A stretch of 64,000 bases of DNA. It comes from Glycomyces sp. TRM65418 (GTDB lineage Bacteria > Actinomycetota > Actinomycetes > Mycobacteriales > Micromonosporaceae). Shown here one piece after another: positions 1-64,000 of the stretch. The notes under the pieces were generated by a model that saw only the letters and a list, made by a program, of their open reading frames with translations, was not told the DNA's origin and searched no databases. The DNA lies in the NCBI RefSeq assembly GCF_019710475.1, contig NZ_JAJFAX010000001.1, forward strand, positions 744,001-808,000. The letters are read 5' to 3'. The translations under genes and the position numbers were made by a program. The number at the start of each line of letters is the position of its first letter. The stretch's first letter is position 1.

Positions 1-825
1 GTCGCCTTCACCGGCGGCGAACGTGAAGGTCGTCTCGGTGCCGTTCTCGGGGACCGTCACGGTGACCTCGAGGCCCTCGCAAGTGACGGTGGACTCGATG
101 GTCGGGCAGGTGGGAAGGCCTTCCCATTCGATGACCGTCGGCTCGCCGTCGTCGACGACCACGGTGACCGTCAGACCGGCCTCGACGTCCTCGACGAAGA
201 AGGACTCGGTGTAGGGCTCGTCGACCTCGGGGGTGACGACGATGTCCTCACCGGATCCGGTGCTGATGGTGAACGTCGAGAGCGCCTCGGGGTTCCCGTT
301 GGAGACGGTCACGGTGATGCCGAAGCAGTCGCTGTGGTGCGTCAGGGCGGGCTCGGGGGTCTCGGGTTCGGGGTCGGGCTGGCAGCCGGTGTCCGGCTTC
401 TCGACGGTGACCGGCTCACCGGGGTCGGTGCGCTCGTTGCTCCACTTGGTGGCCACCTTGAGCGACACGCTCTCCACCCCGGCGTCGAGCACCTGGGTGG
501 CCGTGATGGGGGCCTCGTCGAGCTCCGGGTCGGGCAGCTTGACCTTGTCGCCGAACGTGGTGCCGAGCGTGAAGGCGCCGGTGATCTCGGCATCGCTGTC
601 CGACTCGACGGTGTCGATCCAGGCTTCCAGGTCCGCGGGCTTGTTGTGCCAGTCGCCCTCGACGACGGCCCATTCAACCTGCCAGCTGCCGTCGGGGAGG
701 CAGGTGGGGGTTCCGGTGACGTCGGGGTGGTGCGCCTGCGCCGCGGAGGCGAAGGTGACCGCTCCGGCGAGGCCGAGCATGACGCTTCCGGTCAGGCCCA
801 GCACCCGCTTGAGGGTACGGTTCAT
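1..825 (-). CDS. Secreted surface protein, partial (C-terminus beyond left edge)
   Basis: The reading frame is open from an ATG at 825 to the window edge (275 codons), so the C-terminus is missing. The start is supported by an AGGAG Shine-Dalgarno element 5-6 bases upstream. The N-terminus is a typical signal peptide: Asn-Arg-Thr-Leu-Lys-Arg, a hydrophobic core, then cleavage near AAQA-HH around residue 31. The mature part is acidic and rich in Thr, Val, Pro and Glu, with Pro-Glu linkers and scattered Cys, suggesting small beta-sandwich modules. Such actinomycete proteins often end in an LPXTG-type or hydrophobic anchor, but that end is not visible. No enzymatic motif is seen. Function unknown; probably a cell-wall-associated structural or adhesive protein. 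Confidence 0.75.
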   Translation of the reverse strand, partial: MNRTLKRVLGLTGSVMLGLAGAVTFASAAQAHHPDVTGTPTCLPDGSWQVEWAVVEGDWHNKPADLEAWIDTVESDSDAEITGAFTLGTTFGDKVKLPDPELDEAPITATQVLDAGVESVSLKVATKWSNERTDPGEPVTVEKPDTGCQPDPEPETPEPALTHHSDCFGITVTVSNGNPEALSTFTISTGSGEDIVVTPEVDEPYTESFFVEDVEAGLTVTVVVDDGEPTVIEWEGLPTCPTIESTVTCEGLEVTVTVPENGTETTFTFAAGEGD

Positions 826-931
826 GGTTCTCCTAAGAATGACAATTGCATTGGGGGGAATCGGGGCCGCGCGGTCAGGGGGTGTGAGGTTCCGACCGGC
901 TTCGGCACCGTACCAAATGAGACACGTTGCA

Positions 932-950
932 ATGCGACAAGAGGTCGCAT
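932..950. promoter_or_regulatory. 7-5-7 perfect dyad upstream of surface-protein gene
   Basis: ATGCGAC, five bases, then GTCGCAT form a perfect inverted repeat about 107 bases upstream of the surface-protein start at 825. The 826-1063 gap is otherwise featureless apart from the Shine-Dalgarno element. The dyad could be an operator or a short hairpin; no regulator gene lies beside it. Confidence 0.35.
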
Positions 951-1063
951 AACAATAAGGTAACGAGCCCATGGCGAACGACGGTGTCCCAAGGGCGTCG
1001 GAAGGCGGACACGACGAAACGGCCGAGCGCCGGCCCGGCCGTCGTCGGCAGTGGGGGCGGCGG

Positions 1064-2170
1064 CTAGTCCGCGTCCGGTGCGGCGCCGTCGATCTCCTCC
1101 TCGGTGAGGTACCCGGAGTCGACGATCACCTCCTGGTAGTTCTCCACGGTGACGTCGACCGGCGGCAGCAGGTACGCGGGGATGAACTTGAAGCCGTTGT
1201 CATAGCTGCCGAGGTCGTTCACCTCGGGGCTCTCGCCGTCGACGATCGACCGCACCATGTTCGCCGCGACCTCGGCGAGGAGGCGGGTGTCCTTGAAGAC
1301 CGTCTCGGACTGGCCCGTGCCCTCTTTGATGTGCTTGAGCGACAACGGCTCCGCGTCCTGCCCGGTCACGACGGGGAAATCGTCCGCACCCGGCTCGTAG
1401 CCGGCGTCGACCAGCGCCTCCACGATGCCCCGGCTGATGCCGTCGTAGGGCGAGAGCACGGCGTGGAGCGGCTCCTCCTCGTAGTGGTCCTCCAGCAGGC
1501 GGGCCATGCGCTCCCGCGCGATCTTGCGGTCCCACCGCTCGGTGGAGGTCGGCTCCTGCTCGGTCTCGCCTGAGAGGATGTTGACCTTGCCCTCGTAGAT
1601 GTAGCTCTCGAGGGTGTCGAGGCCGCCGAGGAAGAAGTACTGGGAGTTGTTGTCGTCCAGCGAACCCGAGAACAGCTCGATGTTGAACGGGCCCGGGTTC
1701 TCCTCCAGGCCCAGCCGCTGGATGATGTGCCTGGCCTGGAGCACGCCGACCTGGTAGTTGTCGAACGAGGCGTAGTAGTCGACGTCGGGGGTCTCCAGGA
1801 TCAGGCGGTCGTAGGAGATGACCGTCACGCCCTGGTTCTTGGCCCGCCCGAGGATCTCGCCGAGGGACTTGTTGCCGATCGCGCCGACGATGAGGAACTC
1901 CACGCCCCCGTCGATCATGGACTTGATCTGCCCGATCTGCGCCTCGACGTCGTCGTCGCCGTATTCGAGGATGGTCCGGTAGCCGAACCCCTGCAGACGC
2001 GCTTCGAGGTCCGCGCCCTCCACGACCCAGCGGTTGGAGGTCGTGGTGGGCATCGCGATGCCCGTGAAGCCGGTGAGCTGGGTCGAGGCCTCGCTCTCGC
2101 CGCATCCGGCCAGAGACACGGCTGCGACGCCCGCCGATCCGTACAGCAGGCCGCGGCGACTGAGGTGCAT
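1064..2170 (-). CDS. ChvE-type sugar-binding lipoprotein (ABC transporter)
   Basis: A 368-residue periplasmic-binding-protein-fold lipoprotein of the ChvE/multiple-monosaccharide-binding type (peripla_BP_4). It should capture sugars at the outer membrane face and hand them to an ABC permease. The ATG at 2170 is preferred because AAGGAG lies 11 bases upstream; an in-frame start at 2206 lacks this. The N-terminus has a Ser-Arg-Arg-Gly motif (possible Tat export) and the lipobox Leu-Ala-Gly-Cys with the lipidated Cys at residue 23. The body has the features of the family: an acidic D-D-D-V-E-A-Q-I-G-Q-I segment, Y-D-R-L-I, and V-T-G-Q-D-A-E-P near the C-terminal lobe. The usual gguA/gguB ATPase and permease genes are not beside it, so it is an orphan here; partners may lie elsewhere. 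Confidence 0.85.
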   Translation of the reverse strand: MHLSRRGLLYGSAGVAAVSLAGCGESEASTQLTGFTGIAMPTTTSNRWVVEGADLEARLQGFGYRTILEYGDDDVEAQIGQIKSMIDGGVEFLIVGAIGNKSLGEILGRAKNQGVTVISYDRLILETPDVDYYASFDNYQVGVLQARHIIQRLGLEENPGPFNIELFSGSLDDNNSQYFFLGGLDTLESYIYEGKVNILSGETEQEPTSTERWDRKIARERMARLLEDHYEEEPLHAVLSPYDGISRGIVEALVDAGYEPGADDFPVVTGQDAEPLSLKHIKEGTGQSETVFKDTRLLAEVAANMVRSIVDGESPEVNDLGSYDNGFKFIPAYLLPPVDVTVENYQEVIVDSGYLTEEEIDGAAPDAD

Positions 2171-2492
2171 GGGGAAGGTACTCCTTCGTACGCGAGAGGG
2201 GCTCATTTCACCCCGAAACTTACACGAGCCGAAAACTCGCCAACCGGGTCATTCCGTAATCGAGCCGTGTCCTGGCGAGGGCGTGAACCGGGATCGGCGC
2301 CGCATCGGGGCGCGTTCCTCCGGTCCGCTCCAGGGTCGGGCGCCGATTGATCGGTTCCATCCCGAAACGAACGTAGAACGTGAAGATGACGCGCTCTCCG
2401 GCGGCCCCCGCCGAAGCGATCGGCCTCGCTCCGGCGCCGTCGTCGCGAGCGCCGCGGAGGGGCTCGCGCGCGGCCCGCATACCATGGCGGGC
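2171..2492. other. Divergent intergenic region, no gene seen
   Basis: This 322-base region separates the divergently transcribed binding-protein gene and the metallo-hydrolase gene, so it must hold both promoters. I see the AAGGAG of the minus-strand gene (2181-2186) but no clear -10/-35 pair, no strong dyad and no plausible small gene. Confidence 0.5.
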
Positions 2493-3410
2493 ATGAGTGA
2501 TCGCTGGATCGAAGTGGCCGACAGGGTGTGGGTGCGGCGCCTCAAGGAGCTGGACCAGTCCCTGGGTCTGGTGATCGGCGACGACAGCTGCCTGGTGATC
2601 GACACCGGCATCCACGCCGAGGCGGGGTACGCGTTCGCGACGGCCGTCCGCGAGCTGACCGACCTGCCGTGGCAGGTCGCCTACACGCACGACCACTTCG
2701 ACCACTGGTTCGGCACCTCCGCGTTCGGCGAGTCCGCGATCTGGGCGGTGGAGGACGGCGCCGCCTACATCAGCCGCGGCGACCGGCAGCGCAAGGCCTG
2801 GGCCGCGACGTACCGCCGGCAGGGCCGCGAGGAGGACGCCCGGCGCATCGGCCGCTCGCCGCTGGTCCCGCCGAACTGCCGCGTGAGCGGTGCGATCGGG
2901 TTGAACCTGGGCGGGCGCACGGTGGTGCTCCGCCGAGTGGGACTCGCCCACACCGACAACGACATGGTGATCGAGGTGCCCGACGCGGGCGTGCTGTTCG
3001 CCGGCGACCTGCTGGAGAACGGCGCGCCGCCCTCGTACGACGCGGCGTTTCCGCTCGAGTGGCCGCAGGCGGTGGAGTACCTGCTGAGCTGGCGGCCCGC
3101 GGTGGTCGTCCCCGGCCACGGCGAGCCGGCCGACTACTGGTGGGCGCGCGGCCAGACCCGCGACTTGGCGGAGGTGGCGAAGCTGTGCGCCGAGGTGGCC
3201 CAGGGTCTGATCCCGGAGGGCGAGGCGATCGAGCACGGCCCGTTCGGCGCGGCGACCATGCGGACGGCGCTGGACCGCTGGAGGGAACTGGCCCCGCCCC
3301 CGCCGGAACCGGCCCCGCAGCGTCAGACCGACACGCCCGCCGGGACTCCTCCCCCGCCGGTGATCGTCTACGACGTCTTCGACTACAGCATCGACCTGAC
3401 GCAACGCTAG
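2493..3410 (+). CDS. Metallo-beta-lactamase-fold hydrolase
   Basis: A 305-residue MBL-fold protein. The zinc-binding signature is complete: His-Asp-His-Phe-Asp-His (His66, His68, Asp70, His71), then the family's His in A-H-T-D-N-D, Asp in F-A-G-D-L-L and His in V-P-G-H-G-E. It should bind two metal ions and hydrolyse an ester, thioester or lactone-type bond in the cytoplasm; the substrate cannot be read from sequence. The C-terminal 35 residues are Pro-rich, ending in a hydrophobic acidic tail. An ATG at 2484 (three codons earlier) is equally possible because neither has a strong Shine-Dalgarno. It is a single gene convergent with the haloperoxidase-like gene. Confidence 0.85.
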   Translation: MSDRWIEVADRVWVRRLKELDQSLGLVIGDDSCLVIDTGIHAEAGYAFATAVRELTDLPWQVAYTHDHFDHWFGTSAFGESAIWAVEDGAAYISRGDRQRKAWAATYRRQGREEDARRIGRSPLVPPNCRVSGAIGLNLGGRTVVLRRVGLAHTDNDMVIEVPDAGVLFAGDLLENGAPPSYDAAFPLEWPQAVEYLLSWRPAVVVPGHGEPADYWWARGQTRDLAEVAKLCAEVAQGLIPEGEAIEHGPFGAATMRTALDRWRELAPPPPEPAPQRQTDTPAGTPPPPVIVYDVFDYSIDLTQR

Positions 3411-3453
3411 GGGCGCGCGAGCGACCCCCGGCGCGACGAGGGCGGAACGCCGC

Positions 3454-3482
3454 GGCGGCGGGAACCTCGCGGCCCCGCCGCC
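3454..3482. terminator. Possible bidirectional hairpin terminator
   Basis: GGCGGCGGG (3454-3462) and CCCGCCGCC (3474-3482) form a nine-base-pair stem with an 11-base loop between two convergent genes. No U-tract follows, as is common for actinomycete hairpins, so this rests on position and stem strength. Confidence 0.45.
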
Positions 3483-3504
3483 TTCGTGCGGCGGTCGCGG
3501 GTTC

Positions 3505-4776
3505 CTACGCGCGCAGGTGGTTGGCGAAGACGTGCTCGCCGACCCGGTTCCCGAGCTTGACGCCGGCGTCCCCGTCGAACTGGTAGTGGACGCCGAGGAA
3601 GACCCGGCTGCGGGCGTTCTCCTCGGCCGCGGCGGTGAACGACTGGTACAGCCGGGTCTCGCCGTCCTTGGAGTGGGGGTCCTCGGTGCCGACGGTGTAG
3701 GAGGTCTCGTCGGTGTCGAAGAACAGCCGCATGATCGCGGCCCAGGCCCCGCCGAACGTCGCGTGACCGGAGACGTAGGCCGGGAAGGGCGGCGAGAACG
3801 ACTCGCCCCTGCGGTTCTGCGACAGCGGCTCCCAGCCGGCGTCGGGCTGCGTGTCGGGGCGCCCGTCGCGGTCGGCGTAGCGGATGGCCTGTTCGGGCCT
3901 CCACAGGTCGATGCTGGTGCGGTACTTGGCGTCCCAGGCGGCGATCCCGGCGTCGCCCAGGGCGAGGCCGAGCAGCCCGAACAGGCGCACGTTCTGCTCG
4001 ACGCCGAGTCCGACCTGGCGGGAGAGGCGCGCGGCGGCGTCGAACAGCTGCCCCGGCGGCTTGTAGGTGCCGTCGAGGTCGTTGGCCCAGAAGAAGGCGA
4101 TCCGGGCTTCCTCCTTGGTGCGGCTCCGCGAGTCCCGGCCGCCGAGTTCGCGGACCTCTTCGAGCTGACGCTCGTACAGCGGCGAGGCCATCAGCCGCGC
4201 GTACTCGTCGCAGCCGTCGGGCGGCGGGGGCCGGAACTGGCCGCCGTCCTTGAGGGTGAACGGGGTGACGCCGCCCCAGTGGGGGGTCGCGGCCGGACCC
4301 GAAGGCGTGGGCCGCCAGGCGCCGGGCACCAGTTCGGACTCGTAGGAGTCGTCGCCGTCAGCGCCGTCCTCGGCGCGGTCGCGGACGATCGCCTCGGCGA
4401 CCGCGGCGCCGATGCGGGCGCCGCGGATGAGCTGGACCGGCGTGCAGCGCCCGCGGATCCGGGCGAACGACTCGTCGAGCTCGGCGCTGTAGTCGCGTCC
4501 GGAGTAGACGTTGCGGAGCACCTCGAAGGCCGCGTACGAGAGGGCGGCGGCGAGGACCGGCGGCTGGTCGTCGTCGGGCAGCTCGGGGGTCCGCGACCGG
4601 TACGGTGCGCCCTTGCGGGTCACCGACACCAGTGCGTCCCACTGGGCCGCGTGCATCATGGCGCCGGCGCGGGACAGCGGTCCGGGCGGACCGCCGACTT
4701 CCCTGAAGGTGGCGAGTAGCGTATCGTTCCAGTACAGGACCGGATCGAAGGCGTGTTCGTTCTTGGAATCGGCCAT
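3505..4776 (-). CDS. Vanadium-dependent haloperoxidase/PAP2-family protein
   Basis: A 423-residue all-alpha protein of the vanadium chloroperoxidase/PAP2 superfamily. The anion (vanadate or phosphate) pocket can be followed: Lys284 and Arg293 in K-Y-R-T-S-I-D-L-W-R-P, Ser336-Gly337-His338 in V-S-G-H-A-T-F, and Arg391 with His397 in R-V-F-L-G-V-H. These match the conserved Lys, Arg, Ser-Gly-His, Arg and His of the family. Actinomycete members have mostly been annotated by homology, and halide oxidation versus phosphatase activity cannot be decided here. No signal peptide is evident. The ATG at 4776 has AGGA eight bases upstream. The gene stands alone, upstream of and codirectional with the MarR regulator. 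Confidence 0.85.
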   Translation of the reverse strand: MADSKNEHAFDPVLYWNDTLLATFREVGGPPGPLSRAGAMMHAAQWDALVSVTRKGAPYRSRTPELPDDDQPPVLAAALSYAAFEVLRNVYSGRDYSAELDESFARIRGRCTPVQLIRGARIGAAVAEAIVRDRAEDGADGDDSYESELVPGAWRPTPSGPAATPHWGGVTPFTLKDGGQFRPPPPDGCDEYARLMASPLYERQLEEVRELGGRDSRSRTKEEARIAFFWANDLDGTYKPPGQLFDAAARLSRQVGLGVEQNVRLFGLLGLALGDAGIAAWDAKYRTSIDLWRPEQAIRYADRDGRPDTQPDAGWEPLSQNRRGESFSPPFPAYVSGHATFGGAWAAIMRLFFDTDETSYTVGTEDPHSKDGETRLYQSFTAAAEENARSRVFLGVHYQFDGDAGVKLGNRVGEHVFANHLRA

Positions 4777-5012
4777 AGCCTGTCCTCAGCTTCGTGGCAG
4801 ACGGGTGCATGGCGTGAGCCCTGGCGGTGCATGGGAATACTCGGCCAGGGCCATGCCGTGTTCACGCGAAACGGCATGGTCCATCTGCAGTGGATTCGGG
4901 TGTCGCTGTTCGGCGGGCCCACGCCCGCTGGTCCGTGGTGCGATCTGGCTTCCGGTCCTCAGTATATGGTCGGGCCGCCATCCCGTGGGTTCCGCGAAGG
5001 GACGATCCGGCG

Positions 5013-5516
5013 TTAACCGAACGGCTGATCCTCGAATGCGCCGTGCAGTTTGCGGAGCAGGCCCCCGAGTTGCTTGCGCTCCTTGGCGTCGAGTCCCGCC
5101 AGTGCCTCTTCCAGGATCACCAGCTCGGCCCGCACGGCGCCCTCGACGGCCTCGCGGCCCGCTTCGGTCAGACGGATCTTGAGACCGCGCCGATCGCTCG
5201 GATCGGGAAGGCGCTCGACGAAGCCGGCCGACTCGAGCTTGTCGAGCCGACCGGTGAGCCCGCCGGAGCTGAGCATGAGGCTGGCGCCGATCTGCTTGGG
5301 CGAGAGGGTGAATGGTTCGCCGGAGCGCCGGATGCTGGCGAGGACGTCGAACTCGTTGCGCCCGATGCCGAACTCGGCGAACGCCGCGTGGTTCCTGGCG
5401 CTGACCTTCTGCGAGATGCGGTGGATGCGCCCGAAGAGGGCCATCGGGTCCAGCTCGAGATCGGGCAGCTCCCGATGCCACTGCTCGATGATCCGGTCGA
5501 CCGCGTCCTGCTTCAT
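5013..5516 (-). CDS. MarR-family transcriptional regulator
   Basis: A 167-residue winged-helix regulator of the MarR family. The helix-turn-helix lies around residues 60-95 (F-D-V-L-A-S-I-R-R-S-G... L-S-P-K-Q-I-G-A-S-L) followed by the wing with the D-P-S-D-R-R-G motif that is diagnostic of MarR proteins. It is transcribed divergently from the EamA/oxidoreductase genes across a 130-base gap that holds four regularly spaced half-sites. The natural reading is that it represses the exporter operon and perhaps itself, being released by a small ligand. The ligand is unknown; there is no Cys in an obvious redox-sensing position. Confidence 0.92.
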   Translation of the reverse strand: MKQDAVDRIIEQWHRELPDLELDPMALFGRIHRISQKVSARNHAAFAEFGIGRNEFDVLASIRRSGEPFTLSPKQIGASLMLSSGGLTGRLDKLESAGFVERLPDPSDRRGLKIRLTEAGREAVEGAVRAELVILEEALAGLDAKERKQLGGLLRKLHGAFEDQPFG

Positions 5517-5581
5517 GGCCTCATTCTGCCCTGCCCGCGTCGGTGGGACGGAAGTACCTCTGGGCGAGAAAACTCAGAGCC

Positions 5582-5635
5582 AAGCATCTTGATTTAAAGT
5601 AGCTTGCGTGTAAGCTACTTCTAGACAAGCTACTT
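5582..5635. promoter_or_regulatory. MarR operator array: four AAG-N3-CTT boxes, 15-bp period
   Basis: Four nine-base boxes of the form AAGNNNCTT begin at 5582 (AAGCATCTT), 5597 (AAGTAGCTT), 5612 (AAGCTACTT) and 5627 (AAGCTACTT), each separated by exactly six bases. The second is the exact reverse complement of the third and fourth. A candidate promoter for the plus-strand exporter, TTGATT (5589-5594) and TAAGCT (5611-5616), lies within the array, and the last box ends one base before the AGGAG ribosome site (5637-5641). Binding would therefore block both transcription start and early elongation. Confidence 0.75.
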
Positions 5636-5646
5636 CAGGAGTCGCA

Positions 5647-6552
5647 ATGAACCGCAGCACCACGGACCTCCTCCTCACCGCCCTCGCGCCGGTCATGTGG
5701 GGCACGACCTACCTGGTCACCACCGAGTTCCTCCCCGCCGACCGCCCCTTCCTCACCGCCATGATCCGCGCCCTCCCCGCGGGCCTGCTGCTGATCCTCC
5801 TGTCACGAAGGCTCCCCACGGGCGCCTGGTGGTGGCGGTCGGCCGTGATCGGCACGCTGAACATCGCCGCCTTCTTCGCGCTGCTCTTCATCGCGACCTA
5901 CCGCCTCCCGGGCGGCGTCGCCGCGGTGGCCGCGGCGGTCGGCCCGCTGGCGACGGCCGGTGCGACCCTGCTGATCCTGCACCAGAAAGTGCGGCTGCGG
6001 ACCTGGCTGCTCGGCCTGGCCGGCGTCGGCGGCGTCGCGATGGTGGTCCTGACGGCCCAGGCGAAGCTCGACACCGTCGGTGCGCTCGCCGGCGTCGGCG
6101 GCGCGGTCTCAATGGCGGTCGCGGTGGTCCTCACCAAGCGATGGGGCATGCCGAAGGAGGCCGGCCCGGCCGCCCTCGCCGGATGGCAGCTGACCGCCGG
6201 AGGGATCCTCCTCGTCCCCCTCGCGTTCGCCGTCGAGGGCGCGATCCCCACGCTCACCGGCACGAACCTCCTCGGCTACTTCTACCTGGGCCTGGTGAAC
6301 ACCGCTCTGGGCTACTGGCTGTGGTTCCGCGGCATCGGCCGCCTCTCGGTGGTCCCGCTGAGCTTCCTCGGCCTGCTGTCCCCGCTGACGGCCGCGACCC
6401 TCGGCTGGCTGTTCCTGGGCGAGACGTTCACCGCCTGGCAGACCGCCGGCTTCGCCGTGGCCCTGGCCGCCACCGTCACCGCCCAGCTCCAGAACCGGCC
6501 CCGGCAGCCGAAGCTCCCGGCCGAACCCCGGAAGCTCCTGGCCCACGTGTGA
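5647..6552 (+). CDS. EamA/DMT-family exporter
   Basis: A 301-residue integral membrane protein with ten predicted helices arranged as two EamA repeats, the drug/metabolite transporter (RhaT/YdcZ-like) architecture. The first repeat begins with L-L-T-A-L-A-P-V-M-W-G-T-T-Y and the second carries the matching L-V-N-T-A-L-G-Y-W-L-W-F segment. It should export a small metabolite or drug using the proton gradient. AGGAG at 5637-5641 sets the ATG start. It is divergent from the MarR gene and followed after 35 bases by an oxidoreductase, with a 12-base direct repeat (6551-6562, 6565-6576) in the gap. Confidence 0.9.
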   Translation: MNRSTTDLLLTALAPVMWGTTYLVTTEFLPADRPFLTAMIRALPAGLLLILLSRRLPTGAWWWRSAVIGTLNIAAFFALLFIATYRLPGGVAAVAAAVGPLATAGATLLILHQKVRLRTWLLGLAGVGGVAMVVLTAQAKLDTVGALAGVGGAVSMAVAVVLTKRWGMPKEAGPAALAGWQLTAGGILLVPLAFAVEGAIPTLTGTNLLGYFYLGLVNTALGYWLWFRGIGRLSVVPLSFLGLLSPLTAATLGWLFLGETFTAWQTAGFAVALAATVTAQLQNRPRQPKLPAEPRKLLAHV

Positions 6553-6587
6553 GACGACGAGACCGAGACGACGAGAAGGAACCCCGA

Positions 6588-7220
6588 ATGCGCATCATCA
6601 TCTTCGGAGCGGCAGGCATGGTCGGCAGCCGCACCGCGGTCGAAGCCCTGGCGAGGGGCCACGAGGTCACCGCGGTCGTGAGAGACCCGAATCGCGAACT
6701 CCCCCAGGGCGTGGGCATCGAAGTGGGCGACGCGGGCGACCCCGCGGCGGCCGCCCGCCTGATCGAGGGCCACGACGCCGCGGTGAGCGCCGTCCGAGCC
6801 CCCGTCGGCCAGGAGGCGCTGCAGGTCGACGCGACCGCGGCCCTCCTCAAGGGCGCGGCGGTGAGCGGCGTGCGCCTGCTGATCGTGGGAGGCGCGGCCA
6901 CGCTCCGCGTGCCCGACAGCGGCAAGGCGGTCCTCGACGACCCGCGGTACATCGCGGAGGAATGGCGGGCGGTGGCCGAGGCCAGCGCGGCCCAGCACCG
7001 GCGCTGCATCGAGGAACGGGAGGCGGACTGGACCTATCTGAGCCCGCCGGCGATGCTCGCCCCGGGGGCGCGCACCGGCGCGTACCGCCTGGGCCGGGAC
7101 GATCTCCTGACCGACGCCGCCGGGATCTCGCGGATCTCCGCCGAAGACCTGGCGGTGGCGATCGTGGACGAACTCGAGCACCCGAAGCACCGCCGGACCC
7201 GATTCACCGTCGCCGCCTGA
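6588..7220 (+). CDS. NAD(P)-binding oxidoreductase, atypical SDR (YwnB-like)
   Basis: A 210-residue Rossmann-fold protein of the atypical short-chain dehydrogenase group (NAD(P)H-binding, YwnB/NmrA-like). The dinucleotide motif is M-R-I-I-I-F-G-A-A-G-M-V-G-S-R at the N-terminus; the V-R-D segment after strand two suggests NADP preference. It lacks the Tyr-x3-Lys catalytic pair of classical SDRs, so it may be a quinone/NADPH-sensing reductase or a regulatory binder. AAGGA seven bases upstream supports the ATG. It is the second gene of the MarR-controlled cluster and probably shares a transcript with the exporter. Confidence 0.85.
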   Translation: MRIIIFGAAGMVGSRTAVEALARGHEVTAVVRDPNRELPQGVGIEVGDAGDPAAAARLIEGHDAAVSAVRAPVGQEALQVDATAALLKGAAVSGVRLLIVGGAATLRVPDSGKAVLDDPRYIAEEWRAVAEASAAQHRRCIEEREADWTYLSPPAMLAPGARTGAYRLGRDDLLTDAAGISRISAEDLAVAIVDELEHPKHRRTRFTVAA

Positions 7221-7287
7221 ACGAGGCGATCCGAATTCGTCGATGAACCGGCCCGCAGAACACGAATGTAGTTCTAGCATGGGCAGC

Positions 7288-7626
7288 ATGGAGATCAGTG
7301 CAAAAGGAACCTTGGTAGAGGAACTCGTCCGCACCGCCGCAGAGTCCTCATCGGGGCGTGCGGGCCGGACCGTGCACGGCGGCAACGGGCGGATCCTGGG
7401 GCAGACCCTGGTCGCGTTGAACCGCGGCGCCGTCCTCGACGACAACCCCAACCCCGCTGAGACGACGTTCCTGGTGATCCGCGGCAAGGTGCGGCTCTCG
7501 GCAGGCGGAGAGGTCCAGGAGGGGGCGCCGTTCGAGGTGCTGGCGGTCCCCGACGTGGAGGACTACGACCTCGAGGCGCTGGAAGACGCCGTCGTGCTCC
7601 TCACCGTCGCCCGGCCTTCCGAATAG
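7288..7626 (+). CDS. Small cupin-domain protein
   Basis: A 112-residue single-domain cupin. Residues 30-105 show the cupin pattern G-x-V-L-D-D-N... E-T-T-F-L-V-I-R-G-K-V-R-L... and P-F-E-V-L-A-V-P, but the usual metal-binding His residues are mostly replaced (Asn/Glu positions), so metal-dependent catalysis is doubtful. Three in-frame ATGs (7243, 7279, 7288) compete; the conserved part begins at 7288 and none has a good Shine-Dalgarno, so the start is uncertain. It lies 67 bases after the oxidoreductase and ends before a strong hairpin, so it may be the last gene of the MarR-linked cluster. Confidence 0.75.
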   Translation: MEISAKGTLVEELVRTAAESSSGRAGRTVHGGNGRILGQTLVALNRGAVLDDNPNPAETTFLVIRGKVRLSAGGEVQEGAPFEVLAVPDVEDYDLEALEDAVVLLTVARPSE

Positions 7627-7645
7627 CCTTCGGGGAGAGCGGCAT

Positions 7646-7678
7646 CCGGGACCGCGGCCGCAACGGCCGCGGTCCCGG
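7646..7678 (+). terminator. Hairpin terminator after cupin gene
   Basis: A perfect 15-base-pair stem (7646-7660 with 7664-7678) with a CAA loop sits 20 bases after the cupin stop codon. No U-tract. It probably also ends transcription from the convergent ABC permease gene. Confidence 0.7.
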
Positions 7679-7760
7679 TCGCCTCGTTCCGACGTCAGGC
7701 GGTGGCGAAGGGTTCGATCCGCCGCAAGTCGCTCTCGGGGCTCCCTCCGGCCCGCATCCC

Positions 7761-8564
7761 TCAGACCATCTTGCGCTTGTACGCGCGCATCGCCAGCGGG
7801 GCGGTGATCGCGAGGATCGCCGCGGCCCAGGCGAAGGTCCACAGGAGGGGTTCGGCGATCGGGCCGTAGGAGAGCAGGCCGCGCATGGCGTCCGCCAGGT
7901 GCGTGACCGGGTTGACCTTGGCCCAGGCCTGCATGAAGCCCGGCATGGTGTCGATGTCGACGAAGGCGCTCGAGGTGAACGTGAGCGGCATGATGATCAC
8001 GAACGCGTAGATCTGGACCTTCTCCTCGGAATCCGCGACCACCCCCATGAGCACCGAGACCCACGAGATCGCCAGCGCGAAGACCACGAGCACGAGGGCC
8101 GCGAGGATCGCCCCGGCGACGCTGCGCAGTTCGAAGCCCATGAGCAGCCCGAGACCGAGCATGATCACGACGGACCAGACCTGCTTGAACATGTCGGCGA
8201 AGATCTTCCCGGCCAGCGGCGCGGAGCGGGCGATCGGCAGGGACCGGAACCGGTCGTAGACGCCCTTGCGCAGGTCGGCGTTGATGCCGGTGCCGGTGTA
8301 CATGGTCAGGAAGATGGCGTTCTGCGCGATGAGCCCGCCGAGGACGTACTGGAGGTACTCCGAAGTGGAGCCGGCCATCTGGCCGCCGAAGACGTAGACG
8401 AACAGCAGCAGGAACATGACCGGGCTCAGGCTGAGGTCGACCAGTTCGAACGGGTTGTGCTTGATCCGGACCATCTGGCGCCAGGCCATGGAGAGGATCT
8501 GGCTCACCGTCGGGCCGATTCCGGGCCGGACGGTGGCGGGCGCGGTGATCGTGGCGGCGGTCAT
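7761..8564 (-). CDS. ABC-2 type permease (DrrB-like)
   Basis: A 267-residue membrane protein with six predicted helices and the ABC-2 membrane fold of DrrB/NodJ-type exporters. The D-L-S-L-S-P-V-M-F-L-L-L-F-V stretch and the G-I-N-A-D-L-R-K-G-V-Y-D-R-F-R-S-L-P-I-A coupling-helix motif are characteristic of the group. Its ATG overlaps the stop codon of the ATPase gene (ATGA), showing translational coupling. Together they form an exporter for a hydrophobic drug, antibiotic or lipid. Substrate unknown. Confidence 0.9.
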   Translation of the reverse strand: MTAATITAPATVRPGIGPTVSQILSMAWRQMVRIKHNPFELVDLSLSPVMFLLLFVYVFGGQMAGSTSEYLQYVLGGLIAQNAIFLTMYTGTGINADLRKGVYDRFRSLPIARSAPLAGKIFADMFKQVWSVVIMLGLGLLMGFELRSVAGAILAALVLVVFALAISWVSVLMGVVADSEEKVQIYAFVIIMPLTFTSSAFVDIDTMPGFMQAWAKVNPVTHLADAMRGLLSYGPIAEPLLWTFAWAAAILAITAPLAMRAYKRKMV

Positions 8565-9541
8565 TTCGCCTCCTCCTCGATGGGTTCGTCCTCGGTCTCG
8601 GGCTCGGCGCGGCGTCCGGTGAGGGTCAGGAAGACCTCGTCCAGGCTGGAGAGTCCGAGATGGAATTCGGTGAGCGCGACGCCGCGGTCGCGCAGGTCGG
8701 CGGCGAGGGCCGGCATGATGCCGTCGTCGTTGACGCCGATGGTGATCGCTCCGTTCTCGACCACGGGGTCGAGGTCGGGGAAGCGGGTGGAGACGATGAG
8801 CCGCACGATGTCGAGCTGCTCGTGGTCCTCCGGCTGGATGCGGAGGCTCTGGCCGCCGATCTTGGCTTTGAGCTGGGTCGGCGTGCCGGTGGCGATGACC
8901 TTGCCGCGGTCGATGACGGCGATCTCGTGGGCGAGCTGGTCGGCCTCCTCCAGGTACTGGGTGGTGAGGAGGACGGTGGTGCCGTCGGCGACGAGCCCCC
9001 GGACGAGGCCCCAGAGTTCGCCGCGGGCGCGCGGGTCCAGGCCGGTGGTGGGCTCGTCGAGGAAGAGGATCCGCGGGCGGCCGACGAGGCTGGCGGCCAG
9101 GTCGAGGCGGCGGCGCATGCCGCCGGAGTAGGTCTTGGCGGCCTTGTCGGCGGCGTCGGAGAGGTCGAACTCGGCGAGCAGTTCGCGGGCGCGGGCCCGG
9201 GCGTCCTTGGTGGGCATGCCGAGCAGGCGGCCGATGAAGCGCAGGTTCTCCTCGCCGGTGAGCAGTTCGTCGATGCCGGCGAACTGGCCGGTGAGGCCGA
9301 TGAGGTTGCGTACGGCGCCGGCGTCGCGCACGATGTCGAAGCCGCCGACGCGGGCGGTGCCGGCCGTGGGCTGCGAGAGGGTGGCGAGCATGCGGACCAT
9401 GGTGGTCTTGCCGGCCCCGTTCGGGCCGAGGACGCCGAACACGGTGCCGGCCCGGGCCGTCAGGTCGATGTGGTCGACCGCGATGAGATCGCCGAAGCGT
9501 TTGGTGAGGCCCTCGGTTTCGATGGCGTTGTCCTGCGACAC
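8561..9541 (-). CDS. ABC exporter ATPase (DrrA family)
   Basis: A 326-residue ATP-binding subunit of the daunorubicin-resistance (DrrA) family. Walker A is G-P-N-G-A-G-K-T-T near residue 40, the signature is Y-S-G-G-M-R-R-R-L-D-L-A, Walker B is I-L-F-L-D-E-P-T-T-G-L-D; the C-terminal DUF4162-like region around 235-305 is also typical of DrrA. The start is a GTG with AGAGGAGG five bases upstream. It is coupled to the permease downstream. A 17-base palindrome lies about 85 bases before the start and may be an operator; no TetR gene adjoins it. Confidence 0.92.
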   Translation of the reverse strand: MSQDNAIETEGLTKRFGDLIAVDHIDLTARAGTVFGVLGPNGAGKTTMVRMLATLSQPTAGTARVGGFDIVRDAGAVRNLIGLTGQFAGIDELLTGEENLRFIGRLLGMPTKDARARARELLAEFDLSDAADKAAKTYSGGMRRRLDLAASLVGRPRILFLDEPTTGLDPRARGELWGLVRGLVADGTTVLLTTQYLEEADQLAHEIAVIDRGKVIATGTPTQLKAKIGGQSLRIQPEDHEQLDIVRLIVSTRFPDLDPVVENGAITIGVNDDGIMPALAADLRDRGVALTEFHLGLSSLDEVFLTLTGRRAEPETEDEPIEEEAK

Positions 9542-9626
9542 GTCGTCCTCCTCTGGAGTGGTGTCGGTGGTGTGCGGGATTCGGATTCGCGGAGCGCGGG
9601 CGCGCTCCTCGTCATGATGTCGTACT

Positions 9627-9643
9627 GATGTCCACAGGACATC
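9627..9643. promoter_or_regulatory. GATGTCC-N3-GGACATC palindrome, putative operator
   Basis: A perfect 7-3-7 palindrome, 85 bases upstream of the DrrA-type start codon, in a 212-base gap with no other feature. The length and symmetry suit a TetR- or GntR-type dimer. The regulator is not in the neighbourhood. Confidence 0.45.
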
Positions 9644-9753
9644 GTCCTGCGGTTGGTGTTCGGCGCTGCTGCGCCGAGCCGAGTCAGAACTCGATCATGC
9701 ACCCGGGGTATGACATCCGCGATCGATTTAGGGTCTTCCAGGGCCGCGGGCCC

Positions 9754-10428
9754 TCAGCGGACCTCCGGGCGCGGGTGGCCCGCGGCCGCGCACCGGTCCT
9801 CGAACCCGACCGGGAGCCACTCGCCCGAGCGCCAACGCGGGTGGTTGGGGAACGCCGCGTGGCACGCGAGGGCGAAGATGAGCACCGCCCACAGGGTCTG
9901 GAACTGCACCACGGTGTCGAGTCCCGTGTCGACGCCCTTGTAGCGGAACATGACCGAGTCGGGCCCGGTCAGGTCGATCATGTCGAGCCCGTCCCAGTAG
10001 AGGCTGTAGTTCTCGTTGGGGTTCCAGAACAGGGCCCGGGTCTGGGAGACCATGACGACGCCGGGCGGTGCGGGCATCCAGCGGCGCTGCAGGTCGGCCT
10101 GCGCCTTGCGCCTCGCGGCGCTGTTGGCGACGGCGTTGACGGCGAACATGCCCGCCACGAATCCGGCGCTGCCGAACGCGAACATCCCGGACTGCTGGTA
10201 GCTGCCGTCCCCGGCGGCCTGGTAGTACATCGGGGTGGCCGGTCCCTCGGCGAGGGGGAACTCACCGGGGTCGGTGCGCGCCATCGTCGGGACCGGGTTC
10301 CAGCCCTGGAGGCCGGTCTGCCGCAGGTCCTGGACCGCCGCGCACGTGTAGTGCAGGTGGGCGTCGTAGACGGTCCATTCGACGAACGGCTGGTTCGCCT
10401 GGGATTCGAGCTCGTTCGAGGGGTTCAT
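9754..10428 (-). CDS. Uncharacterised membrane protein
   Basis: A 224-residue protein that I do not recognise. The start ATG at 10428 has GGAAG nine bases upstream. A hydrophilic N-terminal 80 residues is followed by one hydrophobic segment (F-A-F-G-S-A-G-F-V-A-G-M-F-A-V-N), a strand-rich central part (P-P-G-V-V-M-V-S-Q-T-R-A-L-F-W... V-M-F-R-Y-K-G), and a second hydrophobic segment near residues 180-198 (V-V-Q-F-Q-T-L-W-A-V-L-I-F-A-L-A). The middle resembles a PH-like domain: a predicted beta-rich patch that ends in a long apolar helix. It stands between the ABC exporter and hrpA on the same strand. No function is claimed. Confidence 0.7.
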   Translation of the reverse strand: MNPSNELESQANQPFVEWTVYDAHLHYTCAAVQDLRQTGLQGWNPVPTMARTDPGEFPLAEGPATPMYYQAAGDGSYQQSGMFAFGSAGFVAGMFAVNAVANSAARRKAQADLQRRWMPAPPGVVMVSQTRALFWNPNENYSLYWDGLDMIDLTGPDSVMFRYKGVDTGLDTVVQFQTLWAVLIFALACHAAFPNHPRWRSGEWLPVGFEDRCAAAGHPRPEVR

Positions 10429-10510
10429 GCGCGCACTTCCCGGACGTCGAAGGCTGGACGACCTCCATTCTAGGGCGGCCCGACACCGGTGGGAGGCCCC
10501 CGATCCCGCG

Positions 10511-13500
10511 TCAGAGGGACTGCAGGAGCTTTCTGATGCGCTTCTCGCTGACCTGGTAGCGGGTGCCGAGCTGCTGGGCGAAGAAGCTGATCCGCAGTTC
10601 TTCGAGCATCCAGCGGACCTCGCGGCCCTCGCCGGAGCGGAGCGCGGCCGGGCGGGAGCGCGCGAGCGCGTCCCGGGCGGCCTCGAGGGAGTGGACGACG
10701 TCCATCTTGCCCTGGTCCCCCGCGACGTCGGCACGCACGCGCTTCGCGCGGTAGGCGATGCCCTTGACGTAGCGGTGCAGGTCGTCCAGGCGCCACCAGC
10801 CGGTCGCGCCGATGAAGCCCTCGGCGCCGACGAGCGCGTCGAGCTGGCGGCGCATGTCGCTCATGGCCGCGAGCATCGTGAAGTCGAACTTGCCTTCGAG
10901 GAGGCGGGCGGCCTCGCGGGTCTCGGTGAGGATCGCGGCGGCCTTGCGGGCCACGGCCGGGGACTCGCCGGCGACCTCGGGCCGGGCGCGCTTGAGCAGC
11001 GCCTCGAAACCCGCGCGGTCCCAGGCGGGGCCGCCGCCTTCGATGAGGACCTTGTCGAGGACGGTGCGCACGCAGTCGGCCAGGAGCGCGTCGACGTTCG
11101 CGTAGGGGCCGGTGGCGAGCGCGAGCTGCTCGTTCCTCGTCAGGGCCGCTTTGAGATGCGGGTCCGGGGTGTTCAGGCGCAGCAGGCGGCGGGTGCCCGC
11201 CCACATGTTCGCGGCCTGCGACGACGGGTCGGGGAAGGCCTTGACGCCCACCGACTTCCCTTCGTCGACGAGGGCCGGGTAGGCCTTGGCGGTGTAGCCC
11301 TTGCGCGGGGTCTCGTGGAGCTTCGGCAGCTCCTCGAAGTCCCACGAGGTCAGGCCGGTGCGCTCGAGGTCGAAGGCCTCGGCCGCGGCCTCCTGGGTCT
11401 TGGGGGCGAGCTGGCGCTGCAGCGCCCCGAGCTCCTTGCCCTCGGCGACGACCGAGCCGTCCTCGGCCTTCACCTGGAAGGTCATGAGGAGGTGCCCGGG
11501 CACCTTCGTCAGGTCGAACGCGTCCTCGGGGACGTGGACGCCGGTCATGGCCTTCAACGTGTCAGCGAGCGCGGCCATCATCGGGCGGCCCGGCGCGGGC
11601 GCCATGCGCGCGACGGCGGCCTTCGCGAAGTCGGGCGCGGGCACGAAGCTGCGGCGCAGGGACTTGGGCAGGCTCTTGATGAGGGCCTCGGCGAAGTCGG
11701 CGCGAAGGCCCGGGACCTGCCAGGTGAAGGCGTCCTGGTCGAGCTGCTGCAGGGCCGGGAGCGGGACGGCGACGGTGACGCCGTCCCGGGCCGAGCCGGG
11801 CTCGAACTCGTAGTCGAGTTCGAGGTCGGCGCCCTCGGAGGTCCACACCTCGGGGTAGGAGTCGGCCTCGACGTCTTCGGCGCGGTCGCCGAGGAGGAGC
11901 GACTCGTCGAAGTCGAGGAGGGTCTTGTCCGGCTGCTTCTTCCACCAGGAGTCGAAGTGGCGTCCGGAGACGATGTCGGCCGGGAGCCGCTCGTCGTAGA
12001 AGTCGAACAGGGTCTGCTCGTCGGCGAGCAGGCCCCGGCGGCGCACCCGGTTCTCCAGGTCCTCGACCTCGCTGATCTTCTCGAGGTTGCGGGCCAGGAA
12101 CTTGTGGTGGGTCTCCCACTCGCCCTGGACGAGGGCGTGGCGGATGAACAGCTCGCGGCTCGTCTCGACGTCGATGCGTCCGAAGTTGACCTTGCGGCGG
12201 GCGACGATCGGGACGCCGTAGAGCGTGACGCGCTCGAACGCGAGCACCGCGCCGGCCTTCTTCGACCAGTGCGGCTCGGAGTAGGAGCGCTTCAGCAGGT
12301 GCTCGGCGAGCGGCTCGACCCATTCGGGTTCGATCTTGGCGCATACGCGGCCCCACAGGCGGCTGGTCTCCACGAGCTCGCCCGCGACGACCCAGCGCGG
12401 CTGCTTCTTGGCCAGGCCCGAGCCCGGGAAGATCGCGAACTTGGCGTTCCGGCCGCCGAGGTATTCGCGCGTGTCGCCCTCTTTGACGCCGATGTGCGAG
12501 AGGAGCCCGGCCAGGAGGGCGGTGTGGACGCGTTTGGGGTCGGGGGCGGCGTCGGGCGATTCGACGGGGATCTTCAGGCTCTTGAGGACGCCCAGGATCT
12601 GGCGCACCAGGTCCTGCCACTCGCGGATGCGCAGGTAATGCAGGTACTCCTGCTTGCACATGCGCCGGAACGAGCTCGACGAGCGCGAGCGCCGCTCGTC
12701 CTCCAGGTACCGCCACAGGTTGAGGTACGCCGAGAAGTCGGAGTCGGGGTCGTTGAAGCGGGCGTGGGACTGGTCGGCCTGGGCCCGCTTGTCCGCCGGA
12801 CGCTCCTTCGGGTCCTGGATGGACATCGCGGCGGTGATGACCGCGACGGCGTGGACGCAGCCCTCCTCGCGGGCCTGGAGGATCATCCGGGCCAGTCGCG
12901 GGTCGATCGGCAGCCGCGCGATGTCGCGCCCGGCCTTCGTCAGGCGCCGCTCGCCGGCGCGCACGTCTTCGAGGGCGCCGAGCTCCACCAGGAGGTCCAT
13001 GCCGTCCTTGATGTTGCGCGAGTCGGGCGCGTCGACGAACGGGAAGGTCTCGACGCGGCCGAGCTTCGCGGCGGTCATCTGCAGGATGACGCTCGCGAGG
13101 TTGGTGCGCAGGATCTCCGCGTCGGTGAACTCCGGGCGGGAGAGGAAGTCCTCTTCGGAGTAGAGGCGGATGCAGATGCCGTCGGCGACGCGGCCGCAGC
13201 GGCCCGCGCGCTGGTTGGCGCTGGCCTGGCTGATGCGCTCGATCGGGAGGCGCTGGACCTTGGTGCGCGCCGAGTAGCGGGAGATCCGCGCGTACCCGGC
13301 GTCGACGACGTAGCGGATGCCCGGCACCGTCAGGGAGGTCTCGGCGACGTTGGTGGAGAGGATGATCCGGCGGCCGGTGTGGGAGGAGAACACCCGGTGC
13401 TGCTCCTGGGCGGACAGGCGCGCGTACAGCGGCAGGATCTCGGTGTGCCGGAGCTTCGCCTTCTCGAGCGCGTCGGCGGTGTCGCGGATCTCCTGCTCGC

Positions 13501-14404
13501 CGGAGAGGAAGACGAGGATGTCGCCGTCCCCGGCGCGGGAGAGCTCGTTGACGGCGTCGAGGATGCCGTCGATCTGGTCGCGGTCCTCCTCGCCGTCCTC
13601 GCCCTGCAGCGGCCGGTAGCGGATCTCGACGGGGTAGGTGCGGCCGGAGACCTCCAGGATCGGGGCCGGGCCGGACTCGGAGGCGAAGTGGTTCGCGAAG
13701 CGCTCGGGGTCGATGGTCGCCGAGGTGACGATGACCTTCAGGTCGGGGCGCTTGGGGAGGATCTGCCGCAGGCAGCCGAGGATGAAGTCGATGTTGAGGC
13801 TGCGCTCGTGGGCCTCGTCGATGATGATCGTGTCGTAGGCGCTCAGGAGCCGGTCGTGCTGGAGCTCGGTGAGCAGGATGCCGTCGGTCATGAGCTTCAC
13901 GTAGCTCGCGTCCGACACCTGGTCGGTGAAGCGGACCTTCCAGCCGACGGCCTCGCCGAGCGGCGAGTGCAGCTCCTCGGCGATGCGCTCGGCGACCGCG
14001 CGGGCGGCGATGCGCCGCGGCTGCGTGTGGCCGATCATGCCGCGCACGCCGCGGCCGAGTTCGAGGCAGATCTTCGGGATCTGCGTGGTCTTGCCCGAGC
14101 CGGTCTCACCCGCGATGATGACGACCTGGTGGTCGCGGATCGCTTCGAGGATGTCGTCCTTGCGCTGCGAGACGGGCAGCGCTTCGGGGTAGACGATCTT
14201 CGGGACGCCTGCGGCGCGGGCCGCGAGCGCGGCCTCCTTGCGCTCGACGTCGGCTTCGAGCTTCGCGAAGGCCTCGGTGCGGGCGGGGCCGTCGAGTTCG
14301 CGGGCTTCCCGCAGGCGGCGGCGGAGCGTACGCTGATCGGCCGTGCGCAGCGCGAAGACGCGCTCGCGCAGACTGGTACGGGAGTTAGAGGCGCTGCTGG
14401 GCAT
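10511..14404 (-). CDS. hrpA: ATP-dependent RNA helicase HrpA
   Basis: A 1297-residue DEAH-box RNA helicase, the full length of bacterial HrpA. Walker A is G-E-T-G-S-G-K-T at residues 99-106, the DEAH box is D-E-A-H at 196-199, motif III S-A-T follows, and motif VI is Q-R-A-G-R-C-G-R-V. Downstream come the winged-helix/ratchet and OB domains and the long C-terminal HrpA-specific region (DUF3418). It unwinds structured RNA, and in enterobacteria it resolves stalled ribosome collisions. The ATG at 14404 is chosen because homology begins there; an in-frame codon at 14449 would add 15 unsupported residues. It appears monocistronic. Confidence 0.95.
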   Translation of the reverse strand: MPSSASNSRTSLRERVFALRTADQRTLRRRLREARELDGPARTEAFAKLEADVERKEAALAARAAGVPKIVYPEALPVSQRKDDILEAIRDHQVVIIAGETGSGKTTQIPKICLELGRGVRGMIGHTQPRRIAARAVAERIAEELHSPLGEAVGWKVRFTDQVSDASYVKLMTDGILLTELQHDRLLSAYDTIIIDEAHERSLNIDFILGCLRQILPKRPDLKVIVTSATIDPERFANHFASESGPAPILEVSGRTYPVEIRYRPLQGEDGEEDRDQIDGILDAVNELSRAGDGDILVFLSGEQEIRDTADALEKAKLRHTEILPLYARLSAQEQHRVFSSHTGRRIILSTNVAETSLTVPGIRYVVDAGYARISRYSARTKVQRLPIERISQASANQRAGRCGRVADGICIRLYSEEDFLSRPEFTDAEILRTNLASVILQMTAAKLGRVETFPFVDAPDSRNIKDGMDLLVELGALEDVRAGERRLTKAGRDIARLPIDPRLARMILQAREEGCVHAVAVITAAMSIQDPKERPADKRAQADQSHARFNDPDSDFSAYLNLWRYLEDERRSRSSSSFRRMCKQEYLHYLRIREWQDLVRQILGVLKSLKIPVESPDAAPDPKRVHTALLAGLLSHIGVKEGDTREYLGGRNAKFAIFPGSGLAKKQPRWVVAGELVETSRLWGRVCAKIEPEWVEPLAEHLLKRSYSEPHWSKKAGAVLAFERVTLYGVPIVARRKVNFGRIDVETSRELFIRHALVQGEWETHHKFLARNLEKISEVEDLENRVRRRGLLADEQTLFDFYDERLPADIVSGRHFDSWWKKQPDKTLLDFDESLLLGDRAEDVEADSYPEVWTSEGADLELDYEFEPGSARDGVTVAVPLPALQQLDQDAFTWQVPGLRADFAEALIKSLPKSLRRSFVPAPDFAKAAVARMAPAPGRPMMAALADTLKAMTGVHVPEDAFDLTKVPGHLLMTFQVKAEDGSVVAEGKELGALQRQLAPKTQEAAAEAFDLERTGLTSWDFEELPKLHETPRKGYTAKAYPALVDEGKSVGVKAFPDPSSQAANMWAGTRRLLRLNTPDPHLKAALTRNEQLALATGPYANVDALLADCVRTVLDKVLIEGGGPAWDRAGFEALLKRARPEVAGESPAVARKAAAILTETREAARLLEGKFDFTMLAAMSDMRRQLDALVGAEGFIGATGWWRLDDLHRYVKGIAYRAKRVRADVAGDQGKMDVVHSLEAARDALARSRPAALRSGEGREVRWMLEELRISFFAQQLGTRYQVSEKRIRKLLQSL

Positions 14405-14476
14405 GACGATCTGAAGGATACGCGGGCGCGCCCCCGGATCGCCATGCATTAACCGCGGCAGTGACCGCCGTCGGAC

Positions 14477-15001
14477 TCAGGCGGCCTTCAGGTCGCCGCA
14501 CAGCACGCGGTCGGACTCGGAGCCGTGGGCCTGGGCCTCCGACTCGGGGACGTGCACGACGATGCTCTTCGCCCGGTCGTCGAGGGCGAGGTCGCTCGCG
14601 ACCTCGGTGGCGCCCGCGCCGTCGGCGTCGGTGGTGAAGCTCAGCTGGACGATGTTCCCCGGCGCGTCCTCCCCCGAGGGGTCGGCGAGCCAGTGGCCCC
14701 CGCCGGGAGGGTTGTCGGCGCAGAGGCCGTCGTGGACGTGCGCCGTGTACTCGAGGCCGGGGCCGAGACCGGCGGCGCTGAGGCTCACGGACGTGCCGGC
14801 GTCGGCGTCGACATCGGCCTCGCCGCCGGCGATCGGGTGGACGCCGCCCCACGTGTCGGTGACCATGAGCGTCGCGGCCAGCGACTCGTCCAGGTCGACG
14901 GCGTCGTCGGCGTCGTCGGCGCCGTCGCCGCACCCGGCCAGGGCGGCGACGAGGACGACGGGGGCTGCGACGGCGGTCGCGGTGGTTCGGAAAGACGGCA
15001 T
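14477..15001 (-). CDS. Cu-only superoxide dismutase-like lipoprotein
   Basis: A 174-residue exported lipoprotein with the Sod_Cu fold. The lipobox ends L-A-G-C with Cys24 as the lipidated residue, and the ATG is set by GGAG eight bases upstream. Copper ligands are recognisable: His88 and His90 (A-H-V-H-D), His103 (G-G-G-H-W) and His150 (V-V-H). Cys94 and Cys168 are placed for the structural disulphide. The zinc-binding loop is truncated: only about a dozen residues separate His103 from the G-N that ends the loop, and the two other zinc His and the Asp are absent. That pattern resembles Cu-only SODs such as those of mycobacteria and fungi. It should disproportionate superoxide outside the membrane, if active. 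Confidence 0.8.
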   Translation of the reverse strand: MPSFRTTATAVAAPVVLVAALAGCGDGADDADDAVDLDESLAATLMVTDTWGGVHPIAGGEADVDADAGTSVSLSAAGLGPGLEYTAHVHDGLCADNPPGGGHWLADPSGEDAPGNIVQLSFTTDADGAGATEVASDLALDDRAKSIVVHVPESEAQAHGSESDRVLCGDLKAA

Positions 15002-15072
15002 CGGCGCTCCTTCGACGGTCCCGGTGAGTACCCAGTATCGGTCCGCCGACGCCGTCCTCCCGGCATCTCGGC

Positions 15073-16662
15073 TCATGCCGCCACCGGCGTGTCCGACGCG
15101 ACCCCCGCCCCCCGTTCGAGGGCGACGCGGCGCGTCAGGCCGAGCCCGTCGAGGAAGGTCTCGTCGTGGCTCACGACCACCAGCGCGCCCTCGAACGCGG
15201 TGAGCGCCTGCTGGAGCTGCCGGATCGAGGACATGTCCAGGTTGTTCGTCGGCTCGTCGAGCATGAGCAGCTGCGGCGCGGGCTGCGACGAGAGCACCCG
15301 CGCCAGCGCCGCCCGCAGACGCTGGCCGCCCGAGAGCGTCCCCACCTGCTGGAAGACCGCCCGGCGGCGCATCCCGAAGCGCGCCAAGCGCGTCCGCAGG
15401 AGCGACTCGTCGGCGGCGGGGGCCGCGGCGCGCACGTTGTCGAGCACGCTCGCCTCCTCGTCGAGCAGTTCGAGCCGCTGCGTGAGGAAGCCGTGCGGGA
15501 CGCGGGCGGCGTCGGCGATCGCCCGCAGCAACGTGGTCTTCCCCGAGCCGTTGTCCCCGGTGATCGCGATCCGCTCCGGGCCCCGGATGTGGAGGTCCAG
15601 GCCGTCCCCGTAGAGGCCGTTCACCTGGAGTCCTTTGAGGATGACGATGTCGCGGTGGGTCGAGACGCTCGTCTCGGGCAGGTCCACGTTGATGGCGCCG
15701 TCGTCGCGCAGGCGCTCCTCGGCCTCGTCGAGGCGGTCGCGCGCCTCGGCGACGTCGTCGAGCTTCGCGTTGAGGACCTTGGCGCTGCTGACCTCCCCGG
15801 CGTTCTTCTTGCCGTTCAGCACGATCTTCGGCGTCCCGCCGCGGTCGCGCTCGCGACGCCAGGAGGCGGCGCCCTTGTCGCCCTGGACGCGGGCGGCGAC
15901 GAGCTCCTTCTTCTGGCGGGTGAGGTCCTGCTTCGCGTCGCGCACGGCGCGCGCGGCGGCCTCCTGCTCGGCGAGGATCACCTGCTCGTAGGCGCTGTAG
16001 TTGCCCTCGAAGACGCGGATGCGGCCTTGGTAGAGCTCGGCCACGGCGTCGACGTGCTCGAGGAGGGCGCGGTCGTGGCTGACGACCACGAGCGTGCCGC
16101 CGAACCGCCGGATCGCCTGGTAGAGGCGGCTTCTCGCGGAGCCGTCGAGGTTGTTCGACGGTTCGTCGAGGAGCAGCACGTCCGGGCGGCGCACGAGCTT
16201 CCCGGCCAGGCCTACGAGCATGGACTCGCCGCCGGAGAGCGTGCCGACGGTCCGGTCGAAGTCGACGTGGTCGAGGCCGAGCTCGTCCAGGGCCACGCGG
16301 GAGCGGTCGAGGAAGTCCCAGTCGTCGCCGATGACGTCGAAATGGGCCTCGTCGGCGTCCCCGGCCTCGATGGCGGCCAGCGCGCGCCGCCGGCCGGCGA
16401 TGCCGAGCAGGTCGGCCACGGTGTCGCCCAAGCGGAGCGGCAGCTCCTGGGGCAGGTACTCGATGAGCCCGGAGGCGGTGATCGAGCCCGATTCGGGCTT
16501 GAGGAGCCCGGCCGCGAGGCGCAGCAGCGTGGACTTGCCGGCGCCGTTGTCGCCGACGAGGGCCGTGCGCCCGTCGGAGAACACGACGTCCACGCCGTCG
16601 AAGACGCGGTCGCCCTCGGGCCATGAGAAGCGGAGCTGCTGGACGTTGATGTAGGTGGTCAT
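15073..16662 (-). CDS. ABC-F family ATPase (ribosome-protection type)
   Basis: A 529-residue protein with two ABC domains and no membrane segment, the ABC-F architecture. Walker A motifs are G-D-N-G-A-G-K-S-T and G-D-N-G-S-G-K-T-T; signatures are T-L-S-G-G-E-S and T-L-S-G-G-Q-R; both Walker B motifs read L-L-D-E-P-S-N-N-L-D and M-L-D-E-P-T-N-N-L-D. The interdomain linker (about 215-300) is Lys/Arg-rich and contains R-E-R-D-R-G-G-T-P, typical of actinomycete antibiotic-resistance ABC-Fs rather than EttA. Such proteins displace antibiotics from the ribosomal exit site. The ATG at 16662 has GAGAAGG upstream; an in-frame ATG at 16710 lies inside a leader stem. Regulation through the leader is likely. 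Confidence 0.85.
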   Translation of the reverse strand: MTTYINVQQLRFSWPEGDRVFDGVDVVFSDGRTALVGDNGAGKSTLLRLAAGLLKPESGSITASGLIEYLPQELPLRLGDTVADLLGIAGRRRALAAIEAGDADEAHFDVIGDDWDFLDRSRVALDELGLDHVDFDRTVGTLSGGESMLVGLAGKLVRRPDVLLLDEPSNNLDGSARSRLYQAIRRFGGTLVVVSHDRALLEHVDAVAELYQGRIRVFEGNYSAYEQVILAEQEAAARAVRDAKQDLTRQKKELVAARVQGDKGAASWRRERDRGGTPKIVLNGKKNAGEVSSAKVLNAKLDDVAEARDRLDEAEERLRDDGAINVDLPETSVSTHRDIVILKGLQVNGLYGDGLDLHIRGPERIAITGDNGSGKTTLLRAIADAARVPHGFLTQRLELLDEEASVLDNVRAAAPAADESLLRTRLARFGMRRRAVFQQVGTLSGGQRLRAALARVLSSQPAPQLLMLDEPTNNLDMSSIRQLQQALTAFEGALVVVSHDETFLDGLGLTRRVALERGAGVASDTPVAA

Positions 16663-16672
16663 GGACCTTCTC

Positions 16673-16847
16673 TCAAGTGCGATGTGGAACGGAATCGACA
16701 TGAGAGACATCGCGCCGGAACGGCGGAAAAGGAGACCTCCCGACTGGACTGTTTCCAGGAGACGGGCACCCTCTCGATCGAAGACACACCGGACACGTGC
16801 GCAGAGACGTGTTGGCGCGATGTCTGCGATCTAGAGCTTCAAGTGCG
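16673..16847 (-). promoter_or_regulatory. Structured leader of the ABC-F gene (putative attenuator)
   Basis: On the transcript strand the 185 bases before the start contain AGACATCGCGCC (16825-16814) and its perfect complement GGCGCGATGTCT (16716-16705), 97 bases apart. Inside the loop ACACGT and ACGTGT (16793-16798, 16807-16812) form a second hairpin. The nine-base word CGCACTTGA occurs at both ends (16847-16839 and 16681-16673), the second copy just before the ribosome site. Nested, mutually exclusive pairing of this sort fits ribosome- or ligand-controlled attenuation, which is known for other ABC-F resistance genes. The 16663-16969 gap holds nothing else except the downstream gene's terminator. 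Confidence 0.5.
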
Positions 16848-16920
16848 TGCCTGACGTCGGGAACAAGGACGCGTCAAGGGTAATGCGGTCTTCGGAGCCG
16901 GGTCAAGGGAGATACGCGCC

Positions 16921-16952
16921 ACGGGCCGCCCCGCGCGGTCGGGGCGGCCCGT
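16921..16952 (-). terminator. Hairpin terminator after AA10 gene
   Basis: A perfect 12-base-pair G+C stem (16921-16932 with 16941-16952) and eight-base loop lies 18 bases past the stop codon of the AA10 gene. No U-tract. Confidence 0.75.
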
Positions 16953-16969
16953 GGCCGAGGTCGGTCGGG

Positions 16970-17785
16970 TCAGCAGGCGGCGGTCGACCTCCACACGCCC
17001 CACTCGCCGGTGGTGCCGGGTTCTTCGCCGGTGGTCCACCAGGCGGCGCGGTAGGCGACGCCGCCGTGGGTGACCTCGTCGCCCGCGGTGTAGACGGCTC
17101 CGGCGTCCCAGGCGGCGGCGTCGCAGCCGGGGCCGCCGGTCGGTTCGCCGGTGGGCGTGCCGGTCGTCGGGGTCTCGCCGCCGCCGTTCCCGCCGCCGAA
17201 GTCGACGTCGATGCAGGAGTAGAACGCGTTCGCGGTGTCGGCGATGTTCCAGACGCTGAGGATCAGCTGCTGTCCGCTGCGCTGGGGCAGCGTGACCTGG
17301 TGGCTCATCTCGTGGCCGGGTCGGGCGCCGCCCATCGCGAAGGAGGCGAAGGGCCGGAGGTCGAGCATGTCGCGGGTGAGCGGCCGCGTCGGATCGTAGC
17401 GGTCGTTGGTGAGGTAGTAGTCGAAGGTCGCCGTGGCGTGCCCGACGGTCATCGTCCAGGTGAAGGTGCGGGGACCGGGGTTCACCGCGGTGGTGGGCCA
17501 GTTGCCGCCGCGCGGGTCGTCGAGTTCGGCGAACGCGTCGTTCCCGGCGGAGCAGATCTCGCCGTCGGCGGGACCGGTGGCGGGGAAGCCCTTGGGCCCC
17601 TCGACGCTCTGGGGTTCGTAGGAGATGGCGCCGCAGTTCGCGACGTCGCCGCTCGCGCACAGGGCCGAGCGGCTCGGCGGGTCGGAGGCGTAGCCGTGGC
17701 CCCAGGCCAGGGCCGCCATGGACGCCGACACCGCGAGGGTCGCGGCGCCGACGATGGACAGGATGATTTTGCGCGATCGGCGCAT
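16970..17785 (-). CDS. AA10 lytic polysaccharide monooxygenase with CBM5/12
   Basis: A 271-residue secreted copper enzyme that oxidatively cleaves chitin or cellulose. The signal peptide is cut before His30 (A-L-A-W-G / H-G-Y), so the mature protein starts with the histidine-brace His; the second brace residue is His116 in T-V-G-H-A-T-A-T. The AA10 core runs to about residue 200, with the F-Y-S-C-I-D-V end that carries the axial Phe. A Gly/Thr/Pro linker leads to a C-terminal carbohydrate-binding module of family 5/12 (residues 221-271; A-W-D-A-G-A-V-Y-T-A-G-D-E-V... W-W-T-T-G-E-E-P-G). AGGAG lies eight bases before the ATG. Polysaccharide type is not decided by sequence, but CBM5/12 favours chitin. 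Confidence 0.93.
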   Translation of the reverse strand: MRRSRKIILSIVGAATLAVSASMAALAWGHGYASDPPSRSALCASGDVANCGAISYEPQSVEGPKGFPATGPADGEICSAGNDAFAELDDPRGGNWPTTAVNPGPRTFTWTMTVGHATATFDYYLTNDRYDPTRPLTRDMLDLRPFASFAMGGARPGHEMSHQVTLPQRSGQQLILSVWNIADTANAFYSCIDVDFGGGNGGGETPTTGTPTGEPTGGPGCDAAAWDAGAVYTAGDEVTHGGVAYRAAWWTTGEEPGTTGEWGVWRSTAAC

Positions 17786-17939
17786 CTTCGTCTCCTATCG
17801 ACGATGGGTCAGCGGGGCTTCAGCGGATCGATGAGGTTCGATGAACTGAATTAGAAAGGAAACTAACAGTTAAGTCGGGGCGACACAAGGGGTGGGAGCG
17901 CAGCTATCGCGCGAATCTGGATGAGTCCGCCGAACGACA

Positions 17940-17968
17940 GTGGCCGCACACGGATCGTGTGCGGCCAC
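17940..17968 (-). terminator. Hairpin terminator after NSS transporter
   Basis: A perfect 13-base-pair stem (17940-17952 with 17956-17968) with a three-base loop, 18 bases downstream of the transporter stop codon. Confidence 0.75.
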
Positions 17969-17986
17969 CGGCGAGGGATCGATCGG

Positions 17987-19492
17987 TCAGACGGGCGCGG
18001 AGGCCTCCTCCTCGACCCGCTCGGGGAGCGGACGGCGGTAGAGCACCACGGTCATCACGACGCCGAACAGGATCATGGCCCCGCCGACGCCCCAGTTGAT
18101 GTAGATGAGCTCGTTCGCCACAGCGGGGTCGGAGAGGTCGGCGATCTGGCCCTGGACGCTCCGGAAGAGCGTGTAGACCAGCACCACCGAGGTCAGCGCC
18201 AGGCACGCGTACCAGACGGTGCCGAGCTTGAGCATCGACGTGCGGTTCGCCTCGGCCGCGAGGGACTTGATCTTGCCCGTGGCGAAGGCCAGCACGATCG
18301 TGGCGAGGCCGCCGAGCACCAGGCCGTAGCCGGAGACGGCGAAGTCCACCGCGTCGACCATCGACGAGCCGTTGGAGGTCGGGTAGATCAGCAGCGAGAA
18401 CGCCGCCATCGGCACGCCCAGCACCAGGACGCTCTTCTTCCGGGTCCAGCCGAAACGGTCCTCGAAGGAGCTGAACGGCACGATCACCATCGAGATCAGG
18501 GACGAGATGCCCGCGACGACCAGCGTCGCGAAGAACAGCACGCCGATGAACGCCCCGCCCGGCATCTGGCTGAGGATCGTCGGGAACGTCACGAACGCGA
18601 CGCCGCCGCCGGTGCCGACCAGCTCGTCGATCGGGGCGCCGCTCTCGCTCGACATGAAGCCGAGCACCGCGAACACGCCGATGCCGGCCAGCAGCTCGAA
18701 TGAGGAGTTCGCGAAGCCCACCGTCACGGCCGTCGTCGACAGCTCGCTGCGCTTGCGCAGATAGGAGGAGTAGGCGATCATCGTGCCCATGCCGATCGAC
18801 AGGGAGAAGAACACCTGCCCGTAAGCGGCGAGCCAGATCTCGTAGTCGCCGATCTTGTCCCACTGCGGCGTGAAGAACGCGTCCAGGCCGTCGGCCGCGC
18901 CGTCGAGCGTCAGCGCGCGGACCACGATGGCGCCGAACAGGACCACCAGCAGGGGGATGCAGATGCGGTTGGCCAGCTCGACGCCCTTGCGGACGCCGCC
19001 GGCCATGATGAGGAGCACCAGCGCCCAGACCGCGGCCAGGGCCGCCATCATGATCGGCCGGTACTCGAAGAAGTCCAGCGGCTCCCCCGCCTGGAGGAAC
19101 TCGCCGCCGAAGAACGCCCCCGCGTCGTCGCCCCAGGCCATGCCGGGCGCGAAGAAGACGTAGCAGAGGGCCCAGGCGATGATGACGGCGTAGAAGGTCG
19201 CCAGGAAGAACGCGATGCCGTTCTGCCACCAGCCGATGCCCTCGGCGGGCCGGTACAGCGCCCGGAAGGCCGAAGGCGGGCCCGACTGGTATTTGCGGCC
19301 GATCGTGTACTCGAGCAGCAGCAGCGGGATGCCCGCGGTGAGGATCGCGAACAGGTACGGCAGCAGGAAGGCGCCGCCGCCGAACTCGTAGGCCTCGCCG
19401 GGGAAGCGCCAGATGTTCCCCAGGCCGATGGCGGATCCGGCCGCGGCCAGGATGAACCCGGCCCGGGTCCCCCAGGTCTCTCTCGTGGTCAT
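17987..19492 (-). CDS. Sodium-dependent transporter, NSS/SNF family
   Basis: A 501-residue secondary transporter of the neurotransmitter:sodium symporter (LeuT) family with about 12 helices. The signature G-S-A-I-G-L-G-N-I-W-R-F-P at helix 1 contains the unwound sodium/substrate site. It should import an amino acid with sodium. The ATG at 19492 begins the conserved region (M-T-T-R-E-T-W-G-T-R-A-G-F); a longer frame from 19579 is unsupported. It is a close paralogue of the next upstream transporter, from which it is separated by metS and a long hairpin, so it may be read at lower level or from its own promoter. Terminal region is acidic. Confidence 0.92.
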   Translation of the reverse strand: MTTRETWGTRAGFILAAAGSAIGLGNIWRFPGEAYEFGGGAFLLPYLFAILTAGIPLLLLEYTIGRKYQSGPPSAFRALYRPAEGIGWWQNGIAFFLATFYAVIIAWALCYVFFAPGMAWGDDAGAFFGGEFLQAGEPLDFFEYRPIMMAALAAVWALVLLIMAGGVRKGVELANRICIPLLVVLFGAIVVRALTLDGAADGLDAFFTPQWDKIGDYEIWLAAYGQVFFSLSIGMGTMIAYSSYLRKRSELSTTAVTVGFANSSFELLAGIGVFAVLGFMSSESGAPIDELVGTGGGVAFVTFPTILSQMPGGAFIGVLFFATLVVAGISSLISMVIVPFSSFEDRFGWTRKKSVLVLGVPMAAFSLLIYPTSNGSSMVDAVDFAVSGYGLVLGGLATIVLAFATGKIKSLAAEANRTSMLKLGTVWYACLALTSVVLVYTLFRSVQGQIADLSDPAVANELIYINWGVGGAMILFGVVMTVVLYRRPLPERVEEEASAPV

Positions 19493-19533
19493 GCGGAAGT
19501 GTCCTGTCGTTCGTGTTGCGGAGGGGGCCGCAG

Positions 19534-19570
19534 CGAGAAGGGGCCGATCCGGGGGATCGGCCCCTTCTCG
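19534..19570 (-). terminator. 17-bp hairpin between metS and second NSS gene
   Basis: A perfect 17-base-pair stem (19534-19550 with 19554-19570) with a GGG loop lies six bases after the metS stop. It probably ends or attenuates the metPS transcript before the second transporter gene. Confidence 0.8.
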
Positions 19571-19575
19571 GGCGG

Positions 19576-19686
19576 TCATTCGTCGGACTGCTCAGGGTGG
19601 GTCATGAGGGTGATCGCCGAGACGACCAGGCCCCCGAAGATGACGACGATCGCGACGATCATCATCGCCACTGCGCTTCCGCTCAT
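19576..19686 (-). CDS. metS: MetS-family small subunit (methionine/alanine importer)
   Basis: A 36-residue protein, too short for routine gene finding. It begins M-S-G-S-A-V-A-M-M-I-V-A and consists of one hydrophobic helix (residues 5-27) ending in a short polar tail H-P-E-Q-S-D-E. This is the MetS pattern: a single-span accessory subunit needed by MetP, an NSS-type methionine/alanine importer in corynebacteria. Its ATG overlaps the stop of the upstream NSS gene as ATGA, so it is translationally coupled to that transporter. The coupling strongly argues that the pair works as MetPS. Confidence 0.85.
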   Translation of the reverse strand: MSGSAVAMMIVAIVVIFGGLVVSAITLMTHPEQSDE

Positions 19687-21263
19687 TGGGTGTCCTCCTT
19701 CCCGCCGGTCAGGGTGGCCTCGGCCTCGGCTTCGGCTTCGGCCTCGTCCACGAGCACGGGCACGTCCTTGCGGCGCAGGACGAGCGCGATCAGGACGCCG
19801 AGCACGAGCGCACCGCCCGCCACGGTCCACCCGTAGGTGAGCGTGGCCGAGTCGACGCCCGCCTCGTTGTCGATGGTCGTGCGGATGTTGTCGACCAGCA
19901 TCCAGCCGAGGATCAGCGGGGTGACCACGCCGAGGCAGACGAGCCACAGGTGGCCGATCTTGAAGATGGACGTGCGGTTGGCGTTCTCGCGCAGCTCGGC
20001 CCACTTCCAGGCGAGCCAGACGACGCCGATGATGCTGATCAGCGCGGCCACGGCGATGCCGTAGCTGTTGATGAAGCTGTCGGCGGTGTCGAGCAGCATC
20101 AGGCCGTTCGTGGCCGGGAACAGCACGATCGACAGCAGCGCGATGGCCCCGCCGATGAAGATCGTGCCCTGCAGGCGGCTCAGGCCGAAGCGGTCCTCGA
20201 CGGCGGCCACGGGCACCTGCACGATGCTGACCAGCGAGGTGAAGCCCGCGATGACCAGGCACCCGAAGAACAGCGTCCCGAACAGGCCCGCCGCGTACGG
20301 CAGCGTGTTGATGATCGCCGGGAAGGCCACGAACGCCAGGCCGACGCCCGTGCTGACCTGCTCGTCGATGGGCGTCCCCGACTGCAGCGCCATGAAGCCC
20401 AGCACCGAGAACACGCCGATGCCGGCGAGCAGCTCGAACGAGGAGTTCGCGAGGCCGACGGTGAACGCCGACGTGGTGATGTCGGACTTGCGCTTCAGAT
20501 ACGACGCGTACGTGATCATGATGCCGAAGCCGACCGACAGCGAGAAGAAGATCTGGCCGTAGGCCGAGACCCACACCGTCGAGTTCGTGAGCTGGTCCCA
20601 GTCCGGCGTGAAGAACGCGTCGAGGCCGGCGGTGGCGCCGTCGAGCGTCAGCGCCTGGACGACGAGGACGCCGAACATGACGACCAGCAGCGGGATGAAC
20701 ACCTTCGCGGTGCTCTCGATGCCCTTGCGGACACCGGCGCCGATCACCAGGAGCGTCACGATCCAGACCGCGGCCAGCACCAGCGTCAGGTTGGGCACCC
20801 ATTCGCCGAAGTCGCTGAACGCCAAGGTGGTGGCGTCGACGTTCCCGTTGCCGAGGAAGTCGACGAACAGGAACGTCGCCGGGTCCTCGCCCCAGGTCTG
20901 ACCGATCGCGAAGAAGGCGTACATGGCGGCCCAGGCGATGATGACCGCGTAGTAGGCCGCGATCACGATGCAGATGGCCACCTGCCACCAGCCCACGAAT
21001 TCCAGGTTCTTGTTCAGGCGGCGGAACGCCACGGGCGCCGACCCCTTGTAGCGCCGCCCGATGGTGAACTCCATGATGAGCAGCGGGATACCCGCCGTCA
21101 GCAGGGCCACCAGGTACGGCACCATGAAGGCGCCGCCGCCGTTCTCGTAGGCGACGCCGGGGAAGCGCCAGATGTTGCCGAGTCCGACCGCCGAACCGAT
21201 GGCGGCCAGGATAAACCCGACTCTGGTCCCCCAGTTCTCTCTGATCACTCGTTCTTTGACCAT
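19683..21263 (-). CDS. metP: MetP-like NSS transporter
   Basis: A 526-residue LeuT-fold sodium symporter with about 12 helices. Helix 1 has G-S-A-V-G-L-G-N-I-W-R-F-P; the E-N-G-G-G-A-F sequence follows in helix 2 as in other bacterial NSS proteins. The C-terminus ends in an acidic A-E-A-E-A-E-A repeat. Because a MetS-type subunit overlaps its stop codon, the best assignment is the large subunit of a methionine/alanine importer; the substrate of this member is inferred. The ATG at 21263 begins M-V-K-E-R-V-I-R-E-N-W-G with a modest GAGTG ribosome site. It is divergent from helR across a 329-base gap. Confidence 0.88.
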   Translation of the reverse strand: MVKERVIRENWGTRVGFILAAIGSAVGLGNIWRFPGVAYENGGGAFMVPYLVALLTAGIPLLIMEFTIGRRYKGSAPVAFRRLNKNLEFVGWWQVAICIVIAAYYAVIIAWAAMYAFFAIGQTWGEDPATFLFVDFLGNGNVDATTLAFSDFGEWVPNLTLVLAAVWIVTLLVIGAGVRKGIESTAKVFIPLLVVMFGVLVVQALTLDGATAGLDAFFTPDWDQLTNSTVWVSAYGQIFFSLSVGFGIMITYASYLKRKSDITTSAFTVGLANSSFELLAGIGVFSVLGFMALQSGTPIDEQVSTGVGLAFVAFPAIINTLPYAAGLFGTLFFGCLVIAGFTSLVSIVQVPVAAVEDRFGLSRLQGTIFIGGAIALLSIVLFPATNGLMLLDTADSFINSYGIAVAALISIIGVVWLAWKWAELRENANRTSIFKIGHLWLVCLGVVTPLILGWMLVDNIRTTIDNEAGVDSATLTYGWTVAGGALVLGVLIALVLRRKDVPVLVDEAEAEAEAEATLTGGKEDTQ

Positions 21264-21592
21264 TGCTCGTTCACTCCAGTCACGCCGTCGCCGAGCTATA
21301 ACGGGCTAACCCTAATGGGACGTGAGTACCAGGTCAATTGCTCGTTATAGGTGCGTTATCAATGTTCACATAGCGTGACGGCGGATGTGAAGACAATGGA
21401 GCCCATCAAGTGTGCGAGCGGACGGTCACGTTCGCGTCCGGGACGAGACGGAGGGGCCCCGCGAGCGCTAAGCTTTTTCAGTTGCGCCATTGCACGGCCT
21501 CGGCGCGCTGGCAAGCTGATCCTTCGCAGCGCCCGGGCGTTCCCGCGCACGTCCTCACTCTGCATCCATCCGCTCCGCATCCGAGGAGAGCC
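21264..21592. promoter_or_regulatory. metPS/helR divergent region with inverted 11-mers
   Basis: The 329-base gap holds promoters for both divergent genes. Two copies of an 11-base word, CTATAACGGGC at 21296-21306 and its near-exact inverse GCTCGTTATAG at 21340-21350 (one mismatch), are separated by 33 bases. They may be an operator pair or two opposed -10 regions. I looked for the rifamycin-associated element expected before some helR genes and did not find a convincing one. No small gene is visible. Confidence 0.4.
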
Positions 21593-23827
21593 GTGTCCGC
21601 TGCCATCAACGTCAACCAGGCGGTCCAATACGAGCAGGCCCGGCTGAACGGGCTCTACGCGCGCCTCGACCGGCTCCGCGACGAGGCCGCCGAACGGCTC
21701 GACGAATCCCGCCGCAAGCACGTGGAGAACGAGCAGGAGCGCTCGCAGCGCGACGCCGAGACGCACCTGCACCGGCGGCGCATCGCCCAGCTCGACGCCG
21801 TCGAGGAGGGCCTGTGCTTCGGGCGCCTCGACTACATCGGCGACGAGGCCCCCATGTACCTGGGCCGCATCGGCGTCCACGCCGAGGGCGGCGAGCAGCT
21901 CCTGGTGGACTGGCGCAGCGAGGCGGGCCGCCGGTTCTACCTGGCGACCGCCGCCGCCCCGGCGGGCGTGCGCCGCCGCCGGCACCTGCACACCAGGGGC
22001 CGGCGGATCCGCTCGGTCAACGACGAGGTCCTCGACCTGGAGGCCGCGGGCGAGTCGGGCTCCTCGATCGGCTCCGAGGGCGCGCTCATGGCCGCGCTCG
22101 ACGCCGCGCGCACCGGCACCATGCAGGACATCGTGGCGACGATCCAGGCCGAGCAGGACCGGATCATCCGCGCGCCCCTGGAGGGCGTCATGATCGTCGA
22201 CGGCGCGCCGGGCACGGGCAAGACCGCCGTCGCCCTCCACCGCGCCGCCTACCTGCTGTACGAGCACCGCGAGCAGCTCAAGCGCCGCGGCGTGCTCATC
22301 ATCGGCCCCGGCAAGCAGTTCCTGCGCTACATCTCGGAGGTCCTGCCGGGCCTGGCCGAGACCGACGTGCTGCTGCGCACCCCCGCCCAGCTGTTCCCCG
22401 GCGTGGTCGCCGACCGGCCCGAGACCGACGCCGTAGCGGCCGTCAAGGGCCGGGCCGTGATGGCCGGCGTGATCGCCAGCGCCGTCGCCGACCGGCAGGT
22501 CGTGCCGCGGGACCCGGTCCCGATCGACTACGAGGGCCACGAGCTGTACCTGCGGCCCGAGAAGATCACGGCGGCGCGGGACGCGGCGCGCGAGACCGGG
22601 CTGCCGCACAACGAGGCCCGCGAGACCTTCCACAAGCGGGTCATCGCGGACCTGGCGACGCAGTACGCGGACATCATCGGCGAGGACCCGCTGGGCGGGG
22701 AGAACCTGCTGGGCCTGCACGACCGGGCGAAGCTCGCGGCCGAGATCGCGACGGACCCGGTGATCCGGGGACAGATCGAGGTGCTGTGGCCGGAGCTGAC
22801 GCCGCAGGAGCTGCTGGAGGACCTGTTCGCCTCGCGCGAGCGGATCGCCTCGGCGGCCGCGGTGCTCAAGAAGGAGGAGCGCGCGCTGCTGCTGCGCGAG
22901 CCCGGCGGCTGGAGCGAGGCCGACGTGGCGCTGCTGGACGAGGCGGCGGAGCACCTCGGGGAGATCGAGGTGCAGCAGCGCGGCGGCGGGCTGACGGCCG
23001 AGCAGATCGCCTACGCGCAGGACGTCCTCACGATCGCGGCGGGTTCGGCCTCGTTCGACTTCGAGGACGAGGAGTCGGAGATCCTGCAGGCCACCGACGT
23101 CATCGACGAGTTCTGGCTCGGCGAGCGGCAGGTGGACGACGTGTTCGTGTCGGTCGCCGAGCGGGCGGCGGCGGACCGGCGGTGGATCTTCGGGCACGTG
23201 ATCGTCGACGAGGCCCAGGAGCTGTCCCCCATGGAGTGGCGGGCCCTGCTGCGGCGGTGCGTGACGCGGTCGTTCACCGTGGCCGGCGACCTCGCGCAGG
23301 CCACGGGGGCGGCGGCGCTGGGCGGAGAGGCGCCGTCGAGCTGGGCCGAGGTGTTCGGCGACTCGGGGCTCGCGTGGCGCGCCGAGCAGCTGACGGTGTC
23401 GTACCGGACCCCCGCCGAGATCATGGAGGTGGCGGTGCGGGTGCTCGACGCGATCGACGTGGAGGCGGCCCGGCCGCGCTCGGTGCGCGAGTCGGGGCAC
23501 CGGCCGTGGCTGGAGATCGCCGCCGACGGCCTGGACCGGAGGGTCGAGGAGCTGGTCGCCGCCGAGAAGGCCGCGGTCGGCGAGGGCAGCGTGGCGATCG
23601 TGACGACGCCGGAGCGCGCGGCGGGGCTCTCGGGGGTCGCCGGCGCCGCGGTGCTCACGGTGAAGCAGGCCAAGGGACTGGAGTTCGACAGCGTGATCGT
23701 GGTCGACCCGGACGCGATCGCCGCGTCGGGCCTGCGGAACCTGTACGTGGCGCTCACCAGGGCGACGAAGCGGCTCGGCGTCGTCGCGCCCGACAAGCCC
23801 GACTTCCCCGGCGCCGAGCTCCTGTGA
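21593..23827 (+). CDS. helR: RNA polymerase recycling motor HelR (HelD class II)
   Basis: A 744-residue UvrD-like ATPase of the HelD/HelR group. A GTG start with GAGGAG five bases upstream is preferred. The N-terminal 60 residues form an antiparallel coiled coil (E-Q-A-R-L-N-G-L-Y-A-R-L... E-N-E-Q-E-R-S-Q) that enters the polymerase secondary channel. Walker A is G-A-P-G-T-G-K-T at 204-211, Walker B V-I-V-D-E-A-Q-E-L-S, and the C-terminal helicase motifs read V-K-Q-A-K-G-L-E-F-D and Y-V-A-L-T-R-A-T. In Streptomyces and mycobacteria such proteins release stalled polymerase from DNA and can give rifamycin tolerance. It is a single gene, followed at 107 bases by the PASTA kinase. Confidence 0.88.
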   Translation: MSAAINVNQAVQYEQARLNGLYARLDRLRDEAAERLDESRRKHVENEQERSQRDAETHLHRRRIAQLDAVEEGLCFGRLDYIGDEAPMYLGRIGVHAEGGEQLLVDWRSEAGRRFYLATAAAPAGVRRRRHLHTRGRRIRSVNDEVLDLEAAGESGSSIGSEGALMAALDAARTGTMQDIVATIQAEQDRIIRAPLEGVMIVDGAPGTGKTAVALHRAAYLLYEHREQLKRRGVLIIGPGKQFLRYISEVLPGLAETDVLLRTPAQLFPGVVADRPETDAVAAVKGRAVMAGVIASAVADRQVVPRDPVPIDYEGHELYLRPEKITAARDAARETGLPHNEARETFHKRVIADLATQYADIIGEDPLGGENLLGLHDRAKLAAEIATDPVIRGQIEVLWPELTPQELLEDLFASRERIASAAAVLKKEERALLLREPGGWSEADVALLDEAAEHLGEIEVQQRGGGLTAEQIAYAQDVLTIAAGSASFDFEDEESEILQATDVIDEFWLGERQVDDVFVSVAERAAADRRWIFGHVIVDEAQELSPMEWRALLRRCVTRSFTVAGDLAQATGAAALGGEAPSSWAEVFGDSGLAWRAEQLTVSYRTPAEIMEVAVRVLDAIDVEAARPRSVRESGHRPWLEIAADGLDRRVEELVAAEKAAVGEGSVAIVTTPERAAGLSGVAGAAVLTVKQAKGLEFDSVIVVDPDAIAASGLRNLYVALTRATKRLGVVAPDKPDFPGAELL

Positions 23828-23934
23828 CGCGAGGACCGCTTGTGTCGGACATGGCTTCGTGAGTCCCCGGTGTCGAGGCCCTGTGAGAGTCGTATGAAGC
23901 TCCTACACTGATCACCAGGTGGAGGAGGTGCGGG

Positions 23935-25749
23935 TTGACAACGACGACTGGGGACCTGACCGGCGCTCGCGTCGACGGGCGGTACCGGCTCGATCGGCTC
24001 ATCGCGCGCGGCGGCATGGCCGACGTCTACGAGGCGCACGACGAGCGCCTCGACCGCACCGTCGCGGTCAAGATGATCACGGCGGGGGGCGTGGCCGGGT
24101 TCGACATGACGGCCTTCGCGGACGAGGCGCGCACCATCGCGCGGCTCTCGCACCCGAACGTGGTGGCCGTGTTCGACCAGGGCGTCCACGAGGGGATGCC
24201 CTATGTGGTCATGGAGTACGTGGCGGGCACGACGCTGCGGGACCTGCTCAACCGGCGCCGCCGCCTGCGGATCGACGAGGCCGTGGAGCTGTGCGCGCAG
24301 CTCCTCGACGGCCTCCAGGCCGCGCACGACGCCGGGCTCGTCCACCGGGACATCAAGCCCGAGAACATCCTCCTCAAGAACGGCGGCCGGGGCGACCGCG
24401 TCAAAGTGGTGGACTTCGGCCTGGCCGAAGCGGTCCACGGCGACCGGGACACGGGCGGGCCGCTCGTGGCGACCGCCGCGTACGTCGCGCCCGAACTCGT
24501 CAACGGCAAGCCCGCCACCACCGCGAGCGACGTCTACTCGACCGCGATCCTCCTCTACGAACTGCTCACCGGGGAGGTCCCGTTCGACGGACCCGACTCG
24601 GGCGCCGTGGCGCGCCGCCACGTCGAAGAGGACGTGCCCTCCCCGCGGCTGAAGACCCCGGACGTGCCCGACGGCCTCGCCGACCTGGTGACCGCGGCGG
24701 CCGCGCGCCGCCCGGGGGCCCGGCCCGTGGACGCCGGGGCGTTCCTGCGCCGGCTCCAGGCGATCGACGTCGCTCCGGCGCCCGGCAGCACCGGGAAGGT
24801 CCCGCGGCCGACCCGGGTCGTGGAGACCACGATGGTCGTCGAGCCGCCGAGGACCGGGCGCTCGTGGAAGGCGATGCTGACGCTGGCGCTCATCGCCGCG
24901 CTGCTCGTCGGCGTCGCGGCCGCCGGGTGGTGGGTCGGCATCGGCCGGTACACCTCCACCCCGTCGCTGCTGGACCAGACGCGCGAGACCGTCGCCGCGT
25001 ACGCCGAGGAGGCGGGCTTCGAGGTCGAGATCGTGGACGGCTACAGCGCGACCGTGCCGTTGGGGGAGGTCGTCTCCCAGGAGCCCGGCGTGGGCGAGCG
25101 GATCCGGCGGGGCGCTCAGATCACCGTGGTGATCTCGCTGGGCCCGGAGCAGTACCAGATGCCGAACGTGGCCGGGATGAGCGAGGACGAGGCGATCGAC
25201 GCGCTCGCCGCGGTCGGCGTCGAGCCCGGCGACGAGCTCACCGCGATCGAGCGCGAGTACAGCACCGAGTTCCCGGCGAACGAGGTCGTCCGGACCGACC
25301 CGGCCGCGGGCGAGCAGGTGAAGGCCGGGACGCCGGTGACGGTCTACGTCTCCGACGGGTTCCCGCCGCTGAACGTGCCCGACGTCGTGGGGATGGCCGA
25401 GGACGACGCGGTCGACGCCGTCGAGGCCGAGGGCCTCGCGGTCGGCGAGGTGACCCCGCGCTACAGCGACACGATCGCCGAGGGCTCGGTGATCGAGCAG
25501 ACCCCGGCGGCCGACGCGCCCGCGGGCGAGGGCGACACCGTGGACCTCGTGGTGAGCCGGGGCCCCGAGCCCGTCGAGGTCCCCGACGTCGTCGGCATGG
25601 ACATCGACGACGCGACCGAGCAGCTGGAGGACCTGGGCTTCGAGGTGAAGACCGCGCAGATCTGGTTCACGGGAACGGTCTTCGACCAGAGCCTGGACGC
25701 GGGCAGCGAGCATCCGAAGGGCTCCGAGATCTGGCTCTGGGCGCGCTAG
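23935..25749 (+). CDS. Ser/Thr protein kinase with four PASTA domains (PknB-like)
   Basis: A 604-residue transmembrane receptor kinase. The kinase domain has the ATP Lys46 in V-A-V-K, the catalytic H-R-D at 137-139 (H-R-D-I-K-P-E-N) and D-F-G at 160-162, all intact. A basic juxtamembrane stretch precedes one membrane helix (about 311-335), and the outside part holds four PASTA repeats of about 66 residues, which in PknB/Stk1 bind muropeptides or lipid II. It should couple cell-wall growth to phosphorylation of division and wall-synthesis proteins. The start is a TTG preceded by GGAGGAGG; a possible -10 TACACT lies at 23904-23909. It is the only gene of its transcript, ending at a long hairpin. 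Confidence 0.93.
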   Translation: MTTTTGDLTGARVDGRYRLDRLIARGGMADVYEAHDERLDRTVAVKMITAGGVAGFDMTAFADEARTIARLSHPNVVAVFDQGVHEGMPYVVMEYVAGTTLRDLLNRRRRLRIDEAVELCAQLLDGLQAAHDAGLVHRDIKPENILLKNGGRGDRVKVVDFGLAEAVHGDRDTGGPLVATAAYVAPELVNGKPATTASDVYSTAILLYELLTGEVPFDGPDSGAVARRHVEEDVPSPRLKTPDVPDGLADLVTAAAARRPGARPVDAGAFLRRLQAIDVAPAPGSTGKVPRPTRVVETTMVVEPPRTGRSWKAMLTLALIAALLVGVAAAGWWVGIGRYTSTPSLLDQTRETVAAYAEEAGFEVEIVDGYSATVPLGEVVSQEPGVGERIRRGAQITVVISLGPEQYQMPNVAGMSEDEAIDALAAVGVEPGDELTAIEREYSTEFPANEVVRTDPAAGEQVKAGTPVTVYVSDGFPPLNVPDVVGMAEDDAVDAVEAEGLAVGEVTPRYSDTIAEGSVIEQTPAADAPAGEGDTVDLVVSRGPEPVEVPDVVGMDIDDATEQLEDLGFEVKTAQIWFTGTVFDQSLDAGSEHPKGSEIWLWAR

Positions 25750-25753
25750 ACGC

Positions 25754-25798
25754 GCGAAAAGGGGGGGCGGACGCCGCGGCGTCCGCCCCCCTTTTCGC
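25754..25798. terminator. Bidirectional terminator between PASTA kinase and pyrE
   Basis: A stem of about 20 base pairs (25754-25798) with one bulged G and a GCG loop. AAAA/TTTT runs lie within the stem near both ends, so in either direction the transcript of the descending arm ends in a short U-run. It lies five bases after the kinase stop and 18 before the pyrE stop. Confidence 0.8.
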
Positions 25799-25816
25799 TT
25801 CGCCGGTCCGACCGGG

Positions 25817-26353
25817 CTACTGGGCCCCGGCGGCCTTCAGCTCCGTCATCGTGAACAGGGCCTCGAGTTCGATCCCGGCGTCGGCCAGGTTCTTCGACCC
25901 GCCCGACTCGCGATCGATGACGCACACCGCCCGCTCGATGATCGCGCCGCGGTCCCGCAGCTCGGCCACCGAGTCGAGGATCGCGCCGCCCGAGGTGACC
26001 ACGTCCTCCACGATGAACAGGTGCCGGCCCTCGACCTCGCCGCCCTCCGCGAGGCGGCAGGTGCCGTAGGTCTTGGCCTGCTTGCGCACGAAGAGGGCCG
26101 GCAGGCCGGTCAGCTGCGACAGCATGGTCGCGATCGGGATGCCGCCCGTCTCCAGGCCCGCCAGCGCGTCCACCCCGTGCGCGGGCACCATCGGCGCGAG
26201 CGCCTCGGCGATGCGCCGCAGCAGGACCGGGTCGGACTCGAACAGGTACTTGTCGAAGTACTCGTGCGCCACCACGCCGGACCTGAGGGTGAACTCACCG
26301 GTCAGGTGCGAGCGGTTGAAGATGTCGCGAGCGAGGTCGGAGTCGTTGCTCAT
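25817..26353 (-). CDS. pyrE: Orotate phosphoribosyltransferase
   Basis: A 178-residue type I phosphoribosyltransferase that makes OMP from orotate and PRPP, the fifth step of pyrimidine synthesis. The PRPP motif is F-I-V-E-D-V-V-T-S-G-G-A near residues 117-128. The flexible loop (R-K-Q-A-K-T-Y-G-T) carries the catalytic Lys. The ATG at 26353 is used because the conserved start M-S-N-D-S-D-L-A lies there; the frame is open upstream to 26419 but overlaps the neighbouring gene. The other pyr genes are not here. It lies 25 bases after the PhyH gene and may be cotranscribed with it. Confidence 0.93.
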   Translation of the reverse strand: MSNDSDLARDIFNRSHLTGEFTLRSGVVAHEYFDKYLFESDPVLLRRIAEALAPMVPAHGVDALAGLETGGIPIATMLSQLTGLPALFVRKQAKTYGTCRLAEGGEVEGRHLFIVEDVVTSGGAILDSVAELRDRGAIIERAVCVIDRESGGSKNLADAGIELEALFTMTELKAAGAQ

Positions 26354-26378
26354 GGGCTCAGCCTGCCATCCGTCCCGG

Positions 26379-27257
26379 TCAGGGGCGCAGCGGCGGGTAG
26401 TCCGGGTCGAGGAGGTCACGCTCGGCCAGCCAGTTGTACAGCGGCGTCTCCTTCGGGTAGTGGCCCCACCCGTGGTCGCCGGTGGGCATGTGGCCGCCGA
26501 GCATCTGCTGCTGCACCGGGTCGAGGTCGTTCCACCACGGCTGCGAGGGCAGGTCCTCGACGAGGTCGCGGGCGCGGATCCAGCGCGGCGTGAACCCGAA
26601 GAACGCGACCTTGCGGGTCAGGTCCGAGTAGTTGTCCGAGCGCGCGTGCCAGATGCGGCGGTCGAAGAACATGACGTCGCCGGCGTTGCCGGTGACCTCG
26701 ATGGCGCCTTCGGGGTCGGGCCACTCCATGTCGCGGCGCGGCGGGCCGTCGATCCGGTTCCACTTGTGGGAGCCGGGGATGATCTTGGTGTTGCCGCGGC
26801 CCTCCTCGGAGAGGTCGGTGAAGAAGTACGCGAGCTTGACCGACAGGCGCGGGCGCGGCTCGGTCTCGGTCTCGCGGTTCTGGCGACCGCCGTCCTGGTG
26901 CCATTCGAAGCGGAACGGGCGCTTGCCCTCGATCGGCGGGTGCTTGTCCACATGGGAGTGATAAACGTGGAAGTTCCAGCCGAGGACGGACCACACGTAG
27001 TGGAAGGTCCTGGGGTGGTTCAGGAGGAACGCGAGCTCCGGGCAGGAGGTGACGGCGTCGAGTCGGTGCATGGCACCCTCGGGGCTGAGCCGTCCGGCCT
27101 CCTTCTCGACTTCGTACACGCGGTCCAGGGCGTCGTTGCAACGCTTGATCTCGTCGGCGTCGAGCGCGCCGCGGATCATCAGGTAGCCGTCGCGATCGAA
27201 GGCTTCTCGCTGCTCGGGGGTGAGAGCTGCGGCACCGACCGATGTCAATGCGGTCAT
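26379..27257 (-). CDS. Phytanoyl-CoA dioxygenase (PhyH) family oxygenase
   Basis: A 292-residue Fe(II)/2-oxoglutarate dioxygenase of the PhyH family (same fold as ectoine hydroxylase and many natural-product hydroxylases). The iron ligands are His120 and Asp122 in E-W-H-Q-D-G-G and His204 in I-W-H-A-R-S-D-N; Arg215 should bind 2-oxoglutarate. The substrate is unknown: no CoA, ectoine or biosynthesis gene is next to it. AAAGG lies seven bases before the ATG. Two small dyads precede it, CGTCTA-N2-TAGACG at 27290-27303 and weak GCGCT/CGCTT sites further up. It probably heads a transcript that includes pyrE. Confidence 0.88.
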   Translation of the reverse strand: MTALTSVGAAALTPEQREAFDRDGYLMIRGALDADEIKRCNDALDRVYEVEKEAGRLSPEGAMHRLDAVTSCPELAFLLNHPRTFHYVWSVLGWNFHVYHSHVDKHPPIEGKRPFRFEWHQDGGRQNRETETEPRPRLSVKLAYFFTDLSEEGRGNTKIIPGSHKWNRIDGPPRRDMEWPDPEGAIEVTGNAGDVMFFDRRIWHARSDNYSDLTRKVAFFGFTPRWIRARDLVEDLPSQPWWNDLDPVQQQMLGGHMPTGDHGWGHYPKETPLYNWLAERDLLDPDYPPLRP

Positions 27258-27289
27258 CTCAATGCCTTTCCGGTTTCCAGGGGATGTGT

Positions 27290-27303
27290 CGTCTATCTAG
27301 ACG
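27290..27303. promoter_or_regulatory. 6-2-6 palindrome upstream of PhyH gene
   Basis: CGTCTA, two bases, TAGACG: a perfect palindrome 33 bases before the start codon, in the 219-base gap. Two LacI-like half-symmetric sites (27351-27359, 27389-27400) lie further upstream and are weaker. A regulator is not adjacent. Confidence 0.35.
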
Positions 27304-27476
27304 TCTCATCCTCCTTCATGGGTTGCACCGCGGAAGGCGGAAAATCAGGCAAGCGCTCCGCGGCGTTCTTTATGGAAGAGATTAGATGCGAACGCTTCCG
27401 ATGTGCCGGAGGAATGCTCGAAGTCGTACGGGAACTCGCGGAAAATCCGCGGATTCACCGCTATTCGGGCGATTCC

Positions 27477-29147
27477 TCAGCCTTCGAAGATATCAGTGAT
27501 CGGGTCGAGCCAGCTGAGATCGGGGCTCCAGCCCCAATCGAGGCTCGTGAGGTAGTTGACGCCGACCATGAAGAGGAAGATCCCGGTCCCCAGGTGGGCG
27601 AGCCGGGCGGTCTTGCGTTTGGCGTGGAGCCAGCGGCCCCAGAGGATGCCCCCCGCGACGCGGATGAGGAAGAACAGCCCGATGGCCACCGCGAGCACGA
27701 ACAGGTAGCTGAACACCTGGGTGCGCATGGAGTCGAGGCCGTTCGTGAGCGTCTGCAGCAGCCACATGACGAGCGAGAACAGGCCGCCGATGACCGAGAA
27801 CTCGAAGCCCTTGGCGAGGGACCCGGGCGGGCCGAGGAGCGGCGGGCGGTCCTCCTTCTCGGCGGCGCGGTCGTCGGGTTCGGCGGGGTCGGTGGCGAGG
27901 CGCAGGCGCGGCAGCTCCCCGCGGCCGGCGGGCGAGACGGGACCGGCGGAGCGGCCGGGCTGGAACGAACCCTGCTCGGGGACGCGGACGCGCCCCGCGA
28001 CCGGCTTGTCCGGCACGGCCTTCGTCGGGGACATGCCCGCTTCCATGACGCGGGTGCCGTCCACGGGCACGGCGGCCGGGGAGGCGACCACCGTGGGCGG
28101 GGCGACCTGGTGCTGGTCGATGCGGCGGGTCGCGCCGCCGACGCCCGGGGCGTCGAGCCGCCGGGTGGCGTCCGCTACCGGGAACGCGCCGTTCCCGGCC
28201 GAGTAGCCGAGGGTCCAGTCGACGCCGAGGTCGGGCACGTTCGAGCGGGCCACGACGGCGCACAGCTCGTTGATCCAGCGCGGCAGCTCCTCGGTGCGGG
28301 GCCGGTTGTTCGGGTCGTCGTCGAGCGGCGCGGTGAGCAGCTCCCGCAGGCGCGGGTTGGACTCCAGCACGGGGTGGCGACGCAGCCGCGCCCACGGCAC
28401 CGACTGCTCCTGCCCCGGCGAGTCGGTGCGGGCGCTCGCGCCGGTGACGAGGTAGAACGCGATCGAGCCGAACCCGTGCACGTCGTACGCGGGACCCACG
28501 CTCCCCCGGTGCGCTTCGGGACCGGCGGTCTCGCGGGTGTACGCGATGGTGGTCAGGTGCGCCGGGGTGTAGTAGCGGGCGCCCGTGAAGTCGATGACCT
28601 TCGCCGAGCCGTCGGGGCCGATGATCACGTTGGCGGGCTTGAGGTCCATGTGCAGCACCGGGTGCACGCCGACCGGCGGGTGGTGCATCGCGTTCATGAC
28701 CGTCGCGACCGACCGGAGCGTGCGGGCGGCGTCCACGCGGCCGAGCCGCCGCTGGAGGAGCTGGCGCAGGTCGTGGCCGGGCAGGTACTCGAGGACCTGG
28801 AACGGGACCGGGTCGCCTTGCGGCGCTTGGCCTGGCGGGTGCGGCAGGCGGCCGTAGAACGCGTCGATGCGGCGGCAGATGGAGCCGACGTCGCGGCCGT
28901 GGAGGTCCATGAGGACCGCGTCGCCCTTGTCCCAGGAGCGGAACTGGTGCTCACGCGTGTCGTGCGGGTTGATGCGCAGGACCTTCACCGAGAGCGGCGC
29001 CGAGGAGATCCCCGCCGACACGCGAACGGCCTGGTACACGTCGGCCTGACCGCCCGAGCCGAGCAGACCGGTCAGCCGGTAGCTCTGCTCGGAGCCCGGC
29101 AGCGGATCGGCCGGGCCGCAGACGAGGTCGACGGTGGCGTTCGACAT
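27477..29147 (-). CDS. Atypical Ser/Thr kinase with C-terminal membrane domain
   Basis: A 556-residue protein: a kinase domain (about 15-290), a long Pro/Arg-rich linker with A-T-R-R-L-D and T-R-V-M repeats, and a C-terminal membrane region (about 440-535) of three or four helices. The glycine loop G-S-G-G-Q-A-D-V-Y and the Lys in L-S-V-K-V-L are present. The catalytic loop reads H-M-D-L-K-P-A-N, so the usual Arg is Met, and the DFG motif is D-F-T-G. Both are unusual; Asp and Asn needed for catalysis remain. Membrane placement after, not before, the linker differs from PknB. The ATG at 29147 has AAGGA upstream; the frame runs open to 29252. Substrate unknown. Confidence 0.8.
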   Translation of the reverse strand: MSNATVDLVCGPADPLPGSEQSYRLTGLLGSGGQADVYQAVRVSAGISSAPLSVKVLRINPHDTREHQFRSWDKGDAVLMDLHGRDVGSICRRIDAFYGRLPHPPGQAPQGDPVPFQVLEYLPGHDLRQLLQRRLGRVDAARTLRSVATVMNAMHHPPVGVHPVLHMDLKPANVIIGPDGSAKVIDFTGARYYTPAHLTTIAYTRETAGPEAHRGSVGPAYDVHGFGSIAFYLVTGASARTDSPGQEQSVPWARLRRHPVLESNPRLRELLTAPLDDDPNNRPRTEELPRWINELCAVVARSNVPDLGVDWTLGYSAGNGAFPVADATRRLDAPGVGGATRRIDQHQVAPPTVVASPAAVPVDGTRVMEAGMSPTKAVPDKPVAGRVRVPEQGSFQPGRSAGPVSPAGRGELPRLRLATDPAEPDDRAAEKEDRPPLLGPPGSLAKGFEFSVIGGLFSLVMWLLQTLTNGLDSMRTQVFSYLFVLAVAIGLFFLIRVAGGILWGRWLHAKRKTARLAHLGTGIFLFMVGVNYLTSLDWGWSPDLSWLDPITDIFEG

Positions 29148-29280
29148 GAGGCGGTCCTTCGCGCATGGAGGTTCGAACCCATAGCGTAACGCCCGGAATC
29201 CACTTCCCGCGGCCCCCGAGGCCGCCGCTGTACGCGGCGTCTCACGAGGCAACCGGGAGCGGCCCCTTCGTCGTGGCGGG

Positions 29281-29712
29281 TCAGCGGCTCGAACCCCAGG
29301 GGGTGTCGGTCGGCGAGGGCGAGGCGGGCGCGATCCCGCCGCCGTAGCCGCCGGCCTGGGACTGCTGGCCGTAGGAGCTGACGGGCGGGGCCGGGGCCTG
29401 GCTGGCGTTCATCGGCTCGAAGCCGCCGCCGGACTGCCCGGACTGCTGGGCCGGGACCCGCTCGAAACCGCCCGTCGCCGGCGCGGCGGGGGCGGCGGCG
29501 CCGCCTCGGCGGAGGAGCCACAGCGCCGGCGAGAACGCGATGCTGAGGACGCCGAAGCCGGTGGCCCAGCCGACGAGATCGGTCTCCTCCCGAAGGGTGA
29601 GCAGGTCGAAGTCGAAGAGGTTGAGCATCACCGACGTGGCGAGGAGCAGGAGCGCCGCGAGCAGCGTGCACACCTGGCAGATCTGGAGCAGAACGCGGAA
29701 AGCCTGAGACAT
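29281..29712 (-). CDS. Small membrane protein with Pro/Gly-rich tail
   Basis: A 143-residue protein I cannot assign. The first 75 residues contain two hydrophobic helices (about 8-30 and 45-65) separated by an acidic loop F-D-F-D-L-L-T-L-R-E-E-T-D. The rest is a low-complexity Ala/Pro/Gly/Gln tail, probably intracellular or disordered. It lies between the atypical kinase and rpiB on the same strand, and its tail resembles those phosphorylated in actinomycete signalling complexes; that link is inference. Length and composition are compatible with a kinase substrate or partner. Confidence 0.65.
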   Translation of the reverse strand: MSQAFRVLLQICQVCTLLAALLLLATSVMLNLFDFDLLTLREETDLVGWATGFGVLSIAFSPALWLLRRGGAAAPAAPATGGFERVPAQQSGQSGGGFEPMNASQAPAPPVSSYGQQSQAGGYGGGIAPASPSPTDTPWGSSR

Positions 29713-29789
29713 GTGCCGACGCTACCAACACGCGTCCAATGTCTCCAGAAGGGATCGACCGAGATCGGCTGGTTCCGGGGCGGCGCGAA

Positions 29790-29814
29790 GGCCCGGGGGC
29801 GTCGCCCCCGGGCC
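29790..29814 (-). terminator. Hairpin terminator after rpiB
   Basis: An 11-base-pair stem (29790-29800 with 29804-29814), extended with one bulge by a flanking CGCGA/TCGCG pair, 20 bases downstream of the rpiB stop. Confidence 0.65.
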
Positions 29815-29833
29815 TCGCGACGGCCTTCGCGGC

Positions 29834-30301
29834 CTAAGGCAGTTCGGGGAGTTCGTGGGTCGACTCCCACTCGGTGAGCATGTCGATGCGGCGCTGGTGC
29901 CGCTCGGCTCCCGAGAAGCCCTCGTCCACGAACGCGTCCGCGAAGCTCGCGGCCTCGTCGAGCGAGTGCATGCGACCGCCGATCGCGACCACGTTCGCGT
30001 CGTTGTGCTGGCGGCCGAGCTTCGCGGTCTCCACGCTCCACGCGAGGGCCGCGCGGCAGCCGGGGACCTTGTTCGCGGCGATCTGCTCGCCGTTGCCGGA
30101 GCCGCCGACGACGATGCCGAGGCTGCCCTCGTCCGCGACCACCTTCGCGGCGGTGTGGAGGCAGAACGGCGGGTAGTCGTCCTCGGGGTCGTACTGGTGC
30201 GGGCCCACGTCGACGACCTCGAAGCCGCGACCGGACAGGTGCTTCACCAGGTGGTCCTTGACTTCGAGACCGGCGTGGTCGGAACCGAGATAAATGCGCA
30301 C
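29834..30301 (-). CDS. rpiB: Ribose-5-phosphate isomerase B
   Basis: A 155-residue RpiB/LacAB-family isomerase interconverting ribose-5-phosphate and ribulose-5-phosphate in the pentose phosphate pathway. The start GTG (30301) gives the classic N-terminus V-R-I-Y-L-G-S-D-H-A-G and has GAGGG five bases upstream; a TTG at 30316 overlaps the upstream stop and is less likely. The active site has V-G-G-S-G-N-G-E-Q-I-A-A-N-K: the Cys of E. coli RpiB is replaced and the Glu in N-G-E is the probable base, as in the mycobacterial enzyme. It follows the DUF1015 gene after 11 bases, so the two share a transcript. Confidence 0.93.
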   Translation of the reverse strand: MRIYLGSDHAGLEVKDHLVKHLSGRGFEVVDVGPHQYDPEDDYPPFCLHTAAKVVADEGSLGIVVGGSGNGEQIAANKVPGCRAALAWSVETAKLGRQHNDANVVAIGGRMHSLDEAASFADAFVDEGFSGAERHQRRIDMLTEWESTHELPELP

Positions 30302-30312
30302 GATGACAGCCC

Positions 30313-31518
30313 TCAACCTTTCGGGAGTTCGACGATGGCGAGACCGGCGCGGGCCTTGGGCACGAACCAGGTCGACTTGCGCGGCATCTTCAGCCGCTGG
30401 AGGTTCACGTCGATGAAGTCGGGCACCGTGACCGGGGCGATGAGGACCGCCAGGTCGGCCTTGCCCGCGTCGACCTGCTCGGCGAGCCAGGAGGCCGGGT
30501 AGTCGCCGCCGACGTAGGTGATGCGCTTGTCCCCCGCGTCCCAGCCGAGCAGGCCGGTGAAGACCTCGTTCTCGACCTGCGTGTGGTCGAGCCGGTCCAC
30601 CACGGAACCCTCCGCGGCCGGGAACGCGATCTCCCAGGTGCGGCCCTGGCCGTAGACGACCACGGTGCCGCCCTCGGCGGGCGTCTGCGGCGGGCCCGCG
30701 ACCTCGGTCACCGAGGCGCCGATCTGGCCGATCTGCTCGACCAGCTGCGAAGCCGACCCGGGCAGGCCCTTGACGAGCCGGTGGTAGGGGCGGATGACGA
30801 CCGACTGCGGGGTGGTGATCACCGCGAGGAACCGGTCGAGCTCGCCGACCTGCGCGGCCAGCGAGCGGTGGTTGCCGTCGGCGACGATGAGGTCGCCGTC
30901 TCCGGCCAGCGCGGTGAGGGCCTCGCCCTCCTCGCCGCCGATCGCCCAGATCTCGTGCGCGCGGCCGGCCTCGTCCACGTCCGTCGCCACAGGCTCGCCC
31001 GCGGCGGCGATCGCGGCCTCGATCGCGGCGTGCAGCTCGTCGCCGCGGCTCGACTGGAGCAGCAGGACCGGGCTGAGCAGGTGGCGCAGGCGCTGGTTCA
31101 GCTCATTGCGCTGCTTGACCTTCTCGATGAAGACGTCCTCGTTGCGGATGACCTTGCCGGGCTCCTCCGCGGAGGAGGAGATCTCGGCGGTGTCGACCAT
31201 GCAGAACACGCCGTAGGCCACCGGCTCCTCGCCGCCGGAGATCCGGTAGGCGACGGCCACGTCGCCGAACGCCGCGAAGCGCCCGGCCTCCTTGAGGGCC
31301 GCGAGGCGCTCGGCCGCGGCAGGCAGGGCCTGCTCGAACGTCAAGCCCGCGGCCACCGCCTCGGGCGTGTGCGCGGGCATCTCGACGCCCAGCATGCTCG
31401 TGGGATTCGCCTCGATGATCCGGGTGATCTCGGTTTCGTCGGGGAACTCGTCGTAATTCTTCGCTCCAGTGTTTCCGGTGGAGAGCCAGGCCTGGTCGAT
31501 CGGGTGTGCAGCAGTCAC
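30313..31518 (-). CDS. DUF1015-family protein (SerK-like)
   Basis: A 401-residue DUF1015 protein. The family includes the archaeal ADP-dependent serine kinase SerK; actinobacterial members are not characterised as far as I know. The family signature V-A-D-G-N-H-R occurs near residue 210, and conserved R-N-E-D-V-F and P-Y-H-R-L-V blocks are present. The start is taken at GTG 31518 because actinobacterial homologues begin A-A-H-P-I-D-Q-A-W-L-S-T-G; the frame is open to 31596 but the extra residues have no support and overlap the pepN promoter region. It is divergent from pepN and coupled to rpiB, suggesting a role in sugar/amino-acid metabolism. Confidence 0.8.
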   Translation of the reverse strand: MTAAHPIDQAWLSTGNTGAKNYDEFPDETEITRIIEANPTSMLGVEMPAHTPEAVAAGLTFEQALPAAAERLAALKEAGRFAAFGDVAVAYRISGGEEPVAYGVFCMVDTAEISSSAEEPGKVIRNEDVFIEKVKQRNELNQRLRHLLSPVLLLQSSRGDELHAAIEAAIAAAGEPVATDVDEAGRAHEIWAIGGEEGEALTALAGDGDLIVADGNHRSLAAQVGELDRFLAVITTPQSVVIRPYHRLVKGLPGSASQLVEQIGQIGASVTEVAGPPQTPAEGGTVVVYGQGRTWEIAFPAAEGSVVDRLDHTQVENEVFTGLLGWDAGDKRITYVGGDYPASWLAEQVDAGKADLAVLIAPVTVPDFIDVNLQRLKMPRKSTWFVPKARAGLAIVELPKG

Positions 31519-31639
31519 GCCAAGAGCGTAATCGACCCGATCCGTCGCGGCCGTGGCCGCCGAGTGAACTCCCGGGATGTGACACACTTCTTTCATATCC
31601 GAACCCTTGAGGCTGGACCTCTACTGATCAGGAGGCACT

Positions 31640-34180
<2,541 letters not shown>

Positions 34181-34196
34181 TGCCGATGTGAGCCGC

Positions 34197-34244
34197 TTCG
34201 GGGCTCCGGGACCGCTGTTCACAACGGTGTCCCGGAGCCCCGAA
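34197..34244 (+). terminator. Hairpin terminator after pepN
   Basis: A perfect 16-base-pair stem (34197-34212 with 34229-34244) with a 16-base loop that pairs further (CCG/CGG), 16 bases after the pepN stop. Confidence 0.75.
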
Positions 34245-34317
34245 CGCTTCTCACGGCGTTGATAAGCTCGCCGCATTGCCCCCACCGCCTCCTCGGCGAT
34301 GAATGGAGAGAGCCGTC

Positions 34318-35274
34318 TTGTCCGCGCTTTTGCCGGTGGCCGTCCTGAGCGCCACCTTGGTCGCGTTGTTCGGGATCGTCCTGCCGCTCCTGCTGCTCGG
34401 GCCCATGCTCGCCTCGCGCACGCGCCCGCAGCCCCAGCAGCTGATGTTCGCCGTCGTCCTGCTCATCCCCACCGTGCTCGTCGGTTCGGGCTTCATGGCC
34501 TGGTGGGCGATCGACTGGCTGCGCCGCTACGACGTGCCCGCTCCCGAACTGGTCGGCATCGCGCTGGTCGCGGCGGCCGTGATCGGGTTGATGGCGCCGC
34601 TGCGGATGCCCAGCGGAAGCGGGCCGTTCTGGCTCAAGCCGCTCCTGGGCCTGGCCTCGGGCGTGCTCGTCCCGATGTCGATCATCGGGGCGATCGACGC
34701 GGGCCTCCACGAGGTGGCCGCGCTCGGCGTCGGCGTGATCGTCCTCGCGGTGCTCGTGGTCGGTTTCCGGATCGTCGCGAAGCCGCTCGCCGACCGGCGC
34801 CAGCTCAAGCGGGCGCGCAGCTCGGTGCGGCGGTTCGAGGGCCAGCTGGTCGACGTGGCCGACGCGGCCTGGAAGCTCTCCAGCGCCCGCGGCGACGCGA
34901 ACCGCATCGTGCTGACCTACAACGGCGAGTCCGGCGGACGGCAGGTCGGCGCGGCGCTCATGCTCAAGCGCGACATGGACTGGGTCCCGAAGGCCAAGGA
35001 GAACGAGGCGGCGGTGTTCGAACTGGCGAAGGGCCTGGGCGGTCACCCGACCGAGGCGGTCCTGGCGCAGCGGCAGATCGGCATGCCCGCGACGCTGACC
35101 ATGCGCATACCCGGCACGACGATCCTGTCGATCCGCGAGACGGTGGCCGACACGTTGTCGTGGGTCGAGTTCATCGGCAAGCTCGAACTCACCGACGCCG
35201 AGGGGCTGCTGAACCGGCAGTTCCCGGCCGCGGCCGAGAAGAACGGAGCCGTCGGGAACGGCAAGGCCGAGTAA
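34318..35274 (+). CDS. Uncharacterised four-helix membrane protein
   Basis: A 318-residue protein with four to five hydrophobic helices in the first 160 residues and a soluble C-terminal domain of about 150 residues (from R-Q-L-K-R-A-R-S-S-V onwards). I do not recognise the family. The C-terminal part has mixed alpha/beta composition and a run of Gly-Gly-rich turns (N-G-E-S-G-G-R-Q-V-G-A-A-L). The start is uncertain: TTG at 34318 has GGAGAG seven bases upstream, whereas an ATG at 34303 has none; TTG is preferred. It stands alone between pepN and the convergent DUF5130 gene, ending at a hairpin. Confidence 0.7.
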   Translation: MSALLPVAVLSATLVALFGIVLPLLLLGPMLASRTRPQPQQLMFAVVLLIPTVLVGSGFMAWWAIDWLRRYDVPAPELVGIALVAAAVIGLMAPLRMPSGSGPFWLKPLLGLASGVLVPMSIIGAIDAGLHEVAALGVGVIVLAVLVVGFRIVAKPLADRRQLKRARSSVRRFEGQLVDVADAAWKLSSARGDANRIVLTYNGESGGRQVGAALMLKRDMDWVPKAKENEAAVFELAKGLGGHPTEAVLAQRQIGMPATLTMRIPGTTILSIRETVADTLSWVEFIGKLELTDAEGLLNRQFPAAAEKNGAVGNGKAE

Positions 35275-35292
35275 GGCGGACGGCACGGCGAA

Positions 35293-35317
35293 GGCCCGGA
35301 AGCTCGGCTTCCGGGCC
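35293..35317. terminator. Convergent hairpin terminator
   Basis: GGCCCGGAAGC (35293-35303), TCG, GCTTCCGGGCC (35307-35317): an 11-base-pair stem between two converging genes. Confidence 0.75.
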
Positions 35318-35328
35318 TCGTCGTCGCG

Positions 35329-35763
35329 TTAGCTGCCGGCGGCGGTCTCCGCGAGCATCCGCAGGCCGGTGATGATGCCTCCGGAGAGCTGCCCGGCGCC
35401 GAAGGCGGCCTCCATCGAGAAGACCACGAGGGCCGCCGAGCGGTCCGGGATCTTCTCCTGGGCGACCTTGCCGGTCACGATCTCCAACTGCCGCTGCTCC
35501 GGTGAGACGGCGATGAGCACGGACCGGTCCGGGTCGGCGAGCTTGTCGTGCAGCGCCTCGGCCGCGCCCCGCACCGGGTCGTGCAGCGGACCGACGTAGA
35601 CGCTGTAGTGCAGTCCGCCGCCGTCGCGTTCGGCCGCGGCGAGGGCCTCGTCCAGGTGCAGGAGCTCCCGCACGTCGAACGGTCCTTCGAGCATGGGCTC
35701 CCGCACCTTCTCAGGGCTCTCGTCCACGCCTTCCACGATCGCGACCTGGTTACCACTTGCCAT
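35329..35763 (-). CDS. DUF5130-family protein (candidate aa3-oxidase accessory CtaI)
   Basis: A 144-residue DUF5130 protein, restricted to actinobacteria. Its core (residues 25-115) has the TPM-like alpha/beta pattern L-H-Y-S-V-Y-V-G... V-L-I-A-V-S-P-E-Q-R-Q-L-E-I-V-T-G, seen in proteins associated with membranes. GGGAGG five bases upstream sets ATG 35763, inside the end of the next gene (14-base overlap), so it is coupled to the small membrane protein. In Mycobacterium the equivalent genes next to pepN encode, as I recall, extra subunits (CtaI, CtaJ) of cytochrome aa3 oxidase. That role is inference here. No catalytic motif is visible. Confidence 0.75.
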   Translation of the reverse strand: MASGNQVAIVEGVDESPEKVREPMLEGPFDVRELLHLDEALAAAERDGGGLHYSVYVGPLHDPVRGAAEALHDKLADPDRSVLIAVSPEQRQLEIVTGKVAQEKIPDRSAALVVFSMEAAFGAGQLSGGIITGLRMLAETAAGS

Positions 35764-36010
35764 GCGCGCCTCCCTTGGGTCCACTGGCGACGGTCTCGCC
35801 TCGGTGCTCGCCGGACACGATCGCGGTCGCGCCGGACTCGTCGGCCACCGCGCCGTTGCGGGCGACGAACCACACGGGTTTGAAGTTGTAGGGATCGCCC
35901 GCGCGGTAGCGGGACTGCGGCCTCGGGTGGCGCAGGAAGATCACGGCGAAGACCGCGACCACAACCAGGATCGGGGCGCCGAACAGTATCAGCAAGTCCT
36001 GGAACGTCAT
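35750..36010 (-). CDS. Single-span membrane protein (candidate CtaJ)
   Basis: An 86-residue protein with one N-terminal helix (residues 5-28, L-L-I-L-F-G-A-P-I-L-V-V-V-A-V-F-A-V-I-F) followed by a basic then Gly-rich cytoplasmic tail with P-Y-N-F-K-P-V-W-F-V-A-R. GGGGGAG lies five bases before the ATG, a strong ribosome site. It overlaps the DUF5130 gene. Position, size and topology match the small subunit reported beside DUF5130 in mycobacterial cytochrome aa3 (CtaJ). Assignment from context and topology only. Confidence 0.7.
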   Translation of the reverse strand: MTFQDLLILFGAPILVVVAVFAVIFLRHPRPQSRYRAGDPYNFKPVWFVARNGAVADESGATAIVSGEHRGETVASGPKGGAHGKW

Positions 36011-36315
36011 GTTGCTCCCCCAATTACAGGTACAGGGTGACCTCGCCGATGTGCGGCCGGCGAGCGGGCGCCGCGGCCGGACCGGATGTGCGGCTGGCGA
36101 GCGGGCGCCGTGTCAGGCCATCAGACTAATCCAATTACGCCCCTCACATCGCCGCAGGTGGTGACTCGGCGCAGTCGGTCGCACCATAGGCCGGTCGCGT
36201 CGGTGAGCACGGCTTCGGACGCAGCGTGGCCCGCCGACCGGTCGCTCGGCGCAGATGCGGCGCGAAGGCCGCGCCGAGGCGACGCGAACGGCGGGCCCCG
36301 CCCGTCCGATGGCGG
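36011..36315. repeat. 26-bp direct repeat in DUF5130/HNH intergenic region
   Basis: The 305-base gap upstream of the oxidase-like pair contains a 26-base word at 36048-36073 repeated with one mismatch at 36085-36110 (period 37). Each copy runs GATGTGCGG to GGGCGCCG. The rest shows only short G+C dyads. No gene is apparent. The repeats sit 38-100 bases before the start at 36010, so they could be a tandem regulator site or a local duplication. Confidence 0.5.
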
Positions 36316-36927
36316 CTACGAGAGCCGGGCGCGCTCCTTCCCGTGGCGGGGCAGCCAGGCCTCCCACGCGGGGTCGGGGCGACGCTGGCCGCGGAAGCCG
36401 CGCAGCTGCCAGCCCGAGGGCGGGCGCGGGGCCCGGGGCAGGCGCCAGCCGAGCTCGGCCAGGGTCTTGTCACTCTTGCGGTGGTTGCAGGGAGCGCACG
36501 CCGCCACCACGTTGTCCCACGTGTGGGTCCCGCCGCGGGAGCGGGGCACCACGTGATCGATGGTCTCGGCCGACGCGTTGCAGTACACGCAGCGCCAGTC
36601 GTCGCGGGCGAAGACCCCGCGGCGCGAGGGGCTCGAGCCGACCTGTCGGGGGATCGGAACGTAGCGGCAGAGGCGGACCACGGAGGGGACGGGGATGTGC
36701 ATGGTTTCGGAGCGCAGAAAACCGTCACCAGGAGTGACGGTTTCGGCTTTGCGGGTGAGCAGCAGCACCGCCGCCCGCTTCACCGGTATCACGCACAGGG
36801 GTTCATAGCTCTGGTTCAGGACGAGGGCCGAACCCAGCGTGCCCGCATTGTGCGTGAAAAGATTCGGATGCACCCCTGGGGCAGGGTCATCGCTGTCGAG
36901 CGTGCTCCTATGTCGAGGACCTATCAC
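36316..36927 (-). CDS. HNH endonuclease
   Basis: A 203-residue HNH-family protein. The core is C-V-Y-C... T-I-D-H-V-V-P-R-S-R-G-G... W-D-N-V-V-A-A-C-A-P-C-N-H-R-K, with paired Cys-x2-Cys zinc sites and the catalytic His of D-H-V-V-P. The N-terminal half contains S-A-L-V-L-N-Q-S-Y-E-P-L and R-A-A-V-L-L-L, conserved in the mycobacterial Rv2469c-like group. GTG at 36927 is chosen because GGAGG lies nine bases upstream; the frame is open to 37140. It may be a nicking or repair nuclease, not a homing enzyme: there is no intron or intein here. Target unknown. Confidence 0.85.
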   Translation of the reverse strand: MIGPRHRSTLDSDDPAPGVHPNLFTHNAGTLGSALVLNQSYEPLCVIPVKRAAVLLLTRKAETVTPGDGFLRSETMHIPVPSVVRLCRYVPIPRQVGSSPSRRGVFARDDWRCVYCNASAETIDHVVPRSRGGTHTWDNVVAACAPCNHRKSDKTLAELGWRLPRAPRPPSGWQLRGFRGQRRPDPAWEAWLPRHGKERARLS

Positions 36928-37133
36928 GGTGACGTACCTCCAAGCCATCGGTCCTGTCAAGTTTGACCTAAATCTCAGAAAATTGCACCCTGGTTCCGTG
37001 GGATCTTGCATGACGAGCGAATATCGTCTGTGCGAACCCAGGACGACACCGAACCGAACGGGCGTCGGAGGCCTGGCGAAGCGCGAACCATGGACCGCCC
37101 CGACCGCGGGCGACGACCTTGAGAAGGACGAAC

Positions 37134-38159
37134 GTGGCACTGCTAGCCGCCAGTGGAGGGGCCTCGCCCTGCGAGTCGGGCTTCAACTCCTGCTCGCTGC
37201 TGTGGAAGATCACCGAGAGCGAGGGCTTCGCCGAGACCGGCGGCACGATCCTCGACAAGATCGGGCAGATCCTCCTCATCCTTCTGGCGGCCTGGGTCCT
37301 CCGCTGGATCGTCAACCGCTCGATCGCGCGGATCATCAAGCAGGTCACCTCGGTCAAGGGCCCGCAGGGCATCGCCGAGCTGGCCGAGCGGCTCGCCTCC
37401 TCCGCGAACCGCCGCGGCGAGATCGTCGGCGACCGCTCCCAGAAGCGCGCCGAGACCCTCACCGGGGTCCTCCAGCACGTCGCGGGCATCGTCATCTGGA
37501 CCGTGGCGTTCATGCTGGTGCTCAGCGCCTTCAACGTGAACCTGGCGCCGATCCTGGCCAGCGCCGGCATCGCCGGCATCGCGATCGGCTTCGGCGCGCA
37601 GAACCTCGTGCAGGACTACCTCGCCGGGATCTTCATCCTGCTGGAGGACCAGTACGGCGTCGGCGACGTCGTTGACGTGGGCGACGCCTCGGGCTCCGTG
37701 GTCGACATGGGCCTGCGGGTCACGACGCTGCGGTCGCTCGACGGCACGCTGTGGTACGTGCGCAACGGGCAGATCCTGCGGGTGGGCAACTCCAGCCAGA
37801 GCTGGGCGTACGTGCTCATCGACACGCCCCTGCCGCCGTCGGCGGACATCGACCGCGCCGGGGAGATCATCACCGAGGTGGCCGAGGGCTTCGTCCAGGA
37901 CGACGAGTGGCGCGAGCACATCCTCGAGGCGCCCGAGTACCTGGGCCCGGTCGAGGTCACCATCGACGTGATCAAGGTGCGCCTGGGCGTGCGGACCACC
38001 TCGGATCAGCAGTGGGCGGCGGGCCGCGAGCTGCGCCTGCGCGTGACCGAGGCGCTGCGCGAGGCGGGCATCATCGACCCGGCGGGGACCGGCCGGATCT
38101 ACGTGCCGCGCTCGGTCGCGAGCGGCGGGGCCGCTGGGGCGGACGGGACCGGCGCATAG
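37134..38159 (+). CDS. mscS: Mechanosensitive channel, MscS family
   Basis: A 341-residue small-conductance mechanosensitive channel. Helices lie at about 40-60, 110-135 and 138-165; the last is the pore-lining one, with L-A-S-A-G-I-A-G-I-A-I-G-F-G-A-Q-N-L-V-Q-D-Y, diagnostic of MscS TM3. The C-terminal part forms the beta and mixed cytoplasmic vestibule. It opens on membrane tension to release solutes during hypo-osmotic shock. A GTG at 37134 with AAGGA upstream is preferred over a TTG five codons earlier. The next gene, glbO, follows at 76 bases. Confidence 0.92.
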   Translation: MALLAASGGASPCESGFNSCSLLWKITESEGFAETGGTILDKIGQILLILLAAWVLRWIVNRSIARIIKQVTSVKGPQGIAELAERLASSANRRGEIVGDRSQKRAETLTGVLQHVAGIVIWTVAFMLVLSAFNVNLAPILASAGIAGIAIGFGAQNLVQDYLAGIFILLEDQYGVGDVVDVGDASGSVVDMGLRVTTLRSLDGTLWYVRNGQILRVGNSSQSWAYVLIDTPLPPSADIDRAGEIITEVAEGFVQDDEWREHILEAPEYLGPVEVTIDVIKVRLGVRTTSDQQWAAGRELRLRVTEALREAGIIDPAGTGRIYVPRSVASGGAAGADGTGA

Positions 38160-38235
38160 GTGATGTGCGGCCCATTCGGTGTGACGCGTGCCGGATCGGC
38201 TTTCCAGTCGGTGCCGGGGTTGGCACGATTGGGAG

Positions 38236-38682
38236 ATGCCTAGTAGTGACAGCCCCCGCGCCGTCGCGTCACTGACCTTGAAGACGCAGCCGGCGCCAGG
38301 TCAGCCCGCGCCCACCCAGTCCTTCTATGAGGCCGTGGGCGGTGAGGCGACGTTCGAGCGCCTCGCGAACGCGTTCTACGCCCAGGTCGCCGAGGATCCG
38401 ATCATGCGGCCCATGTATCCCGACGAGGACCTGCGCCCGGCCGCGCGGCGGCTGCAGATGTTCCTGGAGCAGTACTGGGGCGGCCCGCACACCTACTCCG
38501 AGGAGCGGGGCCACCCGCGTCTGCGGATGCGTCACGCCCCGTATGCGATCGGCGAGCGCGAGCGCGACGCCTGGCTGCGGTGCATGCGGCACGCGATGGA
38601 CGAAGTGGCCCTGGCGCCCGAGTACGACCGGGTGATGTGGGAGTACATGGAGCGGGCGGCGGACTTCATGCGGAACGCATGA
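38236..38682 (+). CDS. glbO: Group II truncated haemoglobin
   Basis: A 148-residue trHbO-type haemoglobin. The haem-binding core is intact: B-helix F-Y-A-Q-V-A-E-D-P-I-M-R-P-M-Y-P, Phe/Tyr CD region, W-G-G-P-H-T-Y, the proximal His in R-M-R-H-A-P-Y-A-I-G, and Trp in D-A-W-L-R-C-M (G8) typical of group II. Such proteins bind O2/NO and protect respiration; in mycobacteria glbO is near pepN as here. The ATG at 38236 directly follows GGGAG with no spacer, which is odd, but the frame upstream has no better start. A 29-base tandem repeat spans its stop codon. Confidence 0.92.
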   Translation: MPSSDSPRAVASLTLKTQPAPGQPAPTQSFYEAVGGEATFERLANAFYAQVAEDPIMRPMYPDEDLRPAARRLQMFLEQYWGGPHTYSEERGHPRLRMRHAPYAIGERERDAWLRCMRHAMDEVALAPEYDRVMWEYMERAADFMRNA

Positions 38683-38735
38683 AGCGTGGGCGCAATATGA
38701 GGAACGCATGAAGCGTGGGCTCGACATGCGGAGCA
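38669..38735 (+). repeat. 29-bp tandem repeat across the glbO stop codon
   Basis: A unit of 29 bases starting ATGCGGAACGCATGAAGCG repeats: the second copy (38698 onwards) differs at a few bases and a third partial copy follows. The core GGAACGCATGAAGCGTGGGC is exact at 38672-38691 and 38701-38720. The first copy contains the glbO stop codon TGA, so the 3' end of the gene has been tandemly duplicated into the non-coding tail. Function not apparent. Confidence 0.7.
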
Positions 38736-38758
38736 GCTGATCCGAGCGGTATGACGAC

Positions 38759-38796
38759 CGAAGGGGCCGGACCACATCAGTGGTCCGGCCCCTTCG
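38759..38796. terminator. 17-bp hairpin terminator between glbO and YbjN gene
   Basis: A perfect 17-base-pair stem (38759-38775 with 38780-38796) with loop ATCA between two convergent genes. Confidence 0.85.
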
Positions 38797-38810
38797 CACG
38801 TTCGGTTCGC

Positions 38811-39611
38811 TTAGAGCAGTTCGCCTTCGAGCCATTCGACGAAGGTGCCGGAGATGGCGGTGCCGCAGTCGATGAGCTCTTCGAGCAGGGCGGTGGTGAT
38901 ACCGGGGCGGACGGGGATCTGGATCTCGCCGAAGACCGGGAGGGCGCCCGATTCGGTCGGCTCGCCGAGGTAGGCCTTGAGGAAGCGGCGGGTGCGGTTC
39001 CATTCGTTCATGGCCGCGTAGCCGCGCTCGGCCCACTCGCGCGGGACGGTCTGGTAGGCGCGGGCGCGCAGGACCAGGATGTCGGCGTCGGGGCCCTCGG
39101 CGCGGACCTGGACGATGTGCCGCTCCCAGAGGGCGACGATGCCGCCGTTCTCGTCGACGAGGTAGCGGATGTCGAGGTGCCTCAGCGCGGCGACGATCCG
39201 GTCGGCGTCGAGCGGGGAGGCCTCGTCGGTCCGCTGCTCGGCGGCCTCGGCGGCGATCTGCTCGAGGTCGGTGATGAAGTCGGGGTCGATCTCCTCGAGG
39301 TCCCGCTTGATCAGGTGCCAGCGGTCGACCTCGGAGATCTGCTCCCGCTCGGGGCCGAGCAGGAGCTGTTCGGCGGTGAGGTCGTGGCGCAGCTCTCGGG
39401 AGGCGAACTCGAGCTCGACCTCGTACTCCTCGCTGTCGGCCTCCTGGACGTCCTCGTGCCGCTCGGCACGCGGGTTCGGGACCGCGTTCGGCTGGCTGCC
39501 GCGCGCCTGGGCGCGTTCGGCGGTACCGCCTATCTCGCTGTCGACCTCGGCGATCGCTTCGGCGATCGCCTCCTGCTGTGCGTCGCGTTTTCTGCTGCGC
39601 CACCATGCCAT
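38811..39611 (-). CDS. YbjN-domain protein
   Basis: A 266-residue soluble protein. Residues about 125-262 form the YbjN domain (type III secretion chaperone-like fold): L-R-H-L-D-I-R-Y-L-V-D-E-N-G-G-I... F-L-K-A-Y-L-G-E. The N-terminal third is basic then acidic and looks disordered (M-A-W-W-R-S-R-K-R-D-A-Q-Q-E-A). YbjN proteins are common in actinobacteria and their function is unclear; the E. coli namesake affects motility and stress. The ATG at 39611 starts the conserved W-W-R-S-R motif. A 365-base gap follows upstream with no other gene. Convergent with glbO. Confidence 0.8.
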   Translation of the reverse strand: MAWWRSRKRDAQQEAIAEAIAEVDSEIGGTAERAQARGSQPNAVPNPRAERHEDVQEADSEEYEVELEFASRELRHDLTAEQLLLGPEREQISEVDRWHLIKRDLEEIDPDFITDLEQIAAEAAEQRTDEASPLDADRIVAALRHLDIRYLVDENGGIVALWERHIVQVRAEGPDADILVLRARAYQTVPREWAERGYAAMNEWNRTRRFLKAYLGEPTESGALPVFGEIQIPVRPGITTALLEELIDCGTAISGTFVEWLEGELL

Positions 39612-39976
39612 GGTGTTGTCCGCCTTCCCACCCAAAATGCGAATCACTGGCACTGCTTGGGTAATACGTTGGCTTTGCTGCTCGGCTGAACCATTGGTTG
39701 TGATTGGTTGTGCTTCGCGGGGGCATAGCCAAGTTACGTCGCGTTGCAGTGAGCAGACTAGGGCTCGGCACCGACATGGCACAACCGTCAGCCAATACTG
39801 TCCGAAAGTATGAACCGTCGCGCGTTTGTTCGCAGGCCAGAACTGGGTACTGTCACCAGTTTCATATGTATCAGAGCGCGACGTCCCGTCCCATCCTCCG
39901 GACGTCGGTTATCCGTCTCCGAACGGTCGGCATCTCACGGTGCGTACACCGGCCGTCACGGTATGTGCGATATCGG
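39612..39976. other. 365-bp gap with small repeats, no gene
   Basis: This gap lies upstream of the YbjN gene and downstream of the Rv2474c-like gene. It is less G+C-rich than the surroundings. I see a tandem ten-base repeat (ATTGGTTGTG at 39693-39702 and 39703-39712), a dyad AACTGG-N9-CCAGTT (39841-39861) and two copies of TACTGTC (39796, 39848). They may be promoter or operator elements for the YbjN gene. Short open frames here have no ribosome site or homology. Confidence 0.5.
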
Positions 39977-40564
39977 TCACAGCAAGGGCAGGCCGCGGTC
40001 CCGTTCCCAGACGGCGCCGTACGTGGCGGCCAGTCCGGTGCGGCGCCCGGCCTGCAGCACGCGCACCGGGTCCTCCGCCAGGAAGCCCATGCGGCAGAGC
40101 GCGGCCACGAGGCGGACCTCGACGGCGGCGGTGCCGCCGTCGTGCTCGACGCGGAGCGCCACGTGGTCGAGCATGGCGTCGCGCAGGCGGCGCTCGCCGA
40201 CGCCCTGGCCGCGCCGCTCACGGAGGGCCTCGGCGGCCTTGCGGTCGATGTCGGCGATGTCGGCGGCCGGGACGGTCTCCACCGTCGCCCAGGGCTGCTG
40301 CGGGAGCCGCCCGCGCCATGCGGCGGCGGGCTGGGCGGTCGACGTGCCCGCGGCGAGGCCGCCGGCCCGGTAGACGCCGTCCGCGGGGGCCTCGGGGCCC
40401 GCGTCGCGGACGGCGAGCACGCCGATCGGCAGCGCGGCCCAGATCCGGCCGCCCCGCACGAGGACGAGGGAACCGGGATCGAGCCTGGCGGCCCTCGCGG
40501 CGAAGGCCGCGACGTCCCCGGCGATCGTCGGCTCGTTCACGGGCGGCTCGCCATCGGCGGTCAT
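39977..40564 (-). CDS. Uncharacterised protein coupled to thioesterase
   Basis: A 195-residue protein I cannot assign by domain. It has alpha/beta content with D-P-G-S-L-V-L-V-R-G-G-R-I-W-A-A-L-P-I-G-V-L (hydrophobic strands) in the first half and a helix- and Arg-rich second half (D-R-K-A-A-E-A-L-R-E-R-R-G). The N-terminal ATG overlaps the thioesterase stop codon as ATGA, which indicates translational coupling. It occupies the position of mycobacterial Rv2474c, upstream of which Rv2475c (thioesterase) and ettA lie, so the order thioesterase/this protein appears conserved. A role beside the thioesterase in acyl or coenzyme-A metabolism is only a guess. Confidence 0.7.
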   Translation of the reverse strand: MTADGEPPVNEPTIAGDVAAFAARAARLDPGSLVLVRGGRIWAALPIGVLAVRDAGPEAPADGVYRAGGLAAGTSTAQPAAAWRGRLPQQPWATVETVPAADIADIDRKAAEALRERRGQGVGERRLRDAMLDHVALRVEHDGGTAAVEVRLVAALCRMGFLAEDPVRVLQAGRRTGLAATYGAVWERDRGLPLL

Positions 40565-40962
40565 TCGGTCCACTGCTCGAGGAACGCCCGCTCGGCGGGG
40601 GTGACCCGGCGGGGCCGCTGGGAGGCCACGTCGTAGGGCACCATCACGGACTTGGCGCGCAGCGCGAGCTTGTCGTTCGCCATCAGCTCGTAGGCGAACG
40701 AGAACGAGGAGTTCCCGATCCGCTCGACCCACAGCTCGACGCGCACCTCCGCGGGCACCACCACGGGCAGCAGGAAGTCGACCTCGTGGCGGGCGACGAC
40801 GACGCCCTCGCGGAAGCCGGTGAGCCCGGCCTCCGCCGCGACGGTGAACATCATCCCGACCCGCGCCTCTTCGAGCAGCACCATGAACTGGTTGTTGTTC
40901 ACGTGCCCGAAGGAGTCCATGTCGGACCAGCGCAGGGCGACGTCGGTCTGGTAGCGCGCCAC
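40561..40962 (-). CDS. Hotdog-fold acyl-CoA thioesterase (4HBT family)
   Basis: A 133-residue single-hotdog thioesterase of the 4-hydroxybenzoyl-CoA/YbgC group. The catalytic Asp16 and oxyanion region lie in R-W-S-D-M-D-S-F-G-H-V-N-N-N-Q-F, and the second half has the matching R-H-E-V-D-F-L-L-P strand. It hydrolyses short acyl-CoA or acyl-ACP thioesters; chain length is not visible. It starts with GTG two bases after the ettA stop with AGGGA upstream, and its stop overlaps the next gene. Confidence 0.9.
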   Translation of the reverse strand: MARYQTDVALRWSDMDSFGHVNNNQFMVLLEEARVGMMFTVAAEAGLTGFREGVVVARHEVDFLLPVVVPAEVRVELWVERIGNSSFSFAYELMANDKLALRAKSVMVPYDVASQRPRRVTPAERAFLEQWTE

Positions 40963-40964
40963 GG

Positions 40965-42644
<1,680 letters not shown>

Positions 42645-42806
42645 GCTGATCCTTCGCTTTGCGACGAGCTGTACGGAACTGACCGCCACCCATGATGTCA
42701 AGTCCCGGCCGCCGACCGCCAATCGGGCCGCGAGGGGACCGCCTGCGTCACCGCAGCCCCACGGAGAGCGCGCCCCGGTAGGCTGGCGGAAAGGAGGAAA
42801 ACCGAA

Positions 42807-44240
42807 TTGAGCAACGCATCCTTCATTGTCGTGGCCAACCGCCTCCCCGTCGACTCCGTGGTCGACGACGAGGGAAACCGAACCTGGCGCCGATCCCCTG
42901 GCGGCCTCGTCACCGCCCTCGAACCCGTTCTCCAGGCCAATCAGGGCACGTGGATCGGCTGGGCCGGCGTGGCCGGGCCCGCCCCCGAGCCACTCGAGAC
43001 GGACGACGGCGTGACACTGCTGCCGGTCGAGCTCAGCGAGGACGAGGTCCTGCGCTACTACGAGGGGTTCTCGAACGCCTCGCTCTGGCCGCTCTACCAC
43101 GACGCGGTCGAACCGCGTCAGTTCCGCCGCTCCTGGTGGAAGTCCTACTACGAGGTCAACGCCCGCTTCGCCGACGTCTGCGCCCGCGAGGCGGCGCAGG
43201 GCGCCGTCGTGTGGGTCCAGGACTACCAGCTCCAACTGGTGCCCGGGATGCTGCGCGAGCGCCGCCCGGACCTGCGGATCGGGTTCTTCCTGCACATCCC
43301 CTTCCCACCGGTGGAGCTGTTCATGCAGCTGCCGCACCGGATGGAGATCCTCAAGGGGCTCCTTGGCGCCGACCTGGTGGGCTTCCAGCGGCCTCTGGCG
43401 GCGCAGAACTTCCTCGCCCTCACCCGGCACCTGCTCGGCTACCGGCCGCGGGGGCACTACGTCACCGTGGACGACCGGCTCGTGCGCGCCGACGCGTTCC
43501 CGATCTCGATCGACACCGCCTACAACGAGGAGGTCGCCTCGAGCGAACGGGTCCGTCAGCGGGCCAAGGAGATCCGCGCCGAGCTGGGTGATCCCGAGAC
43601 GGTCATCCTCGGGGTCGACCGGCTCGACTACACCAAGGGCATCGAGCAGCGGCTCAAGGCCTTCCGGGAGCTCCTGGAGGACGGCCGGCTGCAGGTGCCG
43701 AACGCGGTGATGGTCCAGGTCGCGACCCCCAGTCGCGAGCGGGTGGAGCAGTACAAGGTGCTGCGCGAGCGCGTCGAGCGCCAAGTCGGGCGCATCAACG
43801 GCGAGTACGGTCAGGTCGGCCTGCCGGCCGTCCACTACCTGCACCAGTCGTTCGACCGCTTCGAGTTGTCCGCTCTCTACCAGGCGGCCGACGTGATGGC
43901 GGTGACACCTTTGCGCGACGGCATGAATCTGGTGGCGAAAGAGTATGTGGCGAGTAGGGTGGACAACCGCGGCGCGCTGGTGCTGAGCGAGTTCGCTGGA
44001 GCCGCAGGTGATCTGCGTCAAGCGTTCCTGGTGAATCCACACGATCTGACTGACCTGAAAGACGGATTTGTGACAGCCACCACCGCCCCGCTCGACGATA
44101 AGATGAAGCGGATGCGCGCGATGAGGCGTTATCTGCGCAAGCACGACGTGAGTCGCTGGGCGCGCAGTTTCCTCACAGCGCTAGGAGTTCCGGAGCGCAG
44201 CGCGGCGTACAATCCGGGCAGCCCGCCAACCGGCGACTGA
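42807..44240 (+). CDS. otsA: Trehalose-6-phosphate synthase
   Basis: A 477-residue GT20 enzyme making trehalose-6-phosphate from UDP- or ADP-glucose and glucose-6-phosphate. The N-terminus V-V-A-N-R-L-P-V-D and R-R-S-P-G-G-L form the phosphate loop; [24 protein letters not shown] and [10 protein letters not shown] are catalytic blocks. It starts with TTG, 12 bases after AGGAGG. It is the first gene of the trehalose unit, 66 bases before the otsB-GH15 fusion; a probable operon. Confidence 0.95.
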
Positions 44241-44306
44241 GGTCACGGCGAACGGGCGGCAGGCACACACATTTCCGCAACGACGGTGTTGGAGAGATAC
44301 GCCACG

Positions 44307-46901
44307 ATGACCGCACCACGCCCTGGGGGCCCCGCGCCGGAGGACTTCAGCACCTCCGAGGAACTGCGCTCGGCCCTCACTTTGCTCGCACGCGTCCCGC
44401 AGCTGCTGGTCGCGTGCGACTACGACGGGACCCTTGCACCGATCGTCACCGATCCGTCGCAGGCGATGCCGCTTCCCGAATCGGTTTCGGCACTTCGGAC
44501 GCTGGCGAACCTGCCGCAGACGAAGGTCGCGGTCATCTCCGGTCGGGCGCTGCGCGACCTGGCGGCGCTCTCCCGCCTGCCCTCCGAGATCCACCTGGTC
44601 GGATCCCACGGGTCCGAGTTCGACGTCGGCTTCACCCGGGCGCTCTCCAGCGAAGACCAGCGGTTGCGCGACAAGCTCGTGGCCGAGCTGTCCGCGATCG
44701 CCGAACGCTACGAGGGGGCCCGGGTCGAGCCCAAGCCGGCCGGCTGCGCACTGCACGTGCGCGAGGCGGCCGAGAAGGACGCCCTGCGGGCGATCGAGGA
44801 CGTCCGCGAGGGACCGGCCACTTGGGACGGCGTGCAGACGACCGAGGGCAAATCGGTCATCGACCTGTCCGTGGTGACCACCCACAAGGGTGATGCTCTC
44901 GACAAACTTCGCCACCAGCTGGGGGCCTCCGCGGTCCTGTTCCTGGGCGACGACGTGACCGATGAGAATGCGTTTGCGCATCTTCATGGTCCGGATGTGG
45001 GCGTCCGCATCGGCGCCGGCCCGACCCGGGCGGCCTTCCGCATCGGCGACCCCGAGGACGTCGCCAAGCTGCTCGCGCAGCTCGTCGACACCCGCCGGGC
45101 GTGGCTCCAGGGCGAGCAGGCGCAGCTCATCGAGCGGCACACGATGCTCGCCGACGGCGCCAACCACGCGCTGCTGACCCCCGACGGCCGCGTCACCTGG
45201 ATGTGCCACCCGCGGCCGGACTCCGGGTCGGTCTTCGCCGACCTGCTCGGCGGCGAGCACGCCGGGCACTTCACGGTGCAGCCGGTCAACGCCGGGATCC
45301 CGCTCGGCCAGCGCTACGTGTCCGGGACCATGACCGTCGAGACCCGCTGGCCGGGCCTGTCGGTCACCGACTGGCTCGACTCGACGCCGCGCCGCCGCGG
45401 CGACCTCAACGCCACCGTGCTCGTGCGGGAGATCAGCGGCGAGGTCCCCGTCAAGATCACCTTCGCGCCGCGGCCGGAGTTCGGGCAGCTGCCCGTGCAG
45501 CTCCAGCCCGTCGGCGACGAGGGCCTGCGGGTGCTCGGCGGCCGCGAGCCGATCAGCCTGCGCTCCCCGGGCGTGGACTGGCACATCGAGTACGACGGCC
45601 AGCACTCGCTGGCGGTCGCCACGGTCGACCTGAAGGCCATCGGCGGTTCGCTGGTGCTGGAGATGCGCGCCGGCACCGAGAACCTCGGCGAATGGGCGCC
45701 GCCGATCATGGTGCGCCGCCGCACCACCGAGGCCGGGTGGCGCAACTGGTCCGACTCGCTGCGGCTCCCCCGCGTCGAGACCGAGGCCGTGTCGCGTTCG
45801 GCCCTGACGCTCAAGGCCCTGTGCTACCAGCCCTCGGGCGCGATCCTCGCGGCCGGGACCACCTCGCTGCCCGAGGAACTGGGCGGCGTGCGCAACTGGG
45901 ACTACCGGTTCTGCTGGATCCGCGACGCCGCGATGACCGCGAACGCCCTGGTGGACCTCGGCTCGCTCAGCGAGGCCGAGTCCTACTTCGAATGGGTCGC
46001 CGGGATCATCGAGCGGACCGCGGGCCACCCCGAGCGGCTCGCGCCGCTCTACGACATCGAGGGCCAGCCGCCCTCGCCCGAGGCGATCATCGACACCCTG
46101 CCCGGGTACGCCGGGGCGCGCCCGGTGCGCATCAACAACGCCGCGTCGAACCAGGTCCAGCTGGACGTGTTCGGGCCGGTGGCGATGCTCATCGAGGACG
46201 TCGCGCAGCGCCGCGGGCACTTGTCGGACTTCGAGCAGCAGGTCATGGGCAGCATGGTCGAGGCCGTCGCCAAGCGCTGGCACGAGCCCGACCACGGCAT
46301 CTGGGAGGCCCGCCAGGCCCCGAGGCACCACGTGTACTCGAAGGTCATGTGCTGGGTGACGGTGGACCGCGCCCTCAAGGTCGCCGACCAGTTCGGCATG
46401 GAGGCGGGCCCGGAATGGCCCGAGCTGCGGGACCAGATCGCCCGCAACGTCCTGGAGCTGGGCTGGAACGAGGAGGTCGGGGCCTACACGGCCGCCTACG
46501 GGCACGACGACCTCGACGCCGCCTCGCTGTGGGTGGGCCTCTCGGGCCTGCTCCCGGCCGACGACCCGCGGTACCTCAAGACGGTCCTCAAGATCGAGGC
46601 CGGCCTGCGTTCGGGACCGACGGTCTACCGCTACCACCGCGACGACGGCCTGCCGGGCACCGAGGGCGGGTTCATCATCTGCGCCGCGTGGCTCGCCGAG
46701 GCGTACCTGCAGGTGGGTCGCCGCACCGACGCCGAGGAGCTGTTCGAGCAGATCCTCGCGTGCGCCGGTCCCACGGGCCTCCTGCCGGAGCAGTGGGACC
46801 CGATCGCCGAGCGCGGCCTGGGCAACCACCCGCAGGCGTACTCGCACCTGGGCCTGATCCGGGTCGCGAACCTCCTCAACGGCCACAGCGGACGCATCTG
46901 A
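44307..46901 (+). CDS. Fused trehalose-phosphatase and GH15 glucosidase
   Basis: An 864-residue bifunctional protein. Residues about 20-250 are a HAD-type trehalose-6-phosphate phosphatase (OtsB): D-Y-D-G-T-L-A-P-I (nucleophile Asp), V-I-S-G-R, the Lys in H-K-G-D-A-L, and G-D-D-V-T-D-E-N-A-F are all present. Residues about 270-855 are a glycoside hydrolase family 15 domain (glucoamylase or trehalase-like) with G-V-R-N-W-D-Y-R-F-C-W-I-R-D-A and C-terminal G-L-L-P-E-Q-W-D-P carrying the catalytic Glu. So the protein could both make and break trehalose. The ATG is preceded by GGAGAG; the codon at 44286 is in frame but less likely. It follows otsA. Confidence 0.9.
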   Translation: MTAPRPGGPAPEDFSTSEELRSALTLLARVPQLLVACDYDGTLAPIVTDPSQAMPLPESVSALRTLANLPQTKVAVISGRALRDLAALSRLPSEIHLVGSHGSEFDVGFTRALSSEDQRLRDKLVAELSAIAERYEGARVEPKPAGCALHVREAAEKDALRAIEDVREGPATWDGVQTTEGKSVIDLSVVTTHKGDALDKLRHQLGASAVLFLGDDVTDENAFAHLHGPDVGVRIGAGPTRAAFRIGDPEDVAKLLAQLVDTRRAWLQGEQAQLIERHTMLADGANHALLTPDGRVTWMCHPRPDSGSVFADLLGGEHAGHFTVQPVNAGIPLGQRYVSGTMTVETRWPGLSVTDWLDSTPRRRGDLNATVLVREISGEVPVKITFAPRPEFGQLPVQLQPVGDEGLRVLGGREPISLRSPGVDWHIEYDGQHSLAVATVDLKAIGGSLVLEMRAGTENLGEWAPPIMVRRRTTEAGWRNWSDSLRLPRVETEAVSRSALTLKALCYQPSGAILAAGTTSLPEELGGVRNWDYRFCWIRDAAMTANALVDLGSLSEAESYFEWVAGIIERTAGHPERLAPLYDIEGQPPSPEAIIDTLPGYAGARPVRINNAASNQVQLDVFGPVAMLIEDVAQRRGHLSDFEQQVMGSMVEAVAKRWHEPDHGIWEARQAPRHHVYSKVMCWVTVDRALKVADQFGMEAGPEWPELRDQIARNVLELGWNEEVGAYTAAYGHDDLDAASLWVGLSGLLPADDPRYLKTVLKIEAGLRSGPTVYRYHRDDGLPGTEGGFIICAAWLAEAYLQVGRRTDAEELFEQILACAGPTGLLPEQWDPIAERGLGNHPQAYSHLGLIRVANLLNGHSGRI

Positions 46902-46969
46902 GGGTTCCTCGAGGCGGGGGCTACTCTGTTCGGAGACCAGACACAGTCTCCTGACAGGAAGCCCCCGCC

Positions 46970-48766
46970 TTGAGCTCCGCCACTCCGGCCATCCCCGGCT
47001 ACCGCGACTTCGAGATGGTCGCGCACGGGTCGACCGCGTTCGTCTACCGCGCCGTCCAGGAGCGGCTCGACCGGACCGTCGCGGTGAAGGTCCTGCTCGT
47101 GGACGACGACATGACCACCGCCGACTCGGTCGAGAAGGAGCTCGAGGCCACGGTCGCCGTCTCGAACCACCCGCACATCGTCTCGATCATCGACACCGGC
47201 CACACCGACACGGGCCAGCCGTACATCGTCATGGAGTACTGCGCCGAGGGCTCGTACTCGGCGATCATGAAGGCGAACGGGCCGCTCCAGGTCAACGACG
47301 TCATCGAGGTCGGCGTCAAGATCGGGCAGGCGCTCCAGGCCGCCCACAACGCGGACATCATCCACCGCGACGTCAAGCCCCAGAACATCCTGCGCGGCCA
47401 GTACGGGCCCGCGTTGGCGGACTTCGGCATCGCGCGCACTCCCGCGGCGCTGGCCGCGACGGCCGCGATCGACAAGCTCACGCCCCTGCACGCCTCCCCC
47501 GAGGCGCTGCTGCGCCAGGCGCAGACCCCCGCGAGCGACCTCTTCAGCCTCGCCTCCAGCATGTGGCACCTGCTCGCCGGGCACGCGCCCTTCGCGAACC
47601 CCGAGGGCGGCACCGACCCCGACACGCACCGGCAGCGCGTCACCTCCGACGCGCCGCCGCCGAAGCTCCCGCGCGAGGACGTCCCGGAGTGGCTGGAGGA
47701 GCTGATCGTGCGCGCGCTCGCGCGCGACCCGGCCCGCCGTCCGGCCTCGTGCCAGGCGTTCGCGGAGGAACTGCAGCGCGGCATGTACGGCGGCGGGGTC
47801 GGCAAGGCCTCGGCGCCGGCCGTCATCGGCGACGTCAGCAACGAGGAGACCGTCTACCGGCCCGAGGTCGCCTCGCGCGGCACGCGGGTGCCGCTGGACC
47901 CGTTCGCGCCGGTCCCGCCGGCGCCGCAGCCCGAACGGGGCGGCACGCTCGGGTCGACCGTGGGCGGCGGGGTCACCGGCGGCGGCACGGGCGGGTACGC
48001 CGCGCAGCTGGGCCACGCGGTCGACCCGCGGTACGCGCAGCTCGACGGCGGCGCGCCGCCGGTCTCGGCCGCGCCGTTCTCCGGGGCGCCGCTGAGCGCC
48101 CAGCCGTTCTCGGGCGCGCCGCAGGTCGCACCGTACTCCGCGCCGCCGCAGGCGCCGGTGAGCATGCAGCCTCCGGCCGTGCCGTGGAGCCCGCAGCAGT
48201 CACCGCAGGCGGGCTCGCCGATGCAGCAGCACTCCCCCGCGCCCGAGCAGGTGTTCGCGCCGCCGGTGATCGGGCGGGAGGGCGCGAAGCAGCGCAAGAC
48301 CAAGGCCTACAAGGCCCCCAAGCAGATCCAGCCTCGCCAGAAGGACGAACGGAGCCTCAAGTCCTACGTGGTCCTCGGCCTCGTGATCACGGTGCTCCTC
48401 GGCGGCGTGATGACGGTGTGGCTGTGGCTCCTCTCCTCCGACAAGAGCGAGGACGACCTCGATCAGGCGAACACCGAGGGCCAGGGCGCACCGCAGGATC
48501 TCGCGATCGAGTCCTGGGAGGGCGGTGAGGTCACCTTGTCGTGGACGGCGCCCGAGGGCGGCGAGAACCTCCAGTACGTGGTCTTCGCGCAGCGCGAGGG
48601 CGACGAGCAGGCCGAGCCGCTGAACCTCGAGGGGACCTTGGAGACCGCGTTCACCGCGAACGGGCTCATCCCGGAGGCGGACTACTGCTTCAAGGTGAGC
48701 GCGCTGTGGAGCGTCGACCGGGTCCCCATGTCCGAACCGGTCTGCACCGCCGATCTGGCGGAATGA
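46970..48766 (+). CDS. Ser/Thr kinase with external fibronectin III domain
   Basis: A 598-residue receptor-like kinase. The kinase domain (10-275) has Lys40, H-R-D-V-K-P-Q-N and D-F-G-I-A, so catalysis should work; the activation segment ends S-P-E rather than A-P-E. A long Pro/Gln/Ala-rich linker (about 310-440) contains repeated A-P-F-S-G-A-P units. One membrane helix (about 466-490) is followed by an extracellular fibronectin type III domain (508-595: L-A-I-E-S-W-E-G-G-E-V-T-L-S-W... A-D-Y-C-F-K-V-S-A-L). The ligand is unknown; FN3 modules often bind carbohydrate or protein. TTG start with AGGAAG upstream. It lies after the trehalose genes. Confidence 0.88.
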   Translation: MSSATPAIPGYRDFEMVAHGSTAFVYRAVQERLDRTVAVKVLLVDDDMTTADSVEKELEATVAVSNHPHIVSIIDTGHTDTGQPYIVMEYCAEGSYSAIMKANGPLQVNDVIEVGVKIGQALQAAHNADIIHRDVKPQNILRGQYGPALADFGIARTPAALAATAAIDKLTPLHASPEALLRQAQTPASDLFSLASSMWHLLAGHAPFANPEGGTDPDTHRQRVTSDAPPPKLPREDVPEWLEELIVRALARDPARRPASCQAFAEELQRGMYGGGVGKASAPAVIGDVSNEETVYRPEVASRGTRVPLDPFAPVPPAPQPERGGTLGSTVGGGVTGGGTGGYAAQLGHAVDPRYAQLDGGAPPVSAAPFSGAPLSAQPFSGAPQVAPYSAPPQAPVSMQPPAVPWSPQQSPQAGSPMQQHSPAPEQVFAPPVIGREGAKQRKTKAYKAPKQIQPRQKDERSLKSYVVLGLVITVLLGGVMTVWLWLLSSDKSEDDLDQANTEGQGAPQDLAIESWEGGEVTLSWTAPEGGENLQYVVFAQREGDEQAEPLNLEGTLETAFTANGLIPEADYCFKVSALWSVDRVPMSEPVCTADLAE

Positions 48767-48944
48767 CCGCGGTCCCATTGGGATCGTCCGCCCGGGGAGA
48801 GGGACGCCTCTTCAGCGGCCTTATTCGGGGAGCCGCCGGACAATGACCGATCGCTTTTATCGAACAAATGATCGATTAATTGCGGTGGGACCGAAGGGCG
48901 CCGGGGCGACGGCTCGAAAGTGGAGACTTCGGCGACGAAGAAAA

Positions 48945-48974
48945 GCGCTCCACGCCCTCTCGGGCATGGAGCGC
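48945..48974 (-). terminator. Rho-independent terminator with U-tract
   Basis: GCGCTCCA (48945-48952) and TGGAGCGC (48967-48974) form an eight-base-pair stem, extended after one mismatch by GCCC/GGGC. On the minus strand it is followed by TTTTCTTC, a classical U-tract, the clearest one in this window. It lies 20 bases beyond the stop of the 115-residue gene. Confidence 0.85.
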
Positions 48975-48993
48975 GAACGTCGCGGGTGCGACC

Positions 48994-49341
48994 CTAAGCG
49001 GCGACGGCCTCGGCGGAGAACGCGTCCGCCTCTTCGAGGGCCTTGAGGGTCGAGTCCCAGCCCTGCTCGGGGAGCTTGGCGGCGAAGCCCTCGATCTCGG
49101 CCTTGATCTTGGCGCCGTGACCGGCGGCGGCGAGGGCCTTGACTGCCTCGGTGAACTCCTCGGAGCCCGTGGCCAGGTGCAGGGTCTTGCCGTTCGTCAG
49201 GTTGCGCAGGTACACGTGCTTCCCGTTGTTGAGCGGGATCAGGTACTTGAACTCACCGAGAACGTTGAGCCCGCCCGCAGCGCCGGCCTTCTGTCCGGCT
49301 TTGACGGAAGCGCGTGCGGTTTTGGAAGTGTTGGCTGCCAC
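48994..49341 (-). CDS. Uncharacterised 115-residue protein
   Basis: A small soluble protein I do not recognise. GTG at 49341 is chosen because GAGGAG lies six bases upstream. It has a basic, Ala/Lys/Ser-rich N-terminus (T-S-K-T-A-R-A-S-V-K-A-G-Q-K-A), then a strand-rich centre with K-Y-L-I-P-L-N-N-G-K-H-V-Y-L-R-N-L-T-N-G-K-T and a helical C-terminus. The basic start and compact size suggest a nucleic-acid or ribosome-associated protein, but no domain is named. It is the single gene of a transcript that ends at a textbook U-tract terminator. Confidence 0.7.
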   Translation of the reverse strand: MAANTSKTARASVKAGQKAGAAGGLNVLGEFKYLIPLNNGKHVYLRNLTNGKTLHLATGSEEFTEAVKALAAAGHGAKIKAEIEGFAAKLPEQGWDSTLKALEEADAFSAEAVAA

Positions 49342-49735
49342 GCCGGTCTCCTCACCATGTCGTGTAAGACGAATCTTCGGTCTGACACAGGAAGAGCAGC
49401 CCGAAAGGCGGGCTCTGAACCTGGGTTGGACCACAAAAGAAAACCGACAGTCCGCCGGTCATGCGCAAGTGTAGCTCAGGGGCGACCTGCGTCGACTAGC
49501 ACATGCACCTGGTGTGACGCATCGAATGATCGAAAAAGTGAGCCCCCGGAGCGGTTTAAGCCTAGCGCGATGCTTTCGAAGCTGTCAGTATGTAACTGAG
49601 CGGAATAGCGCGCCGGGTTCGAGTTCATCCCCCTCTCGCCCCGGCCGATACCCGTTGCACGACTGCAAGTCGTTATGCAATGACCACAAGGAGTGAGCCA
49701 GTACTCAGATACGCCGATTCCCAAGGAGGTGCGCG
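49342..49735. other. 394-bp intergenic region, divergent promoters
   Basis: This gap lies between the 115-residue gene (minus) and the DUF3145 gene (plus). It contains a hairpin AGCCCG-N5-CGGGCT (49398-49414) and a perfect palindrome ACGACT-N3-AGTCGT (49659-49673), 63 bases before the DUF3145 start, which is a candidate operator. Sequences resembling tRNA D- and T-arms were examined and rejected. No gene is visible. Confidence 0.5.
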
Positions 49736-50248
49736 ATGCAGACACGCGGCGTGATCTACATCCACTCCAGCCCGCCGGCGGTTTGCCCGCACGTCGAGTG
49801 GGCGATCGGCCGTGTCCTGGAGCGCTCCGGCTCCGCCGCCCGGCAGGGCGTGAAGCTGGGCTGGACCCCGCAGGACGCCGAGCACGGCACCATGCGCGCC
49901 GAGCGCCCCTGGACCGGCCACGCCGGGATGGGCGCGGAGTTCGCGAAGGCGCTGGCGCAGTGGCCGATGCTGCGGTTCGAGGTCACCGAGGACCCGAGCG
50001 CGGGAGTCGACGGCGAGCGGATCATGCACGTCCCGGGCCGCGGCGTCTACCGCGCCGCGATGAGCGCGGGCGGCGACATCATGATCGCGGAGGACCGCAT
50101 CCGGGCCCTCCTGGCGACCACCACCAGCGCCGAGGCGCTGCGCAGCGGGCTGGACCAGTTGCTGGGCCTGGACTGGGACCGCGAGCTCAAGCCCTACCGG
50201 CAGGCCTCCGGCGGCACCGAGCAGTCCTGGCTGTCCCAGGTCGGCTAG
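49736..50248 (+). CDS. DUF3145-family protein
   Basis: A 170-residue actinobacteria-specific DUF3145 protein. The start M-Q-T-R-G-V-I-Y-I-H-S-S-P-P-A-V-C-P-H-V-E-W-A is characteristic of the family, and the R-G-V-Y-R-A-A block follows. Its function is not known to me. AAGGAGG seven bases upstream sets the ATG. It ends before a 17-base-pair hairpin. Confidence 0.9.
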   Translation: MQTRGVIYIHSSPPAVCPHVEWAIGRVLERSGSAARQGVKLGWTPQDAEHGTMRAERPWTGHAGMGAEFAKALAQWPMLRFEVTEDPSAGVDGERIMHVPGRGVYRAAMSAGGDIMIAEDRIRALLATTTSAEALRSGLDQLLGLDWDRELKPYRQASGGTEQSWLSQVG

Positions 50249-50258
50249 ACACGGCGAC

Positions 50259-50295
50259 GCGATCGGGCCCCGCGCATCGCGCGGGGCCCGATCGC
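50259..50295. terminator. 17-bp hairpin terminator
   Basis: A perfect 17-base-pair stem (50259-50275 with 50279-50295) with an ATC loop, 10 bases after DUF3145 and 24 before the stop of the convergent gene; it should act in both directions. Confidence 0.85.
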
Positions 50296-50319
50296 TCCCC
50301 CGGACGGGCCGGGAACCGT

Positions 50320-50967
50320 TTAAAGGTCGTCGGCGAGGTTGTCGAAGATCGGACCCTCGGTGCGGGAGCGCTTGAGCTCGTAGAATCCCGGGGTCGTGGT
50401 CACGGCGTAGACCCCGTCCCACAGCTTCGCGGCGGCCTCGCCCGTCGGGGCGGGGGTGACGACGGGACCGAACAGGCCGACCTGCACGCCCTCGTCGTTC
50501 TCGACCGCGACCACCGGGGTGCCGACGTCGGTGCCCACCAGATCGATGCCGTGCTGGTGCGAGGCCCGGAGCGCCGCGTCCCATTCGTCGCTCTTGCCGG
50601 CGGCCGCGAGTTCGGCCGGGAGGCCGACGGCCGCGAGCGCGTCGGGAATGTAGACGTCGGACTGCCGCTCCCGCCGGAGGTGGATCCGGTTGCCGAGGGC
50701 GGTGTAGAGCCGGCCCAGGGTCTCGTTGTCGTACTGCTCGGCCACCGCGGTGGCGACGCGCACCGCGGGGAGGGTCTTCGGCATGAGCTCGCGGTACTGC
50801 TCCGCGAGCTCGTCCAGCTTCGGCTCGTTGAGCACGAAGAGGCTCATGACGTTCCAGCGAACGCGGAGGTCGCGGTGCTTCGCCGCCTCGATGATCCAGC
50901 GGGAGGTCATCCACGCCCAGGGGCACGCGGGGTCGAACCAGAAGTCTACGGTCTTGGTTTCAGCCAT
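50320..50967 (-). CDS. DsbA-fold nitroreductase-like protein, monothiol
   Basis: A 215-residue DsbA-fold oxidoreductase, similar to the mycothiol-dependent nitroreductase group of Mycobacterium (Rv2466c). The active site is D-P-A-C-P-W-A (Cys15, Ala18): one Cys where Rv2466c has Cys-Pro-Trp-Cys. A monothiol site would act through a mixed disulphide with mycothiol. Downstream M-S-L-F-V-L-N-E and G-N-R-I-H are conserved in the group. The ATG at 50967 starts the family; a TTG-type extension is unlikely. In Mycobacterium the gene is near rpiB/pepN; here it is about 20 kb away, so the neighbourhood has been broken. Confidence 0.88.
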   Translation of the reverse strand: MAETKTVDFWFDPACPWAWMTSRWIIEAAKHRDLRVRWNVMSLFVLNEPKLDELAEQYRELMPKTLPAVRVATAVAEQYDNETLGRLYTALGNRIHLRRERQSDVYIPDALAAVGLPAELAAAGKSDEWDAALRASHQHGIDLVGTDVGTPVVAVENDEGVQVGLFGPVVTPAPTGEAAAKLWDGVYAVTTTPGFYELKRSRTEGPIFDNLADDL

Positions 50968-51066
50968 GGCCCCACAGTACTTCAAATTTAAACAAGTCTA
51001 CGAGCGGCACCGATTTATGATCGAGAGACACAGTGAAATCACGATAAAACGGATAAACTCCGCTCG

Positions 51067-51960
51067 ATGCTGGTGAATACGCGACAAGACGACATCATGG
51101 GCCGCCTCTTCGAGACCGCCGGCGAGCCATTCGACGGCCGAGGCTCGATCGGCGGGCTTGAAATCCTGACCCTCGCGCGGCTGCGCGCGAGCGCCGCCGC
51201 CCCGGCGCTGCCGTTCCGGTCCGACCGGCACTGCCTGCTCACGTTGACGTCCGGTTCGATGCAGCACGCCGTGGACTTCACGAGTCACTCACTGGGCCCC
51301 GGTCAGTGGCTGTGGACGCGGCCGGGACAGGTGCAGCAGTGGGGCGGCCTGGAGGGGGCCGAGGGGACGGTCATCCGCTTCAGCGGCGGGTTCCTGGACT
51401 CGGACACGGCGATCGGGGTGTGCGTGGACGATCCGCACGCGCCGGTGCTGCGCACCCCGGCGAGCGAGGACCACGCGCTCCTGCGCGCGGCGACGACGCA
51501 GCTGCAGTGGGAGTACTCGGCGGACCGGTTGGCGCCGGAGACCCGGTTCGAGGTGCTGCGGCATCTGCTCGCGGTGCTGGTGCTGCGGCTGGCGAGCCTG
51601 CCGGGAGCCGAGGGCGCGGGCGAGCCGAGCGAGGTCTATCTGGCGTTCCGCGACGCGGTGGAGCGGGACTTCGCGAACACGCGGCGGCTCAGCGACTACG
51701 CCAAGGCGCTGGCCTACTCCCCCAGGACGCTCTCGCGCGCGACCCTCGCGGCGGCCGGAATGCCCGCGAAGGAGTTCATCGACCGGCGGGTCATCTTGGA
51801 GGCCAAGCGGATGCTCGCGTGCTCGGCGGCCCCGGCGGCGCGCATCGGCGAACAGTTGGGGTTCACGAGCGCCACGAACTTCAACAAGTTCTTCACGCAG
51901 CGGACGGGCACGACGCCGATCGCCTTCCGAACCGAAGTCGCGGCCCCGAGGGACGTCTGA
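51067..51960 (+). CDS. AraC-family transcriptional regulator
   Basis: A 297-residue AraC/XylS regulator. The C-terminal 100 residues hold two helix-turn-helix motifs (L-S-D-Y-A-K-A-L-A-Y-S-P-R-T-L-S-R and I-G-E-Q-L-G-F-T-S-A-T-N-F-N-K-F-F... G-T-T-P-I-A-F-R). The N-terminal ligand domain is cupin-like and has no clear identity. The start is uncertain: 51067 is used; an ATG at 51097 would remove ten residues, and neither has a Shine-Dalgarno. It is divergent from the DsbA-like gene and may regulate it; the ligand is unknown. Confidence 0.88.
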   Translation: MLVNTRQDDIMGRLFETAGEPFDGRGSIGGLEILTLARLRASAAAPALPFRSDRHCLLTLTSGSMQHAVDFTSHSLGPGQWLWTRPGQVQQWGGLEGAEGTVIRFSGGFLDSDTAIGVCVDDPHAPVLRTPASEDHALLRAATTQLQWEYSADRLAPETRFEVLRHLLAVLVLRLASLPGAEGAGEPSEVYLAFRDAVERDFANTRRLSDYAKALAYSPRTLSRATLAAAGMPAKEFIDRRVILEAKRMLACSAAPAARIGEQLGFTSATNFNKFFTQRTGTTPIAFRTEVAAPRDV

Positions 51961-52010
51961 GCGCGTCACGGGCGGGCGGAGGAGGCCGCCGGACGGCGGG
52001 CGCCACGTCG

Positions 52011-52191
52011 GTCCGCAGGAGCCTCGGCGTCGGGCCCCGGTCGTCCATGACGCCCGAGGGGTCCGACGAGGCGGTCGCGTCGGGTGTGCGACCTGAAACG
52101 CCGAGCAGGGCTTCCGGTCGCCTTCGGACGGGGGAAGTCCGCAAGGGCTTCGGGATCGGGCGCCGGGTTTCCGTGGCGCCCGAGGGGTCCG
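52011..52191. repeat. Pair of imperfect 55-bp direct repeats
   Basis: 52011-52065 and 52137-52191 align over 55 bases with 11 mismatches (80%), period 126. Both begin GTCCGC and end CGCCCGAGGGGTCCG. In one frame the units would read V-R-R-S-L-G-V-G and V-R-K-G-F-G-I-G with mostly conservative replacements, but the frame lacks a ribosome site and runs antisense over truB. They lie in the 271-base gap between araC and truB, which holds no gene. Confidence 0.6.
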
Positions 52192-52231
52192 TCCGGCCGC
52201 GTCGCCGTCCCGCAACCGAGCCCGTCGCCGG

Positions 52232-53140
52232 TTACGACGCGGCGGCGAAGACCGTTTCCGGTTTCGCCTGCTCGCCGTTCTCGGTCATGACCGCGAGCAG
52301 GTCGCCGTCCTCATTGAGCACCGCGTAGCGGCCGGCGATCCCGGCCGCCGCAAGGGGTTTGCCGTAGGACAGCGCCTTCGCCTCGGCCTCGGTGGCCGTG
52401 CGCACCGGCATGAGCCGTGCAGCGGCCTCGCCCATGGTCAGCGCGCCCAGCGGCTCGCCCGCCTCGGACCGCTCCGCGAGCGTCTCCAGCGTCGCCGCGG
52501 CGTCGAGGCCGAAGCCGCCGATTCTGGTGCGCCGCAACGCGGTCAGGTGCCCGCCGACACCGAGCGCGTTCCCGAGGTCGCGCGCGATGGCGCGGATGTA
52601 GGTGCCCGAGGAGCAGGAGACGTCGACGTCCACGTCCACGAACGGGCCTTCACGGCGGATCGCCTCGATTTCGATGGCGGCGATGGTGACCCGCCGAGCC
52701 CGCAACTCGACCGTCTCGCCGTCGCGCACCCGCTTGTAAGCACGCTGCCCGTCGACCTTCACGGCGCTCACCGCGCTCGGCACCTGGTCGATCGCACCGG
52801 TCATCGCGGCGAGGCCCTCGCGGATCGCCTCGTCGGGCACCCCTGCGGCATCGGCGCTCGCCGTCACCTCGCCCTCGGCGTCGTCGGTGACCGTCGACTG
52901 CCCGATCCGGATGGTCGCGGCGTAGGACTTGTCCAGCCCCGACACGTAGGTCAGCAGTTTGGTGGCCTTGCCGACGGCGACGATGAGCACGCCCGTGGCC
53001 ATCGGGTCGAGCGTGCCGCCGTGGCCCACCTTGCGGGTGCCGCAGATGCGGCGCATCCGGGCGACCACCCCGTGAGAGGTGATGCCCTGCGGCTTGTCGA
53101 CGACGATGAGGCCCGGTTTCGGCGGCGGCGCTGTGGTCAC
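52232..53140 (-). CDS. truB: tRNA pseudouridine-55 synthase
   Basis: A 302-residue TruB making pseudouridine 55 in the T-loop of tRNAs. The catalytic Asp45 lies in H-G-G-T-L-D-P-M-A-T-G; G-I-T-S-H and L-L-T-Y-V-S-G-L-D-K-S-Y follow. The C-terminal PUA-like domain is present. The start is a GTG (53140). In most actinobacteria truB is the last gene of the nusA-infB-rbfA cluster; here a MATE transporter and a tiny gene lie between rbfA and truB. Same strand as rbfA and infB. Confidence 0.93.
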   Translation of the reverse strand: MTTAPPPKPGLIVVDKPQGITSHGVVARMRRICGTRKVGHGGTLDPMATGVLIVAVGKATKLLTYVSGLDKSYAATIRIGQSTVTDDAEGEVTASADAAGVPDEAIREGLAAMTGAIDQVPSAVSAVKVDGQRAYKRVRDGETVELRARRVTIAAIEIEAIRREGPFVDVDVDVSCSSGTYIRAIARDLGNALGVGGHLTALRRTRIGGFGLDAAATLETLAERSEAGEPLGALTMGEAAARLMPVRTATEAEAKALSYGKPLAAAGIAGRYAVLNEDGDLLAVMTENGEQAKPETVFAAAS

Positions 53141-53186
53141 GGTCGTAGAGGCTAACCGGCCGTCCTGCGCCGTGGCACGGCGGTGC

Positions 53187-53300
53187 CTACTGGTGCCGGT
53201 CGAGTGATTCCTGAAGGGCGCGCAGGGCCTCCGCCTTCTCCTGGTCCCAACTATCGGGACGGGTACGGCGCTTCCGTCGAGTCGATGAATCAGTGTTCAT
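53187..53300 (-). CDS. Possible 37-residue basic protein
   Basis: A short frame reading M-N-T-D-S-S-T-R-R-K-R-R-T-R-P-D-S-W-D-Q-E-K-A-E... with a basic N-terminal cluster and an amphipathic helical C-terminal half. AAGG lies eight bases upstream of the ATG. It lies between MATE and truB on their strand. It is too short for homology judgement and may not be expressed; no function is claimed. Confidence 0.45.
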   Translation of the reverse strand: MNTDSSTRRKRRTRPDSWDQEKAEALRALQESLDRHQ

Positions 53301-53366
53301 CCTCGACACCTTAACGAAGGTTCAGGCGTCTTTCCGCGCCGAATTCACATAGTGAGATGAGAATGT

Positions 53367-54692
53367 TCAGCCGCGCTCGGCGCCGGTGACGGCCCAGGCC
53401 CCGGAGCGCAGCCGCCAGAGGAGGAGCCCGAGGCGCACGAGCATGTACACCGCGATGCCGCCCCAGATGCCGGTGAGGCCCCAGCCGAAGACGAGGGTGA
53501 GCCACGTGAACGGCAGCCCGCTCGCGATCGAGACCACGGTCATGTTCCGCATGAAGCGCAGGTCGCCCGCGCCGATGAGCACGCCGTCGAGCGCGAACAC
53601 CACGCCCGCCACCGGCAGGAGGAGCACCAGCCACGGCCAGACGCGGCCGAGCTGCTCGTGCACCGCGGCCTCGGAGGTGAACAGGTCGGGCAGGACCGGC
53701 AGGAGCGCGAGCACCGCGAGGAGGAAGACGGTGCCGTAGCCGAAGCCGACGACCGTGAGGCGCCTGGCCGAGGCCCGCGCCGCTTCGGGCCGCCCCGCGC
53801 CGAGGTCGGCGCCGATGAGCGCCTGCCCGGCGATCGCCACCGCGTCGAGGGCGAGCGCCGCGAAGAACCACAGCTGCATACCGATCTGGTGGGCGCCGAG
53901 CGCGGCGGTTCCGACCCGCGCGGCCACGGCCGCCGCCGAGAACGAGCTGACCTGGAACGCGATGCCGCGGATGATGAGGTCGCCGTTGGCGACGAGCTGC
54001 TTGGACATGAGCGTCCAGTCGAGGCGCAGCGGGACGCGTTCGCGCCGCAGCGCGAGCAGGAACAGGACGCCGGAGATGGCCTGCGCGACGGCGTTGGCCC
54101 ACGCGGAGCCGACGAGGCCGAGCCCGACCGGGTACACCAGGATCGGGGCGAGGATCGCGGAGAACAGGAACGAGGCGCTCACGAACCACATGGGCCGCTT
54201 GGTGTCCTGCACCGCGCGCATCCAGCCCTGCCCGGCCCCGGCCACGAGCAGGAACGGCGCGCCGAGGACGGCGACGCGCAGCCATTCGGCGGCCGCGGAC
54301 TCCACCGCCGGATCGTCGCCCATGAGCCCGGCGACCGGACCCGCGAGGAACTGGAACGCCACGACCATCGCCAGGCCGGCGGCCAGCGCGATCCATGTGC
54401 CCTGAACGCCTTCGGCGACCGCCCCGGCCCGGTCGCCCGCGCCGAAGCGCCGAGCGGCCCGGGCCGTGGTGCCGTAGGCGAGCACCGCGCCGATGAGCGG
54501 CGCGAGACCCATGATGACGCCGCCGAGGGCGAGGCCCGCGAGCGGAACCGCGCCGAGGTGGCCGACGACGGCCGTGTCGATGAGCAGGTAGATCGGCTCC
54601 GCGGCGAGGACCACCAGCGCCGGGATCGCCAGGGCGGCGATGCGGCGGTAGGAGGCGGGCTGCGGCGCGGGAGCCGTCGTGCCCGAGGTCAC
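53367..54692 (-). CDS. MATE-family efflux transporter
   Basis: A 441-residue multidrug and toxic compound extrusion protein with 12 helices, DinF-like in length and sequence. Its features include G-A-V-L-A-Y-G-T-T-A-R-A-A-R-R-F-G-A-G in the first half and G-A-H-Q-I-G-M-Q-L-W-F in the second. It exports cationic or hydrophobic compounds in exchange for Na+ or H+. The GTG start overlaps the rbfA stop as GTGA, so it is translated with rbfA. Confidence 0.92.
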   Translation of the reverse strand: MTSGTTAPAPQPASYRRIAALAIPALVVLAAEPIYLLIDTAVVGHLGAVPLAGLALGGVIMGLAPLIGAVLAYGTTARAARRFGAGDRAGAVAEGVQGTWIALAAGLAMVVAFQFLAGPVAGLMGDDPAVESAAAEWLRVAVLGAPFLLVAGAGQGWMRAVQDTKRPMWFVSASFLFSAILAPILVYPVGLGLVGSAWANAVAQAISGVLFLLALRRERVPLRLDWTLMSKQLVANGDLIIRGIAFQVSSFSAAAVAARVGTAALGAHQIGMQLWFFAALALDAVAIAGQALIGADLGAGRPEAARASARRLTVVGFGYGTVFLLAVLALLPVLPDLFTSEAAVHEQLGRVWPWLVLLLPVAGVVFALDGVLIGAGDLRFMRNMTVVSIASGLPFTWLTLVFGWGLTGIWGGIAVYMLVRLGLLLWRLRSGAWAVTGAERG

Positions 54693-55138
54693 CGAGGAGG
54701 CTCTTCCGCCGTCTCCTCGTCGTCCTCGTCCACCACGTACGGGTTGGGGTCGCCGGCGTACGCGGCGCCTTCGGCGATCTTGTGGACCTCGGCGTCGGCC
54801 GCGGCGGCCTTGGCGAGGAGTTCCTCGATCCGGTGGGCCTGGTCGGGGACGGTGTCGGCGACGAACTGCAGTGACGGCGTGTGCCGCATCCCGAGGGCGC
54901 GGCCCACGGTGGTGCGCAGATGGCCGGTGGCGTGCTCCAGTCCGGCCGCGGAGGCCTTCACCTGCTCGTCGTCGCCGAGGACGGTGTAGAAGACCGTGGC
55001 TTCGCGCAGGTCGGGGGTCATGCGAGCGTCGGTGATGGTGACCATGCCGACCCGGGGGTCCTTGAGCTTGCGCACCGCCTGGGCGGTCAGCTCCATGACC
55101 CGCTTGGCCACCTGGGCTCGCTTGGACGCATCTGCCAT
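54689..55138 (-). CDS. rbfA: 30S ribosome-binding factor A
   Basis: A 149-residue RbfA, a KH-like 30S maturation factor for the 5' end of 16S rRNA. The start M-A-D-A-S-K-R-A-Q-V-A-K-R and the K-D-P-R-V-G-M-V-T-I-T-D-A-R segment are typical. A disordered acidic tail (D-E-D-D-E-E-T-A-E-E) extends the C-terminus. It is followed immediately by the MATE gene with overlap, and preceded by ylxP after 174 bases. Confidence 0.93.
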   Translation of the reverse strand: MADASKRAQVAKRVMELTAQAVRKLKDPRVGMVTITDARMTPDLREATVFYTVLGDDEQVKASAAGLEHATGHLRTTVGRALGMRHTPSLQFVADTVPDQAHRIEELLAKAAAADAEVHKIAEGAAYAGDPNPYVVDEDDEETAEEPPR

Positions 55139-55161
55139 CGCACTCCTGCCTTCCGCTTCAT

Positions 55162-55182
55162 GCGCACCTCTGAACGGTGCGC
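55162..55182 (-). promoter_or_regulatory. Hairpin upstream of rbfA
   Basis: GCGCACC (55162-55168), seven bases, GGTGCGC (55176-55182): a small perfect stem 24 bases upstream of the rbfA start, in the ylxP-rbfA gap. It may attenuate or process the transcript. Two imperfect copies of ACGGCTCG-TGAGCG lie further up. Confidence 0.35.
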
Positions 55183-55312
55183 CTCACTAATCTACGGCTC
55201 GCGAGCGTCGCCGAGACCGGCTCGTCCACGGCTCGTGAGCGCGCCGAGGCCCTGCCGCCGCGCACCGCGAGGGCGCGCCGCTCCCGATCGAGACAACCGC
55301 CCGTCGCCCGGG

Positions 55313-55609
55313 CTATTCGTCTTCGGGGCCGAAGACGCGCCGTCTGGCGCTGAGGAGCTCCACTTCGGGACGTCCCGCGACATGGTGCTCGCAGGCGTCC
55401 AGGATCTCCTGCACGTGCCGATGGTCGCCGGCCACGGCGGCGACGCCGACGGTGGTGCGGCCGTGGACCTCCTGGTCGCCGACCTCGGCCACCGCGACCT
55501 CGTACTTCCGCAGCGAGGCGACGATCGGGCGCACATAGGAGCGCTTGGCCTTCAGCGAGCGGACGTCCGAGGGCAGGAGCAGGTCGAATTCGGCGCATCC
55601 GGTGAACAC
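55313..55609 (-). CDS. ylxP: DUF503/YlxP-like protein
   Basis: A 98-residue DUF503 (YlxP) protein. The start V-F-T-G-C-A-E-F-D-L-L-L-P and the S-L-K-A-K-R-S-Y-V block are diagnostic. YlxP is usually encoded between infB and rbfA and has been connected with 30S assembly, but its function is not firmly known. Here infB does not adjoin it: a methyltransferase and three plus-strand genes lie between. Confidence 0.9.
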   Translation of the reverse strand: MFTGCAEFDLLLPSDVRSLKAKRSYVRPIVASLRKYEVAVAEVGDQEVHGRTTVGVAAVAGDHRHVQEILDACEHHVAGRPEVELLSARRRVFGPEDE

Positions 55610-55781
55610 CGCTCTAGATTACGCGTCGCCGCCGACATCCCCAATATCTTTGCGTCCGCCGGAAAACACCGGTTTCGCGACCTCCGTCACGGGTACTGTC
55701 ACCTTGGGCCGGTCAGACGTGCCCAGCGCGAGCTCGCGCGCCCCCTCGGCGCGCGAGGACCGCCGAGGAGACGGAGGAACC

Positions 55782-56312
55782 ATGTCGACACCGCAAGGCG
55801 GGTGGGACGGGAACTACCAGGAGCCGACGAGGCGGTACCCGGCGGCGGCCGAGCCGCGGTCCGGGGAGCGTCCGTCGGTCGCGGCGGGAAAGCTGTGGGC
55901 GGGCGGATTCGGGACCGCCGTGGTCGCGGCGCTCGTCGCGCTCGTGGGGATCCTCCTGGTGCGCGGAGTTCTCGGGATCCATATCCTCTCGCCGTCGGAC
56001 GCGGGCGCCTACGGCGACGCGTCCACCACGACCTACGCGTTCGGCGCGTTCGCGGTGGCGATCCTCGCCACCGGCGTCGTGCACCTCCTGCTGCTGCTCA
56101 TGCCGCGGCCGATGAGCTTCTTCACCTGGATCATGCTCCTGCTGATCGCCGTGGGCGTGCTCATCCCGTTCACCGTCGTCGCCGAGCTGGAATCGCAGAT
56201 CGCGACGGCCGCGATCAACCTGGTCATCGGCATCTGCATTCTCAGCCTGCTCAATTCCGTCGCGGGGATCGCCACGCGCGATCCGCGCGCTCCGGGGGCC
56301 GGCGTGGCGTAG
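55782..56312 (+). CDS. DUF6069-like four-helix membrane protein
   Basis: A 176-residue membrane protein with four hydrophobic helices (about 38-62, 85-106, 112-134, 140-160) after a 35-residue polar N-terminus rich in Pro, Arg and Gly. The helix order resembles the DUF6069 family common in Actinobacteria; function unknown. GGAGGAACC directly before the ATG is a strong ribosome site. It is the first of three plus-strand genes inserted in the translation cluster, and a terminator separates it from the histidine kinase. Confidence 0.75.
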   Translation: MSTPQGGWDGNYQEPTRRYPAAAEPRSGERPSVAAGKLWAGGFGTAVVAALVALVGILLVRGVLGIHILSPSDAGAYGDASTTTYAFGAFAVAILATGVVHLLLLLMPRPMSFFTWIMLLLIAVGVLIPFTVVAELESQIATAAINLVIGICILSLLNSVAGIATRDPRAPGAGVA

Positions 56313-56356
56313 GCCGACGCCGAGGTAGGGCTGTCCCTACCCTGAAGACACAGGAC

Positions 56357-56385
56357 GGCCGGGTCGTGGCGACGACCCGGCCTTT
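56357..56385 (+). terminator. Rho-independent terminator before histidine kinase
   Basis: GGCCGGGTCGT (56357-56367), GGCG, ACGACCCGGCC (56372-56382) then TTTCT: an 11-base-pair stem with a short U-tract ending the DUF6069 transcript. Confidence 0.8.
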
Positions 56386-56386
56386 C

Positions 56387-56398
56387 TAGTGTTGACGT
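56387..56398 (+). promoter_or_regulatory. Possible leaderless start of histidine kinase gene
   Basis: TAGTGT (56387-56392) precedes the ATG by six bases and there is no Shine-Dalgarno, so the mRNA may start at the ATG itself. The -35 region would fall in the terminator stem. Speculative. Confidence 0.35.
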
Positions 56399-57661
56399 AT
56401 GCGAAAAACCCTGCGGCAATTGGGCGTCGACACCGGTTATCTCCTGTCGATGCTGTTCATTGCCCTGCCCTCCTTCATCATCGGCGTCGTCGGCACGGCG
56501 CTCGGCGTCGGCACCGCCGTCATCTGGATCGGCGTGCCGATCGCCGCGGCCACCCTCTTCGCGATGCGCGGCATGTCCGCGGCCGGACGGGCGATGCTCC
56601 CGGCGGTCCTGCGCCGCGAACTCCCCCGCCCCCGGTACAAGCGGGCGCCCGCGGAGGCCTCGGGGCTGCGCCGCTTCCTGACGATCCTCACCGACGGGCA
56701 GTCCTGGCTCAACGTGCTGTGGGCCGTCGCCGTCCTGCCGATCGCCGTGGCGGGCTTCGCGATCGCCGTCGCCTGGTGGGCGGCGACCCTCGGGGCGCTG
56801 CTGTACCCGGGCTACATGTGGATCATCGAACTCGCCACCAGCGACGGCACCGACGGGCTCGAGTACGCCACGAGGTGGCTCGGGTGGGGCGACTCGTACC
56901 TGGCCCGATCGGTCGTCGCGGTGACCGGCGGCGTGATCATGGCGCTGACGCTCGTCCCGGTCCTCCGCGGCATGGCGCTCGCCCAGGCGTTCGTCGGCAA
57001 GGGCATGCTCACGTCCATCAGCGGCCTGCACGAGCGGATCGACCAGCTCGAGGAGTCCCGCGACGCCGCGACCTCCGCCGAAGCGGACGCGTTGCGCCGC
57101 ATCGAGCGTGACATCCACGACGGCCCGCAGCAGCGCCTGGTGGGCCTCGGGATGGAGCTGTCGCGGGTCAAGCGCCAGCTGGCGACGAATCCCGAAGCGG
57201 CGCAGGAGACGCTGGAGGCGGCGATCGCCCAGACCCGCGAGACGATCGACGAGCTCCGGTCCCTCTCCAGGGGCATCGCCCCGCCGATCCTCACCGACCG
57301 CGGCCTCGACGCGGCGCTGGCGGCCCTCGCGGCGCGCTCGCTCGTGCCCGTGGAGTTGGAGACGAACCTCGATGGCCGCTACCGGGCGTCGGTGGAGAGC
57401 ACGGTGTACTTCGTGACCGCGGAGTGCCTCACCAACATCGCCAAGCACTCGCAGGCGACCAAAGCGACGGTGGCGGTCGAGGACTGGGGGGATAGGCTGG
57501 TGCTCTCGGTCGGCGACAACGGGGTCGGGGGCGCGCACGTCTCGAAGGGACACGGGCTCTCGGGCCTCGCCGACCGGGTCAAAGCCGTCGAGGGGCAATG
57601 GACCATCGACTCCCCCGACGGCGGTCCGACCGTGATCGTCGTGGAGGTTCCGTGCACATGA
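56399..57661 (+). CDS. Histidine kinase with sensor domain (HisKA_3)
   Basis: A 420-residue NarL-class sensor kinase. The N-terminal half is a multi-helix membrane sensor domain (about residues 1-205) with P-S-F-I-I-G-V-V-G-T and A-L-L-Y-P-G-Y-M-W segments, as in actinobacterial sensor-domain kinases. A HisKA_3 region holds R-D-I-H-D-G-P-Q-Q-R-L with the phosphorylated His near 240; the ATPase domain has E-C-L-T-N-I-A-K-H and G-D-N-G-V-G-G. The start lacks a ribosome site. It is followed by a NarL-type response regulator, its probable partner, after 59 bases. The signal is unknown. Confidence 0.92.
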   Translation: MRKTLRQLGVDTGYLLSMLFIALPSFIIGVVGTALGVGTAVIWIGVPIAAATLFAMRGMSAAGRAMLPAVLRRELPRPRYKRAPAEASGLRRFLTILTDGQSWLNVLWAVAVLPIAVAGFAIAVAWWAATLGALLYPGYMWIIELATSDGTDGLEYATRWLGWGDSYLARSVVAVTGGVIMALTLVPVLRGMALAQAFVGKGMLTSISGLHERIDQLEESRDAATSAEADALRRIERDIHDGPQQRLVGLGMELSRVKRQLATNPEAAQETLEAAIAQTRETIDELRSLSRGIAPPILTDRGLDAALAALAARSLVPVELETNLDGRYRASVESTVYFVTAECLTNIAKHSQATKATVAVEDWGDRLVLSVGDNGVGGAHVSKGHGLSGLADRVKAVEGQWTIDSPDGGPTVIVVEVPCT

Positions 57662-57720
57662 CCAGCGTTGAGCCCTGTTCGGGACGAGGCCCGCGCCTCG
57701 CCGTTCGGGTGAGGTGACCG

Positions 57721-58368
57721 GTGCGGGTAGTGGTCGCCGATGACGCGGTGCTCATCCGCTCGGGGCTGGTCCGGCTTCTGGAGGAGTTCGGCTGCGAAGT
57801 GGTCGCCGAGGTCGGCGACGGGGACGCCCTCGTGGAGGCCGTCGCCGAGCACCGGCCCGACGTGTCGGTGGTGGACGTGCGGATGCCGCCGTCCTTCACC
57901 GACGAAGGACTCCGAGCCGCGACTCGCGCCCGGGAACTCGTCCCGGGCGCGCCCGTGTTGATCCTGAGCCAGTACGTTGAGGTGTCCTATGCGGACGACC
58001 TGCTGGCGGATGCGCGGGGCGCCGTCGGCTACCTCCTCAAGGACCGCGTGATCGACGTGGACGACTTCATGGACTCGCTGAAGCGGGTCGCGGGCGGCGG
58101 CACGGTCTTCGACCCCGAGGTGGTCTCCCAGCTCATGGTGCGCCGCAGGAGGAACGACCCGGTGGCGACCCTGACCCCGCGCGAGAAGGAGGTGCTCGGC
58201 CTCATGGCCGAGGGCCACTCGAACAAGGCGATCGGCAAGAAGCTCTTCATCTCCGACGGGGCGGTGGAGAAGCACATCCGCAACATCTTCACCAAGCTGA
58301 CGTTGAGCAGCGAGGACGGCGACCACCACCGCCGTGTCAAAGCGGTGCTGGCCTACCTCCGCTCCTAG
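57721..58368 (+). CDS. NarL/LuxR-type response regulator
   Basis: A 215-residue response regulator. The receiver has Asp7-Asp8, the phosphorylated Asp52 (V-S-V-V-D-V-R-M-P-P) and the Lys in Y-L-L-K-D-R. The C-terminal LuxR-type helix-turn-helix has L-T-P-R-E-K-E-V-L-G-L-M-A-E-G-H-S-N-K-A-I and the K-H-I-R-N-I-F-T-K-L recognition helix. It is the cognate regulator of the kinase upstream. The start is GTG. Its TAG stop shares CTAG with the stop of the convergent methyltransferase gene. Confidence 0.93.
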   Translation: MRVVVADDAVLIRSGLVRLLEEFGCEVVAEVGDGDALVEAVAEHRPDVSVVDVRMPPSFTDEGLRAATRARELVPGAPVLILSQYVEVSYADDLLADARGAVGYLLKDRVIDVDDFMDSLKRVAGGGTVFDPEVVSQLMVRRRRNDPVATLTPREKEVLGLMAEGHSNKAIGKKLFISDGAVEKHIRNIFTKLTLSSEDGDHHRRVKAVLAYLRS

Positions 58369-59798
58369 GCGAGCGTGAGGAAGCCTCGTTCGATGAGGCG
58401 GCGGATCACGGGGTAGAGCTGGGCGTACAGCATGGCCGGCTCCGCCCCGTAGCCGTCGGCGAGGAGCCGGACCTGCAGGCGGACCTCCGCCTGTCCGTTG
58501 CAGCCGCCGAGGAATCCCACGATGAGCGGGTCGACCTCCTCGGCGTACCGCATGCCGTTCGCCTGCTGGAGCCATTGACGGTCGACGTCCCAGCCTTCCG
58601 CGCTCGGGGCGGCGACCTGCTGGAGCGCCACCCCCGCGGCCACGGTCAGCTTCGCCTGCCAGAGCGTCTCCGGTTCGAGGTCGCGCTCGCGCATCGCGAA
58701 CCAGTCCCCCACGCGGTCGCGCCACGGCGTCTCGACCGCGTGCCGGACGGCCTCGCAGACGATCTCGGTCGGGCCGTCGATCCTCCGGATGACGATGAAG
58801 CCGAAGCCGACGCCTTCGACGCCGTTGGCCTCGAACCAGTCGAGCCACCGCGCCGCCTGCTCGGCGTCGTGGCTCTCACCCGAGTCCCGCTGCCACGTGC
58901 GCACGTAGTCGAGCGGGTCGAGCACTTCGCGCTCCACTGCCCAGACCCGCGCTTCGGTCTCGGGGAACCAGGCGGCGACCCGCTCGCTCCAGTCCCGGCC
59001 CGCGACGTGCAGCCAGTTCGCGAGGAACTGCATCGTGCCGCCCGGGTTCAGGAGACTCGTCGAGGCGGCGGCGAGTTCGGCCGCGATGCCGTCGGCCTCG
59101 CGGCCGCCGTCCCGGTAGGTCCAGCCGCTCCCCGGGGCCGCGACCACGAACGGCGGGTTCGCGACGACCAGGTCGAAACGCCGGCCGGCCACGGGCTCCA
59201 GCAGGTCGCCCTGCAGCAGTTCGAGGTCGACGCCGTTGACGTCGGCGTTCAAGGCGGCGAACGCGAGGGCCCGCTCGCTCAGGTCCGTGGCGGTGACCGA
59301 CGCGGCCGGCAGCGCCAGGGCCTGCACGCCGCAGCCGGTGCCGATGTCGAGCGCGGTCGCTGCGCCGTCGTGCAGCGCGAGGTCCAAGAGGAGCTTGGAG
59401 GCGCCGCCGACGCCGAGCACGTGCTCCCGGTGCCGACCGCCCGTGGTGTTCGGGAGCTGGTCCGAGAACAGGATCCGGTCGCCCTCGAACTGGGCGCCCC
59501 ACCCGGCCGCGACCTCGTCGCCGACGGGTTCGAGCAGCCCGCAGCCCAGGGCCTCCTCGATGCCGAGGGGCGCGAAGGCCGCCGCGGCCGCGTCGCGTCC
59601 CACCGGGACGCCGATCACGAACAGGCGGGTCCACACCCCGAGCCGGTCGTCACCGCATCGGGCGAGGAGGGACCGGTAGTCGCCGCGGTCGGCCGCGTGC
59701 ACGGCCGCCGGACCGTAGACGGCCGACAGCGCGGCCCGGCTGAAGCCCTCTCGGGCCTCGCCGAGCCGCGCCGCGGCTTCGGTCGGGAGGAACCGCAC
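58365..59798 (-). CDS. SAM-dependent methyltransferase (small-domain family)
   Basis: A 477-residue class I methyltransferase. The SAM motif is [13 protein letters not shown], followed by V-V-A-N-P-P-F-V-V with the N-P-P-F target-atom motif used by N-methyltransferases that act on Gln, adenine or guanine in RNA or protein (PrmC/RlmG-type). N- and C-terminal extensions (about 140 and 190 residues) of unknown fold surround it, so it is longer than PrmC. GTG immediately follows the infB stop (TAA GTG), so it is probably translated with IF-2. The substrate is unknown; a ribosomal or translation-factor target is a reasonable guess from position. Confidence 0.85.
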
Positions 59799-62714
59799 TT
59801 AGTCGCGCGGCTTCTCGCGCATCTCGAAGGCTTCGATGATGTCGCCCTCTTCGATGTTGTTGTAGTTCTTCAAGGTGAAACCGCACTCGAAGCCCTCGCG
59901 GACCTCGGTGGCGTCGTCCTTGAACCGGCGCAGCGTGGCGATGGTCGTCTCGTGGACGACGGAGCCGTCCCGCATGAGGCGGACCTTCGCGTTGCGCTTG
60001 ATGACGCCGCTCGTGACGAGCGCACCGGCGATGTTGCCGAACTTCGAGGAGCGGAACACCTCGCGGATCTCGGCGGAGCCGAGCGCCACTTCCTCGTACT
60101 CGGGCTTGAGCATCCCCTTGAGCGCGGTCTCGATCTCTTCGATCGCCTGGTAGATGACCGTGTAGTACCGGACGTCCACCCCTTCGCGGTCGGCCATGTC
60201 GCGGACGCGACCCTCGGCCCGGACGTTGAAGGCGATGATCGTCGCCGACTCGCCGTCGCCGGCCGCGGCCAGGTTGACGTCGTTCTCGGTGACCGGACCG
60301 ACGCCGCGGTGGATGACCCGCAGCTGGACTTCCTCGGGGATCTCCAGTGCGACCAAGGCCTCTTCGAGCGCCTCGACCGAACCGGCGCCGTCGCCCTTGA
60401 TGATGAGCGAGAGCGTGGTGCGCTCGCCCTCGGCGATCTTGTCCATGAGGTTCTCGAGCGTGGTGCGCGAGGCGCGGGCCGCGTGCTGCGCCGCGCGGCG
60501 GCGAGCCTGCCGCTGCTCGGCGATCTGGCGGACCGTGCGGTCGTCGTCGGCGGCGAGGAACACGTCCCCCGCCATCGGGACGGACGCGAGGCCCTGCACC
60601 TGCACCGGGAACGACGGGGTCGCCTCGGTGACGCGGTTGCCGTCGGCGTCGAGCATCGCCCGGACGCGGCCGTGGGCCCCGCCGGCGACGATCGAGTCCC
60701 CGACGCGCAGCGTGCCCTTCTGGACCAGGACGCTCGCGACCGGGCCGCGGCCCTTGTCGAGGTGCGCCTCGATCGCGATGCCCTGCGCGTTGCCGGTCTC
60801 CGAGGCCTCGAGTTCGAGCGAGGCGTCGGCGGTCAGCAGCACCGCTTCGAGCAGTTCCGCGATGCCGATGCGCGGCTTGGCGGCCACGTCGACGAACATG
60901 GTCTGCCCGCCGTACTCCTCGGCGACCAGGCCGTACTCGGTCAGCTGCTGGCGGACCTTGTCCGGGTTGGCGTCCGGGAGGTCGACCTTGTTGACCGCGA
61001 CCACGACCGGGGCGCCGGCGGCGCTGGCGTGGTTGAGGGCCTCCACGGTCTGCGGCATGACGCCGTCGTCGGCCGCGACCACGAGCACCACGATGTCCGT
61101 GACGTTCGCGCCTCGGGCACGCATGGCGGTGAACGCCTCGTGGCCCGGGGTGTCGATGAAGGTGATCGCGCGGTCTTCGCCCTCGTGCTCGACGTGCACC
61201 TGGTAGGCGCCGATGTGCTGGGTGATGCCGCCCGCTTCGCCGGCGACGACGTTGGTGTGCCGGATGGCGTCCAGCAGCTTCGTCTTACCGTGGTCGACGT
61301 GGCCCATGACCGTGACGACGGGAGGACGCGAGACGAAGTCGTCCTTGTTCTCCTCGTCGAGGTCGATGCCGAACTGCGCGAGCAGCTCGCGGTCCTCCTC
61401 TTCGGGGGACACGATCTTGATGTCCCAGTCGAGGTGGGCGCCGAGCAGCTCGAAGGTCTCCTCGGGCACCGACTGCGTCGCGGTCACCATCTCGCCCAGG
61501 CCGAACAGCTCTTGGACGAGCGTGCCCGGCAGGGTGCCGATCTTGTCGGCGAAGTCCGAGAGCGACGCGCCGCGGGGCAGGCGGATGGTCTCGCCGTTGC
61601 CTCGGGGAGCGCCCGACTGCATCCTCGGCGCGGCGAGGTTGTCGAACTCCTGGCGCCGCTGACGACGCGACTTGCGGCTCTTGCCTCGGGGGCCGCCGCG
61701 ACCGAACGCGCCGGCCGCACCGCCGCCGCGGGCCTTGCCGCCGCCTGCGCGACCGCCGCCGCCGCGGTAGGGCGTGGGCGTGCCGGTCGAAGGACCGGAA
61801 CCCCCGGCGCCGGGGGCGCCGCCGCCGGAGCCGCCGAACGTGCCGCGGTAGTTGCCGCCACCGCCGCCGGGACGACCGCCGCCGCCACCGGGACGACCTG
61901 CGCCGCCACCGGGGCCGCCGCGACCGCCGCCGCGGGCGCCGCGGGCGCCGCCGCCGTCACGACCGCCGCCGGCCGGACGACCGGGCATCATGCCCGGGTT
62001 CGGACGCGGAGGCATCATGCGCGGGCTCGGGCGGGGACCGCCCGGGCGCTCGCCGCCGCCTTCAGCGGGGGCCGGACGCGCTTTGGAGCCGGCGCCGCCG
62101 GCGACGCCGAACGGGTTCTTGGGGCCGGGCTTCGGCGCGCCCGGACGGGCGGCCGGAGCGGGCTTGGGGCCGGGCTTCGGCGCGGCCGCGGCGCGCTTGG
62201 CGGCCTCGGCCTGCTCCTGCTGACGCTTGAGCAGCTCCTCGGCGCGCTTCTGCTCCGCGGCCACTTCGATGTCGCGGGCGGACGCCGGCTTCGCCTCGGC
62301 GGGCTGCGGCGCGGCCGGGGCCTTGGGGCCCGGCTTCGGGGCCGCGGGAGCGGCCGCACCCGGCTTCGGGGCGGCCTTCTTGGCCTTCTTGGCCTCGGCT
62401 TCGGCCTTCGCCTCGGACTTGGCGTCGACCTTGGCCTGCATGATCTTGGACGGGCTCGGTGCCGCCGGGCGCGGACCCTTGGGGGCCGCCGCCTTCGCGG
62501 GCTCGGGCGTCGGGGACTCGTTGTTCCCGGCCGACGCTGCCGGGGCGCCCTGTGCGGCGTCGTACTCCTGCCGCAGCCGACGCGCCACCGGCGCTTCGAC
62601 CGTGCTCGACGCTGACTTCACGAACTCCCCCATGTCCCCGAGCTTCGCGAGCAGTTCTTTGCTCGTCGTGCCCAGTTCCTTGGCAAGTTCATGTACGCGG
62701 GGCTTTGCTGCCAC
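59799..62714 (-). CDS. infB: Translation initiation factor IF-2
   Basis: A 971-residue IF-2 that brings fMet-tRNA to the 30S subunit and drives subunit joining with GTP. The N-domain [15 protein letters not shown] is at the start. A long Pro/Ala/Lys- then Gly/Arg-rich disordered region (about 50-350) follows, then the G domain with [10 protein letters not shown] near residue 470, N-K-V-D and the C1/C2 domains. GTG at 62714 is preferred: GAGGAG lies six bases upstream; the TTG at 62726 is part of that site. It is cotranscribed with ylxR and nusA. Confidence 0.95.
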
Positions 62715-62794
62715 TGCACTCCTCAATTCGAGGTCGTACGGGCAGCGCCCGCCGACCTTATCTACCGACTAGCAACGTGTTCATTCGAAGAACT

Positions 62795-63169
62795 TCATCG
62801 CGTGGTCTTCATTCGGTCTCTACCTGCTTCGTGTGCGGGAGCCGGCCTCTCGGCCGACTCCGACTCGACATGGGTTCGCACCGCGGCGACGTCTGCCGGT
62901 CCCTCGATTCTGAGGGCCCGAGCGAACGCACGCTTACGAACTGCCTGTTCAAGGCAGTTCAGGTCGTGGTGCACATGGGCTCCGCGGCCGCTGAGGCGGC
63001 GCTGCGGGTCCGGAACCAGGCGGTTCTGGGAACCCTCAGAGCGTTGAACGACGACGCGCAGCAGCTCGGAGGCCGATGCGCGTCTGCGGCATCCCACACA
63101 GGTGCGGACTACCGCAGCGTCACGTTGCGATCCGATGTTCAGTCTACCTCCCAGACCGTCGACCGCCAC
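62795..63169 (-). CDS. ylxR: YlxR/DUF448 RNA-binding protein
   Basis: A protein of about 124 residues with the YlxR core [18 protein letters not shown]... G-R-G-A-H-V-H-H. YlxR proteins in the nusA-infB cluster bind RNA. The start is unclear: GTG 63169 overlaps the nusA end by 26 bases and its ribosome site is distant, whereas a CTG at 63142 lies four bases after GGGAGG and gives a length closer to the family. A C-terminal tail of about 35 residues is unconserved. Confidence 0.8.
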
Positions 63170-64000
63170 CGGCCGGGCCGGTCTCCTCCTTCGTACCGCC
63201 CGACACATGCGCATCCGACTTGATGTCGATGCGCCAGCCGGTGAGGCGCGCGGCGAGCCGCGCGTTCTGGCCTTCGCGGCCGATCGCCAGCGACAACTGG
63301 TAGTCCGGGACGACCACCTCAGTGGAGCGGGTCGCCTCGTCGACCACCCGCACCGACAGGGTCTTCGCCGGGGACAGGGCGTTCGCGACGAAGCGGGCGG
63401 GGTCGGCGTCCCAGTCGACGATGTCGATCTTCTCGCCGCCCAGCTCGCTCATGACCGCGCGCACGCGCGAGCCCATCGGGCCGATGCACGCGCCCTTGGC
63501 GTTGACGTCCTTCGTTGTGGCGCGCACCGCGATCTTGGAACGGTGACCGGCCTCACGCGCGATCGCGGGGATCTCCACCGCGCCCTCGTCGATCTCGGGG
63601 ACCTCGAACGCGAAGAGCTTCTTGACCAATGCGGGGTGGGTGCGCGACAGCGTGATCTGCGGGCCGCGGGCGGTGCGGTTCACCTGGATGACGATCGCGC
63701 GCAGCCGCTTGCCGTGCTCGTAGTTCTCGCCGGGCACCTGCTCGTTGAGCGGCAGCGTGGCCTCGATCTTGCCGAGGTCCACGGTGACGATGCCGCGCTC
63801 GTTGCGCTCCCCGTGCGCCTGGACGACACCGGTGACGATGTCGCCCTCCTTGCCGGAGTACTCGCCGTAGTTCACCTCGTCCGCGGCCTCGCGCAGCCGC
63901 TGCAGGATGACCTGCTTCGCGGTCTGGGCCGCGATGCGGCCGAAGCCCTCGGGGGTGTCGTCGCGCTCGGAGACGACCTCGCCCTCTTCGTTCAACACTG
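63144..64000 (-). CDS. nusA: Transcription factor NusA, partial (N-terminus beyond right edge)
   Basis: About 285 residues of NusA; the first 50 or so lie beyond the window edge, and the frame is open to 64000. The S1 domain is present near [13 protein letters not shown], followed by KH1 (K-I-A-V-R-A-T... [15 protein letters not shown]) and KH2 ([21 protein letters not shown]). There is no C-terminal acidic repeat domain, as in other actinobacteria. It modulates pausing, termination and antitermination by RNA polymerase. Confidence 0.93.

Follow-up and report, generated by a model that had tools for sequence, protein, structure and literature searches.

The gap between a MarR-family regulator gene and the divergently transcribed gene of an EamA-family exporter in Glycomyces contains four copies of the box AAGNNNCTT at steps of exactly 15 bp. 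We examined this array in a 64-kb stretch of DNA (the window) and in homologous gaps. The array is probably the shared operator of a divergent pecS–pecM pair, on which regulator dimers would nucleate centrally and spread outwards. The elements of the gap and the flanking genes are the following.

5013–5516, minus strand: apparent PecS-type MarR regulator, 167 aa (Pfam MarR_2 3e-12, MarR 5e-12)
5552–5560, no strand: weaker in-phase box, AAGTACCTC, with 5/6 box letters, two periods left of box 1
5582–5635, no strand: four-box array of AAGNNNCTT (boxes 5582–5590, 5597–5605, 5612–5620 and 5627–5635)
5585–5602, no strand: dyad 1, CATCTTGATTTAAAGTAG, 7/10 specified positions
5600–5617, no strand: dyad 2 (central), TAGCTTGCGTGTAAGCTA, 10/10 specified positions
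5615–5632, no strand: dyad 3, CTACTTCTAGACAAGCTA, 8/10 specified positions
5589–5616, plus strand: promoter-like element of the exporter within the array, TTGATT-16-TAAGCT (TTGATT 5589–5594, TAAGCT 5611–5616)
5637–5641, plus strand: AGGAG, probable ribosome site of the exporter gene (from the sequence)
5647–6552, plus strand: apparent PecM-type EamA exporter, 301 aa (Pfam EamA 6.6e-33, two stretches)
6588–7220, plus strand: NAD(P)H-binding protein (Pfam NAD_binding_10 1.1e-22)

The boxes start at 5582, 5597, 5612 and 5627 and are the only four matches to AAGNNNCTT in the window. Boxes 3 and 4 are identical (AAGCTACTT), box 2 (AAGTAGCTT) is their reverse complement, and the spacers differ from one another. 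A preliminary description of this DNA had reported the strict period and the relationships among the boxes correctly, and it had also correctly placed the array between a MarR gene (5013–5516) and an exporter/oxidoreductase unit (5647–6552 and 6588–7220), with its end (5635) one base before the ribosome site (5637–5641). The number of boxes is by itself ordinary, as about 3.0 matches are expected by chance per 64 kb and at least four were present in 41/100 shuffles. What is not ordinary is that all of the matches lie within one 54-bp stretch at fixed steps. The two-box pattern AAGNNNCTT-N6-AAGNNNCTT, which imposes the 15-bp step, had three overlapping matches in the 5,090,388-base genome, all in this gap, and its reversed control had none across the same 5.09 Mb. 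The weaker in-phase box at 5552 lies beyond a poor box at lattice place 5567 (3/6 letters); the position corresponding to 5552, lattice place −4, scored at least 5/6 in 7/22 Glycomyces.

The box had been taken at first for the operator unit, which it probably is not. A published PecS site straddles two boxes, and four boxes therefore make three overlapping dyads; on this ground AAGNNNCTT was set aside as the bound unit. Judged by its letters, the likely operator unit is the 18-bp dyad TANCTT-N6-AAGNTA, which we scored by the number of matches among its 10 specified positions. The three dyads follow one another at 15-bp steps with 3 bp in common between neighbors, and the boxes are the junctions at which adjacent dyads meet. 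The exact dyad had a single match in the whole genome, the central dyad at 5600–5617, and allowing one mismatch pointed to one place (C1:939297). Dyads with up to two mismatches occurred at 73 places versus 460 for the reversed control, which consists of other letters and is hence only a rough yardstick. Across these exact, one-mismatch and two-mismatch searches of its own genome, the dyad gave no sign of a wider regulon.

The sequence of the MarR gene product looks PecS-type and that of the exporter PecM-type. According to one report (PMC6391409), PecS proteins carry a helical N-terminal extension in which a tryptophan is conserved, and the PecM with which they are paired contains two EamA copies. 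The Glycomyces protein has the MarR winged-helix domain (Pfam values above), and its best solved relatives were 8ylf (7.5e-33) and 8ylh (6.3e-31). Both alignments, which begin at residue 4 or 3, run through an N-terminal QW motif whose W13 aligns, by letters only, with the QW of 8ylf and 8ylh; W13 would thus fit the conserved tryptophan of the extension. The divergent exporter gene at 5647–6552 encodes both EamA stretches, and the 18-bp palindrome characteristic of the family is present in the gap with 10/10 positions (5600–5617). The protein matched 11 NCBIfam models, all below their cut-offs and none carrying the name PecS. Since no model passed its cut-off, the name rests on the N-terminal tryptophan and the two-EamA neighbor. 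The protein lacks cysteine, and it contains D57 and R90, which we take to be ligand-related positions. A gene for a 423-aa PAP2-superfamily protein (Pfam 8.3e-09; 3505–4776, minus strand) adjoins the MarR gene.

On the exporter side, TTGATT-16-TAAGCT is a plausible candidate promoter. The form TTGANN-16-TAAGNT with its AAG on the 15-bp lattice was found in 20/22 Glycomyces, 10/18 class and 5/50 family EamA gaps, whereas a stricter sigma-70 consensus scan of the window found nothing. The earlier proposal that the array covers a candidate promoter is plausible in view of the recurrence of the element but was not supported by the stricter scan. The NAD(P)H-binding gene is probably on the same transcript as the exporter, as the short gap between the two suggests. 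It is followed, within 6588–7626, by a gene for a 127-aa protein that is cupin-like by eye and had no Pfam match. In Sinorhizobium medicae and Shinella (L169, L222), a PecS-like gene is flanked by a cupin gene and by one for an NAD(P)H-binding or NmrA-type protein.

Conservation of the array was assessed in 150 loci, consisting of 22 Glycomyces loci (the window included), 8 other loci from the protein search and 120 fetched loci, the last being two sets of 60 chosen by hand from among the matches listed. Genus codes were assigned by hand from the search listings. L037 (same contig as L021), L034–L036 (contigs already in the set) and L041–L048 (weak matches) were left out, and L038–L040 were counted in the dyad and spacing scan only, being absent from the anchor, lattice, step, run and per-set pair counts. 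Because the loci share ancestry, the locus counts are not counts of independent events. A divergent EamA motif was present in 90/150 loci from 16 genera: 22 Glycomyces, 50 from the rest of the family and 18 from the class. Pairs of dyads 15 bp apart, both scoring at least 8/10, occurred in 31 of these 90 loci and in 10/16 genera (15/22 Glycomyces, 6/50 rest of family and 10/18 class), and the only other steps of up to 24 bp were 18 and 12, one each. Among Glycomyces dyads at this threshold the spacings were 15 (21 pairs), 30 (6) and 45 (1), with no others. An anchor dyad of at least 9/10 was available in 22/22 Glycomyces, 46/50 family and 18/18 class loci. Outside the anchor, lattice triplets (AAG/CTT) occurred at 117/350 positions on phase versus 39/4259 off phase in Glycomyces, 96/574 versus 79/7443 in the family and 80/262 versus 44/3263 in the class. 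The best period among 9–30 was 15 in each of the three sets.

We also counted runs of consecutive boxes, each matching at least 4/6 letters. At step 15 the runs comprised 4 boxes in 14 Glycomyces loci, 5 in 2 and 6 in 6, such that at least four boxes were present in 22/22. The family set had runs of 2 (19 loci), 3 (14), 4 (10) and 5 boxes (3), and the class set had runs of 2 (1 locus), 3 (11), 4 (3), 5 (2) and 7 boxes (1), the longest being in a locus of genus g94, which is probably Streptomyces. At steps of 11–14 and 16–18 no run exceeded two boxes in Glycomyces or three elsewhere. When the 22 Glycomyces intergenic stretches are aligned without gaps, the boxes stand out as the best-conserved columns and the spacer letters vary. 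Thus the search for conserved spacing in homologous MarR/EamA gaps that the preliminary description had suggested found it, and the loss of periodic boxes from close relatives, which would have counted against an operator, did not occur: the register is kept in 22/22 Glycomyces. With the strict period persisting in relatives that have the same gene pair, the array looks, as had been proposed, like an operator array for the neighboring MarR gene. Long arrays are found in Glycomyces and some g94 genomes, short ones in many family members. One dyad often suffices, since only 6/50 family loci have a step-15 pair and 19/46 anchored family loci lack a third box.

Several of these loci depart from the simple pattern. 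In L029 the array is apparently split into two groups of dyads that are out of register, with dyads at 69, 84 and 115 (steps of 15 and 31). In the class loci L112–L125 (g94), an additional CAAG is repeatedly seen to the left of the array, four bases ahead of the lattice AAG (CAAGAAAG), and AAG was present at offset −34 in 8/18 class loci. The EamA-divergent MarR gaps L038–L040 (Frigoribacterium MAGs and Arthrobacter cryoconiti) have another motif, in which two CTAAGNNCTTAG dyads at a distance of 21 bp form one long palindrome.

In Glycomyces the boxes are also graded around the best central dyad. The middle triplet of a box is shared by two adjacent dyads and can serve only one of them well. 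For boxes adjacent to the anchor, the direction of the match is built into the choice of anchor; the outer boxes are free of that bias. Among Glycomyces outer boxes scoring at least 5/6, those on the left had TAN in 22/27 cases and NTA in none, and those on the right had NTA in 18/20 and TAN in none. The corresponding values were 5/10 TAN (left) and 1/2 NTA (right) in the family, and 2/18 TAN with no NTA (left) and 2/3 NTA (right) in the class, the remainder being neither. Thus no well-matched flanking box had NTA to the left of the anchor or TAN to its right, and the grading, which is clear in Glycomyces, is weak in the other sets and reversed in none. Many outer boxes in relatives preserve only the half facing the center, which was a second reason for setting the box aside as the bound unit.

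The main rival to a co-filled array is exclusive binding, in which the overlapping dyads are alternatives. Dimers would then occupy only the central dyad, or else only the two outer ones, which lie 30 bp (about 2.9 turns) from each other, and the result would be a switch that is graded or has two states rather than a continuous multimer. Dyads with 3 bp in common might exclude each other, and the shared triplet that fits only one of them well can be read in this way, as can the presence of a single strong dyad (at least 8/10) in 38/50 family EamA loci. However, at least four boxes are in register in 22 Glycomyces species, and Agrobacterium fabrum PecS is described as binding both of its overlapping sites (PMC12288460) and Vibrio vulnificus PecS as cooperative across the whole gap (PMC6391409). 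We therefore regard exclusive binding as unlikely, although it is the alternative to be taken most seriously.

Gaps of related regulators keep other step lengths. We examined 20 PecS-like paralogues from Glycomyces (L195–L214), chosen from among the matches listed, and the two-box 15-bp pattern was absent from all 20 gaps. Instead, 13/20 (L196–L208, 541-bp loci) contained two dyads with the same arms (TANCTT/AAGNTA) at a strict 21-bp step, or two turns, most of them with the center CTTCC-N2-GGAAG; of the remaining gaps one had a 12-bp step, one had a single dyad and five had none. Step length thus tracks the regulator, an argument for selection acting on the spacing. The gene facing the regulator in L196–L208 looks DsbA-type by eye (DCYFDPACPYAW). 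The shared arm letters in these 13 gaps make cross-binding possible, and the array in the window might then serve another protein, whether a different MarR or some other regulator, rather than the neighboring PecS. The paralogue sites differ in center and step, though, the 15-bp array accompanies the pecS orthologue in 22/22 Glycomyces, and in a search of its own genome at E ≤1e-10 the only match of the MarR protein was itself. Service to another protein is accordingly very improbable.

Of the 150 PecS-like loci, 60 had no EamA motif in the fetched stretch, and their commonest step was 11 bp (11 loci), followed by 15 (7) and 16 (2). In the 11-bp loci (L051, L052, L055–L057, L071, L072, L076–L078 and L092), the second dyad lies one turn away, such that both dyads would face the same side of the DNA. 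We also inspected 21 named plasmid-borne PecS-like gaps, 18 of them non-actinobacterial, with gene starts that are approximate where the record is unannotated. In 5/21, from Vibrio THAF64, Photobacterium, Calothrix, Kovacikia and Sinorhizobium meliloti, a dyad of at least 8 lay exactly 15 bp from one of at least 7. The gap of S. meliloti, a relative of A. fabrum, had a 9/10 and a 7/10 dyad at this distance near the exporter start, and also two 16-bp steps. Eight other plasmid-borne gaps had at least two dyads at steps of 20, 26, 30, 37, 46, 47 or 61, three had a single dyad and five had none. The 15-bp pairs on non-actinobacterial plasmids indicate that PecS makes wider use of the 15-bp overlap as one option among several, and that some Actinobacteria lengthen it.

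Two further explanations deserve little weight. The repeats might act as RNA, with a leader hairpin controlling the exporter and the DNA symmetry secondary; 5582–5646 does fold at −19.3 kcal/mol (z −2.17, with 7/200 shuffles as good), but this fold is modest, boxes 3 and 4, being direct repeats, cannot pair with each other, and a transcript start presumed to lie within the array would leave most of it outside the exporter message, such that we consider control by RNA highly doubtful. That the period is a functionless trace of tandem duplication, as the identity of boxes 3 and 4 might suggest, is the least credible explanation, because the spacers differ between boxes, the register is kept in 22 species despite varying spacer letters, and box runs are found in several genera.

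The most probable explanation is a co-filled operator. Its sequence, period, conservation and homology, and in Glycomyces the grading around a center, are observed here; binding, cooperativity, repression and ligand release are inferred as follows. Weighing against it are the scarcity of step-15 pairs in the rest of the family, the weak left-side polarity in the class, the rarity of the promoter form in family gaps, the negative strict promoter scan, the 11-bp steps of PecS gaps lacking EamA and the chance that dyads with 3 bp in common exclude each other. PecS-type dimers would bind the 18-bp dyads at 15-bp steps (about 1.43 turns). Because 15 bp is about 154 degrees past one full turn, as calculated with 10.5 bp per turn, adjacent dimers would be placed almost on opposite sides of the helix, with 3 bp in common. 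The first site bound is likely to be the perfect central dyad at 5600–5617, from which the flanking dyads (7/10 and 8/10) would fill outwards with the help of the bound neighbor; central nucleation and spreading are proposed by analogy with V. vulnificus and A. fabrum PecS. Cooperative binding or wrapping by oligomers, as suggested in the preliminary description, may take place on the array. Occupancy would block pecM, because the array covers TTGATT-16-TAAGCT and reaches the ribosome site, and would also autoregulate pecS. The ligand of characterized PecS proteins is urate or xanthine, which lowers DNA binding, and such a ligand would be expected to release the dimers and end the block.

A more general interpretation, which we put forward tentatively and do not favor at present, is that PecS is a nucleated two-sided multimer, in which a perfect central dyad seeds 15-bp spreading on alternating faces over 4–7 boxes to sheathe the promoter region, and that step length is an evolving subfamily code. 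If true, this code would read 15 bp at pecM, 21 bp at the paralogue and 11 bp in certain gaps that lack EamA, would keep regulators with the same arms apart, and would set the sharpness and ligand resistance of exporter silencing. The strict 15-bp lattice, with as many as 6 boxes in Glycomyces and, in one g94 locus, 7, is kept across species, and the same-arm paralogues keep another strict step. If the sites co-fill, the number of boxes would naturally tune both cooperativity and the ligand-resistant saturated state observed with V. vulnificus PecS, and the 2–7 boxes found across loci are a natural series in which this idea can be tested directly.

Known systems share parts of this arrangement. 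The PecS of Streptomyces coelicolor, an actinobacterial and urate-responsive protein, reportedly has several potential sites in its gap. MarR sites are usually given as 16–18 bp palindromes (PMC6391409), and they usually number one or two per gap. The V. vulnificus report describes the perfect site of V. vulnificus PecS, TATCTTTATATTAAGATA, as an 18-bp palindrome, which has the form TANCTT-N6-AAGNTA, and reports gap binding with a Hill coefficient of 2.7, coverage of the whole gap at excess protein and a ligand-resistant saturated complex (PMC6391409). The divergent pecS–pecM pair and the form of the dyad are thus common to both organisms, and V. vulnificus PecS binds cooperatively as several dimers; in contrast to the Glycomyces array, its two main sites have centers 57 bp apart, with no overlapping 15-bp run in the text available (PMC6391409).

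Two other regulators provide further parallels. BldC assembles cooperatively into multimers on repeats whose extent varies, but it is MerR-like and oligomerizes head to tail on direct repeats (PMC5859096), whereas a test of the Glycomyces array for a BldC-like direct-repeat operator found inverted dyads as its units. ForJ, a MarR regulator of Streptomyces formicae, has two back-to-back sites at one promoter, where a dimer of dimers is proposed to wrap the DNA; its site is a 14-bp AT-rich sequence and its dimers are joined by a redox disulfide, unlike the cysteine-free Glycomyces protein (PMC12421854). A search of the open-access literature found no paper describing a 15-bp overlapping PecS or MarR array, and we do not claim that none is in print. 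A close precedent is A. fabrum PecS, for which footprinting located one site at pecS and, at the pecM promoter, two that overlap (PMC12288460). Overlap is common to both systems, with just two sites overlapping in A. fabrum, and since overlapping PecS sites are known there, the Glycomyces array is an extended variant. Judged against the open texts, what is new is the extended, graded form that overlapping PecS operators would take in Glycomyces.
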